Shown here in pieces: positions 1 to 47,298 of a stretch of DNA of 47,298 nucleotides. Origin of the DNA: Nitrospirales bacterium (lineage in GTDB: Bacteria; Nitrospirota; Nitrospiria; Nitrospirales; UBA8639). The DNA is taken from contig BQIZ01000007.1 of NCBI GenBank assembly GCA_021604365.1, positions 1-47,298 of the forward strand, given 5' to 3'. The notes under the pieces are model-generated. The model worked only from the letters and a program-made list of their open reading frames with translations. It was not told the DNA's origin and made no database searches. Position 1 is the stretch's first letter. Every line of letters starts with the position of its first letter. The position numbers and the translations under genes are program-made.

Positions 1-207
1 GCGGAGATCTGGGCCGTGCGTGTGGGCCAGGATGGCACCCTCTTCGACACCAGCCTCAGTGACAAGTTCAGGCGCCCAAACTGTAAACGCTGGCGCGAGA
101 AGGTTTCCTGCCCGAGCGACCAAATCGCCATTGGCTTTGAGGCCACCTATGGCGATGGCGGTTTTGCCGGCTTGCGGCTTCGTTGTAAGGCCGTCGGGCC
201 GAAGTAG
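1..207 (+). CDS. C-terminal fragment of an unrecognised protein (5' end outside window)
   Basis: Frame 1 is open from the first base to a TAG at 205-207, so the ATG/GTG starts in the ORF track are internal and the true start lies upstream of the window. The visible 68 residues contain two cysteines flanking a glycine-rich segment (CPSDQIAIGF ... GFAGLRLRC). This is reminiscent of small disulfide-bonded carbohydrate-binding or secreted repeat domains, but I do not recognise the family. The next gene starts 456 bases downstream, so this is probably the last gene of its transcription unit. Function unknown. Confidence 0.5.
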   Translation, partial: AEIWAVRVGQDGTLFDTSLSDKFRRPNCKRWREKVSCPSDQIAIGFEATYGDGGFAGLRLRCKAVGPK

Positions 208-328
208 CGACTACACACGGTCAGCCTGGGAAATCCTGCGCCTTGCCATTGTAGATAATGGATTGACGTGACTGCGGATCGTTTCGACGATGAAACCGAG
301 AACACACGCTTAAAGAGTTTCTCCATCA

Positions 329-367
329 CGTATCTGATTGGATACAAGGTCGTATCTGATTGGATAC
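329..367. repeat. Tandem pair of 17-bp repeats, each an inverted repeat; operator-like
   Basis: The 17-mer cgtatctgattggatac occurs at 329-345 and again, identical, at 351-367. Each copy is itself palindromic (GTATC-n6-GATAC). The centre-to-centre spacing is 22 bp, about two helical turns, so two protein dimers would sit on the same face of the DNA. The pair lies in the 456-base gene-free stretch 208-663, about 300 bases upstream of the large membrane-protein gene. I see no other feature in that stretch. The regulator is unknown. Confidence 0.6.
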
Positions 368-663
368 GCCATCGATCACTCTACATAAATTCCATTTTCC
401 ATTGGCGTTCCTTTTGTTTCATTCTTTTTCTATAATTCCGCTGGTTTGTCATCTGTTCGCTCAGTGGGGGGAGAGTCTTCGATTGCGCTCGCATGAATCT
501 TGAGTTTCCGGTAGGCATGAACGGGACCGTGGCCGGCATTATTTCCAATTGAACCTATGGCATTGTTCAACCAAACATATTTTCTTACCCATGAGAAATG
601 AGATGAAGCAGAAAAGCCCCATCCGGCAATTGTCTTGTTCCAGGAAACATTCGCGAGTAAATC

Positions 664-3600
664 ATGTCCTTTGAAAAAAGTGATGACTCCAAAATTCCTA
701 TTACGGGGTTATTGATACTGCTCACCGTACTGGGAGGAATTCTGTTTTACCAACAACCGTTTAAAAGTGATCGGCCCGTTAATGGACAACAAAACAAGGC
801 GGTGATCGTTGGTGACAAGCGGGTTCAAAGCCGTCTGTGGCAAGACCCTTTCGCATCGGTGAAGGCTCATAAAAATGTCGAATCCAATGCCAACCAGTCT
901 CAGCCTGTGGCTCCGTCACCCCAAGGTCCTCTCAATGCTTCCCAGGCCAAAAACCACCATAATTTGCTCAGTCAGTTGCATGAGATTACGAAGACCATAG
1001 GGAAACCCACACCAACATTCAAAGTCCTGATTGTCGTGACAGAAGGGACTCCCTTTGCCTCCGGAACAGAATACCGGTTACGCCATCGTTATGCGGTGGT
1101 GTCCGCTCTGGGGGAGGCCGGATATATTCCTGAAGAAGGAGAATTTTTCCGGTATTTTGGGTGGGACCGCACACAGTTTCAAGGAGAAGGCATCTGCTGG
1201 GATGAGAGTTGCCCCCCCCTTGATGTGCCTCTCGAATGGTTTAAACCAGACGACAAGTCAAAAGATCACGTGCTTATCTTATGGGTCAAGGATCAAGACC
1301 TTGATAAAAAGCCCTTGGCATCTCTTGAAGGCCTTGTTGCCTTTGTGAAGGAATCGGCACCAGACTCTCATAAGAACCCAAGTGGTACAGATTCATTTCC
1401 TTTCGCCAAGCCGTTTACGGTTTTAGGCCCGTTTCATTCCGGGACTTTACGCGCCATGATCGGTGAAGCGCTCGCAAAACAGAGTCAGGATTCTTCCTCC
1501 ACCCATCCAATAGAGGGTTCGCACGCGATTGAATACCTTTCTTTCTCCGCCACGGCGTCTGATGCCGTTCTTTTTGAAGGTTTCCCTATTGGGCGAGAAG
1601 AGTGTTTGAGTGAAGCCACATGCTGGGAATATATGAGGTCCTTGGACTTTGATGTGCATCGTGTCATCGGAACCGATGAAGAACTGGCCAGAACACTCGT
1701 CGAGGAATTAACGAAACGAAAGGTGGACCTTCAAAAGGGACATGATCATATTGCCTTGATCGGCGAGTGGGATACCCTCTATGGGCGTAAATTGCCACTG
1801 ACCTTTCTTGAGGTGGCAAAAAATACTCCTGATCTTGATTTTATGACTAAAATTGAAAATTTAGCAGACGTCGGCTGGCCGGATTGGGCCCATCGCTATA
1901 GCTACCTTCGTGGAATTGACGGTGAACTTCCTCAGAATATGAAAGGCTCTGACGGAACATCCAAGGATGACGGAACCGTTTCCCAAAACTTTTTTAAAAT
2001 AAATAAGGGTCTTGAACGCCCCGAAGGCCCAGCCCAATTCGATTACCTGAGGCGTTTGGCCTTACAAATCAAAGTTGAAGATGAAAAAATTCGTGAACGG
2101 TGTATGGACAAGGTGGGGGAAGGATCGTGGCCCATCTGTCCAGGCTTTAAGGCCATGGGCATTTTGGCAGGAGATGTCTATGACAAACTGCTGCTCCTCC
2201 AAGCCTTGCGAACGGAATTTCCCGGGGTCATTTTCTTTACCACCGATCTTGATACCCGCCTCATCCATCCGGCCCAATATCAATGGACTCGAAATCTTCT
2301 GATTGCTTCCCATTTTGGCCTACGTCTTCACGACCAGGTGCAAGGCTCGATTCCCCCGTTTCGTGATGCCTATCAAACCTCGTTATTCTTATCCACGTTG
2401 CTGGCTCTTGACCCCGTCACCGTCTGTCGGATGGCTCCCTCCTTTTTTTCTCATGGGGCATGCGACCAGTCACCAGACACCCACACCTATGAAAGAGCGC
2501 CGAGAGTCTTCGAGGTCGGACTCACAGGCGCGTACGACCTGAGTGCCGCTCCCAACACCATTCATGCGGCAAGACCAGACTTTGAAGATGGAAAGCCGGC
2601 TTCCCTTATTGGCTTGCGAACGTTCTTGCTGCTGGGATGTATTGTCTTTGGTAGTTGGGTGATTTATGCGGCCATGAGCCGGAGAGCAATGTTTCTTGCC
2701 AAGACGACGTGCAAGTCCCACATGTTCTGGATGTTCTTGGTCGCAGTCGTCGGTATCTATTGCTCGCTTTTTGTGTCCATCACCAATCAACTCCAACATG
2801 GAGAACCGTTTGTCTGGCTGGAAGGCATCAGTGTCTGGCCAACTGAATTACTCCGGTTAGCGGCGTTCTTTTTGAGTCTCTTATTTCTTTGCCGAGGATA
2901 CAGAACCCTTCAGGCCAAATTTCGTCAAATGGAAGCGGAATTCCAACTCCATCCAGGACAATGTTCAGGATGGTTCGAATGGAAAAAATGGATGGAATTC
3001 GGCCCTGATACTTTAGGGAGTCGCGTATCCCCCAAGAATACCGTCCGCGAATGCTGGGAAGTCTATACCGCATTAATGAGCCTCAAATGCGCAGGATCCC
3101 GTGTGGTCGTTCAGACGGCTGTCTACCTGTTTCTTTTTGCCTGTCCGATCTTTTTTCTCATTGGATTTCCAACCACCCCTTGCCGGGATGAGACCTGTTT
3201 CATGTGGGATAAGGGGATTCTATTAGTGAGCGTGATCACTATGTGGCTCCTGGTGTTTTTTGTGGTGTATGCGACACGGCTTTGTGCCCGGATGGTGGAT
3301 TGGGTTTTACAAAACGGCGTTGAATGGCCCTCTCGGCATACGATACGGGAACCCTGGTTCCACAGTTCACTGACCATTTCCCTGGCCCATATCCAACAGA
3401 GTCTGCGGTTTTGTGGCCAGCTCACAGAAGTGGTCGGAACCTTAATCTATTATCCCTTTATCATCGTCTTGGTCATGATTGTGTCGCGCTCTTCGTTTTT
3501 TGATGACTGGGATCTTCCAATCAGCCTACTTCTCGTGATAGGGAGCAACCTTGGGTTGGCAATATTTTCAGCCCTCCATTTTCGGCAAACGGCTGAACAC

Positions 3601-3813
3601 GCACGGGGACGAGTGCTCAATGAGCTGTCATTCATGTTGAGCACGAGTTCAGGCTCGACACGAAAGACCCAAGTGCAGAAGGTCATCAGCGAGGTCCAGA
3701 ACTTTAGGAAAGGGGCGTTTTCCCCATTTGCCGAACAGCCCATTCTGAAGGCATTTGCCATTCCGTCGGGAGGCTATTTCTTAATGATCTTCATTGAATA
3801 TCTTGGAAGGTGA
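664..3813 (+). CDS. Large membrane protein of unknown function, 1049 aa
   Basis: I do not recognise a named family. One hydrophobic segment lies near residues 14-30, followed by a long soluble region of roughly 600 residues that should be extracytoplasmic. After it come several hydrophobic segments (about 645-665, 690-710, 730-750, 820-845, 855-880 and 935-985) and a hydrophobic extreme C-terminus. The soluble part has recognisable alternating strand/helix segments such as FKVLIVVTEG and VIFFTTDLDTRL, which resemble Rossmann-like or periplasmic-binding folds. No catalytic motif is evident. The start has only a weak ribosome-binding site. It is a single-gene unit, followed by a hairpin and the convergent clpB. 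A sensor or transport role is possible but unproven. Confidence 0.75.
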   Translation: MSFEKSDDSKIPITGLLILLTVLGGILFYQQPFKSDRPVNGQQNKAVIVGDKRVQSRLWQDPFASVKAHKNVESNANQSQPVAPSPQGPLNASQAKNHHNLLSQLHEITKTIGKPTPTFKVLIVVTEGTPFASGTEYRLRHRYAVVSALGEAGYIPEEGEFFRYFGWDRTQFQGEGICWDESCPPLDVPLEWFKPDDKSKDHVLILWVKDQDLDKKPLASLEGLVAFVKESAPDSHKNPSGTDSFPFAKPFTVLGPFHSGTLRAMIGEALAKQSQDSSSTHPIEGSHAIEYLSFSATASDAVLFEGFPIGREECLSEATCWEYMRSLDFDVHRVIGTDEELARTLVEELTKRKVDLQKGHDHIALIGEWDTLYGRKLPLTFLEVAKNTPDLDFMTKIENLADVGWPDWAHRYSYLRGIDGELPQNMKGSDGTSKDDGTVSQNFFKINKGLERPEGPAQFDYLRRLALQIKVEDEKIRERCMDKVGEGSWPICPGFKAMGILAGDVYDKLLLLQALRTEFPGVIFFTTDLDTRLIHPAQYQWTRNLLIASHFGLRLHDQVQGSIPPFRDAYQTSLFLSTLLALDPVTVCRMAPSFFSHGACDQSPDTHTYERAPRVFEVGLTGAYDLSAAPNTIHAARPDFEDGKPASLIGLRTFLLLGCIVFGSWVIYAAMSRRAMFLAKTTCKSHMFWMFLVAVVGIYCSLFVSITNQLQHGEPFVWLEGISVWPTELLRLAAFFLSLLFLCRGYRTLQAKFRQMEAEFQLHPGQCSGWFEWKKWMEFGPDTLGSRVSPKNTVRECWEVYTALMSLKCAGSRVVVQTAVYLFLFACPIFFLIGFPTTPCRDETCFMWDKGILLVSVITMWLLVFFVVYATRLCARMVDWVLQNGVEWPSRHTIREPWFHSSLTISLAHIQQSLRFCGQLTEVVGTLIYYPFIIVLVMIVSRSSFFDDWDLPISLLLVIGSNLGLAIFSALHFRQTAEHARGRVLNELSFMLSTSSGSTRKTQVQKVISEVQNFRKGAFSPFAEQPILKAFAIPSGGYFLMIFIEYLGR

Positions 3814-3842
3814 AATGAGGAGAAGACTTTAAAGAGGACTAT

Positions 3843-3877
3843 TCAACGGGGAGAACAAAGACCTTTCTCCCCGTTGA
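3843..3877. terminator. 12-bp hairpin between convergent genes (probable bidirectional terminator)
   Basis: tcaacggggaga (3843-3854) pairs perfectly with tctccccgttga (3866-3877) across an 11-base loop. It lies between the end of the large membrane-protein gene and the end of clpB on the other strand. There is no strong T run on either side, so the strength of termination is uncertain. Confidence 0.55.
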
Positions 3878-3899
3878 GAGGTAGGGAATCGTAATGGTG

Positions 3900-6500
<2,601 letters not shown>

Positions 6501-6555
6501 TAGCTTCTCCCCGAAAAAAGAATGAATAGATGAAAAATTTCCCTCTCACTCTATG

Positions 6556-6582
6556 AGATAACAATCCCTGGATCGTTTTCAA
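6556..6582 (-). promoter_or_regulatory. Possible clpB promoter
   Basis: On the minus strand TTGAAA (6582-6577) is followed after 15 bases by TTATCT (6561-6556), about 55 bases upstream of the clpB start. The GGGGTTGAAA context resembles a heat-shock sigma-32 -35 box, but the CCCCAT-type -10 is missing and the spacer is short for sigma-70. No CIRCE element is visible. Confidence 0.3.
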
Positions 6583-6672
6583 CCCCTCTGGACTGATTCA
6601 CACCCGATATTCCCCCTACTGCTGGAAACACCCAGAGGACACGAAGTGTGAAAAAGGTCTATCGCGGAGCCG

Positions 6673-8307
6673 CTAGGAGGGTGACGAGCACAGAATGCGG
6701 TCGTACAACTGATGCACCCTGGTGGTATGTCGACGATAGTCGCTCAGAAACGCTTCCATGGCCTGGGCAACGGTGACCTGTTTGAGGTAACCCATTCTGA
6801 CGGCACATCTGGCAATCTCTTCAGACTTGCTCGGAAGCAGATGCGTTTGAAATTCATGAACCATTTGAAGTTTGTTCTCAAGATTTCTCAGAAACACATA
6901 CGACTCTTTTAGGAGGCGAGCGTCCTGTGCCGTCAGCTTCTCAATGTGCGTCAACTTCACCAACGCTTTGAGTGTTTGCCGGTCGCGGATTGTGGGATAC
7001 GCCTGTCCCCAACGCAGTTGAAGAGCTTGCACAATAAACTCTATTTCCCGAATGCCTCCGATGCCCAGCTTGACATGCCGGTCGACTTCCCCCCGTCGAA
7101 TCATTTTGGAAAGAATTTGTGACCGGAGTGATTGGATGGCTGGAAAAACCTCATCTTCGGCTTCTTCATTCCCATAGACAAACTCTGTCAACCCTTTGAT
7201 TAACGATTGCCCCACACGAAGGTTTCCGGCAATGGGCTTGGCTTTGAGAAAGGCCAGGCGTTCCCAGGTTCGGCCTCGACCCGCGTAATAATGGAGGGCA
7301 TCCTCAAGGGACGAGGCCAATGGCCCGACCACCCCTTCCGGACGAAGACGGAGATCGACGCGAAACAAGGCGCCTTCGGCTGTTGGCGCCGTCAAAACCG
7401 CCGTAAGTTCCCTGGCCAAAGTTTCACAATACAGGGCACGCGCAATACTGGTTTGTCCCCTCCCCGCTTCCGTCTTTCCTTCTGGCGCATGGTACACATA
7501 AATCAGATCGACATCCGAGCTGTAATTCAGCTCCCAGCCTCCGAGTTTCCCCATGGCCAGCACGGAAAAACCATCAGCCTTTTTCCCGGTCGGTCCCCCC
7601 CCTCCAAAATCGCCAAACCGCTGGGTTAATTCCCGGTTCACCAGTTCATACACCGCCTGAATGATTATGGAGGCGAGATCCGATAACACGGTATAGGTTT
7701 CTACGGGCGTGGCGATCCCCAATAAATCGCGAATCCCGATTCGGAGCATTTCGCGCCGCTTCATCCGCCGTAACGCTTCACATTTTGCTTCAAAACTCGT
7801 CACGGTACCGAGGGCGGCCTGCACGTTGGCCCCAAGAGCAATCCGGGTCATCCGCCGGCGCAGGACCCCATCATCCTCGATCCAATACACTAATAGTGGA
7901 TCACGAATAAACGTTTGCGCCATGGCCGGACTATTCCCGAATGCCGTGCCCATCACTTCGACCACATGCGGAACCATTGCTAAATATTGATAGAGTTGAA
8001 GGCGTTGGATACCGGAGTCGACATACCGTTCCCATTCATTCATGGCCTGATCCGGATCCGCCGTACGCGCGACGCTGCGTAACACTGCGGGCAGAATGGT
8101 CGCCAGGGCCTTCCGGGTGACCGGTTCCCCCGCCATGGCCTGTAGGTTATGGTCGGCTCGTTTCCAGTCCTGTAGGCCATAGGCCTGAAGTATCCGGGCC
8201 ACGTCTTGCGTGATAAGTCCTGAAGCCAGGAGTAAAGGCGTGGGATCGGGAAGGGAAGCATCAGGAGCATCCCCCTCGGAGGCTGCGTGTGATTTGAAAG
8301 CGGTCAT
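6673..8307 (-). CDS. glnE: GlnE N-terminal half only: glutamine synthetase adenylyl-removing-type nucleotidyltransferase domain
   Basis: Full-length bacterial GlnE (about 950 aa) contains two related nucleotidyltransferase halves: an N-terminal adenylyl-removing (AR) half and a C-terminal adenylyltransferase (AT) half. This 544-aa protein has only one catalytic module and it resembles the N-terminal half. It shows GKLGGWELNYSSDVDLI at about 250-268, then RVDLRLRPEG, GRTWERLAFLKAK, and the helical KLGIGGIREIEFIVQALQL segment. It ends there with a TAG stop. The catalytic DxD (SSDVDL) is intact. The complementary half is encoded divergently 73 bp away. Expected substrate is adenylylated GlnA, encoded nearby. 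There is no good Shine-Dalgarno, and the predicted transcript would have a very short leader. Confidence 0.85.
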   Translation of the reverse strand: MTAFKSHAASEGDAPDASLPDPTPLLLASGLITQDVARILQAYGLQDWKRADHNLQAMAGEPVTRKALATILPAVLRSVARTADPDQAMNEWERYVDSGIQRLQLYQYLAMVPHVVEVMGTAFGNSPAMAQTFIRDPLLVYWIEDDGVLRRRMTRIALGANVQAALGTVTSFEAKCEALRRMKRREMLRIGIRDLLGIATPVETYTVLSDLASIIIQAVYELVNRELTQRFGDFGGGGPTGKKADGFSVLAMGKLGGWELNYSSDVDLIYVYHAPEGKTEAGRGQTSIARALYCETLARELTAVLTAPTAEGALFRVDLRLRPEGVVGPLASSLEDALHYYAGRGRTWERLAFLKAKPIAGNLRVGQSLIKGLTEFVYGNEEAEDEVFPAIQSLRSQILSKMIRRGEVDRHVKLGIGGIREIEFIVQALQLRWGQAYPTIRDRQTLKALVKLTHIEKLTAQDARLLKESYVFLRNLENKLQMVHEFQTHLLPSKSEEIARCAVRMGYLKQVTVAQAMEAFLSDYRRHTTRVHQLYDRILCSSPS

Positions 8308-8321
8308 CGTGAAAAAAGAAA

Positions 8322-8350
8322 ATTATACGGGAGCGCGTCCGACCTTACAA
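8322..8350 (-). promoter_or_regulatory. Promoter for the GlnE AR-type half, sharing its -35 with the opposite promoter
   Basis: On the minus strand TTGTAA (8350-8345) and TATAAT (8327-8322) are separated by exactly 17 bases, giving a start site near 8315, only about 8 bases before the ATG at 8307. The -35 hexamer is the same six base pairs used by the plus-strand promoter for the AT-type gene. Confidence 0.55.
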
Positions 8351-8372
8351 TCCAACATTTTTTCAGTATACT
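8345..8372 (+). promoter_or_regulatory. Promoter for the ACT/GlnE-like gene; predicted leaderless or near-leaderless start
   Basis: TTACAA (8345-8350) and TATACT (8367-8372) are separated by 16 bases. A start site about 7 bases downstream of the -10 falls at about 8379, next to the chosen ATG at 8381. That matches the absence of a ribosome-binding site there. The -35 overlaps completely with that of the divergent promoter. Confidence 0.5.
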
Positions 8373-8380
8373 CGGGCACC

Positions 8381-10627
8381 ATGACCGAAGCAGAGCGGAT
8401 CCAATCGTATCAAACCCAATGTCCTGATCTTCGTCCGGCCTTGATCAGAGATTTTGTTCAGCAGATGGACCCGGATTATTTTGAAAGCTTTCCTCCCGCC
8501 GCGATCCTGGAACATTTAGTCCTGGCAAACCAGCTCACGTTTGAACGACCCTGTGCGATCTCGATCCGGACTCTGCCCACCCGGCAATTTCAACTGACTC
8601 TGGTGGGTTACGATTATTTTTCCGAGTTTGCCACATTCTGTGGCGTCTTATCCTCCTTTGGGCTGGATATTCGAGAGGCCACAATTTTCACGTCGTTAGA
8701 AAAAATATCTCCAACTTTTCCCTCAACCCCATCACTTCAGGGTCTTACATCCACAGGCTCCTCCTCACAAGCGACTCGAGGGTTGACCCGGAAAATTGTC
8801 GTGGATGTCTTTCATGTGCAGGCTCTTGAAGATCTGAAATTTGCCGAACCCGAACAACGTGAGTTTCAAGAGATGGTGACGGCCCTTCTCGTCCTTCTTC
8901 AAAAGAATCAGATCCGGCAGGCCCGTCGACAGGTGAATCGCCGGCTCGTTGAGAATTTAGAGAACATGCGTCAAAAACCGACGGAGTTGGTCCATCCGGT
9001 CCACATCACATTTTCCAATCCGCGCGGCGGTCATGAAACTATTCTGGATATTAGCTCAACCGATACGCCGGCGTTTTTGTACACCTTTGCCAATGCCCTG
9101 GCCATGCGCGGGATCTATATTGTGAAAGCCAAGATTGAAGTCGCCAACCACCGCGTCCGCAACCGTCTCTACGTCCGCGGACGCCAAGGCGGAAAAATTC
9201 AGGGAAAAGGCGAACAACAGGAACTACGAACGGCGGCGACCTTACTCAAAGAATTCACCCATTATCTCAGGTGGGCACCGGACCCCGGGAAAGCGCTCGA
9301 TCATTTTGATCAATTCCTGGATCTATGGTTAGAGCAGGCGAATTCCCCCTCGCATGTCACCAAGCTGAGCCAGGCTTCCACGCTCGAACGACTGGCTCAA
9401 CTCTTTGGCAGCAGTGATTACCTGTGGGAGGATTTACTCCGACGGCAACATGACAATTTGTTGCCCATGATGAATCAATACCAAAAAGGCCCCCTGATTC
9501 AATCAAAATCTGTACTCAGCAAGGCCATCGAGCCGTTATTGCTGAAAGCCAAATCTCCTGTCCACAAAAAAGAGCGTTTGAATCAATGGAAAGACGAAGA
9601 ACTGTTTCGAATCGACATGCGTCATCTCCTGGAAAATAGTCCCCTCCCCGACTTTTCCGAGGCCCTGACCAATCTCGCTGATGTCATTCTCAACCAGGCC
9701 CTTCTGCATTCTCAACAGGCGATCAATCCGAAAGCCTCTCTCACCGCTCCTCCTTCGATGGCGATTTTTGGATTAGGAAAACTCGGAGGCGGCGAATTAG
9801 GGTATGCCTCGGATATCGAAATTCTGTTCGTCTATCACATGCCGGGCAAACCCTCGCGAGGCCAGACGGACCAGAAATCCTCAGATTATTTTGAACGCTG
9901 GGCGCAGGAATTTCTCCAATGGATTGAAGCCAAGCAGGAAGGCATTTTTCACCTGGATACCCGATTGCGCCCGCATGGGGAAAAAGGCCTCCTCGCTAAT
10001 TCCCTCCAAGAAATTCAGCGCTATTATGCGCCACAAGGTGGAGCCGCTCCTTTTGAACGACAGGCGTTACTCAAGCTCCGTTTTCTTGCTGGAAATCGTG
10101 CGGTAGGAAAAGCCGTTGAACGGCATCGTGACCAATTTGTGTATGCCCCCGACCCCTGGGATCTTCAGACGGCCCTCCATCTTCGTGAGCGTCAAATCAA
10201 AGAGTTGGTCCAGCCGGGAACTACGCATGTCAAATACGGAGCCGGTGGCCTGCTTGATGTGGAGTATACTGTGCAATATTTCCAACTCATGCACGGGCAC
10301 GACCATCCTTCCGTTCGCACGCCCAATACGCTGGAGGCTATCGATCACCTGAGCGGCGAAGGCCTGTTCACTCTTGAAGATGGGGCTCAGCTCAAAGACG
10401 ACTATCTGTATTTTCGACAACTCATTGATGGACTCAGAATAGTCCGTGGCCATGCCCAGGATCTTGTCCTGCCACCATCCGGTTCTGATGAAATGGTGTT
10501 TTTAGCTCGCCGGCTCGGGATGCTCACCACAAACTGGCTTCAGGGAGCCGACGACCTGGAGCATGCCATTCACACCAGAATGACGAAAATTCGCAAACAA
10601 TTCCTTCAACGGTTTCCCAAACAGTAA
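8381..10627 (+). CDS. ACT-domain protein with a GlnE C-terminal (adenylyltransferase-type) nucleotidyltransferase domain
   Basis: This 748-aa protein is the missing second half of GlnE with an unusual front end. Residues about 70-105 and 217-270 look like two ACT-like regulatory segments (e.g. ETILDISSTDTPAFLY), of the kind GlnD uses to sense small ligands. The nucleotidyltransferase module at about 463-485 reads GLGKLGGGELGYASDIEILF, followed by LDTRLRPHGEKGLL and VKYGAGGLLDVEYTVQYFQL. In canonical AT domains the metal-binding pair is SDLDL; here the second Asp is Glu (SDIEI). The ORF track begins at 8210, but ATG 8381 avoids overlap with the divergent gene and fits the promoter. Its likely target is GlnA, or possibly P-II. 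It is an atypical AT or a diverged paralogue. Confidence 0.75.
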   Translation: MTEAERIQSYQTQCPDLRPALIRDFVQQMDPDYFESFPPAAILEHLVLANQLTFERPCAISIRTLPTRQFQLTLVGYDYFSEFATFCGVLSSFGLDIREATIFTSLEKISPTFPSTPSLQGLTSTGSSSQATRGLTRKIVVDVFHVQALEDLKFAEPEQREFQEMVTALLVLLQKNQIRQARRQVNRRLVENLENMRQKPTELVHPVHITFSNPRGGHETILDISSTDTPAFLYTFANALAMRGIYIVKAKIEVANHRVRNRLYVRGRQGGKIQGKGEQQELRTAATLLKEFTHYLRWAPDPGKALDHFDQFLDLWLEQANSPSHVTKLSQASTLERLAQLFGSSDYLWEDLLRRQHDNLLPMMNQYQKGPLIQSKSVLSKAIEPLLLKAKSPVHKKERLNQWKDEELFRIDMRHLLENSPLPDFSEALTNLADVILNQALLHSQQAINPKASLTAPPSMAIFGLGKLGGGELGYASDIEILFVYHMPGKPSRGQTDQKSSDYFERWAQEFLQWIEAKQEGIFHLDTRLRPHGEKGLLANSLQEIQRYYAPQGGAAPFERQALLKLRFLAGNRAVGKAVERHRDQFVYAPDPWDLQTALHLRERQIKELVQPGTTHVKYGAGGLLDVEYTVQYFQLMHGHDHPSVRTPNTLEAIDHLSGEGLFTLEDGAQLKDDYLYFRQLIDGLRIVRGHAQDLVLPPSGSDEMVFLARRLGMLTTNWLQGADDLEHAIHTRMTKIRKQFLQRFPKQ

Positions 10628-10684
10628 CGCCCGGGCATCAAAAGGAAATGTTGATCTCCTTCATATTGACTCACCCGGGCGTTA
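10625..10684. terminator. Long-loop hairpin overlapping a stop codon, between convergent genes
   Basis: taacgcccggg (10625-10635) pairs with cccgggcgtta (10674-10684), an 11-bp perfect stem with a 38-base loop. Its left arm includes the stop codon of the ACT/GlnE-like gene. It lies between convergent genes and could terminate in both directions. Confidence 0.45.
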
Positions 10685-10695
10685 GACATCCGTTT

Positions 10696-10730
10696 GCCTT
10701 CCCCACAGGAACGCGGGGAAGGCCATTTTT
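10696..10730 (+). terminator. Intrinsic terminator of the ACT/GlnE-like gene
   Basis: gccttcccc (10696-10704) pairs with ggggaaggc (10715-10723), a 9-bp GC-rich stem with a 10-base loop, followed by cattttt. This is a good rho-independent terminator for the plus-strand gene, just before the end of glnA on the other strand. Confidence 0.7.
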
Positions 10731-10736
10731 CAGCGC

Positions 10737-12146
10737 TTAGCAATCAAAGTACATAGCGTATTCATACGGGTGTGGCCTGACTCGAATGGCATCGATTTCA
10801 TTGGTCCGTTTATAGCCAATCCAGGCTTCCAGCAGGTCCTCGGAAAACACTCCGCCTTTCAGGAGAAATTCATGGTCATCCTCAAGAGCCTTTAAGGCCT
10901 GTTCCAGACTCGACGGTAATGAGGGAATATTCCCTAATTCCTCCGGCTCTAAGTCATAGAGATTTTTATCCATGGCTTCGCCCGGATGAATTTTATTTTG
11001 AATCCCGTCTAACCCGGCCATGAGCATGGCACTGAAGGCCAAATACACATTGCACGAGGGATCAGGGAACCGGACCTCAATGCGTTTGGCCTTGGGACTT
11101 GGCGAATACATGGGTATCCGGATGCCCGCTGAGCGGTTCCGACTGGAGTAGGCTAGCAACACCGGCGCTTCAAAGCCCGGGGTGAGCCGTTTATACGAGT
11201 TCGTAATCGGGTTGGTGAGCGCGGCTAACGCCGGCGCATGCTTGAGAATGCCGCCGATATAATACAGGCACATCTGCGACACACCCGCATATTCCTTCCC
11301 GGCAAACAATGGTTTCCCGTCTTTCCAGATACTCTGATGGGTATGCATTCCGGTGCCATTATCCCCGTAGAGCGGTTTGGGCATAAAAGTGACAGTTTTG
11401 TTATGTCGACGCGCGACATTGCGCACAATATATTTGTACATCATCATCTGATCGGCCATCTTGACCAGGGTGTCGAATCGAAGGTCGATTTCAGCTTGCC
11501 CTCCGGTGGCCACTTCATGATGATGTTTCTCCACCTTGATCCCGGCTTTTTCCATTTCCCGGCACATTTCCGACCGGATATCCTGTTGCGAGTCAACAGG
11601 GGCCACGGGGAAATATCCCTCCTTGTGACGCGGGCGGGATCCGAGGTTTACGCCATCTTTTCCGGAATTCCAAATGCCCTCTTCCGAGTCGACAAAGTAG
11701 TAACTGGAGTGACTGTTTTGATCGAACGACACGTGGTCAAAAATAAAAAATTCAGCTTCAGGCCCCCAAAAGGACACATCCCCGATTTTCGTGCTCTTGA
11801 GATATTGTTCCGCGCGAAGGGCCACTCCGCGTGGATCCCGCTCGTAGATGGTACGGGTAATCGGATCTTGCACGTCCCCCAGGATGCTTAACGTCGGAAT
11901 CTCCGTAAATGGATCCATGCGGGCGGTATTCGGATCAGGCACGATCAGCATGTCGCTGTTTTGGATCATTCGCCAGCCGCGGATAGAGGATCCATCAAAT
12001 CCTGAGCCCTCTTTAAATAAATCCAACGTTAATTCTGAGGTGGGAATCGAAAAATGCTGCCAGGTACCCATGAGATCGACAAACTTGACGTCGACCATTT
12101 CCACCTTGTTCTTTTTCGCAAAATCCAACACTTCTTTCGCGGTCAT
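10737..12146 (-). CDS. glnA: Type I glutamine synthetase
   Basis: GlnA makes glutamine from glutamate, ammonium and ATP and acts as a cytoplasmic dodecamer. The 469-residue length is that of GSI-beta enzymes. Visible signatures are the catalytic-loop start FDGSSIRGW, the metal-binding [22 protein letters not shown], and the adenylylation-loop motif [10 protein letters not shown] carrying the tyrosine modified by GlnE. The tyrosine means the neighbouring split GlnE has a plausible target here. The start ATG has a good GAAGGAGGT ribosome-binding site. It is last in a same-strand run porin-amtB-glnK-amtB-glnA, 142 bases after amtB. No canonical sigma-54 promoter was found in that gap. Confidence 0.97.
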
Positions 12147-12288
12147 TCAATACCTCCTTCGCAAGCACATCAGTTTATAAAAGGAATCCCACGCTCTCAC
12201 CGCCGCAACCACTGCCAGGCACTCATCAGAAGTGGATCAGAGGCAATGACCGTTCCACCGAATCATGCTCATCCACATCCCTCCTGCA

Positions 12289-13602
12289 TTAGGAATAGGC
12301 TCGCTCATTATGTTGACTAAGATCCAATCCCATTTCCTCGTCTTGGGCGGAGACTCTCAGTCCGACTGTCACATCCACGATTTTAAGAATGAGATAGGTT
12401 CCGATGACAGAAAAGGTCAAGGTTACCAAAGCCAATACGACTTGTATACCGAACTGTCCGGCGTTACCGAAAAACAAACCCTGGGCTCCGATTGAGGCAA
12501 ACAACCCTGTCGCGAGGATGCCCATAAACCCGCCCACGCCATGAATGCCCACGACATCAAGCGAATCATCATAGCCCAGTCGCATTTTCCATACGACGGC
12601 GGCATAACAGACGCAGCCTGCAACCAGACCAATCAGGAGGGCTGCCATTGGCCCGATAAATCCTGCGGCAGGGGTGACCGTGGCCAACCCCGCAACGACC
12701 CCACTGGCGACCCCTAACACGGTCGGCTTACCCCTATGTACCCATTCAGCCACCATCCAACTGAGTCCCCCTGCCGACGCGGCCGTGTGCGTGGCAAGAA
12801 ACGCGGCCGCAGCCACACCGTTGGCTCCTAGCGCACTTCCCGCGTTAAAGCCGAACCACCCGAACCAGAGGAGTCCCGCACCCAGGACGGTCATCGGCAA
12901 ATCATGGGGGGGCATCGGCTCTGCCCCAAATCCCTTGCGCTTTCCAAGCATCACGGCACAGACTAACGCCCCGAACCCTGAAGAGATATGGACGACCGCA
13001 CCGCCGGCAAAATCCAAGGCTCCAAGCTTGGCTAACCACCCTCCACCCCACACCCAATGCGCCAACGGGGTATAAATGAGGAGAGACCATAAGACGGCAA
13101 ACAACAGTAGGGCTTTAAAATTCATTCGCTCGGCTATACTGCCGGTAATCAGGGCAACCGTAATGGCCGCAAACATGAGTTGAAAGAACATGAAGACTTG
13201 ATGGGGCACCGTCGACGCATAGGTCGGACTCGGGTCCAACCCCACACCCTGGAGACCAATCCATTCGAGCCCGCCGATTAACCCTCCGACATCAGGACCG
13301 AACGCTAAGCTGTATCCGCACAGCACCCAAATCAGGCTGATTAAACACAGGATCACCATCGTGTGCATGATGGTCCCGAGCACATTTTTTTTGCGAACCA
13401 GCCCGCCGTAAAATAAGGCCAGTCCAGGAAGGGTCATACACAACACCAGCGCCGAAGACATGAGGAGCCAGGCCGTATCCCCGGTATCAATCTTCGGCAA
13501 ACCATCTTCAACTGCCCAGACAGCTAATGGCTGACTCAGACTCATCCATAGCACCAATCCGGTCAACCTTCCCATCGTTGAGCGTGGAATAAACAGATTC
13601 AT
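12289..13602 (-). CDS. amtB: Ammonium transporter AmtB (copy 1)
   Basis: Trimeric inner-membrane channel for ammonium/ammonia. The track ORF (529 aa) is over-extended. The start at 13602 (437 aa) has a strong GAGGAGGGG ribosome-binding site and opens a signal peptide (about residues 1-29, ending VWA). It is followed by the DTAWLLMSSALV periplasmic edge and the usual eleven transmembrane helices. The two pore histidines lie in GAVVHISSG and GIHGVGG. It sits 43 bp downstream of glnK, the pairing in which GlnK normally plugs AmtB when nitrogen is plentiful. It is a clear paralogue of the second amtB upstream and shares the same residues throughout the pore. Confidence 0.95.
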   Translation of the reverse strand: MNLFIPRSTMGRLTGLVLWMSLSQPLAVWAVEDGLPKIDTGDTAWLLMSSALVLCMTLPGLALFYGGLVRKKNVLGTIMHTMVILCLISLIWVLCGYSLAFGPDVGGLIGGLEWIGLQGVGLDPSPTYASTVPHQVFMFFQLMFAAITVALITGSIAERMNFKALLLFAVLWSLLIYTPLAHWVWGGGWLAKLGALDFAGGAVVHISSGFGALVCAVMLGKRKGFGAEPMPPHDLPMTVLGAGLLWFGWFGFNAGSALGANGVAAAAFLATHTAASAGGLSWMVAEWVHRGKPTVLGVASGVVAGLATVTPAAGFIGPMAALLIGLVAGCVCYAAVVWKMRLGYDDSLDVVGIHGVGGFMGILATGLFASIGAQGLFFGNAGQFGIQVVLALVTLTFSVIGTYLILKIVDVTVGLRVSAQDEEMGLDLSQHNERAYS

Positions 13603-13645
13603 TTCCCCTCCTCGAGTAAACACGTAGTGTGGTGGGTGGCAATGG

Positions 13646-14005
<360 letters not shown>

Positions 14006-14099
14006 TTATGACACTCTGAACAACCTCTTCATTTGTCGTGGCGACGGACCCATCTGACCGTCGCTCGCTCTCGACACCTTCACATCTCTTTTGCATGCA

Positions 14100-15413
14100 T
14101 TACCCATAGGCCCGTTCCCGGTGCTGGGTAAGATCACATCCAAGCACCTCTTCTTCCCGATTGACGCGCAACCCGATCGTGCCGTCAACGAGCTTGAGAA
14201 TAAGGAAGGTGCCGACAAATGAGAACACCCAGGTTGCACCGACTCCAATGAACTGAATGACGACCTGGCCGGGATTCCCGAAAAAGAGCCCGGTGCCTCC
14301 ACCCATGCTGGCAAATAACCCGGTAGCTACTGCCCCCCAGGTTCCTCCGATTCCATGGATGCCAAGCACATCTAGAGCATCATCATAGCCCAGTTTATGC
14401 TTTAAAAATACACCGAGATAACACACCACGCCTCCTCCAAAACCAATCACAATCGCCGCGATGGGCCCCACATACCCGGCGGCTGGCGTGATAGACACCA
14501 GCCCCGCGACGGCGCCGCTAGCCGCGCCCAACACGGTTGCTCTTCCTCGATAGAGACCCTCCACTCCGACCCAGGCTAACGCTCCTGCGGCTGTCGCCAC
14601 ATGAGTGGCCACAAAGGCACTCGCCGCAACCCCATTAGCCGCCAGGGCGCTTCCCGCGTTAAAGCCGAACCACCCGATCCACAATAGACTGGCCCCGATC
14701 ACCGTAAACGGGAGGTTATGAGGGCTCATATTCTCTGTACCATATCCGTGGCGTTTTCCTAGGACAAGGGCACAGGCTAACGCAGCCACGCCAGAACTAA
14801 TATGGACGACCGTCCCCCCGGCAAAATCCAAGTCCCCTAACTCAGCCAGCCACCCACCTCCCCACACCCAATGAGCCAGGGGGGCATAAATGAACGTGAC
14901 CCATAACACAGCAAATAGGGCAAAGGCGCTAAATTTCATTCGCTCGGCAATGGCTCCGCTAATGAGCGCGACCGTAATCGCGGCAAACATGAGCTGAAAC
15001 ACCATAAAGGCTAAATGGGGAATCGTCGAACCCTCAAGCGGTTCGGGTCCCACCCCGGCTAATCCCAACCACTTCAGTCCCCCAATGACTCCTCCCACAT
15101 CGGGAGCAAACGCAAAACTATAGGCCCAAAATACCCACACCACACTGACGAGACAGACCGCAATAAAGCTATGCATCATCGTACTTAACACGTTTTTACT
15201 ACGAACCATCCCGCCATAAAACAACGCTAATCCGGGAATGACCATAGCCAACACCAACGCCGAGGACATCAACACCCAAGCCGTGTCCCCGGCATTGAGT
15301 TGCGACGCCCCTCCATCCTCGGCCCACGCGAATGAGCCCAAACCGTTCAATACCAGGACAAACATGAATCCCGAAAATATGGCTCTACTGGCTTTATGAA
15401 TATAGACGTTCAT
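14100..15413 (-). CDS. amtB: Ammonium transporter AmtB (copy 2)
   Basis: Second ammonium channel, 437 aa, same length and architecture as copy 1. It has a signal peptide (about 1-31, ending AWA), a DTAWVLMSSALV segment, eleven predicted helices, and pore histidines in GTVVHISSG and GIHGIGG. It starts 24 bp after the porin gene, so porin and transporter are probably co-transcribed, and is followed 115 bp later by glnK. The high similarity to copy 1 suggests a tandem duplication with glnK left in the middle. Only the N-termini and loops differ noticeably. Confidence 0.94.
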   Translation of the reverse strand: MNVYIHKASRAIFSGFMFVLVLNGLGSFAWAEDGGASQLNAGDTAWVLMSSALVLAMVIPGLALFYGGMVRSKNVLSTMMHSFIAVCLVSVVWVFWAYSFAFAPDVGGVIGGLKWLGLAGVGPEPLEGSTIPHLAFMVFQLMFAAITVALISGAIAERMKFSAFALFAVLWVTFIYAPLAHWVWGGGWLAELGDLDFAGGTVVHISSGVAALACALVLGKRHGYGTENMSPHNLPFTVIGASLLWIGWFGFNAGSALAANGVAASAFVATHVATAAGALAWVGVEGLYRGRATVLGAASGAVAGLVSITPAAGYVGPIAAIVIGFGGGVVCYLGVFLKHKLGYDDALDVLGIHGIGGTWGAVATGLFASMGGGTGLFFGNPGQVVIQFIGVGATWVFSFVGTFLILKLVDGTIGLRVNREEEVLGCDLTQHRERAYG

Positions 15414-15437
15414 CGTCCTTGCTCCTTCTACCTCTTT

Positions 15438-16661
15438 TTAAAAGAGGAAAATGGCTTCAACTGCCAGTGTTTGTTGGTTATTGGTTGAATTATTTTTTCC
15501 ATCTAAAAAGACATTTTGATTGGATTTGTCATAGCGAAATTCCAATCGCGTGATCAGCGAGGGAGCCGGCTTATATTGAAGCGTCACCGTGTTCTCCCAC
15601 AGGGTTTGTGCTATCGGGGCAGAAACGGTACACACATTCGCATTGCCGCCGGATCCGGCCGTCCCCAAGCAGCTCTGATCGCCGCCGGCATCCTCCCAAA
15701 TTTCTCCACGAAAACGGAGGCCCCATTGGTCATTGAAATCATAAATGGCATACCCTGCTACCCCATCCCAACGGGCATTTTTCCCCGAGCTGATCGCACT
15801 TGCATTTTCCTGATTGGCATAATACCCCTCCACCACAAAGCCTAATTGATCGGTAGCCTGGAAAGTCACATACCCCCCGACAAGAACCCGTTTTCCTGAA
15901 CCAGATCTCGTATTCGAACTCTCTTTTCCAACAATTCCATACACATTCAATCCAAGTTGGTCATTGGGATGATAGGACACCAACCCTTCCACGGATTTCG
16001 CCGTATTATGATCTTCCGTCAACCCGGTATAGGAATTCAGCACACTCATTGACAATGAAAGCTTCTCGTTGACGGCATAGGCCAGACGAATGCCGGTGAT
16101 TGTGAAGGGCTGACCCAATCCAAACAACCAGGATCGGGAATAATTATTATTGTAGGGACTCTCAATGACCTCATATCCCACCAAGGCATTCATTCGTCCA
16201 ATCCGAATATCCAACCCGTTGCCCAGAGGGGCGACATACTGGACATACATTTCCTGGAAATCCACATCATCCCCGGTTCTCCCGCCTGTAAATTGCACAT
16301 CCTCACCAACATCTAATTTGAGTCGGAATCCGGCACGCTCGACGGCATTGGTCCCGTTAGTCGCTTCCTTCTCAAAGACCAATTGCGCCATATTGGGCCT
16401 GAAAGAATTGGCATCCCCGTCAAAGATCCGCAAATCATTGGCATTGGCCCCGGAATTTTTGGGAAAGTTGAAATTTTGAGTGTAGGACGCCTCCACATAC
16501 CCATAGAGCTTGAAATCCTCCTTGGTTAGCACCGCCGCCTCACTCACGCTCGATCCGCCAATAATCGCAAGCAGCGCAAGACCGACGCTGACCAGCCCTC
16601 CATATCCTCGACTCTTAGGTGAGTAGTGAAAGGTGATTCCAGCCATTAGGTCTCCAATCAT
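15438..16661 (-). CDS. Outer-membrane beta-barrel porin, OmpL-like
   Basis: A secreted beta-barrel protein of 407 residues from the chosen start. It has a signal peptide (hydrophobic GLVSVGLALLAIIGG, cleavage after SEA), alternating aromatic/polar strands throughout, and a C-terminal phenylalanine (AIFLF) typical of outer-membrane barrels. It resembles the putative porin family sometimes called bbp2/DUF1597. The track start (16760) is replaced by 16661, because GGAGGG stands 4 bases upstream of that ATG; 16643 (MAGITF) is a possible alternative. Its position immediately upstream of amtB suggests it admits ammonium or small nitrogen solutes across the outer membrane (inference). Confidence 0.85.
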   Translation of the reverse strand: MIGDLMAGITFHYSPKSRGYGGLVSVGLALLAIIGGSSVSEAAVLTKEDFKLYGYVEASYTQNFNFPKNSGANANDLRIFDGDANSFRPNMAQLVFEKEATNGTNAVERAGFRLKLDVGEDVQFTGGRTGDDVDFQEMYVQYVAPLGNGLDIRIGRMNALVGYEVIESPYNNNYSRSWLFGLGQPFTITGIRLAYAVNEKLSLSMSVLNSYTGLTEDHNTAKSVEGLVSYHPNDQLGLNVYGIVGKESSNTRSGSGKRVLVGGYVTFQATDQLGFVVEGYYANQENASAISSGKNARWDGVAGYAIYDFNDQWGLRFRGEIWEDAGGDQSCLGTAGSGGNANVCTVSAPIAQTLWENTVTLQYKPAPSLITRLEFRYDKSNQNVFLDGKNNSTNNQQTLAVEAIFLF

Positions 16662-16841
16662 GTAGCCCTCCATGTTTTTGAGGTCGCACTCGCCAAAACA
16701 CGACCAGGATTTTCCACGCCACCTTGCCTCGGTCACGATGAGCCACGCTTTATTGACCAAAATTTTTGTGTTTCTTTAACTCCAAAGAGAGGTCATGGGC
16801 TCAAAAGGCAAAAAAAAATCCCCAACCAAATTTTTGGCTGA

Positions 16842-16900
16842 GGACTTCATTGTCCGCGTTCTTCTATTGTATGGAGGCCGACCATTGGACTTCATTGTCC
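16842..16900. repeat. 14-bp direct repeat pair in the porin/mscS intergenic region
   Basis: ggacttcattgtcc occurs at 16842-16855 and 16887-16900, 45 bp apart, in the 537-base divergent intergenic region 16662-17198. A shorter related copy (gacttcattctc) lies near 17014. The rest of the region has A-rich tracts and no convincing gene. The 113-aa track ORF here is judged spurious. Candidate operator sites for the porin/amtB unit or mscS. Confidence 0.4.
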
Positions 16901-17198
16901 TTGACGACCTATTCTGATTTTTTTACCACCCAAGATCCCATGTGTCAAGGGAGGGCCCTGAAATGTGGCCTAGGTCTCCGTGAAAAAGAGTCGCTTGGCA
17001 ATACCTCTACAACTGACTTCATTCTCAAATTCTTCAGCCCGGATTGTAGATACATGGCAACGCACTCCCTTCCGGCTTGCCAATGCTCCGGTCCCCTGAA
17101 AGAATAGGCATTCTACTCCGGCTCAGGTTCTCGATTGGCCCGAGTTGAAACAGTCCTTCACAAACTGACCATTCTGTTTCTTTTTAAGGAGGTCATAG

Positions 17199-18128
17199 AT
17201 GGAATCTTTTGGTTTTGAAAAGCTTACTCCCTTCCTCGCAGCCAAATCGCTCGTCATAATGGAAGGCAGCTTGCGCCTTCTCCTTATCCTGGTGGTTACC
17301 TATGTCGGGATACGAGCCGTTCGGTTTGGCCTGCACAGACTCGAAATCTTTTTACTCACCATAAGGGAAAATGATGATAAGGACCGCCTGGCCCGTGAAA
17401 AACGGGTTAAAACTCTCATCGGCTTGCTTCTGACCATTGGCCTCACTTTGGTCTGGGTCATTGCCGTCGTGATGGGCTTGGATCAAATAGGGTTGGATAT
17501 CACACCCATTATCGCCAGTGCCGGGATCGTGGGACTGGCCGTCGGCTTTGGAGCCCAAAATCTGGTTCGGGATGTCATTAACGGATTTTTTATCATTTTA
17601 GAAAACCAGGTTCGGATCGGGGATGTGGCCGTGGTCAATGGAACCGGTGGCTTAGTCGAAGCCATCAGTTTTAGAACCATTACCCTACGCGACCAGGCGG
17701 GAACGGTCCACATTTTCCCGAATGGCACCGTCACGACCCTTTCCAATATGACGAAAGATTGGTCTGCCTATGTCATGAATATCGGCGTGGCTTATAAAGA
17801 GGACACTGACCGCGTGACAGAAATCATGCGGGAGGTCGGAAAAGACCTGCAACAAGATGAGCAATTAGGCAGAAAAATCCTGGAACCCATTGAAATACTG
17901 GGAGTGGATGCTTTTGGGGAATCGGAAGTCGTCATCAAAGCTCGAATCAAAACCATTCCCATCGAGCAATGGGGAGTCGGGCGAGAATACCGGCGACGTC
18001 TGAAAAAAGCCTTTGACCAAAATGGCATTGAAATTCCTTTTCCCCATCGAACGCTTTATATGGGAGAGGCCAGTCCGCCATTTATCGTCAAAAACACATT
18101 GCCTCAGAAAGAAACACCAACGCCTTAA
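17199..18128 (+). CDS. Small-conductance mechanosensitive channel, MscS family
   Basis: Inner-membrane tension-gated channel that releases solutes on hypo-osmotic shock. The 309-aa protein has hydrophobic helices at about 20-45 and 70-95. The pore helix is IVGLAVGFGAQNLVRDVING, with the Gly/Ala packing pattern of MscS TM3. The beta-domain (FFIILENQVRIGD) and the C-terminal alpha/beta vestibule follow. The start has a perfect AAGGAGG ribosome-binding site. It is divergent from the porin and convergent with the DUF423 gene. Regulation is not visible. Confidence 0.93.
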   Translation: MESFGFEKLTPFLAAKSLVIMEGSLRLLLILVVTYVGIRAVRFGLHRLEIFLLTIRENDDKDRLAREKRVKTLIGLLLTIGLTLVWVIAVVMGLDQIGLDITPIIASAGIVGLAVGFGAQNLVRDVINGFFIILENQVRIGDVAVVNGTGGLVEAISFRTITLRDQAGTVHIFPNGTVTTLSNMTKDWSAYVMNIGVAYKEDTDRVTEIMREVGKDLQQDEQLGRKILEPIEILGVDAFGESEVVIKARIKTIPIEQWGVGREYRRRLKKAFDQNGIEIPFPHRTLYMGEASPPFIVKNTLPQKETPTP

Positions 18129-18150
18129 TCAGAGCAAGAGGAGGTCTCGA

Positions 18151-18561
18151 CTAGGTACCATCCGGCCGAGAGAATGGAGTGTTCTCAGCGGGAAAGGCTT
18201 TCCAATACCCTCGGGCCAGCAAGCCCCATCCCACCAGAAAACACAGGCCTCCTAGAGGCGTGATCATCCCCAGTCCACGCACACCGGAAATGGACATGAC
18301 ATACAGGCTTCCTGAAAACAACACGATGCCCAGGGAAAAGGCCCAACCTGCCCATCTGAACGGGCGAAGGGGAACATTCGCCAGACTCAATCCGGCACTA
18401 AGGATGGCCAAGGCATGGATCAAATGATACCGCACACCGGTTTCAAAGGCCGCCAACATCTGTTCCGAAAGAAATGATTTGAGTCCATGCGCGCCAAAAG
18501 CGCCAATCGCGACACCAAGGAGAGCCATCAGCGCCCCAGTCATCAGTATTTGCCGTGCCAT
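18151..18561 (-). CDS. DUF423 family membrane protein
   Basis: A small inner-membrane protein of 136 aa with four predicted transmembrane helices and the family signature near the N-terminus (GAFGAHGLKSFL) followed by FETGVRYHLIHA. The function of DUF423 (YgdD/YwdK-like) proteins is unknown. The track ORF begins at 18669 but the start MARQ at 18561 has AAAGG upstream and removes overlap with the next gene. It lies downstream of the DUF2061 gene on the same strand with a 46-base gap, probably co-transcribed. Confidence 0.85.
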   Translation of the reverse strand: MARQILMTGALMALLGVAIGAFGAHGLKSFLSEQMLAAFETGVRYHLIHALAILSAGLSLANVPLRPFRWAGWAFSLGIVLFSGSLYVMSISGVRGLGMITPLGGLCFLVGWGLLARGYWKAFPAENTPFSRPDGT

Positions 18562-18607
18562 ATCATTTATCCTTTTGTGATGGAAGAAAATATCACTTAT
18601 TGAGAAA

Positions 18608-18829
18608 CTATGGAGAACTGGTTGTCGGATATATCCGCCCCCAGTGAATTTTTTGCCAGACTCGCTCATGAACCCAATATAAAAATATTTTCGTGACCAA
18701 TTCCGTCAGGCCAACGGAGGCGGCAAGAAGGAGTTCACCAGAAAAAATAAACACCAGGAGAGTAGTATCCAACGTACCGACCGCCCGCCAACTTATCCCT
18801 TTCACCACACTACGCCAATGAGTTTCCAT
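18608..18829 (-). CDS. DUF2061 family membrane protein
   Basis: A 73-residue protein with the DUF2061 pattern: conserved SVVKGISWRAVGTLDT, a hydrophobic hairpin, then KIFLYWVHERVW near the end. Proteins of this family are small membrane proteins of unknown function. GAGGAA precedes the ATG. It is 52 bases downstream of the Rrf2 regulator gene on the same strand, so it may be under the regulator's control. Confidence 0.85.
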   Translation of the reverse strand: METHWRSVVKGISWRAVGTLDTTLLVFIFSGELLLAASVGLTELVTKIFLYWVHERVWQKIHWGRIYPTTSSP

Positions 18830-18881
18830 AGGTTCCTCTTATCGTTGACCTTGCCACATGACGACAGCAAAAAAAAACCGG

Positions 18882-19391
18882 CTAAAATTGACTATCCGAC
18901 GACTTCTTTTTCTTCTGTGTTGCACCTGACAATGGTTGGGTTTTCAGATTGAGTAGTGCCCCTCCCTCCTGGGGAAAGACAAAATCTTCAAGAGTGTAAT
19001 GATCAAGGACCGATGCAATGGCGTTCCGCACATCCAGCATGATGCGCTGAATCGGACACGCCGCCGTTGCCGCATGGGGACAATCCCGGCATTTCTGATA
19101 CGCCGTCTGACTCACACAGGCAATCGGGGCGAGTGGGCCATCCAGAAGCCGAATAATCTGGCCCAAGGTGACTTCACGGGGCGACTTAATTAAAAACACC
19201 CCGCCATGGGCGCCACGACGACTCCCGATGAGCCCGGCGTTTTTCAACGACAACAAAATCATTTCCAGAAAACCCAATGGAATATTCTGCCGCGCCGCCA
19301 GGGATCGTCGTTGCACGAGTCCCTTCCCGAACTCCTGAGTCAGCTCAGTCATGGCCCGCAAGGCGTATTCACTTTTTTTAGAAAATCGCAT
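18882..19391 (-). CDS. Rrf2-family transcriptional regulator, probably Fe-S or cysteine-responsive
   Basis: Winged-helix repressor of 169 aa. The N-terminus FSKKSEYALRAM and the recognition region SLAARQNIPLGFLEMIL are typical Rrf2. Four cysteines in the sensing loop follow C-x8-C-x2-C-x7-C (ACVSQTAYQKCRDC...AACP), more like cysteine-metabolism/IscR-like relatives than NO-sensing NsrR. The C-terminal tail is lysine-rich (QKKKKSS). A palindrome lies 22 bases upstream of the start codon, so autoregulation is likely. The likely regulon includes the DUF2061/DUF423 genes behind it (inference). Confidence 0.85.
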   Translation of the reverse strand: MRFSKKSEYALRAMTELTQEFGKGLVQRRSLAARQNIPLGFLEMILLSLKNAGLIGSRRGAHGGVFLIKSPREVTLGQIIRLLDGPLAPIACVSQTAYQKCRDCPHAATAACPIQRIMLDVRNAIASVLDHYTLEDFVFPQEGGALLNLKTQPLSGATQKKKKSSDSQF

Positions 19392-19404
19392 AATACTACA
19401 TAAA

Positions 19405-19432
19405 GTTAACTAATGTTATGCACAATTAACAT
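19405..19432. promoter_or_regulatory. Palindromic operator candidate upstream of the Rrf2 gene
   Basis: atgtta (19413-19418) and taacat (19427-19432) form a perfect 6-bp inverted repeat with an 8-base centre, adjacent to a GTTAAC palindrome at 19405-19410. It is AT-rich and sits 14-41 bases before the start codon, where a repressor would block transcription. Confidence 0.5.
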
Positions 19433-19577
19433 AAATTGAGTTAGGTTTCTAGAGGAAACTCAGAGGTTTTAGGACCGGTACGGGGAGGCGGGCGGAAGAA
19501 ATATCGATAGCCTCAATGGCATCGGCCCAAGGCTATAGTTAGGTAAAGGTTCTCTATCTCAGCGCGATGTAGGGAGG

Positions 19578-20110
19578 TCAGGCCCGCTTCCGGTGGATAA
19601 CATAATTCAGATCTCCTACTCTAAACCAGCGGTACCCGTAGGATTCAAGTGCCATTTTATGGATGCCGGAAGAAGGACTGTGACTTTCTTCCTCTGCCAA
19701 GAGGTTGACTAACCGATCTCCGCCTTTCACGCCAGGACGAATCCGCACTTCTTGCGGTTTTTCATCGAAATTATGCAGCACCACCAGAGAATTACCCGGC
19801 CGATCCTATCGCATGCCGGGCATTTTCGAAAAGCCTGTATGAAGGATATTCCACATGCCCCAGCCAATTTCCGAACATTCTTTGCGTAAACGAATTGTCT
19901 GGGCCATCCAATTCAGTAAAGAGCCGGGATCCCGTCGTCGCGCTTCCACATTAATCTGTTTGTAACTATACATACCGGATTCAATGACAGGATGAATCGT
20001 GTGTCCAGCTGTGGAAAAGCCAGTCTGGGCCTCATCCGACCATTGCATTGGCGTGCGCACAGTCGCCCGTTCTTTTAAGGTCAAATCATCGCCCATGCCA
20101 ATCTCATATC
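19578..20110 (-). pseudogene. Remnant of trehalose synthase / alpha-amylase family gene (treS-like), 5'-truncated with in-frame stop
   Basis: The two short minus-strand ORFs 19806-20096 and 19578-19784 are one reading frame interrupted by a single TAG at 19808-19806. The joined translation reads like the C-terminal third of TreS: YEIGMGDDLTLKERATVRTP, QWSDEAQTGFS, RRDPGSLLNW, MPGMR(stop)DRPGNSLVVLHNF. The TAG falls where related proteins have Tyr. Homology ends abruptly near 20110, so roughly two thirds of the expected protein is missing. It cannot encode a working maltose/trehalose isomerase. Confidence 0.8.
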
Positions 20111-20649
20111 GTAAATGGATTCCTGACCTAGATGTCCTGCAGGTTGATCGAAAGGAGCGAACATCTTTTTTACCAATTGCCAGCCAAAGAAAAAGTAAAA
20201 CTATTCTTCGTGTAGCTGGTGAATATTGTGGTGTATTGAGGTGATCCTATTGAATTCCGAATTTAATGGTTCAACTGCGGGCAATCATATAGCCAGTTCG
20301 TCATCAATTAATTCACATGGGGAATGCCCACGAAAGTTCTCCCTATGGAGTGCACCCTCAGTGGCCCTCGCCCGGACAAACCTGACTGATCTCAGTAGGA
20401 CCGCAAGCAAGCCCCGTAGAAGAAAACGAACGGAGACGATTAAAGATTCCCCCAAAAAAACGGATGCACTTCCCCTCATTCAAAATACAATTTTACAATT
20501 TTGGGAAATTATCAATAGCCTTGACAGAAATTTGAAATGAGTAGAATCTAACTAATTCGGTGTTGCCATATTACTATCAAATGATAAGTGCAACCGGAAA
20601 TGGTAGCAGAAAACCGGATTTCCTTTTTAAGGAGCGGAGAGGGATCCTC
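20111..20649. other. Gene-free, decayed region
   Basis: About 540 bases between the treS remnant and the TIR remnant. The ORFs of 104 aa (+) and 64 aa (-) here have low-complexity, arginine/serine-rich translations, lack ribosome-binding sites and do not match anything I recognise. Probably degenerate DNA left by earlier rearrangement. Confidence 0.4.
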
Positions 20650-21108
20650 ATGAACAGTGACCAGCAAATACCGATGAAGGTGTTCTATTCATATGCCCAT
20701 GAAGAAGAATCCTTAAAAGACGAACTGGCAAAACACTTAGCAATTCTCGAACGAGGTGGATTAATTTCTTCCTGGCACGATCGGGATATTACCGCAGGCC
20801 AGGAATGGAAAGATCAAATCAATGACAATCTCCTTACAGCACAGATCATCCTTCTTCTGGTCAGTCCGGATTTTCTCAACTCCGATTATTGCTATGACAA
20901 TGAGATGGTTTGAGCCATGGAGCTTCACCAGGAAAAAACAGCCTGTGTAATCCCTATCATCCTCCGTCCCTGTCTCTGGTCTCTGTCCGTCTTCGGGAAA
21001 CTTCAAGCGTTGCCGACCGGAGCTCAACCAATTACCAGTGTCCCCAATCGAGATGAGGCGATTGCCAATGTCGCTCTGGGAATTAAAAACCCCATTGAGA
21101 ACAGGTAG
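20650..21108 (+). pseudogene. TIR-domain protein gene interrupted by an in-frame TGA
   Basis: The frame from ATG 20650 (GGAGCGGAGAGGG upstream) encodes a bacterial TIR domain: KVFYSYAHEEESLKDELAKHL, ISSWHDRDITAGQEW, LLLVSPDFLNSDYCYDNEM. A TGA at 20911-20913 then interrupts it. The same frame continues AMELHQEKTACVIPIILRPC, LQALPTGAQPIT and RDEAIANVALGI to 21108. The TGA replaces the usual Arg of the RAMELH segment, consistent with a CGA-to-TGA change. The TIR glutamate region is present, but the domain is split. No effector or other partner domain follows, so it may be a remnant of a larger immune or NAD-cleaving protein. Confidence 0.8.
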
Positions 21109-21277
21109 GTTTGTCAGTTATTGCACAACAGATACTTCAGGCCGAAGGGTTGAATAAAATCGATGGGTTCGACCTTTCGCAATGCCATACGCCTCCTTTG
21201 GAGCCATCACAGAATTGACCAAATGTCACAACGATCTTTCTGCTGAAAATTCAACTCATTAAAAGAGAGAGGGCTTC

Positions 21278-21541
21278 ATGAACAACGTATATATTATTGT
21301 CGGAGTTACTTGTCTATTTGTGGGATGTATGGGAGGCCAGTGGGTCAAAGAAGGGACATCTCCCGAAACCGTCCAACAAGACTACCGCGAATGCCAAACG
21401 ATGGGAATAGTTCAAGAACCGCAACCGGCGACACTGGGCGATAAAATTGGCGCCAATCCCGACATGAGCGGCCAGGCTATTGAACAATGCATGCGAGGGA
21501 AAGGGTATCGGTGGGTCACCGAAAAGACGACGAGCCCATAG
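21278..21541 (+). CDS. Small predicted lipoprotein, 87 aa
   Basis: A signal sequence ends in LFVGC, a lipobox, so the mature protein would start at Cys 17. The remaining 70 residues are hydrophilic with two more cysteines (RECQTM, EQCMRGKGYRWV). C-terminal MRGKGYRWV-type endings are common in small outer-membrane lipoproteins of unknown function. AGAGAGAGGG lies upstream of the ATG. It is isolated between the TIR remnant and the mobile element. Function unknown. Confidence 0.7.
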   Translation: MNNVYIIVGVTCLFVGCMGGQWVKEGTSPETVQQDYRECQTMGIVQEPQPATLGDKIGANPDMSGQAIEQCMRGKGYRWVTEKTTSP

Positions 21542-21951
21542 GAGAGGGAAACAACCTAGGCCTCCTTCTTCTACGTTTTTATCTTATTGGCAGATTATCC
21601 GGATGGTTCCATTTTGATTGCAGGAGGGGCCGACAATTAGCCTGTAAGTGAAGACCGGAAGGCTTTTTTCAAGCGTTAATACCTGAAAAGTATGTAAATG
21701 GTGGAGCCCGATGGAGAAGTCTCGAAACAACTATTCCTGATTTTAGCAGAGTGGGACTTCATTCTTCAGAGCGCTTCGGTCGATCTCAGCCCATCTCTGT
21801 AATACCCGATAATACTGTATTTCAGTAGTACCTACTTTAAACGCTAGTCCAGAATCTTACTGGGCTGGCGTTTTTCTTTTCCCTCGGTTTAACCAAGACA
21901 ATTCATGGCACGTATCGGCTCTGTTTCCCAGGAACAGGGTTTGGCCGTGCT
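21542..21951. other. Non-coding stretch before mobC; possible element end and oriT
   Basis: About 410 bases with no convincing gene. It contains the 9-bp candidate att copy (21698-21706), short inverted repeats TACTG-TATTT-CAGTA (21813-21827) and GTAG-TAC-CTAC (21825-21835), a terminator (21842-21875) and CTGTT-n7-AACAG near 21920. Mobilizable elements of the MOBP type carry oriT just upstream of mobC, so oriT is expected here, but I cannot point to a nic site. Confidence 0.35.
21842..21875 (+). terminator. Intrinsic terminator just upstream of mobC
   Basis: cgctagtccag (21842-21852) pairs with ctgggctggcg (21860-21870), an 11-bp stem with two G-U pairs and a 7-base loop, followed by tttttcttttc. 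This is a strong plus-strand terminator. It has no gene within 300 bases upstream, suggesting it ends an untranslated transcript or insulates the mobilization genes from the chromosome. Confidence 0.7.
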
Positions 21952-22440
21952 ATGTCAATTTTAGAAAAAGTGAAAGATATGCCTGTACCCAAGAAAAAGC
22001 AAATATCGCCTTTCTCACTACGCCTGACGCCAGAAGAACGCACGCAGCTTGATAAGGATGCGGCAGGCATGTCTTTGGGGGCTTATATCCGTTCTCGTCT
22101 TTTTGAAAGCTCAATCCCTAAAAGGCGAACCCGGAATAAGTTTCCAGTCAAAGACCATCAGGAGTTGGCCAAAGTCCTGGGCGAACTGGGCAAATCACGC
22201 CTCGCCAACAATATGAACCAACTAGCCAAATCCGTGAATAAAGGAATTCTGGAAGTCACACCGGAAACCGAACAAGCCATTCACGCTGGCTGTTCGGATA
22301 TCCGGTGGATGCGTCATGTCCTAATGGCAGCTCTAGGTTTAATAGTGGAGAAAGATCATGATTCTGAAAGGCTCACAACGTGGTGGAGCCAGGCAACTGG
22401 CGACCCATCTTTTAAAGGTGGAGGAAAACGAGCATGTTGA
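21952..22440 (+). CDS. MobC-like relaxosome / ribbon-helix-helix mobilization protein
   Basis: 162 aa. The segment SPFSLRLTPEERTQLDKDAA-GMSLGAYIRSRLF is the MobC/RHH DNA-binding signature, and LGKSRLANNMNQLAKSVNKG is the helical MobC core (the NxNQxAxxxN-type motif). Such proteins bind oriT and help the relaxase nick it. The gene overlaps the relaxase start by 83 bases in another frame, so the two are translationally linked. The start has a poor ribosome-binding site; an internal ATG at 21979 is an alternative. Confidence 0.8.
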   Translation: MSILEKVKDMPVPKKKQISPFSLRLTPEERTQLDKDAAGMSLGAYIRSRLFESSIPKRRTRNKFPVKDHQELAKVLGELGKSRLANNMNQLAKSVNKGILEVTPETEQAIHAGCSDIRWMRHVLMAALGLIVEKDHDSERLTTWWSQATGDPSFKGGGKRAC

Positions 22441-23668
22441 AATTCATGAAATCTACGGCTTTGTCTCAGAAGACTTGGATGGGGCTTTGAGAGAAATCCA
22501 CGCCATCAGTCAAGGCACGCGCTGTAAGCAATTCATGTTTTCCCTAAGCCTAAATCCGCCTCAATCCGAATCTGTCCCAGTTGAGTATTTTGAAAAAGCG
22601 CTAACGGATATTGAAAAAGAGTTGAAACTTGAAAATCAGCCACGCGCCATCGTGTTTCATGAGAAGGAAGGCAGACGGCATTGCCATGCTGTCTGGTCAC
22701 GGATTGATACGAATGAGATGAAAGCTATCAACCTGCCGTATTTCAAAATGAAGCTTCAGAATATTTCCCGCCAGTTATATTTCCAATATGGCTGGCAAAT
22801 GCCCCTTGGCCTGATGAATAAGGAGGAACGCAATCCTCTCAATTTTTCCCTAAAAGAGTGGCAACAGGCCAAGCGCCTACAGGAAGATCCGAAAGTGATT
22901 AAACAGCTTTTCCAGGGTTGCTGGGCGGTTTCGGACAATAAGACCTCATTAGAAAAGGCTTTAAATGAGTATGGGTATTATCTGGCCAAAGGTGACCGAC
23001 GTGGTTTTGTCGCCATTGATTATCGCGGCGAGGTGTACTCTTTGAGCCGCTGGATGGGGGTGAAGACCAAAGACCTTAAACATCGTCTTGGAAATTTGGA
23101 GGCCCTACCAGGTACGAAAGAGGTTAATGCTCAAATCGCCGGGCGTATGAGCCAAATGCTGGAAACATATATATGCCAAGTCCAGAGTGGTATGAATAAA
23201 TCTCTTGAGCCTTTCAGGCAAAAGAAAGAGTCGATGAAAGACTCCCACCGAACACAGCGCCAGGACTTGAAAAAAAGGCAGAATGAGCGCCGTAAAGATG
23301 AAGAAAAAAAACGTTATCAGCGTCTGCCAAAAGGCTTTAAATCCCTTTGGGCAAGGATGACAGGGAAGTATCAAAAAATCAGAGCCCAGAATGAACGGGA
23401 GGTCAAAAACTTAAATATCCGCGATAGAGAAGAAAAGCAAGCTTTGATAGACCGTCAGCTTACGGACCGGCAGAATCTGCAAGATCAGGTCCGGCCTATC
23501 AAACGCCAACATCAAAAGCTGGCCATCCAACTCAAAAAGGATGTTGTACAATATTTAGAAATGAGAGAAATGCCAGAAGCTATATTTCAGCAGAAATTAT
23601 TCGATGCTGAAGATCGCTTGACAAAGACATTCATTAGAAGACGGGACTATGATCCCGAAATGAATTAA
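22358..23668 (+). CDS. Relaxase / mobilization nuclease (MOBP-like)
   Basis: 436 aa. The N-terminus MILKGSQRGGARQLATHLL is typical of the relaxase/mobilization nuclease family. EGRRHCHAVWSRID (about 103-116) supplies the metal-binding HxH-x-VW motif, with Tyr candidates upstream and around 145. From about 290 onward the protein is highly charged and coiled-coil (lysine/arginine/glutamine-rich), as is common in relaxase C-termini. GGAG precedes the ATG inside mobC. It would nick oriT and lead the DNA strand into a helper-encoded conjugation pore; no coupling protein or type IV secretion genes are present in the element. Confidence 0.87.
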   Translation: MILKGSQRGGARQLATHLLKVEENEHVEIHEIYGFVSEDLDGALREIHAISQGTRCKQFMFSLSLNPPQSESVPVEYFEKALTDIEKELKLENQPRAIVFHEKEGRRHCHAVWSRIDTNEMKAINLPYFKMKLQNISRQLYFQYGWQMPLGLMNKEERNPLNFSLKEWQQAKRLQEDPKVIKQLFQGCWAVSDNKTSLEKALNEYGYYLAKGDRRGFVAIDYRGEVYSLSRWMGVKTKDLKHRLGNLEALPGTKEVNAQIAGRMSQMLETYICQVQSGMNKSLEPFRQKKESMKDSHRTQRQDLKKRQNERRKDEEKKRYQRLPKGFKSLWARMTGKYQKIRAQNEREVKNLNIRDREEKQALIDRQLTDRQNLQDQVRPIKRQHQKLAIQLKKDVVQYLEMREMPEAIFQQKLFDAEDRLTKTFIRRRDYDPEMN

Positions 23669-23729
23669 AATTGTAAGAGGGGTGCTTGTATTGGCATAAG
23701 CGTTTTTAATTATCGCCTCTCACCTACAA

Positions 23730-24596
23730 ATGAGCGAATCAAAAAGAGTTAAAAAGTTTTGCTTAACGATAGCTAAAAATATTCCTATCTTTCCAAACAA
23801 CAAGCAAACTAGACAAAAGCTATTAAATGAACCTTTAGGAACGCTGTTGATTCACTACGCAAACTGGGCTTCTCGGTACGTATCAATTAGGCCAAGAGTG
23901 GTTGAAGTATATTGTGAAGTGGAAGACAGCCCAAGAGGGGGAATTTTATCAGGTCTGATTACCACTTTCCTAAAAAAGGTAACGGAAGGTGAAGATTTAA
24001 CGACATATTTATCTTTGAAACCACATACCAGAGGCTACTCACCTGAAGCTTCAGGAACTGGACCAAATGTTAACCGTTGGGCGGATAAAGACTTTCTCCT
24101 CACAGTAATGGGTTATCACCATTTCCATTTAGGTCCAATTTGTGGTGAGAAGGGATTGGCCGCCCGCACTAACGAGATTCTGTTTGCCTACGTGTCTCGC
24201 GAAAAATTCGAAGTGTTAGGAGTCTTTGATCATTCTGTATTTGTTTCCAGCTCTTCTTCCCACCATGAAATGTCACAAGAACGATCCCGATTGTGGGCTA
24301 CTTTCGATGCCCACTCTTCAAGAGGAAGGCCTAGCGATTCTGTTGTGATATCCGGAGCTATAACTACGTCAGGCCATGCATTGCATTTAGTAATGCTGGC
24401 CCAGGATTATTCTCGTGTTATTCGAGATGTTGATCCATTGCTGGATGATCCTACTTACGTCAAACGTCTATATGAAACAGCCAATGAACCACTTCCAAAC
24501 AAACTGCGACTAGAATGGAAATTAATTTTTTTGGACCTTGGGCTATGGGATCAGAAGTTGAATAGGTTTTTTATTCTCAGGAAAGGGCCTAATTAA
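23730..24596 (+). CDS. Uncharacterized cargo protein with HHFHLG motif
   Basis: 288 aa, not a family I can name. The centre carries MGYHHFHLGPICGEKGLAAR, then EILFAYVSREKFEVLGVFDH. The pattern HHFHLG ... R ... LLF ... H recurs, as far as I recall, in uncharacterized proteins of phage and genomic-island origin, and the clustered histidines look catalytic or metal-binding. There is no membrane segment or signal peptide. It begins 61 bases after the relaxase gene without an obvious ribosome-binding site and uses AT-richer codons than the core genes. A defence or toxin role is possible but speculative. Confidence 0.65.
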   Translation: MSESKRVKKFCLTIAKNIPIFPNNKQTRQKLLNEPLGTLLIHYANWASRYVSIRPRVVEVYCEVEDSPRGGILSGLITTFLKKVTEGEDLTTYLSLKPHTRGYSPEASGTGPNVNRWADKDFLLTVMGYHHFHLGPICGEKGLAARTNEILFAYVSREKFEVLGVFDHSVFVSSSSSHHEMSQERSRLWATFDAHSSRGRPSDSVVISGAITTSGHALHLVMLAQDYSRVIRDVDPLLDDPTYVKRLYETANEPLPNKLRLEWKLIFLDLGLWDQKLNRFFILRKGPN

Positions 24597-24639
24597 CAAT
24601 GGGCAGGTCAGCATGATGTGCACAATTTCCATCACTTAC

Positions 24640-24676
24640 AAAAAGAGCTTCCTATCTGGATGCGAATAGGAAGCTC
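24640..24676 (-). terminator. Intrinsic terminator of the 132-aa minus-strand gene
   Basis: gagcttcctat (24645-24655) pairs perfectly with ataggaagctc (24666-24676), an 11-bp stem with a 10-base loop. On the minus strand it is followed by TTTTTGT. It lies 24 bases beyond the stop codon of the minus-strand gene. Confidence 0.75.
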
Positions 24677-24699
24677 AAAAAAATAGCACCTCTTTGTTG

Positions 24700-25098
24700 C
24701 TAGGAGTGAGTATGTTCGAAGTGTTCTACTCTTGAAGGATTTCGAGGGTCCAGATCATGAGGTTGGTTTAATTTGTAGATTTCTCTAATTGCCGCGTCGA
24801 TGACCAGTCTGGCTTTTGAGCTAAATTCCATAAGCTTTGTAGATTTAGCGATTATTTCATTACCCAGGTATTTATTGGCTTTCCTCAGCCGTTTTTCAAG
24901 AATTTCAGGATTTCCAACTCTCCCACCATAAATCATTCCCAAAACTGAAGATAATTCCATCGTTGCTTCGTGAAGCAAAGGCCTGAAGATTGGAAGTAAC
25001 GCACCAGATGTTGAAAGTGCCTTTTCCATTTCAGACACAATTTCGTCTAATTGCTTAATAGATGGTGGGCAATCTACTGCAGAGTTGGCATTACTCAT
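24700..25098 (-). CDS. Small helical cargo protein, unknown function
   Basis: 132 aa from the ATG at 25098, where AAGGA stands 8 bases upstream; the track start at 25131 lacks one. The sequence is predicted to be mostly alpha-helical (KQLDEIVSEMEKALSTSG, ILEKRLRKANKYLGNEI, KLMEFSSKARLVIDAAI) and ends in a histidine-containing tail. No known domain. It is transcribed divergently from the PDC-like membrane protein with a 95-base AT-rich shared region. Its own terminator follows. A regulator or partner of its divergent neighbour is possible. Confidence 0.6.
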   Translation of the reverse strand: MSNANSAVDCPPSIKQLDEIVSEMEKALSTSGALLPIFRPLLHEATMELSSVLGMIYGGRVGNPEILEKRLRKANKYLGNEIIAKSTKLMEFSSKARLVIDAAIREIYKLNQPHDLDPRNPSRVEHFEHTHS

Positions 25099-25193
25099 TA
25101 AGAATATCCTTCGGTTTTTATCTTTAAACACTTAAGTAACGACCCTATTACCCTATATTTTTTTTGTCAAATCCCTTATTATCGCCGGCCATT

Positions 25194-26345
25194 ATGTCAA
25201 AGAAAGACTATATCTCAATAATCAATTCGTATCCTGATATTTTAGAACCTGCCGAGGAGTTCCTCACCTCCTTATTGGAAGATATTTCCAAACAAGAAGT
25301 TATCGATGACCGTAGGATTCGGCGGGAGGGATTGGAACGTATTGCAGGTCCTTTCAAATTTATAGATTTGGTCTACATTTTAAACGCGGAAGGTGATCTT
25401 ATTGATGATAGCTATAAGTGTGAAATTGCTGGAGCTTATATGTTCGCAAGTACCTCCGATAATGAAGCTCGCATAAGTAGGTATTTACAGCAGGAAAACA
25501 GGGAAAAAGCGTCGACTAACAGCGGACGGAAAAACCGAGATTATTTTAGACAAGTAGATCTTGACGGAGAGAGCGGAATTGTCCACGTTACAGAACCTTA
25601 TCTTTCTACAGCTACAGGATTTCCATGTATATCTGCCTCCGTAGCAATAGAGGAAAAATCTGTAGCAATAGGAGAAAAAAGTAAAAGAAAAATTTTAGTA
25701 ATGGACGCTGACCTTTCTGGTTTGCAAGCTTTTCTTAATGGCGATGTGGACGGACATAAAAGAGAAAATATTTTCAATAGGATATATAGGACATTATTAG
25801 TCACTTTAGGAGGGATAACAGGTATTTTATTCATCGGTGGGATTGCAGAACTAGTGATGGCTCTTAAAGATATAATATTTCCTAAATGGGACTATAAGGC
25901 CGCATTCTTTTCATCCAACACATCACACCATTTTGATATCACAGTTTTTTTAGATATTCTTGTTACGTTTACAGTAGCGTTAGCAATGTTGGACTTGGTG
26001 AAAACATTGTGGGAAGAAGAAATTATTTTTTATAAAGATTTAACAAAACCTAGTCCAGCAAGGAGAACGGTGATACGGTTCATTACCGCCATTCTCATCG
26101 CACTTTCAATTGAAACCCTTGTCCAGGTCTTTAAAGTTTCCCACATGGGTGAAACAGACAAAATTCCTTTAGACCCCATCTCGATGCTATATGGTGTCAC
26201 CGCGCTTTTAATTGGGCTTGCCGTATACATTGTCCTAACCAGCCTTACAGACCTTACAAAAGACAGAGTTTTACTCAGGGCCATTCAAGATAGCATTGGA
26301 AATCTTTCAAAAGTTAAGGAATCTAAAGATAGGGGAACCCCTTAA
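25194..26345 (+). CDS. PDC-like sensor domain protein with four transmembrane helices
   Basis: 383 aa from ATG 25194; the track TTG start at 25164 has no support. The first 170 residues look like a PDC/Cache-type sensing domain (FIDLVYILNAEGDLIDDSY, RDYFRQVDLDGE, VTEPYLSTATGFPCISASVA). There is no membrane segment in front of it, so it may face the cytoplasm. Four hydrophobic helices follow (about 215-240, 260-285, 305-325 and 340-362). Similar architectures have been annotated 'general glycosylation pathway protein', a label with weak basis. There is no kinase or cyclase output domain. Ligand and role are unknown. Confidence 0.65.
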   Translation: MSKKDYISIINSYPDILEPAEEFLTSLLEDISKQEVIDDRRIRREGLERIAGPFKFIDLVYILNAEGDLIDDSYKCEIAGAYMFASTSDNEARISRYLQQENREKASTNSGRKNRDYFRQVDLDGESGIVHVTEPYLSTATGFPCISASVAIEEKSVAIGEKSKRKILVMDADLSGLQAFLNGDVDGHKRENIFNRIYRTLLVTLGGITGILFIGGIAELVMALKDIIFPKWDYKAAFFSSNTSHHFDITVFLDILVTFTVALAMLDLVKTLWEEEIIFYKDLTKPSPARRTVIRFITAILIALSIETLVQVFKVSHMGETDKIPLDPISMLYGVTALLIGLAVYIVLTSLTDLTKDRVLLRAIQDSIGNLSKVKESKDRGTP

Positions 26346-26429
26346 ACTTCATACAGCACCCCTGAATTTATTGCTTACATCTTTAAATTTGCCATACTAA
26401 AGAATAACAAACTAAGGGGTGGCTGGTTT

Positions 26430-26580
26430 GTGTCGAGTCTGGAGAGAGCTCAAGGCGAGGCAGAGCCGAAGGCAGATAAGAAATGCATCCAAGGACGCAT
26501 CCTTAGTCGTCGTGCAGGGAACAAAACCCCTGCTTGAAGTCCAGCAACCGAAATGCTGGCCGTAATTGAACGGCGGAATA
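26430..26580. ncRNA. Hairpin-dense block, candidate structured RNA upstream of the TOPRIM-like gene
   Basis: In the 407-base gene-free gap 26346-26752 three perfect hairpins follow each other: aagga-cgca-tcctt (26491-26504), gcaggg-n8-ccctgc (26514-26533) and ccagca-n7-tgctgg (26541-26559). They are preceded by a GC-rich purine-rich segment unlike the AT-rich surroundings. The 62-aa minus ORF across it looks like a chance ORF. The strand is not determined; the plus strand would place it as a leader of the TOPRIM-like gene, about 170 bases before its ATG. Confidence 0.35.
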
Positions 26581-26752
26581 GATGGCGCGCAATTGGCCAA
26601 TAGTTTAGAACTAATTATTTCAGAATTTATATGATTGAAACCTAATTCTACAAAGCTCTCCTTCTGATTTCAGCCCATCTTTTTAAGTCTCAGCATCTGG
26701 CCTTTAAGAACGGCGTTTCCTTTATTCTTAACATTGGCTATTCTTCGGAATT

Positions 26753-28477
26753 ATGTCAGAAAACTTGCTCACTATCCCTAAAGATGCTGCCCAAAAAATT
26801 ATAGCTTCTAGCGCTATTATTGCTTGCCCGATTCTGGGCACAAACAATTTCATTAAGTTCTGCAGAGACCGTGACTTAAACATAAACCGCGAGCGTCTTT
26901 TTCGATTGGAACGCCTCGAGTTGTTTTCACCTATTTTCCGAGTAAAAACTCCAGAAAAAGACAGCCCCTCATTTGCAATCCCATTGGTTGAAAATAATAA
27001 CTGGTTTGTTAAAGGCTGGGCGTGGGACACAACTGACATAAAGCAAAAATATTCTGTGCCAGACCATAAAGACCATGCTCAAGAGGGATATTATTCGATC
27101 TTTCAAATTGACCACCTGAGCCTTGTCCTTTCGGCCATGAGTCTTGATGTTCATATGGATGATTTTTTGGATAAGGGTAAGCAACACGAAATTGACTGGG
27201 AAAAGAAAGGAAGGCGCTGGATTGAGTTATTTCAAAGTCAAGGAGAAAGTCTTGCCACCCATGAATACCGCCGCAGCACAGCACTTCTATGTCAATTCAT
27301 ATCTAATCGATATTATCCCCAAACCCAAACAGACCAGCGAACCATCAAAACAGGAGGAAGATTCTATTCAGACCAATGGATCACTGTATTAAAGAAAAAC
27401 TATGATTGGGATGAGGCTGTTCGTATTTGGCAACCACATTCTGCAGAAGAACTCTTTGATCTCACACCCGAAAAATTAAAGCATGCTTATGAGGGATTAT
27501 CCATCGCGCAATCATCCTGCGATCCTTTGGATAGTTGGTATCAACTTGTTCAATTTATATCTGTAAATGAACGACAGAAATTAAAAGGCCAAGCTTTACG
27601 TGCTGAGACGATCCGTGCAGGAGCAAACATGCTTCGCCTTCTATACAAAGACCTCTACAGCGAAGAATTACCCAATCCCAATGAAATTACACGAACCATC
27701 ATCACACACATTCCAGAGTTAGAGGTACGAAAAGACACTCGTCGCTATTTAGAGTTTGTAGTTAATCAGTATAAATTAAATCCTCAGCCGTCTCTTTGCT
27801 TGCTTGTAGAAGGTAAAACTGAAGAATTGGCTGTGACTAAGATTTTTGAGGAATACTTTAGTGCCCACCCAGGAACATACGGAATCGAGATCATTAATTT
27901 ACGCGGTGTCGATAATGCAACGGGCGGGAAAAAGGAGCAATATCAAGCAATTATTCGACTGATTGATTATTTACATCATCATCAAACTTTTGCCTTTCTA
28001 ATTTTAGACAATGAAGGATATGCAGGAAACCTTCAAAAGAGAGCCAAAAAAGCTAAATCCATCCACCAACATCGCCTATTCGTTACTCGACCAGAGTATA
28101 TCAAAATCTGGGGAATATCATTCGAATTCGATAATTATTCATGCCAGGAAATTGCCACGGCGCTAAATAAAATAGTCTGCGGCAAAGCACTTTTTTCCGG
28201 AAAAGACATAATGGCGTGTAAGAAAGATCAGTACCCTGGTGCAAGCCTAGAAAAACTCTTTGAAGAAAAAATCCAACGATCACTTCCTAAAGTTCAATTT
28301 AATGAAATCTTGCTTGAAACTATGTTCTCCGAAACATCTCGGAGAAAAATTAGCAATCGGCCCATTATCAAAATCCTTGAACGTGCTGCAAAACTTGCAG
28401 CAAGAAATCCTCTTCCTACGATGAACGAGATTTGGGTGAAAAACCAAGCATCAAAATATTTAGGGAAAAAAGGGTGA
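26753..28477 (+). CDS. Stand-alone TOPRIM-like protein, uncharacterized cargo
   Basis: 574 aa. The C-terminal part contains two TOPRIM-type motifs: LLVEGKTE with its catalytic-type Glu (about residue 352) and FLILDNEG (about 415-422). The latter has an acidic D-x-E in place of the usual D-x-D. These motifs occur in OLD-family nucleases, primases and related enzymes that cut or join nucleic acid. The first 340 residues have no recognisable ATPase or other domain (no Walker motif), unlike classical OLD proteins. It is a single plus-strand gene in the element's AT-rich centre, flanked by hairpin-rich DNA. An anti-phage nuclease role is plausible but not shown. Confidence 0.7.
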   Translation: MSENLLTIPKDAAQKIIASSAIIACPILGTNNFIKFCRDRDLNINRERLFRLERLELFSPIFRVKTPEKDSPSFAIPLVENNNWFVKGWAWDTTDIKQKYSVPDHKDHAQEGYYSIFQIDHLSLVLSAMSLDVHMDDFLDKGKQHEIDWEKKGRRWIELFQSQGESLATHEYRRSTALLCQFISNRYYPQTQTDQRTIKTGGRFYSDQWITVLKKNYDWDEAVRIWQPHSAEELFDLTPEKLKHAYEGLSIAQSSCDPLDSWYQLVQFISVNERQKLKGQALRAETIRAGANMLRLLYKDLYSEELPNPNEITRTIITHIPELEVRKDTRRYLEFVVNQYKLNPQPSLCLLVEGKTEELAVTKIFEEYFSAHPGTYGIEIINLRGVDNATGGKKEQYQAIIRLIDYLHHHQTFAFLILDNEGYAGNLQKRAKKAKSIHQHRLFVTRPEYIKIWGISFEFDNYSCQEIATALNKIVCGKALFSGKDIMACKKDQYPGASLEKLFEEKIQRSLPKVQFNEILLETMFSETSRRKISNRPIIKILERAAKLAARNPLPTMNEIWVKNQASKYLGKKG

Positions 28478-28633
28478 AGCTTGTAAGGTGTAACCTGGAG
28501 GTTCTATGGGAATGCGGAGTCTCTTCTTGCGAATGATAAAACGGCGATACGTTTTGATGGTGTGAAGTGGGCGGATGCCAACACAGCTCCAAGGCTAGAG
28601 GGATGCAACGGGAGAGCGCAGCATCTCCCTTGC

Positions 28634-28706
28634 CAAGATGTGTTGTAGTACAACACACATCTTGCGGTAATCCTTACCGTTAAGGCTTTCAGGCAGCTGT
28701 AATACA
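28634..28706. repeat. Cluster of three palindromes in the 335-base gap after the TOPRIM-like gene
   Basis: caagatgtgttgta (28634-28647) faces tacaacacacatcttg, a near-perfect long inverted repeat differing by a 2-base insertion. It is followed directly by cggtaa-tcc-ttaccg (28665-28679) and ctgtaatacag (28696-28706). The first may act as terminator of the TOPRIM-like gene, although it has no T run. The gap 28478-28812 otherwise holds no credible gene. Confidence 0.5.
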
Positions 28707-28812
28707 GTTAATGTTCTCGAGATGATCCGACATGAACCGTAACCGAACTGGCGTCAGACCCCATTGCTTGTTAATTCAGGTGCTTACGAGAAGACAAGGT
28801 AGGGCCAGAAGT

Positions 28813-29064
28813 TTATTGCGAGGCCAAGGATTCCTCAACGGCCTTGCGGATATATTTCTGGTAGGAAATACCTTCTTGGTCTGCTTTCTGCCGTACTGCC
28901 GAAAGCAGTTGCTCTGAAAACCGTAGATTGACCTGCTTGTCCTTCGGAAGCATCTCAAAATTGACCGAGGTGAAATTCTTCAGATTGATGTAATCCGTCA
29001 AATCCTGGTCCAGGAACTTTTCAGCGTCTTTATCACTCTTCAATTTTGGCACTTTCTTCTTCAT
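28813..29064 (-). CDS. brnA: BrnA-type antitoxin (CopG-like)
   Basis: 83 aa from ATG 29064, which has GAGG 8 bases upstream; the track start 29100 is upstream inside the toxin gene. The C-terminal part VNLRFSEQLLSAVRQKADQEG-ISYQKYIRKAV is a ribbon-helix-helix DNA-binding domain of BrnA/CopG antitoxins. It overlaps the toxin gene by 32 bases and is translated downstream of it. It should neutralise BrnT by binding it and should also repress the shared promoter (known for the family). Confidence 0.9.
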   Translation of the reverse strand: MKKKVPKLKSDKDAEKFLDQDLTDYINLKNFTSVNFEMLPKDKQVNLRFSEQLLSAVRQKADQEGISYQKYIRKAVEESLASQ

Positions 29065-29350
29065 ATCGTTTCGCCTCTTTCTCATGCATATAACGGGCAC
29101 TAATGGGCCGGATTAACCTCTCTCCATTCACATCCCGCAGGGTAAACACTACAAACATCGGCTTGTGCTTTTTAGAGCGTCCAATGGCCAGATAACGTTC
29201 CTCTTCATCGGAATGCTTGGGATCGGGGGCAACCAACACCTCGTGTTGGTGAAAGAAATATTCAATTTCCTTCTGGGAGAGCCCATGTTTCTGGCACTTT
29301 TCCCGATTCCCTTCATCCCAATCAAAGCCGTTTACCTGTAGATTTATCAT
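29033..29350 (-). CDS. brnT: BrnT-type toxin (ribonuclease)
   Basis: 105 aa, the usual size. The signature is complete: FDWDEGNREKCQKHGLS at the N-terminus, then the central IGRSKKHKPMFVVFTLRD strand pair, and IRPISARYMHEKEAKRYEE near the end. BrnT proteins are RelE-like ribonucleases that halt growth by cleaving mRNA. It is the first gene of the brnTA operon, in the typical toxin-first order. A strong -35 with an operator-like palindrome in the promoter spacer precedes it. Within the mobile element it probably stabilises the element against loss. Confidence 0.93.
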   Translation of the reverse strand: MINLQVNGFDWDEGNREKCQKHGLSQKEIEYFFHQHEVLVAPDPKHSDEEERYLAIGRSKKHKPMFVVFTLRDVNGERLIRPISARYMHEKEAKRYEEESAKIEE

Positions 29351-29358
29351 AGCATGAC

Positions 29359-29386
29359 GTTATGCATTTGTCTATACAAATGTCAA
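29359..29386 (-). promoter_or_regulatory. brnTA promoter with operator in the spacer
   Basis: On the minus strand TTGACA (29386-29381) is followed after 16 bases by CATAAC (29364-29359). The whole spacer is covered by the perfect inverted repeat CATTTGT-CTAT-ACAAATG (29365-29382). A BrnA dimer bound there would exclude RNA polymerase, giving tight autorepression. Confidence 0.65.
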
Positions 29387-29682
29387 TCTCTTTATTCTTC
29401 CATTTTTGACTCGGCAAATGAGAACAAATCGTGTACATTTATTTTTGAACTCACCCAAACCATATCAAATACTTTTTATTACGAAAAATTGCTTGCCTGG
29501 TGTTGAGAGTTCTTCATCGAACAAACCGCTTTTCTGATTTCTCCAATTCAGACAACACTACCATGCGTCCTGTTTCCCAACCAGGAAACCTTCTCATGTT
29601 ATATATTTTTCAGTCATTCGTTTTAACCCTTTATGATGCGTCTGTCTTACAGCCAGCCGTAAGGAATCGTTGTGATCTTGTC

Positions 29683-29955
29683 ATGTCCTTAGATATTCAG
29701 AAATACACCCGCTTCGTCGAAGGCTTTGACCTGACCGACAAGCAGAAGCGGGAATTAATCCAAACGGTCTGGCAGATCATGGAAGGCTTTGCTGATCGGG
29801 GCTGGGGTATTCATCCCTTACAACAGGGGCGTGGTAAAGAGAAAAATAGAGATTGCCAAGGGAAGAATGGGTCCATAGAATCGAAGGACACCAACCCTGA
29901 AACATTCATTGGTTCTTCAATGCCTCCACCTTTGGAGAACAAGAAAGATTCATAA
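29683..29955 (+). CDS. Small conserved protein encoded just upstream of the recombinase
   Basis: 90 aa from ATG 29683 (the track GTG start at 29500 adds an implausible leader). Its N-terminus, DIQKYTRFVEGFDLTDKQKR and LIQTVWQIMEGFADRGWG, matches what I recall of small proteins that often precede large serine recombinases in integrated elements. They may act as directionality factors or partners, but no function is proven. The C-terminal half is hydrophilic and probably disordered. It ends 9 bases before the recombinase ATG, so the two are likely co-transcribed. Confidence 0.65.
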   Translation: MSLDIQKYTRFVEGFDLTDKQKRELIQTVWQIMEGFADRGWGIHPLQQGRGKEKNRDCQGKNGSIESKDTNPETFIGSSMPPPLENKKDS

Positions 29956-29964
29956 GCAATAGAA

Positions 29965-31548
29965 ATGAAAGCGAAACCCATGTCAAAGCAAAGTCATATA
30001 CCAAAGGCCGTGATTTATTGCCGCGTGTCCAGTACCGCCCAAGTCACCAAAGGTGATGGGTTGGGTTCACAAGAAACACGCTGCCGCGAGTACGCGAAAC
30101 ATAAACATTACGAGATTGTGGAAGTGTTTAAGGATGAAGGTATATCAGGTAGTTTGATTGACCGTCCTGGTATGCAAGCGATGCTGAAATTTCTACGAGC
30201 ACGGGAGACGAAACAAGATATCGTCATCATTGATGACATTAGCCGTCTGGCGCGTGGGCTGGAAGCACATATCCAACTTCGTATGGCCATTGGGGAAGCC
30301 GGGGGAAAGTTAGAAAGTCCTTCAATTGAATTTGGAGACGATAGTGATAGCCAGTTGGTGGAAAATCTTCTGGCTAGTGTCTCGCAACATCAGCGGCAGA
30401 AAAACACCGAACAGGTGGTTCACCGCATGCAAGCCCGGATGATGAACGGCTATTGGGTCTTTTTTCATCCGATCGGCTACCGCTATGAGCGCGTGAGCGG
30501 CCACGGCAAAATGCTGGTACGGGATGAACCACTCGCGTCCATTATCACTGAAACTCTAGAAGGCTATGCACGGGGTCGATTTGAAACGCAGAGCGAGGTC
30601 AAGCGGTTCCTGGAGTCTCATGAGGCCTTTCCAAGGGGGCGAGATGGGAAAGTCCATTATCAGCGGGTCAACAACTTGCTGGTGCAGGTCCTCTATTCAG
30701 GGTACATCACCTATTCCCCTTGGAATATCACACTCCATCCTGGGAAACATGAGCCCCTGATCAGTTATGAGACTTTCCAGGCTATTCAAAAGCGGCTAAA
30801 CGGACAAAGTAAAGCTCCAGCACGCAAGGACCTCAATGCGGACTTTCCGTTACGAGGGTTTGTCACCTGTGGATGCTGCGGCTCTGCCATGACGGCATGC
30901 TGGTCCAGAGGACGAGACCGGAGTTATCCGTATTATCTCTGTCCTCAGAAAGGTTGTGAAGCATACGGCAAATCGATCCGAAAGGAAATCTTAGAAAAAG
31001 AGTTTGAAACTCTTTTAAGCGAACTCCGGCCTTCACCCAATCTCTTTTACCTAGCTTTGGAGATGTTCAAAGAACTGTGGAGTCATCGGCAGCAACAAGC
31101 CAGACAAGAAGATCAACACATGCAGGGTGAGTTGCGCAGGATTGGGAAAAAGATTGATCAATTTCTTGACCGTATGGTGGAAGCAGACACCTCCATGCTT
31201 GTAAAAACCTATGAAAACAAGGTCAAGGACTTGCAGGAAAAACAGGTTATTTTAAACGAAAAAATCAAAAATTGTGGTCGTCCGCTCCAAAGCTTCGATG
31301 AGAGTTTTAGAACCGCGTTTGATTTCCTAGGAAACCCTTATAAACTCTGGAGTTCTGACCGTCTTGAGGATAAGAGAATGGTGCTGAGATTGGCGTTTTC
31401 TGAGAAATTACCCTATGACCGAAATGAAGGTTTTAGAACCGCCCCAACCGCCCTCCCCTTCAGGCTTTTAAGCGATTTGAAGGGGTGCGGAAATAGTATG
31501 GTGGAGGGCACGGGAGTTGAACCCGCGACCCCTACGTTGCGAACGTAG
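29965..31548 (+). CDS. Large serine recombinase (integrase) overlapping tRNA-Ala antisense
   Basis: 527 aa. The resolvase domain starts with IYCRVSS, whose first serine (about residue 22) is the catalytic nucleophile, followed by GDGLGSQETRCREYA and DDISRLARG. The recombinase domain and a zinc-ribbon (CGCCGSAM...YYLCPQKGC, about 298-332) follow, and then a C-terminal coiled coil. It should cut and rejoin DNA at att sites to integrate and excise the element. The last 17 or so codons (MVEGTGVEPATPTLRT) are the antisense strand of tRNA-Ala, and the stop codon lies inside the tRNA gene. ATG 29980 is a possible alternative start. Confidence 0.93.
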   Translation: MKAKPMSKQSHIPKAVIYCRVSSTAQVTKGDGLGSQETRCREYAKHKHYEIVEVFKDEGISGSLIDRPGMQAMLKFLRARETKQDIVIIDDISRLARGLEAHIQLRMAIGEAGGKLESPSIEFGDDSDSQLVENLLASVSQHQRQKNTEQVVHRMQARMMNGYWVFFHPIGYRYERVSGHGKMLVRDEPLASIITETLEGYARGRFETQSEVKRFLESHEAFPRGRDGKVHYQRVNNLLVQVLYSGYITYSPWNITLHPGKHEPLISYETFQAIQKRLNGQSKAPARKDLNADFPLRGFVTCGCCGSAMTACWSRGRDRSYPYYLCPQKGCEAYGKSIRKEILEKEFETLLSELRPSPNLFYLALEMFKELWSHRQQQARQEDQHMQGELRRIGKKIDQFLDRMVEADTSMLVKTYENKVKDLQEKQVILNEKIKNCGRPLQSFDESFRTAFDFLGNPYKLWSSDRLEDKRMVLRLAFSEKLPYDRNEGFRTAPTALPFRLLSDLKGCGNSMVEGTGVEPATPTLRT

Positions 31549-31574
31549 TGCTCTCCCAACTGAGCTAGCCCCCC
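31499..31574 (-). tRNA. tRNA-Ala, anticodon CGC
   Basis: The minus strand gives a complete cloverleaf beginning GGGGGGCTAGCTCAGTTGGG. The anticodon arm is CTACG-TTCGCAA-CGTAG, anticodon CGC, reading GCG. The acceptor stem includes the G3:U70 wobble that identifies alanine tRNAs, and the 3' CCA is encoded. It is the apparent integration site of the mobile element; the element's recombinase gene extends into its 3' half on the opposite strand. The copy remains intact. Confidence 0.95.
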
Positions 31575-31744
31575 ACACATGCGATTCGTGCTCTGTGAAG
31601 CGTTGGAAAGAAGAAAGCCTTATGAATTGAAAAATATCGAAGGATTATAACTGACTATTAGTCGGGTTGCCATCGCTGACCTATTTTTTTTGCCGGCCCG
31701 CATCCTCTCACGCGCCCATTAATCGTTTATTTCCCATAATTCGT

Positions 31745-32365
31745 TCAAGAAAGAATGTGAACCTGACGCCCCTCCAGATGTAATCGTTGTTGTGCCATCA
31801 GTTGAAGAGCCTGAGGATAACATTCATGCTCATTCTCCAATATACGAGCGGATAAGGATTCCACCGTATCCCCTTCAAGAATGGGCACGGCGGCTTGCAC
31901 AATAATAGGCCCTTCGTCGACCCCTTCCGTCACCAAATGCACCGTGCAACCGCTCACTTTTGCTCCCCACTCCAAGGCTTGGCGTTGCGCATCAAGTCCT
32001 GGAAACGCCGGCAGGAGGGAGGGATGGATATTAAAGATTTTCGATGGATACATCCGAATTAAAGTGGGTGTCACAATCCGCATGTATCCCGCCAGCGCCA
32101 CATATTTCACTCCATGGTGCTGAAGAAGGGCACCCATGGCCCGATCATAGGCTTCGCGAGGGTTGGTTTCCTGGGTAAAAGGTTTTGGATCCAGATAGAC
32201 TGTGGGAACGCCTCGTTCCTTCGCCCGCTCCAAACCCGCGGCATTGAGCTTGTTACTGGCCACGAGCTTGACCGTCGCATCCAACGAGCCACGATCAATG
32301 GCATCCAGAATGGCCATCAGATTTGATCCGCGGCCGGAGATTAAGACCCCAAGGGCAAGCGACAC
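31745..32365 (-). CDS. purN: Phosphoribosylglycinamide formyltransferase
   Basis: PurN transfers a formyl group from 10-formyl-THF to GAR in step 3 of purine synthesis. 206 aa, normal length. It has LISGRGSNLMAIL for phosphoribosyl binding, the catalytic NIHPSLLPAFPG, and HLVTEGVDEGPI with the catalytic Asp. It begins with GTG (AAGG upstream) 12 bases after purM, so the two are co-transcribed. Intact. Confidence 0.97.
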   Translation of the reverse strand: MSLALGVLISGRGSNLMAILDAIDRGSLDATVKLVASNKLNAAGLERAKERGVPTVYLDPKPFTQETNPREAYDRAMGALLQHHGVKYVALAGYMRIVTPTLIRMYPSKIFNIHPSLLPAFPGLDAQRQALEWGAKVSGCTVHLVTEGVDEGPIIVQAAVPILEGDTVESLSARILENEHECYPQALQLMAQQRLHLEGRQVHILS

Positions 32366-32377
32366 AGTTTCAACCTT

Positions 32378-33415
32378 CTAATGCGAATAACAAAGCTTTG
32401 GCTCAGAAGACGGGCGATCTCGAACCTCTCCAATGACAAAACCCGTCATCCCTTGTTCCTGAATTATGTCCAATATCCGGCTGGTTTCTTCAGGTGGGGC
32501 CACCACGACCAGACCAATTCCCATGTTAAACACGCGAAACATTTCGTCTTGATTAATGGCTCCGGCTTCTTGAAGAACTGTGAACAACGGGAGTGGCGCC
32601 CATGTGCTTCGATCGATGACCGCTTGGCAGGACTCCGGAATGACGCGTGGCACATTCCCTGTCATTCCCCCGCCGGTGATATGCGCCAGACCATGTAATC
32701 GGCTCTTCGACAATAAGGCTTTGACCAGCTTCACGTAAATAAAAGTCGGCTTGAGTAAGGCCTCTCCGACCGTGCCCGGCAACCCGGGTACCCGGGTCTG
32801 AGGAGACCACTCCTTCAGCTCAAGCACGACTCTACGCGCCAGAGAATAGCCATTACTATGAAGGCCACTCGACCCGACTCCAATCAACACATCCCCGTTT
32901 TTAATTTTTTCCGGGCCCAACATCTCTGATCGTTCCACCACGCCTACCGCAAAACCGGCCAGATCGTATTCGCCCTTCGGGTAACAGGAAGGCATTTCCG
33001 CCGTTTCTCCACCAATCAAGGCACAACCGGCCTGGCGACATCCCTCCGCAATTCCCTGAATAATCGCCTCTCCGACTTCCACCTCCAGATGGCCCGTCGC
33101 AAGATAATCCAGAAAAAAGAGGGGCTCCGCTCCGCTCACAATAATGTCGTTGACGCACATCGCCACCAAATCTATCCCGATCGAATCATGTTGATTCATT
33201 GAGGTGGCCATCTTGACCTTGGTGCCCACCCCATCCGTCCCGGACACCAGAATCGGCTCTCGATAGCGATCGGAAGGAAACCGAAAGAGACCGCCGAACC
33301 CTCCGATGTCCCCCAAGACTTCCGGACGGAAGGTCGAGCGAACCATGGGGCCAATGCGTTTGACAAACTCATCGCCTCGTTGAATATCTACTCCCGCTTC
33401 TCGATAAGTGGCCAT
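32378..33415 (-). CDS. purM: Phosphoribosylformylglycinamidine cyclo-ligase (AIR synthetase)
   Basis: PurM closes the imidazole ring, making AIR from FGAM with ATP (step 5 of purine synthesis). 345 aa. Family motifs: VSGTDGVGTKVKMA, IGIDLVAMCVNDIIVSGAEPLFFLDY and LIGGETAEMP, then GLAHITGGGM near the C-terminus. The start has AAGGA within the 9-base gap to the upstream methyltransferase gene. With purN it makes a small purine unit. Confidence 0.97.
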   Translation of the reverse strand: MATYREAGVDIQRGDEFVKRIGPMVRSTFRPEVLGDIGGFGGLFRFPSDRYREPILVSGTDGVGTKVKMATSMNQHDSIGIDLVAMCVNDIIVSGAEPLFFLDYLATGHLEVEVGEAIIQGIAEGCRQAGCALIGGETAEMPSCYPKGEYDLAGFAVGVVERSEMLGPEKIKNGDVLIGVGSSGLHSNGYSLARRVVLELKEWSPQTRVPGLPGTVGEALLKPTFIYVKLVKALLSKSRLHGLAHITGGGMTGNVPRVIPESCQAVIDRSTWAPLPLFTVLQEAGAINQDEMFRVFNMGIGLVVVAPPEETSRILDIIQEQGMTGFVIGEVRDRPSSEPKLCYSH

Positions 33416-33424
33416 GGCGTATCC

Positions 33425-34840
33425 TTAATCTCCGTCATCCGGTTCAGGTGCTGAAAGCGTCAATTCGACTAATGTTTCAAGATGTGCTGTCTGGGGAAAC
33501 ATATCAAAGGGTTGCATTCGCTGAATGGTATAGCCCTTTTCACATAATGATTTAATATCCCGGGCTAATGATGGGGCGTCGCAAGAAAGATAGAACAGTC
33601 TGGGGACTTGCAAGACTCCCAAGCGGTCCACAATTTTTGGATGAAGTCCCGCACGCGGTGGATCCAGGAGGATAACATCGTAGGCGCCGGATTTGACAGT
33701 CATGAGATAGGATTCGACCGAACTGATTCGCACACGACACCCTGCAATCTCATTAATGCGCAGGGACTCGCGGGCATCGTGGATGGCAAACGGATTCCCT
33801 TCCACACAGGTCACCTGAGCACCCTGGTTCGCGAGGCTGAGACCTAAAGGGCCGGTTCCGGCATACAACTCCAAAATTCGTTGCCCTTTAAGATTACCCA
33901 ACCACTCCCCTACCATCTTCCCCAACAATTCAAAGACGTCCCAGTTGGCCTGCATAAATGATCGATATCCTATTTTCAGGCGCAATCCTCCAAAGGCTTC
34001 CCATACATGATCGGCTCCTCGTACAATCGGCTCATGCCGCACACGGCGCCTCGAATCATGCTCCGGGGCATCCGCGCGCTCATAAATCCATCCCTTGATG
34101 TTGGGAATTTCAGAACAGGCGTGCATCAGACGCTCGACGTGTTCTTTGGTCACGGCTCGACCGCGGAATACCAACAGTCCCCCCTCCTCCAGTTGGGCCC
34201 ATCGGATTTCCACACTTTCTAAATTCATCCCATCAATGACCAAGGAGCGAAGGCTGGACCGGACAGCATCAATAACCGATCGCATTTTATCGTCCACCAA
34301 AAAACACGTGTCAACCGGTAGCAGTTGTTGAGTCCCTGATGCAAAAAATCCCAGGAATAATCCGTCCGGTCCCTCCCCGATTCCCATGCGCAGGACTTGC
34401 CGATAGCCATAGGGCCTCGGAGACGGGATCACTGGGGAAATCGGCACATCGAAAATTTTCCCAATCCGACAAAGGGTATCTTCCAGAATTAATCGTTTTT
34501 GAGAAAGTTGTTCTTCGTATTGCACATGCTGAAGCTGGCATCCCCCACATCGCCCGACGACGGGACAGGGTGGAACAACCCGGCTCTCAGCCGGATCCCG
34601 GACCTGGAGGATCTTCCCCTGGCTCACGCCTTTGCGCCGACTGAGTATCTCCACCTGTACGGCTTCACCGGGAATGCCACCACCACACAACACCACCTGA
34701 CCATCCACTCGTCCGAGACTGAATCCGCCTGCCACCAGTTTTTCAATCTGGAAAGGATGAGAAGATCCGGGAGACAACATTTCAGTAGAAGTAGGGGAAG
34801 GAGTCCTGCGAGGCTTAATGTTCGGGCCGGAGTTCAACAT
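33425..34840 (-). CDS. 23S rRNA m5U methyltransferase, RlmD/RumA-like
   Basis: 471 aa SAM-dependent uracil-C5 methyltransferase of the TrmA/RumA group. It has an N-terminal TRAM domain (about 30-85), the Fe-S cluster cysteines PPCPVVGRCGGCQLQH with a further Cys in DTCFLVDD, the SAM-binding LELYAGTGPLGLSLA, and DPPRAG. The catalytic Cys is in SCDAPSLARD. It would methylate rRNA, but which uridine cannot be told (RlmD, RlmC or RlmCD type). The start overlaps the ntrX end by 26 bases, suggesting translational coupling; the first 25 residues may be dispensable (alternative ATG at 34780). Confidence 0.87.
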   Translation of the reverse strand: MLNSGPNIKPRRTPSPTSTEMLSPGSSHPFQIEKLVAGGFSLGRVDGQVVLCGGGIPGEAVQVEILSRRKGVSQGKILQVRDPAESRVVPPCPVVGRCGGCQLQHVQYEEQLSQKRLILEDTLCRIGKIFDVPISPVIPSPRPYGYRQVLRMGIGEGPDGLFLGFFASGTQQLLPVDTCFLVDDKMRSVIDAVRSSLRSLVIDGMNLESVEIRWAQLEEGGLLVFRGRAVTKEHVERLMHACSEIPNIKGWIYERADAPEHDSRRRVRHEPIVRGADHVWEAFGGLRLKIGYRSFMQANWDVFELLGKMVGEWLGNLKGQRILELYAGTGPLGLSLANQGAQVTCVEGNPFAIHDARESLRINEIAGCRVRISSVESYLMTVKSGAYDVILLDPPRAGLHPKIVDRLGVLQVPRLFYLSCDAPSLARDIKSLCEKGYTIQRMQPFDMFPQTAHLETLVELTLSAPEPDDGD

Positions 34841-36188
34841 GAAGTAACTTAATCTTTCTGTGTAAATGACTACGCTCGATTTTCAATTCATCAGCGGTTT
34901 TGGAGACATTCCAATTATTCTCCCTGAGCTTAAGAGAAATGACCTCACGCTCAAAGGCATTGCGGGCTTCCCGGAGTGAGTCATAGTTGGTCCCCACGAC
35001 CAGGGAGGGCACTCCGCTAGGCGCCCGGCCCTGGAGAAACATCTCAACATCCGCCGCATCAATGATTGTCTTCGGCACCATGATGAGTAATCGCTCAATC
35101 AAATTCCGGAGTTCCCGAATATTTCCCGGCCAATCATGCCGTTGCAACGCCTCCATGCCTTGCGGACTAAACTCTTTAGGTTTTATGCCTTGTTCTTCCG
35201 AATGGAGTCGCAAAAAATGCTGAGCGAGTTCAGGGATATCATCACGACGCTCCTTGAGGGTCGGGACCACAATCGGCAGAACATTTAACCGGTAATAGAG
35301 ATCTTCACGGAAGGTCCCTTTTCCAATTTCTTCCGACAAATCTTTATTGGATGCCGCAATGACCCGGACCTGGACATTGATGAGTTTTGTTCCGCCAACC
35401 CGTGTAAATTGTTGCTCTTGAAGGGCACGCAACACTTTGGCTTGCGTGGCCAGACTCATGTCCCCAATTTCATCTAAAAACAGGGTTCCCCCGTCAGCCA
35501 GTTCAAACTTGCCACGTTTCATGGAACTGGCGCCACTGAAAGCCCCTTTTTCATGACCGAATAACTCACTCTCGATCAACGTTTCCGGAATCGCGGCACA
35601 ATTGATTTCCACAAAGGAACGATTATGCCGTGGGCTCTGCAAATGAATTGCGCGGGCGACAAGTTCCTTCCCTGTCCCATTGGCCCCGGCAATCAACACA
35701 CGGCTATTGGCTGGAGCCGCCATCGCAATCAGTTCGCGCAGCCGCTCCATAGCCGGCGAAGACCCCACCAATTCAAATCGCCGCTCCACCTGAATCCTGA
35801 GATTCAGGTTTTCCTCTTCCAGCTTGCGTTGGTGCAAGGCATTTCGCACCAATATCGTGACTTTTTCTAAATCTAAGGGTTTCTCTAAATAATCATAGGC
35901 ACCCAGTTTTGTGGATTTGACAGCGGTTTCAATGGATCCATGCCCGGACATCATCACAACTAAGATGTTGGGAAACTGGGTACGCAATCGCTTCAACGTC
36001 TCCAGCCCGTCCATCTCAGGCATCCAGATATCCAAAATGACCAGGTCTGGAACCTCACTTCGGACAATCTTGAGCGCCTCCAGGCCGCTCTTCGCCACCA
36101 GGACTTGATAGCCTTCATCCTCAAGAATGCTGCTTAAGGTATTGAGAATGGCTGGTTCGTCATCAATTAGACAAATGGTCTCGGCCAC
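34815..36188 (-). CDS. ntrX: Sigma-54-type response regulator, NtrX-like
   Basis: 457 aa. It has a receiver domain with phospho-Asp in VILDIWMPEMDG, an AAA+ domain (Walker A GANGTGKE, Walker B TLFLDEIGDM, SELFGHEKGAFSGA) and a Fis-type HTH at the end (ENNWNVSKTADELKIERSHL). The Walker A has Ala-Asn where most relatives have Glu-Ser. The sigma-54 contact loop is GAFSGA instead of GAFTGA, as also occurs in NtrX-type regulators that do not act through sigma-54. GTG start with GGAGG. Partner of the NtrY-like kinase encoded 102 bp upstream. Confidence 0.9.
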   Translation of the reverse strand: MAETICLIDDEPAILNTLSSILEDEGYQVLVAKSGLEALKIVRSEVPDLVILDIWMPEMDGLETLKRLRTQFPNILVVMMSGHGSIETAVKSTKLGAYDYLEKPLDLEKVTILVRNALHQRKLEEENLNLRIQVERRFELVGSSPAMERLRELIAMAAPANSRVLIAGANGTGKELVARAIHLQSPRHNRSFVEINCAAIPETLIESELFGHEKGAFSGASSMKRGKFELADGGTLFLDEIGDMSLATQAKVLRALQEQQFTRVGGTKLINVQVRVIAASNKDLSEEIGKGTFREDLYYRLNVLPIVVPTLKERRDDIPELAQHFLRLHSEEQGIKPKEFSPQGMEALQRHDWPGNIRELRNLIERLLIMVPKTIIDAADVEMFLQGRAPSGVPSLVVGTNYDSLREARNAFEREVISLKLRENNWNVSKTADELKIERSHLHRKIKLLHVELRPEH

Positions 36189-36290
36189 AATATGACCTCC
36201 ATCGGGTGTGTAATGAGTGGTCCCTCACGCGTGTCTTGCAAAACAACCCTTCCGGAAAAAAGACGGTCCAGCCACTGACGTTCTCCTCCC

Positions 36291-38609
36291 CTACAACGGC
36301 AACTCGAATGTAAATAACGCACCTTTTGGATGATGATTCTCGGCATGAATGGTACCATTGTGATCGGAGATTATACGGTGCACAATGGCTAACCCCAACC
36401 CTGTACCCGTTCGCTTTTTTGAAAAATACGGCACGAACAACATTTTGTGATCATCGGGCTGAATACCTATCCCTTCATCTGCCACCCTGACTACGGCCCG
36501 ATGCCGGCGCCAATCGCACTCCATCGTCACCCAAAGACGGCCGTGATCATTCATGGCCTGAATCGCATTATCAAACAAATTGACCAGCACCCGGTGCATC
36601 TGCTCCGGATCGCAACTCAGGGATGGAAGGCCTTCATCTAATTCAACAATAAATTCTATATCCCGATGAGCCCCCCTATAGAGGGAGATCACTTTCTCAA
36701 TAATGTCATGGAGCGAAGTCTTCCGCATCTGAGGAAGCGGCATCCTGGCATATTTTGAAAACTCATCAACCATCCCTTTTAACCGGGTAACTTCGCTAAT
36801 GATGACACCGGTAGCTTGATCGAAAATTTCATCAAACCCTGTAGATTTTTCTGCGTATTTTTTTCGCAATCGTTGAGCAGACAATTGTATCGGGGTTAAG
36901 GGATTCTTAATTTCGTGAGCAATGCGTTGCGCCACTTCCTGCCAGGCCGCTGTTTTCTGCGCCTTAATGAATTCCGTCCGATCTTCAAAGACAAACACAA
37001 AGCCCAGGTCCAAGCCGGCCTCGTTTTGCATTCTGGAAATATTCAGGCCTACCGTCAAGAGGCGGCCGTTGGGTGTTTCCATCTGGCCATCCAAAGACAC
37101 ACTTTCCGTCTGTTCCTGGAGCATCTGGTCATAGGCTTTCTGAAACAATTGCAAGTTGAAGGACTTGAACGCGTCATGGACCGGTCGTCCGCGCAAATCG
37201 TCTCCCTTCACTCCCATAATCCGCTCTGCAGAGGGGTTAAAAGTAGAGATCAGACCGGCCATATCGATCGATAACACTCCGGCGGCAATGGTTTCTACCA
37301 CAGCTTCGGTGTAGGCCCGCCGTTGGTCGATCTCCACATTGGATCGTACCAGCGACATATTCACTTCTTCCAAACTGGTTTTACTGGTACGCAAATCGGC
37401 CGTCATCCGATTAAACGACTGGACCAACGTCCCGATTTCATCCGTCGCCTTGACGTCGATTTTCACATCCAAATTACCCTTAGCAACAGCCTCGGTCCCT
37501 TCAGCTAATCGTTGAATGGGGACGGTAATCCCTCGGGCAACATAAAACCCAAACCAGGTGGCGCCAAATAAAATAAGCACAGTCACCACAGCCACAAACA
37601 AGTAGGCTCCCCCCTTGATCGGATTTTTCATGGATAGAATCTGCCGATACTCCTCAAATTGTTTGGCAATTCCATCCATTTTCATCACCAAGGCTTCCGG
37701 CACATAGGACGACACCACCACAACGCCAAACACCCGGTCAGTTTGACCATTCCCTCGAATCGGCGCTGCCGCCCGAATAAGTTTCCCCACCGGAGCTTCC
37801 TGGGCTGATGACATTGGCTGACCCGTATCTAAAACATGGAGCACCAATTGCCCCACAGGGAGGCTCAACACCGCATCAGACAATTTGGGATCCATCATGC
37901 GGGCCAAGGTTTCCATTTTGGGTGAAAAGACCTCTACCCCAGCTAAATGATATTCCTGCTGCATGCGGGCCATGATGGCTCGCAATAATTCCCGATGTTC
38001 CGGTTTTAAAATATCTTCCCGGAAAATTTCTTTGCTAATGGCGCGCGCCGTATCCGCCGTTAATGACTCACGCTCCTCCTGATAGAGATGCGCGACTTCT
38101 TCCGAATCCCGTAAGACATGCATGATTTGATCATTAAACCACACGTCGATGACTTCACTGATGACCCCACTCGCCACCAAAGCCAGCAGCACGGTGGGGA
38201 TCAGCGCAAAGCCGATAAAGGCCGCGACCAACTTTGACCGGAACCCCTTCCCCAGCAGCTTATGACGTTTTTCGAAAAAGGCTCGAATTAAATTTCGAGA
38301 CAAGAGGAGGGTGAGCGCCACCAAACCCACGCTATCCAGATACACCAGAAATAGTACCAGGGCATAGCTGGGACTCGGAAGAATCGAATCCGGTTGCAGA
38401 GGGCCTGATAAGCCATACCGCGCGTAATAGAGGGTAAGGGCCAGACAGGGTAGGAGTAAGACCAGCACAATCCAGACCGGTCTATAATGATGCCGTTTTT
38501 GTTTCGATGAAGAACTGTGAGAGGAGATACCCGGCTCGATGGACGCAGACGGTGGCCCCGTTCGGGGAAATTTCCGGGATTCAGTGAGCGGTTCTGAAAG
38601 AAGGTTCAC
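36291..38609 (-). CDS. ntrY: NtrY-like sensor histidine kinase
   Basis: 772 aa. Hydrophobic helices at about 45-65, 82-105, 125-155 and 330-355 enclose a periplasmic region (about 160-325). A HAMP linker (TVPIQRLAEGTEAVAKGN), a PAS domain, HisKA with phospho-His in RIAHEIKNPLTPIQ (about 560) and a HATPase with DNAIQAM, DEGIGI and GTGLGLAI follow. Together with ntrX it probably senses nitrogen or envelope/redox state and controls gene expression; the signal is not known. It may govern the nitrogen genes in this window (inference only). It is the first gene of the minus-strand ntrY-ntrX-rlmD-purM-purN run. Confidence 0.9.
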   Translation of the reverse strand: MNLLSEPLTESRKFPRTGPPSASIEPGISSHSSSSKQKRHHYRPVWIVLVLLLPCLALTLYYARYGLSGPLQPDSILPSPSYALVLFLVYLDSVGLVALTLLLSRNLIRAFFEKRHKLLGKGFRSKLVAAFIGFALIPTVLLALVASGVISEVIDVWFNDQIMHVLRDSEEVAHLYQEERESLTADTARAISKEIFREDILKPEHRELLRAIMARMQQEYHLAGVEVFSPKMETLARMMDPKLSDAVLSLPVGQLVLHVLDTGQPMSSAQEAPVGKLIRAAAPIRGNGQTDRVFGVVVVSSYVPEALVMKMDGIAKQFEEYRQILSMKNPIKGGAYLFVAVVTVLILFGATWFGFYVARGITVPIQRLAEGTEAVAKGNLDVKIDVKATDEIGTLVQSFNRMTADLRTSKTSLEEVNMSLVRSNVEIDQRRAYTEAVVETIAAGVLSIDMAGLISTFNPSAERIMGVKGDDLRGRPVHDAFKSFNLQLFQKAYDQMLQEQTESVSLDGQMETPNGRLLTVGLNISRMQNEAGLDLGFVFVFEDRTEFIKAQKTAAWQEVAQRIAHEIKNPLTPIQLSAQRLRKKYAEKSTGFDEIFDQATGVIISEVTRLKGMVDEFSKYARMPLPQMRKTSLHDIIEKVISLYRGAHRDIEFIVELDEGLPSLSCDPEQMHRVLVNLFDNAIQAMNDHGRLWVTMECDWRRHRAVVRVADEGIGIQPDDHKMLFVPYFSKKRTGTGLGLAIVHRIISDHNGTIHAENHHPKGALFTFELPL

Positions 38610-38786
38610 GGCATGTCAGTCGGAGAATAACACCCAAGGGCTAGACAACTATGACCATTATTGATCAAGAACGGTATCTTCGCAAGGTGCGACCACATAC
38701 CCTCTGTCGATCTACCTGTCTGCCTCAAGCCGAAAGAAGAAGCACTCGCCCGGAAGTTTGTGGGAAGGAAAAGGATTCGCCAGCAA

Positions 38787-39188
38787 TTAGGGGGAAACCA
38801 TACTGCCCTTACCTGACGTTAAGCTGACATATTTCATCCGCAGGGTGTAGAGCATATCTCCTAAGACGGACGCTTCTTCAGACGACAGATTTCCTTTGGT
38901 CTTCTCTTCCAGCAAGGATAAGATGTCCACAATTTCCTTGGCTTGTGGAAGATTCACGGGAGGTGGGGGCTGTTGAGGATCCAAAGTCTCTCCCATCAGC
39001 ATGAGAGAAGAGGTTCCGAGAGAAAAGACAAACGATGAAAATGACAATGGAGCATGAGGTGCATGGGGTGATTCCGCCGAAGAAACGGGTTCCGCCGGTG
39101 GATTCTTTGCCTCCGGAGGCGTGGAAGCCTCTGGCTCCGATCGCCCTCGTTTATCCCGAATTACAAAACCTTGTTCTTCCTCGCTCAT
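38787..39188 (-). CDS. DUF1844 family protein
   Basis: 133 aa. The C-terminal 85 residues carry the DUF1844 signature (FSSFVFSLGTSSLMLMGE, LPQAKEIVDILSLLEEKTKGN, LSSEEASVLGDMLYTLRM). The first 45 are proline-rich and disordered. Such proteins occur across bacteria, often near lipid or membrane functions; their role is unknown. A very strong GAGGAGGAGGT precedes the ATG. Divergent from mazG. The 177 bases to ntrY hold no gene. Confidence 0.88.
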   Translation of the reverse strand: MSEEEQGFVIRDKRGRSEPEASTPPEAKNPPAEPVSSAESPHAPHAPLSFSSFVFSLGTSSLMLMGETLDPQQPPPPVNLPQAKEIVDILSLLEEKTKGNLSSEEASVLGDMLYTLRMKYVSLTSGKGSMVSP

Positions 39189-39255
39189 CGAACACCTCCT
39201 CCTCTAGTGAGAAAACAGTAGCACTAACCAATGGGCTCTATCAAGAATCAGGGAC

Positions 39256-39283
39256 TTACACTGAGAAAGAAAACGGGTATAAT
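39256..39283 (+). promoter_or_regulatory. mazG promoter
   Basis: TTACAC (39256-39261) and a perfect TATAAT (39278-39283) are separated by 16 bases, predicting a start near 39290 and a leader of about 29 bases to the mazG ATG at 39319. Confidence 0.6.
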
Positions 39284-39318
39284 GCCCTCGCGCCATACTT
39301 ATATTTTTGGGCAACTTG

Positions 39319-40239
39319 ATGAATCAACCATCTTCAGAGCCTTCCCCCTCCGCTCCTCCGACAAAATGTTTGTCAGATTTACTGGCAATCATGGGAAAAT
39401 TGCGTGGACCGGACGGCTGCCCTTGGGACCGTGAACAAACCAGCCAGTCCTTAAAACCCCATCTTCTTGAGGAAGTCTATGAGGTGCTGGAGGCCATAGA
39501 TACCGGGAAGCCTTCCGCCCTCAGGGAAGAATTAGGAGACCTCTTACTTCAGATTGTGTTTCATACACAAATTGCCTCAGAACAGAACCATTTTTCATTC
39601 GATGATGTGGCCAACGGATTAGCCGATAAACTCATTCGACGCCACCCCCACGTTTTCCAACCGACCACCGATCCTACTTCTATCACAACGGCACAAGATG
39701 TGAGCCGGCAATGGGATCAACTCAAACAACAAGAACAAGCCACCCAACCGGGGCCTCAGTCAGTTTTACAGGGGGTTCCCAAAATTGCCCCAGCCCTCCA
39801 GCGTGCATTTCAAGTTCAAAAACGGGCTTCTCATGCAGGATTTGATTGGGAGAGGATTGAGCCGGCTTTGGAAAAATTCCAAGAAGAATTAAATGAATTA
39901 TATACGGCCGTTGCGGAAAGTATTCCACGGACTCAGGAAGGGACTCTTCGGCCACCGAACCTCCCTGTTCAAAACACCATCGAAGAAGAGTTAGGCGATG
40001 CGTTCTTTGCGTTAGTAAATGTCTCCCGATTCCTTCGAATCAACCCTGAAGAGGCATTACGCCGCGCCACCAATAAATTTATCTCCAGGTTTCATTTCGT
40101 TGAATCACAAGCGACGTTGGCAGGAAAGGATCTTCGCGACTATACACTTCCGCAACTCGACAAATGGTGGGATGCGGCCAAACACCTGGAGCGTCAAACT
40201 CCACAAACATCCGAAAGCATCAAAGGAACGAAAACGTGA
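39319..40239 (+). CDS. mazG: Nucleoside triphosphate pyrophosphohydrolase MazG
   Basis: 306 aa from ATG 39319; the track TTG start 12 bases upstream is less likely. Two MazG domains: the first with GPDGCPWDREQTSQSLKPHL and ELGDLLLQIVFH (metal-binding EExxE and ExxD), then RHPHVF and KR-SHAGFDW, and the second with the EEELGDAFFALVN motif near 235. Length exceeds the E. coli enzyme (263 aa) because of an N-terminal and linker extension. It hydrolyses non-canonical or excess NTPs. It is translationally coupled (GTGA overlap) to the following membrane protein. Confidence 0.95.
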   Translation: MNQPSSEPSPSAPPTKCLSDLLAIMGKLRGPDGCPWDREQTSQSLKPHLLEEVYEVLEAIDTGKPSALREELGDLLLQIVFHTQIASEQNHFSFDDVANGLADKLIRRHPHVFQPTTDPTSITTAQDVSRQWDQLKQQEQATQPGPQSVLQGVPKIAPALQRAFQVQKRASHAGFDWERIEPALEKFQEELNELYTAVAESIPRTQEGTLRPPNLPVQNTIEEELGDAFFALVNVSRFLRINPEEALRRATNKFISRFHFVESQATLAGKDLRDYTLPQLDKWWDAAKHLERQTPQTSESIKGTKT

Positions 40240-40871
40240 ACCAAGAGGAAGAAGAAGAGTCGACAGAGGGTCGACGGGTAGGCATCCATCCCCTTATCGT
40301 GGTGTTTGGCGTCATTTTTGGTTTATGGCTGTTTATTACGTTGATCATCCCTAAATCGAAAAATATGCCCAATCAGGGAACCCGGGCAACACCTGATACT
40401 CCGGTGCGTATCCATAACATTGTATCGACTGATCTCATCCCGACATATGAAACCACCGGAACCGTCACAGACATGAAAGCCATCACGATTCTGGTTCCTC
40501 CGGCCACCACAGATAGTCAGGTCGTCGCGTTGTTGCAATATTTTCAAAAAGCCCGTCTGGATAATTCGCTGGATACCCTTTTGCCACCCACCACACCCGG
40601 AGACAAACTCGGTGAACTCGCCATTGCCGATATCTATATTTTTTCGGATGTTCAATATGGCGTGACCGAATCAGCCAAGGCCCTAGGCCGAGGGGCTCAT
40701 GCCCCTGGAGAGTTTTATCCCAGCTCCATTCCATACGAAGTGGCTATGGAAAATGTCAGAGGCCACTATGCGATTGACCTGTACAACAAAAACTCCCCGG
40801 AGCGTGCGTCCCTGGGATTTGGCGAAGACGACACCGGCGTCTATTCAAAACGCTATCAACGCGTCTTCTAA
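40236..40871 (+). CDS. Membrane-anchored protein coupled to mazG, unknown function
   Basis: 211 aa. The start is GTG 40236, whose GTGA overlaps the mazG stop, with AAAGGA upstream; the track ATG at 40164 would read far into mazG. After an acidic 25-residue N-terminus there is one transmembrane helix (HPLIVVFGVIFGLWLFITLII), so about 160 residues are expected in the periplasm. That domain (AITILVPPATTDSQVVALLQ, IADIYIFSDVQYGVTES) is not a family I know. Confidence 0.7.
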   Translation: MNQEEEEESTEGRRVGIHPLIVVFGVIFGLWLFITLIIPKSKNMPNQGTRATPDTPVRIHNIVSTDLIPTYETTGTVTDMKAITILVPPATTDSQVVALLQYFQKARLDNSLDTLLPPTTPGDKLGELAIADIYIFSDVQYGVTESAKALGRGAHAPGEFYPSSIPYEVAMENVRGHYAIDLYNKNSPERASLGFGEDDTGVYSKRYQRVF

Positions 40872-40886
40872 CACAGTGATGCGCAA

Positions 40887-40903
40887 AGAGACCAAGGGTC
40901 TCT
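40887..40903. terminator. Hairpin between convergent genes
   Basis: agagacc-aag-ggtctct is a perfect 7-bp stem with a 3-base loop between the membrane-protein gene and the end of the convergent 135-aa gene. No T run of length follows. Confidence 0.4.
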
Positions 40904-40927
40904 TCCCTCCTCAAGCTTCCCTGACTC

Positions 40928-41335
40928 TCAGAGACCGGTCATTTCCTGGATTGTCTTCCGCAGGACAGCCTGTTCCGCCTTCATCCACTCATCAAGCAGC
41001 CGAAACAGAGAAATTGAGTCATCGGCAAAAGGCCCTATCATTACATCCCGCCGATCGTCCAGCAATCCATCCGCATCAGCAATCTCAAGTTTTTTATCAG
41101 AAATTGCTCGCGAAAGGATTTGATTAATCCGAAGCTGTTGACCAATCGATCCGCCGGCGATGGACAGGATCGAATTTTTCAAATAGTCCAGTTCCAGTTC
41201 AATCGAAACCTTTACCCTGACTCCCTGTGCGGTTCCCCAGTCAGGCCGCTGAATGGAATAATCATAGGAAAAGGCCAACTCGCGTGGCTCCCGAAAGGGA
41301 CCTGTCACATTCAGGACAATTAAATCTGACGGCAT
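40928..41335 (-). CDS. Small hypothetical protein, unknown function
   Basis: 135 aa, no recognised domain. It starts with a beta-strand-like MPSDLIVLNVTG and continues IELELDYLKNSILSIAGGS, then a helical tail (SISLFRLLDEWMKAEQ). GGGGAA precedes the ATG. It is the second gene of a minus-strand pair, 33 bases after the rhodanese-like gene, and may be co-transcribed. Not a membrane protein. Confidence 0.55.
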   Translation of the reverse strand: MPSDLIVLNVTGPFREPRELAFSYDYSIQRPDWGTAQGVRVKVSIELELDYLKNSILSIAGGSIGQQLRINQILSRAISDKKLEIADADGLLDDRRDVMIGPFADDSISLFRLLDEWMKAEQAVLRKTIQEMTGL

Positions 41336-41368
41336 AATTCACATTCCCCAAACGATGAATAATTAGAT

Positions 41369-41992
41369 CTATCCTACAGAAGGTGAAGACACCCGTGATT
41401 TAGACGATATTTGAATGAGGGATCCACTCGAATCCCCTTCCATGGGTCCCATCCACCCTTGTAATCCATTTTTCAAGAGGTAGATATTGGGATAATTCTG
41501 TCGACTCAGAAAATCGCAGGCAAGCCGACTCCGATCCCCACCCGCGCAATACACCAAGATTTTATCGGATTCAATCGGGAGTTCCGTCTGGTACCGCATT
41601 TCTAAATCCTCAACAGGAATGAGTTTGGCTCCCGGAATTCGCTGTTTGGCATATTCAGCATTCGTGCGGACATCCAACACAAAAATATTCGATGAAGGGG
41701 AAGGTTGCACCAGCCATTGGACCGCATCATCACCGGAAATCTCGTAATACAGTTGGCCATTTCGAATCAACGTATCGGAGACGCGTTGTCCTCGAGCCAA
41801 CAGCGCTGTCTGGATACGTAAAGGTTCTACGGCAGACTCAATCTTTCCAGGAAGTGCACCCACTTTCTGCTCAAGATAATATTGCTCACGCTTCAGGCGT
41901 AATACCTCTTGATGAAGCCGCCGAACAGACCAGAGCGCCACACTTGCGGCACACAGTCCGACGATTCCCACAATGAATGCTAGGCTATCCAT
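41369..41992 (-). CDS. Membrane-anchored rhodanese-like protein
   Basis: 207 aa from ATG 41992 (MDSLAFIVG); upstream ATGs at 42046 and 42037 extend it by up to 18 residues. One N-terminal helix (about 3-23) is followed by a coiled coil and a rhodanese domain with FVLDVRTNAEYAKQRIPGAK and active-site VYCAGGDRS. The intact Cys suggests sulfur transfer or a persulfide/thiol role at the membrane. Substrate unknown. Confidence 0.8.
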   Translation of the reverse strand: MDSLAFIVGIVGLCAASVALWSVRRLHQEVLRLKREQYYLEQKVGALPGKIESAVEPLRIQTALLARGQRVSDTLIRNGQLYYEISGDDAVQWLVQPSPSSNIFVLDVRTNAEYAKQRIPGAKLIPVEDLEMRYQTELPIESDKILVYCAGGDRSRLACDFLSRQNYPNIYLLKNGLQGWMGPMEGDSSGSLIQISSKSRVSSPSVG

Positions 41993-42112
41993 CTCAGCAA
42001 TTTCTCTCTCTTTCGAAAAGGGAGAAAACCTCTCCATTCGCAACACAATAATTGTTGGTCATTTATGGTCCCACCTGCCTACAAGGTTTCGAACCCTCCA
42101 GGGCGAATGTTT

Positions 42113-42127
42113 CCCAAGTTTCTTGGG
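42113..42127. other. Hairpin in the rhodanese upstream region
   Basis: cccaag-ttt-cttggg is a perfect 6-bp stem-loop. Around it gcgaatgt and acattttcgc can pair imperfectly, as can ccacct (42071-42076) with aggtgg further out. This gives a nested structure in the 218-base gap between the rhodanese gene and tRNA-Pro. It could be a leader structure or processing signal for the tRNA transcript. Confidence 0.35.
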
Positions 42128-42210
42128 TGTAAGACATTTTCGCTGTAGGTGGATATGTCGAAAACAGAAAACCACTGTAGGAGAAAACCGACCAGTGGAA
42201 TATTGATAAC

Positions 42211-42287
<77 letters not shown>

Positions 42288-42305
42288 ATCACTACAAAAC
42301 TCCTG

Positions 42306-43412
42306 TCAGGAAGGAAAGGGCTCATACGGTAATCCATGGGCATCGGCAACGGCCTGGCATGTCACGCGACCATGCAACACACTCAATCCATTTCGCAAAC
42401 CAGGATGGTTACGCAGGGAACCTTCCAACCCTTCCTCAACAAGCTGGACTATAAAAGGTAGCGTGGCGTTGGTCAAGGCTAAAGTCGATGTATACGGCAC
42501 AATCCCAGGAATATTTGCGACGGCATAGTGCAAGACTCCATCGACAACATAAACCGGATCGCTATGGGTGGTCGGATGGGTCGTCTCCGCACAGCCACCC
42601 TGATCAACCGAAACATCAATAAGAACTGATCCGGGTTTCATGCCAGAAATCATAGATTTCGTGATCACTCGAGGCGTTCGCGCCGCAGGAAGATACACGG
42701 CTCCAATGACAAGATCCGCGCGGGTGAGGAAATGGTGAATCATTGACTGATTGGACGCAACCGTGACAAGACGACCAGGATACCGATCATACAGCATGCG
42801 TAACTGCCATAAATCCAGACTTAACACCGTGACCTTGGCTCCCATGCCTAATGCAATTTTCACGGCTGAGGCCCCCACAACCCCGGACCCCAAAACAACG
42901 ACCTCTCCTGGGGGAACACCGGCCACTCCTCCTAACATGACCCCGGAACCTCCACGTTGTTTTTCCAAAAAATGTGCCCCAATTTGGACCGACATTTGAC
43001 CGGCAATTTCACTCATGGGATACAAGAGCGGAAATTGTCCTTTTGCATCCTCAGTCGTTTCGTAGGCGATGCCCGCACACCCAATATTCAGCAGGGCCTC
43101 CGTCAAGGCTTGGGAGGCAGCCAAATGCAAGTAGGTAAAAACAACATGATCTTTTCTGAGAAATGGCCATTCTTCCGACTGCGGCTCTTTCACCTTCACA
43201 ATAAGTTGGGCATCTCCATAGGTGGCTTGTGCCGTTGGGGCCAGAACCGCACCAGCTTGCCGATAGAGGTCATCCCCAAACCCACTCCCCTCCCCGGCCC
43301 CCTGTTGAATTACTACCCGATGCCCACGACCACACAATTCCTTCGCACCATGAGGAGTCAGTGCTACACGAAATTCATGATCCTTAATTTCTTTTGGGAC
43401 CCCAATCACCAT
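42306..43412 (-). CDS. ald: Alanine dehydrogenase
   Basis: 368 aa NAD-dependent L-alanine/pyruvate enzyme, usually hexameric. The chosen start [10 protein letters not shown] at 43412 has AAGGGG upstream; the track start at 43472 is too long. Signatures: [16 protein letters not shown], the catalytic Lys in IVKVKEP and His in TYLHLA, and the NAD Rossmann motif [21 protein letters not shown]. In a nitrogen context it either assimilates ammonium into alanine or releases it. Intact and single-gene. Confidence 0.95.
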
Positions 43413-43615
43413 AATTCTATCCCCTTCGCCTCTCTGCAAGCCTTTCATCCGGCCCGCACCCTGGTGAATCAATCAGGTACATTTTGTTCAATGAATACGA
43501 GGGTTCTCTCGTCAATATGGCCTGGTGACCTGGACAGCTTCCTGAACCCTCAGGTAAGATCGGCTCTTTATTTTCCCATTTCCTTTTCGGTCATTTTGAT
43601 GAAAATTTAAAGATT

Positions 43616-43960
43616 ATGAGTAAATTTACCCATCATATTTTCATGTGCGTCAATGAACGGCCAAAGGGAGATCCCCGAGGTTGTTGTGCAGCCCTGGGTT
43701 CTGTCGGATTACATGCGTTCTTCAAAAAAGAAATCGAGCGGTTAGGGTTAAAAGGAATTGTCCGGGCAAACAAAGCCGGGTGTCTGGACCAATGTGAGTA
43801 TGGACCAAGCGTCGTCATTTATCCCGAAGGTGTCTGGTATTGGGTTGGCCAGGAAACTGATGTCACCGAAATCATGGAGCGACATATCGGCAAAGGAGAA
43901 ATCGTGGAACGACTCCTGATGCCAGGAAAAAATGGTTCATTACCCAGAATCAAATCTTAA
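43616..43960 (+). CDS. Thioredoxin-like [2Fe-2S] ferredoxin
   Basis: 114 aa. HHIFMCVNERPKGDPRGCC and KAGCLDQCEYGPSVVIYPEG give the four-Cys arrangement of thioredoxin-like [2Fe-2S] ferredoxins (C-x12-C and C-x3-C). Cytoplasmic electron carrier; partner unknown. First of three closely placed plus-strand genes encoding two Fe-S proteins. Confidence 0.9.
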   Translation: MSKFTHHIFMCVNERPKGDPRGCCAALGSVGLHAFFKKEIERLGLKGIVRANKAGCLDQCEYGPSVVIYPEGVWYWVGQETDVTEIMERHIGKGEIVERLLMPGKNGSLPRIKS

Positions 43961-44034
43961 TGCCTTATCTTCTCACAAAGAAACCACTGGTCTCATAACC
44001 CTGATGTCCCAACCTGGCATGCGGTCTTCATCTT

Positions 44035-44469
44035 ATGGGCAATGAAGAGAAATGGAAAGCCAACTTACGGAAAGTAGCATTTTTAAAGTCCTTTCCCGGG
44101 TGGCTCTCCTCCTGGGAACAGGGAATTGGAGCCACCATTGAACGAGTCATTCCTATTCCCGGACATACTCCACATACCGTCCTCCTATTATCTGAAGGCC
44201 GCTTTGTTGTCACACCACCCGCGCATGACGAGCCGCAAATGATCACAGCGGGACTCATGTCCGCTCGTCCACATCTGGAGTCCATCCATGCCAGCGCATT
44301 TACGGAATACGATCACCTGACGCGGCTGGATCAGGAATTGGGACGCATGGCCAGGTTAGAAAATATCCTGAACGCCATTGATAACAATCTTGATCGAATT
44401 CCTGAGCTCAAAACGCGCATTCAGGAATTGGTCAAACAATGGGAGAAGGAGAATCATCAATCACAATGA
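44035..44469 (+). CDS. Conserved hypothetical protein between two Fe-S proteins
   Basis: 144 aa. The N-terminal half contains PIPGHTPHTVLLLSEGRFVV-type strands that I cannot assign, and the C-terminal third is a coiled coil (LENILNAIDNNLDRIPELK, RIQELVKQWEKE). No cysteines suitable for a cluster. It starts 74 bases after the ferredoxin gene and ends with an ATGA overlap into the 4Fe-4S gene, so the three are probably one operon. Confidence 0.6.
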   Translation: MGNEEKWKANLRKVAFLKSFPGWLSSWEQGIGATIERVIPIPGHTPHTVLLLSEGRFVVTPPAHDEPQMITAGLMSARPHLESIHASAFTEYDHLTRLDQELGRMARLENILNAIDNNLDRIPELKTRIQELVKQWEKENHQSQ

Positions 44470-44744
44470 ATATGCTTGAAATGTTTTCCGGAGCCCTTTT
44501 TGAAGGAGTGAAGCCTATGATGGTGAGAAGAGATCACTTGGTCCGACATCCGGACCGTTGTACTCATAATTCAATTTGCATTCCAATTTGTCCGACGGGA
44601 GCCTGGCTCTCGACTCCTCCCTACAAGTTCGATTCTTCACGGTGCATGGAATCGTGCCGTCTCTGCCTGGATGCCTGTCCAACTCAGGCCATTTACGGAG
44701 TCTTTCTCAAAGGGGAAAAACTTCTCTCACCGAAACAAGAATAA
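44466..44744 (+). CDS. Small 4Fe-4S ferredoxin-type protein
   Basis: 92 aa. RCTHNSICIPICPTGAW and RCMESCRLCLDACPTQAIY give two Fe-S motifs (C-x5-C-x3-CP and C-x3-C-x2-C-x3-CP), close to a 2[4Fe-4S] ferredoxin with an unusual first spacing. Start 44466 overlaps the upstream stop (ATGA); AAGGAG lies about 14 bases before it. The N-terminal 35 residues are not ferredoxin-like and may bind a partner. Confidence 0.85.
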   Translation: MNMLEMFSGALFEGVKPMMVRRDHLVRHPDRCTHNSICIPICPTGAWLSTPPYKFDSSRCMESCRLCLDACPTQAIYGVFLKGEKLLSPKQE

Positions 44745-44745
44745 A

Positions 44746-45789
44746 CTAGATAATACGCTTCCTCCAATATCCCCAATAGGCTGTACCCACCGTGCCACAA
44801 CCACCCGTGAGTCCCGTGGAGGCCACGATTTGATAGACATCGCTCCGTGCAATTTTGATGGGTGAGTTCGGACTCAGCACGAGCGGTGACACCGACAATT
44901 GTTGCAAAGTGCGGATCCCAATCAAAATCGGCCACATGCAGGCCAAACGCAGGCGAACCTCCATGCGAGGAATGGCCATCGTATAGCGCCAACCTTGATC
45001 TAAATGATCTCGAGCCTCTTGAATCAATTTCCTGAAAAGGGGGCGAAATGCCTGGACAGAAGTTTCATCGAGTAGCTGATGAGGAGCAAGACCTACCTGA
45101 TCCAGCAACACCGTCGGAATATAGCACCGCCCATCCCTCAAATCCCGTGGCAAATCCCGAAGAATATTCACCATCTGCAATCCCTTTCCATAGCGAATGC
45201 CTAAGGGAATCATGCAGGCCTGATCCCACCCACGAAATCCCGGGAGGTGACTGCATACCATCTTCGTCCAAAATTCCCCCACGCATCCCGCAACCGCATA
45301 CGTGTAATATTCAAAATCGTGAATCGCCTGCAATGCTCGTACCGCCTCCCCATCCGTTTTTTGAGGAAATTGGTGGAGGTCAAATTGCATTCCTCCAATC
45401 AGGACTGAAAGAACCTGCGCAATCTGGGACCGGTCGCTTGGACTGAATTTTTGGTAAATTCGGAAACACCCCTCTAATTCTTCCAATAAGCGACGCTCAT
45501 CAGGATTGGATTGTTGGGTAAGTACTTGCCCCTGGATTTTTTTGATCTGCGCCAAATCAGGGACGCTTCCCCACAACTGCCCCTTTAAAAGACGTAAACA
45601 TTCCAGACGAACCCCATCCTCTAAGTCCCCTGTATCGGCAATAGTGTCCGCAGCCCTGGCCAGCAAGTAGGTCAGACCAATTTGCGAACGAACGGCGCGA
45701 GGCAGAATGGCGAGGGTTAAATAAAAGGAGCGGGAAACCCGTTTGAGCACGTCACCGAGAAGATGTTGATCCGATGGAGAAAGGCGCAT
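44746..45789 (-). CDS. Squalene/phytoene synthase family protein
   Basis: 347 aa trans-isoprenyl diphosphate synthase. SRSFYLTLAILPRAVRSQIGL and ARAADTIADT supply the first aspartate motif; NILRDLPRDLRDGRCYIP is the second. This pattern is nearer to squalene synthase than to HpnC/HpnD or CrtB. It would couple two farnesyl diphosphates to squalene, the hopanoid precursor, or act on GGPP; the product is not certain. Start 45789 is 5 bases after the cupredoxin stop, so the two are co-transcribed. Confidence 0.87.
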   Translation of the reverse strand: MRLSPSDQHLLGDVLKRVSRSFYLTLAILPRAVRSQIGLTYLLARAADTIADTGDLEDGVRLECLRLLKGQLWGSVPDLAQIKKIQGQVLTQQSNPDERRLLEELEGCFRIYQKFSPSDRSQIAQVLSVLIGGMQFDLHQFPQKTDGEAVRALQAIHDFEYYTYAVAGCVGEFWTKMVCSHLPGFRGWDQACMIPLGIRYGKGLQMVNILRDLPRDLRDGRCYIPTVLLDQVGLAPHQLLDETSVQAFRPLFRKLIQEARDHLDQGWRYTMAIPRMEVRLRLACMWPILIGIRTLQQLSVSPLVLSPNSPIKIARSDVYQIVASTGLTGGCGTVGTAYWGYWRKRII

Positions 45790-45794
45790 GAGAG

Positions 45795-46250
45795 CTAGCG
45801 GACGATGAGACGGCCTTCCATCCCTTGCTCACGATGCGTGGGAAAGAACAGGAGCTGTTTATCACAATAAAAAGGATAGATGCCGGGCTCGGTCAAGGTG
45901 AGAGTAACGGCTTCAGTATCCCCGCTGGAAATATCCGCGTCCACCAGACGGATGCCGTTAGGATCATCCAGCAAAAAATTGTGAGGAACTAAAAATGACT
46001 GATTACTCAGAGTCAGTGTCACCGGTATACCCGCTTTGACCACAAATTCGGATGGCGTAAAGGCGTAACTTTCCATACTGATCATCACCTGTTGTCCGAA
46101 GGGTTCCTCCACCAAAGACCAGGAAGACTCTGACGTTTGAGCGTAAAGGCCATCGGAAAGACCCCAGAAGCTCATCACCAGAACAAGACCCAATATCAAT
46201 CGTGTATAATAAAATTCAGAATGAATACCTATGAAAAATGATTTCTTCAT
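45795..46250 (-). CDS. Exported cupredoxin-like protein
   Basis: 151 aa from ATG 46250; ATG 46265 is a possible start. A signal peptide (about 1-38, ending LYAQ) is followed by a blue-copper fold. The type 1 copper ligands are visible: His in LVPHNFLLDD, then Cys, His and Met in FYCDKQLLFFPTHREQGMEG. Probably a periplasmic electron carrier or copper chaperone. It is translationally adjacent to the squalene/phytoene synthase gene, an unusual partner. Confidence 0.85.
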   Translation of the reverse strand: MKKSFFIGIHSEFYYTRLILGLVLVMSFWGLSDGLYAQTSESSWSLVEEPFGQQVMISMESYAFTPSEFVVKAGIPVTLTLSNQSFLVPHNFLLDDPNGIRLVDADISSGDTEAVTLTLTEPGIYPFYCDKQLLFFPTHREQGMEGRLIVR

Positions 46251-46302
46251 CCGGAAAGCTATCATAACGGTTTTTCAGCCGAGGGTCACGTCTTTCCGGC
46301 TC

Positions 46303-46330
46303 TTGACTCTCAAGGAAAAGGTGTTATCTT
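46303..46330 (+). promoter_or_regulatory. Possible htpX promoter
   Basis: TTGACT (46303-46308) and TATCTT (46325-46330) are separated by 16 bases in the 206-base divergent gap to the cupredoxin gene. This would give a leader of about 120 bases. Confidence 0.35.
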
Positions 46331-46456
46331 CCAACATGTTGAACCCTAACAGCGGTTTATTAGGACAATCGTGAAGGGAACATCAAATCATTCATGAAGT
46401 CGAACACATTAGTGTTTTTCCACCAATGGATGTGGAACAATTAAGGGAGATTGTCT

Positions 46457-47298
46457 ATGAAAAAACTTAAAGGAATTGGTTTATTACTAATTGCCAATAT
46501 CCTCATCTTTATCACCCTCTCAATCTCGTTCACCGTGTTATCTGAGATGATCCTGCCGGCCTTCGGTATCGATCTCCGTGGATCATACGCGCAACAAGAC
46601 CTGCTATGGGCCTTTGTTATTGGGTTTGGTGGTGCCTTTATCAGTTTGGCCTTCTCCAAACAAATGGCCAGAGCATTTATAGACTGTACGCAAATTACCG
46701 AACCACGAACCCAGGCGGAAAGACTTGTGTATGACACAGTCCAAAAAATATCTGAAAAGTTAAGTATTTCGATGCCGGAGGTCTGGATTTATGAATCACC
46801 AGATCCCAATGCGTTTGCCACCGGACCTACAAAAAACAACTCCATGGTGGCTGTCTCAACCGGCCTACTCAACAATCTTAACGAAGGTGAAGTGCGAGCA
46901 GTCCTTGCTCATGAAATGGGTCATGTCTATAACGGGGATATGTTTACCACGACCGTGTTGGCAGGCCTGATGAATACATTTGTGTACTTTATTAGCCGAT
47001 TTGTCTATCGGCAAATGGCGGAGCGCAATGCGGCGCTTGGCTTCGCCTCTTACATCTTTTTGCAAATCATTCTTTCCGTCTTGGCGATGATTCCGATTAG
47101 CTGGTGGTCTCGCCGTCGGGAATTTGCAGCCGATCGATTCGCAGCTAACACGGTAGGCAAAGAACATATGATTTCTGCTCTGGAGGGCATTGATCGTTGG
47201 GTGCAACGCACCCAATTCGAATATAGCTCCCAAGATGCCCTGGCTACCATGAAAATTTCTGGAAAATCACACAGTTTCATGCAAATATTTGCCACTCA
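46457..47298 (+). CDS. htpX: Protease HtpX (3' end outside window)
   Basis: The frame from ATG 46457 (AGGGAGA upstream) is open to the window end, which is why the track misses it. It has two N-terminal transmembrane helices, then FATGPTKNNSMVAVSTGLL, the zinc-protease motif LAHEMGHVYNGDM, two further helices, and RRREFAADRFA with the third zinc ligand (Glu). The last residues FMQIFATH match the start of the conserved HPP(L/I) tail, so only about 10-15 codons are missing. HtpX is an inner-membrane metalloprotease that degrades damaged membrane proteins. Confidence 0.96.
   Translation, partial: MKKLKGIGLLLIANILIFITLSISFTVLSEMILPAFGIDLRGSYAQQDLLWAFVIGFGGAFISLAFSKQMARAFIDCTQITEPRTQAERLVYDTVQKISEKLSISMPEVWIYESPDPNAFATGPTKNNSMVAVSTGLLNNLNEGEVRAVLAHEMGHVYNGDMFTTTVLAGLMNTFVYFISRFVYRQMAERNAALGFASYIFLQIILSVLAMIPISWWSRRREFAADRFAANTVGKEHMISALEGIDRWVQRTQFEYSSQDALATMKISGKSHSFMQIFAT

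Follow-up and report, generated by a model that had tools for sequence, protein, structure and literature searches.

Introduction

Known OLD-type TOPRIM nucleases of defense systems are either fused to an ABC ATPase or a reverse transcriptase or have one of these as a partner, and an ABC ATPase is the usual regulator of OLD-type nucleases. RloB/AbiLii, too, pairs with an ATPase gene, RloA/AbiLi. In the class 2 enzyme BpOLD, residues E400, D455, and D457 are the ligands of metal A, while E404, T506, and E508 are those of metal B, with K562 assisting (PMC6755086). A 2023 review asks for examples of single OLD proteins, defense by such a protein alone being an open point (PMC10568477), and the searched passages of a further study propose TOPRIM/OLD effectors beside BREX as a backup layer (PMC12839542).

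Here, we describe an ATPase-less OLD-type TOPRIM gene in a 47,298-nt stretch of DNA (hereafter, the window) from a Nitrospirales bacterium (UBA8639; assembly GCA_021604365.1, contig BQIZ01000007.1, positions 1 to 47,298, forward strand). The gene probably encodes a one-gene phage-defense nuclease of an undescribed kind.

The C-terminal half carries a predicted OLD-type TOPRIM active site

The gene (26753..28477, + strand) is an open reading frame with an ATG start that encodes 574 amino acids, of which the C-terminal part (27779..28477, + strand) forms a TOPRIM and helical domain, as indicated by Pfam, Foldseek, and a residue match to BpOLD. In the window protein, PF20469 (OLD-like_TOPRIM) covers residues 349-389 with an E-value of 2.5e-6 and 28.3 bits against a gathering cutoff of 23.2, and the same family is matched by 26/26 homologs, at E-values of up to 1. 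The full-length AlphaFold2 model, built from an alignment of 26 sequences, reached a mean pLDDT of 85. Upon searching the PDB with Foldseek, we obtained as the best five matches the C-terminal TOPRIM of XccOLD and BpOLD, at a probability of 1.00 and E-values (0.007-0.02) that are not extreme; the entries with probability 1.00 for the C-terminal half include 6njw, 6nk8, 6njx, and 6njv. In PADLOC, similarity to GajA/Old was weak and did not extend beyond the TOPRIM part. No whole-protein model was found in Pfam, NCBIfam, or PADLOC, with NCBIfam giving no match of any kind to the window protein, PDB sequence searches with the protein, the alignment, and a C-terminal profile gave no relevant match, and a BFVD fold search returned nothing convincing.

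Both motifs that an earlier, sequence-only reading of this DNA had called TOPRIM-type, LLVEGKTE and FLILDNEG, are indeed present, and the PF20469 and Foldseek matches to OLD TOPRIM domains bear out that assignment. The residues it proposed for mutation, E352 and D418, were each numbered one too low and become E353 and D419 when counted from the ATG. The predicted active site of the window protein comprises E353, E357, D419, E421, S456, E458, and K513, of which all but S456 are invariant in 26/26 homologs, with S, T, or C occupying position 456 in most of the aligned sequences. On the basis of motif and spacing, without structural superposition, this set corresponds in the same order and spacing to E400, E404, D455, D457, T506, E508, and K562 of BpOLD. 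The C-terminal half is thus predicted to keep the two-metal active site of class 2 OLD enzymes, and the conserved residues suggest that it is catalytically competent. As had also been noted before, there is no ATPase: no Pfam ATPase domain matches the window protein, and a Walker A motif is absent from it and from every homolog. The earlier view that this is not a standard OLD nuclease holds, as the N-terminal ABC ATPase of such nucleases is missing.

These residues bear on what the enzyme might cut. We regard it as unlikely, but as deserving attention, that a one-gene defense nuclease is at work whose target is tRNA or another RNA, as for PARIS AriB, with translation being shut down. It would fit such a target that type I RM operons carry RNA-cleaving backups such as PrrC. 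The TOPRIM nuclease AriB cleaves tRNA, according to the passages searched (PMC12409363, PMC12839542). The best structural matches, however, are class 2 OLD DNA nucleases, and the residue set contains the positions, S/T-x-E and Lys, on which BpOLD relies when acting on DNA.

The N-terminal half is a confidently modeled domain without known relatives

Residues 1-342 (26753..27778, + strand) are mostly helical in the AlphaFold2 model and, when modeled alone, yielded a pLDDT of 84.6 and a pTM of 0.86, i.e., one confident domain. A Foldseek search of the PDB with these residues gave no match (best E-value 1.3, probability 0.04), and the HMM and structure searches together found no Pfam, NCBIfam, or PDB-fold match for the N-terminal ~340 residues, in keeping with the earlier description of this part as an unknown N-terminus. 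Ten N-terminal residues are invariant in the homolog alignment (R63, Y113, S115, F117, Q118, R186, R196, D257, P258, and W262). A small N-terminal alpha/beta part, in which short strands come after helices 30-39 and 46-54 in the model, resembles by eye a winged helix. In the predicted architecture, the ABC ATPase is replaced by this ~342-residue domain.

An integrative mobilizable element carries the gene as cargo

The TOPRIM gene lies within a 9.8-kb element (21698..31497) inserted in the 3' end of a tRNA-Ala gene (31499-31574, - strand). The direct repeat ATGGTGGAG bounds the element at 21698-21706 and 31498-31506, and a relative (G010, locus L117) has the empty site, in which the counterpart of window position 21706 is joined to that of 31498 at the tRNA-Ala 3' end. 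Because the window flanks adjoin in this relative, we place the element ends at 21698-31497; exact repeats alone did not reveal the left end. The element encodes a MobC/NikA-type mobilization accessory protein (21952..22440, + strand; PF21983, E 4.3e-10), a MobA/VirD2-type relaxase (22358..23668, + strand; PF03432, E 6.6e-14), a pair of BrnT toxin and CopG-type (BrnA) antitoxin (28813..29350, - strand; PF04365, E 1.3e-20, and PF12441, E 1.2e-24), and a large serine recombinase (29965..31548, + strand; PF00239, PF07508, and PF13408), whose C-terminal codons overlap the tRNA-Ala gene. The relaxase, the site-specific recombinase, the defined ends, and the empty site of a relative identify it as an integrative mobilizable element, and the TOPRIM gene is its cargo, as the sequence-only reading had supposed. 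At 0.43, the G+C content of the element lies below the 0.50-0.52 found outside it, and that of the TOPRIM gene is 0.40.

Two further genes on the element deserve mention. The cargo gene at 23730-24596 has weak similarity to the PADLOC defense family PD-T4-7 (E 9.7e-5) and is possibly a second defense gene. The gene at 25164-26345 encodes a membrane protein whose PDC-sensor-like match is weak, falling below the cutoff (E 8e-4).

Homologs often neighbor restriction systems and have no recurring partner

We found homologs in defense contexts, and not only at housekeeping loci. Confinement to housekeeping loci and a structure without TOPRIM fold were the two outcomes that the sequence-only reading had named as refuting it, and neither occurred. 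In two Nitrospira, a type I RM operon surrounds the TOPRIM gene. A Type ISP enzyme is encoded directly upstream at L025 and L051, MmeI upstream at L033/L034, and Eco57I immediately upstream at L053, while at L038 HsdM is adjacent and a C5 methylase nearby. At L035/L036, DSR2, in two pieces, ends 29-31 bp upstream of the TOPRIM gene; at L035 (6275-9903), it lies in two overlapping frames and is apparently frameshifted. Genes for SLFN and UvrD are adjacent at L041. Genes with a methylase motif made up 8/109 of those within two genes of the TOPRIM gene versus 4/396 farther away (p 9e-4), a crude count in which Pfam contradicts 2/8 near matches (a SIR2 protein at L035 and a decarboxylase at L038) and the far matches were scored by motif.

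Clustering of the genes at 35 loci revealed no gene family as a recurrent neighbor of the TOPRIM gene, and a Walker A gene occurs within two genes at 7/35 loci, of mixed kinds, with none in the window. Because there is no recurring partner and the Walker A neighbors are few and mixed, this looks like a one-gene system. No reverse transcriptase was identified among the annotated neighbors; some of the YxDD-like matches that occur within two genes come from MmeI and other proteins that are not RTs.

The neighborhoods also bear on whether the nuclease might serve mobile elements, through their maintenance or the exclusion of competing elements or plasmids, in the manner of anti-plasmid TOPRIM proteins. 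The window copy sits on an integrative mobilizable element, at L024/L026 the gene has HipA upstream and an ICE T4SS operon downstream, and a TrwC relaxase and an integrase are encoded nearby at L028 and L029, respectively. Yet many copies lie beside restriction systems or DSR2 without an adjacent mobility gene, and defense genes are commonly carried on mobile elements, making such a service improbable in our view.

The gene interrupts a hairpin-array element

The sequence-only reading had pointed to hairpin-rich DNA on both sides of the gene, and these flanks turn out to be the conserved halves of one element. With an nhmmer model built from contiguous copies, we located a 5' half (model positions 16-179) at 26407..26592 (+ strand, E 9.6e-32), just downstream of the membrane protein gene, and a 3' half (model positions 203-398) at 28496..28688 (+ strand, E 4.9e-53). 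Each flank has matches in related genomes, several of which carry the two tens of bases apart. Since the flanks are contiguous there, the TOPRIM gene interrupts one pre-existing copy of the hairpin element. The interrupting segment (approximately 26593..28495, + strand, from nhmmer) stands in for about 24 model positions, and no clear target-site duplication was seen at it. Compensatory changes were present in several hairpins across an alignment of just eight sequences, and single-sequence folding was modestly better than that of shuffled controls (z -2.1 for the upstream flank and -1.8 for the downstream one). Rfam gave no match for either flank at either threshold.

The hairpin-array element is noncoding, ~400 nt long, variable in hairpin number, and low in copy, and occurs in 9/98 surveyed relatives, the window genome included (copies at L083:3981-4473, L084:1162-1563, L085:3951-4424, L086:3921-4461, L088:2001-2383, and L089:3814-4097). 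In L089 and L095, relatives of the window serine recombinase are encoded close to the hairpin element, and four genomes (L088, L090, L092, and the window, at 28813-29350) have the BrnT/CopG pair next to it. As related recombinases recur near it and the BrnT/CopG pair beside it, the hairpin element seems to belong to the backbone of this mobile-element family, with copies elsewhere. Separately, we noticed by eye that genes for IS110-family-like transposases, with a GIDVSKA-type start, lie inside or directly beside the hairpin element at L084 and L087, which suggests that it is an insertion target.

The sequence-only reading further considered a TOPRIM effector that works with a flanking structured RNA or DNA site. 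Such an arrangement would be comparable to that of retron ncRNA with OLD effectors, and conserved structured DNA on both sides of the gene was in its favor. We now find this very improbable, because the flanks belong to a single element, which relatives possess intact and without the gene, the nhmmer model of the element had no match in any of the TOPRIM homolog loci, and neither a reverse transcriptase among the annotated neighbors nor an Rfam match was found. As no TOPRIM homolog locus carries it, the hairpin element is not a guide RNA or site of the TOPRIM protein. Overall, what stands from that reading is an ATPase-free TOPRIM protein with an N-terminal half without known relatives, carried as cargo and found in defense contexts, while the partnership with the structured flanks is not supported.

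The family is patchy and spread across phyla

Using the alignment as query, we found homologs at 34 loci in genome_contigs, several of them fragments or with internal stops, in a patchy distribution over five or more phyla (Nitrospirota, Alpha-, Beta-, and Gammaproteobacteria, Cyanobacteriota, Nitrospinota, Chloroflexi, Acidobacteria, Cloacimonadota, and Aminicenantes); the single protein, used in a peptide-pattern scan of genome_contigs, recovered no relative. The gene is present in 3/98 surveyed genomes of relatives, and 10/396 genomes of the phylum gave a match, both counts including the window's own genome; the genome survey and the genome_contigs scan partly overlap. In an incongruent tree, the Nitrospirota TOPRIM sequences occupy at least 4 separate positions, and the closest relative (62%) belongs to a gammaproteobacterial endosymbiont. 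We take the gene to be horizontally transferred between phyla. The dN/dS ratio was 0.09-0.26 in five homolog pairs (a sixth had no usable dS), and the homologs are under apparent purifying selection.

The TOPRIM sequences of L052 and L053, labeled Cloacimonadota and Aminicenantes, are undifferentiated in the tree. Because their end branches are 0, one of the two MAG assignments may reflect contamination or, alternatively, a very recent transfer.

A chromosomal repair or housekeeping nuclease, as the few copies in metabolic operons could suggest (the cobalamin operon at L047/L048, the same locus as L020, and the oxidoreductase genes beside L040), is scarcely credible given that the gene is missing from nearly all relatives, that its tree is incongruent, and that it is carried on mobile elements.

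A proposed role as a self-gated defense nuclease

We think it reasonably likely that the protein is a one-gene, horizontally mobile nuclease, most likely an anti-phage effector, that is gated by its own N-terminal domain. The gene neighborhoods are the basis for the defense role, and similarity to class 2 OLD enzymes is that for a DNA substrate. The N-terminal domain would keep the nuclease inactive until it senses an infection signal, which might be foreign or modified DNA, or the failure or inhibition of the resident restriction system. The freed nuclease would then nick or degrade nucleic acid, with DNA being a likelier target than tRNA, and the damage would stop phage growth or kill the infected cell (abortive infection). 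It may thereby form a backup layer behind restriction-modification, perhaps when restriction is blocked. Against a defense role, several homologs lie in plain chromosomal or metabolic contexts, and none was found in the viral contig, phage, and plasmid collections. More tentatively, and with chances that we put somewhat below even, this could be a new single-protein immunity, with the OLD-type TOPRIM nuclease under the control of a sensor fold not seen before instead of an ATPase and with direct monitoring of infection, e.g., by responding to restriction-enzyme inhibition or phage DNA structures.

Defense by a lone protein becomes directly testable with an ATPase-free family whose active site is apparently intact, which has a new, putatively regulatory domain, and which is strongly linked to restriction systems; the family also adds an unannotated candidate to the defense catalogs.

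Comparison with known systems

Several described systems resemble the present family in part. The TOPRIM/OLD effectors of Retron-Eco2 and Retron-Eco8 likewise lie near structured sequence; here, however, we identified no reverse transcriptase, and the structured sequence has no link to the TOPRIM family. PARIS AriB and RloB/AbiLii are likewise ATPase-free TOPRIM polypeptides linked to restriction or BREX loci, but AriB pairs with the ATPase gene AriA, whereas our family has no conserved ATPase partner and possesses a 342-aa extra domain. DUF4276, the RloB/AbiLii domain, matched 4/26 members weakly (best E 0.036). Class 1 OLD enzymes (P2 Old and TsOLD) are also single genes with a C-terminal TOPRIM but have the ABC ATPase that the family lacks, and TsOLD ranks seventh in the fold search (probability 0.60).

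Membership in four of these systems was considered and rejected: in Gabija, for want of an ATPase and an adjacent GajB helicase; in PARIS, for want of an adjacent OLD-ABC ATPase AriA; in the two-gene RloB/AbiLii system, given the weak DUF4276 match and the lack of a conserved partner; and in retrons, as the annotated neighbors have no RT domain and the hairpin element is absent from the homolog loci.

The backup effectors beside BREX and RM loci likewise include TOPRIM nucleases in or next to restriction operons, yet the most prominent of them are OLD-ABC linked, and the ATPase-free family is undescribed in the searched passages of that study (PMC12839542). We found no description of an ATPase-free OLD-type TOPRIM architecture in the literature searched, which lacks many subscription papers, making this absence weak evidence.

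With class 2 OLD/GajA proteins (BpOLD, XccOLD, and Gabija), the family has in common the C-terminal TOPRIM and helical fold as well as E-x3-E, D-x-(D/E), (S/T)-x-E, and a distant Lys at matched spacing. Unlike Gabija, it has no adjacent GajB, and no helicase occurs in the window cargo, with L054 having a UvrD-type helicase two genes away. Unlike class 2 OLD/GajA as a whole, it is without the N-terminal ABC ATPase, and the second residue of its DxD is Glu in 26/26 members. Hence, with a TOPRIM domain and the two-metal acidic set present and an N-terminal ABC ATPase missing from the same polypeptide, the protein belongs to the OLD-like TOPRIM domain family but stands outside the definition of an OLD nuclease.
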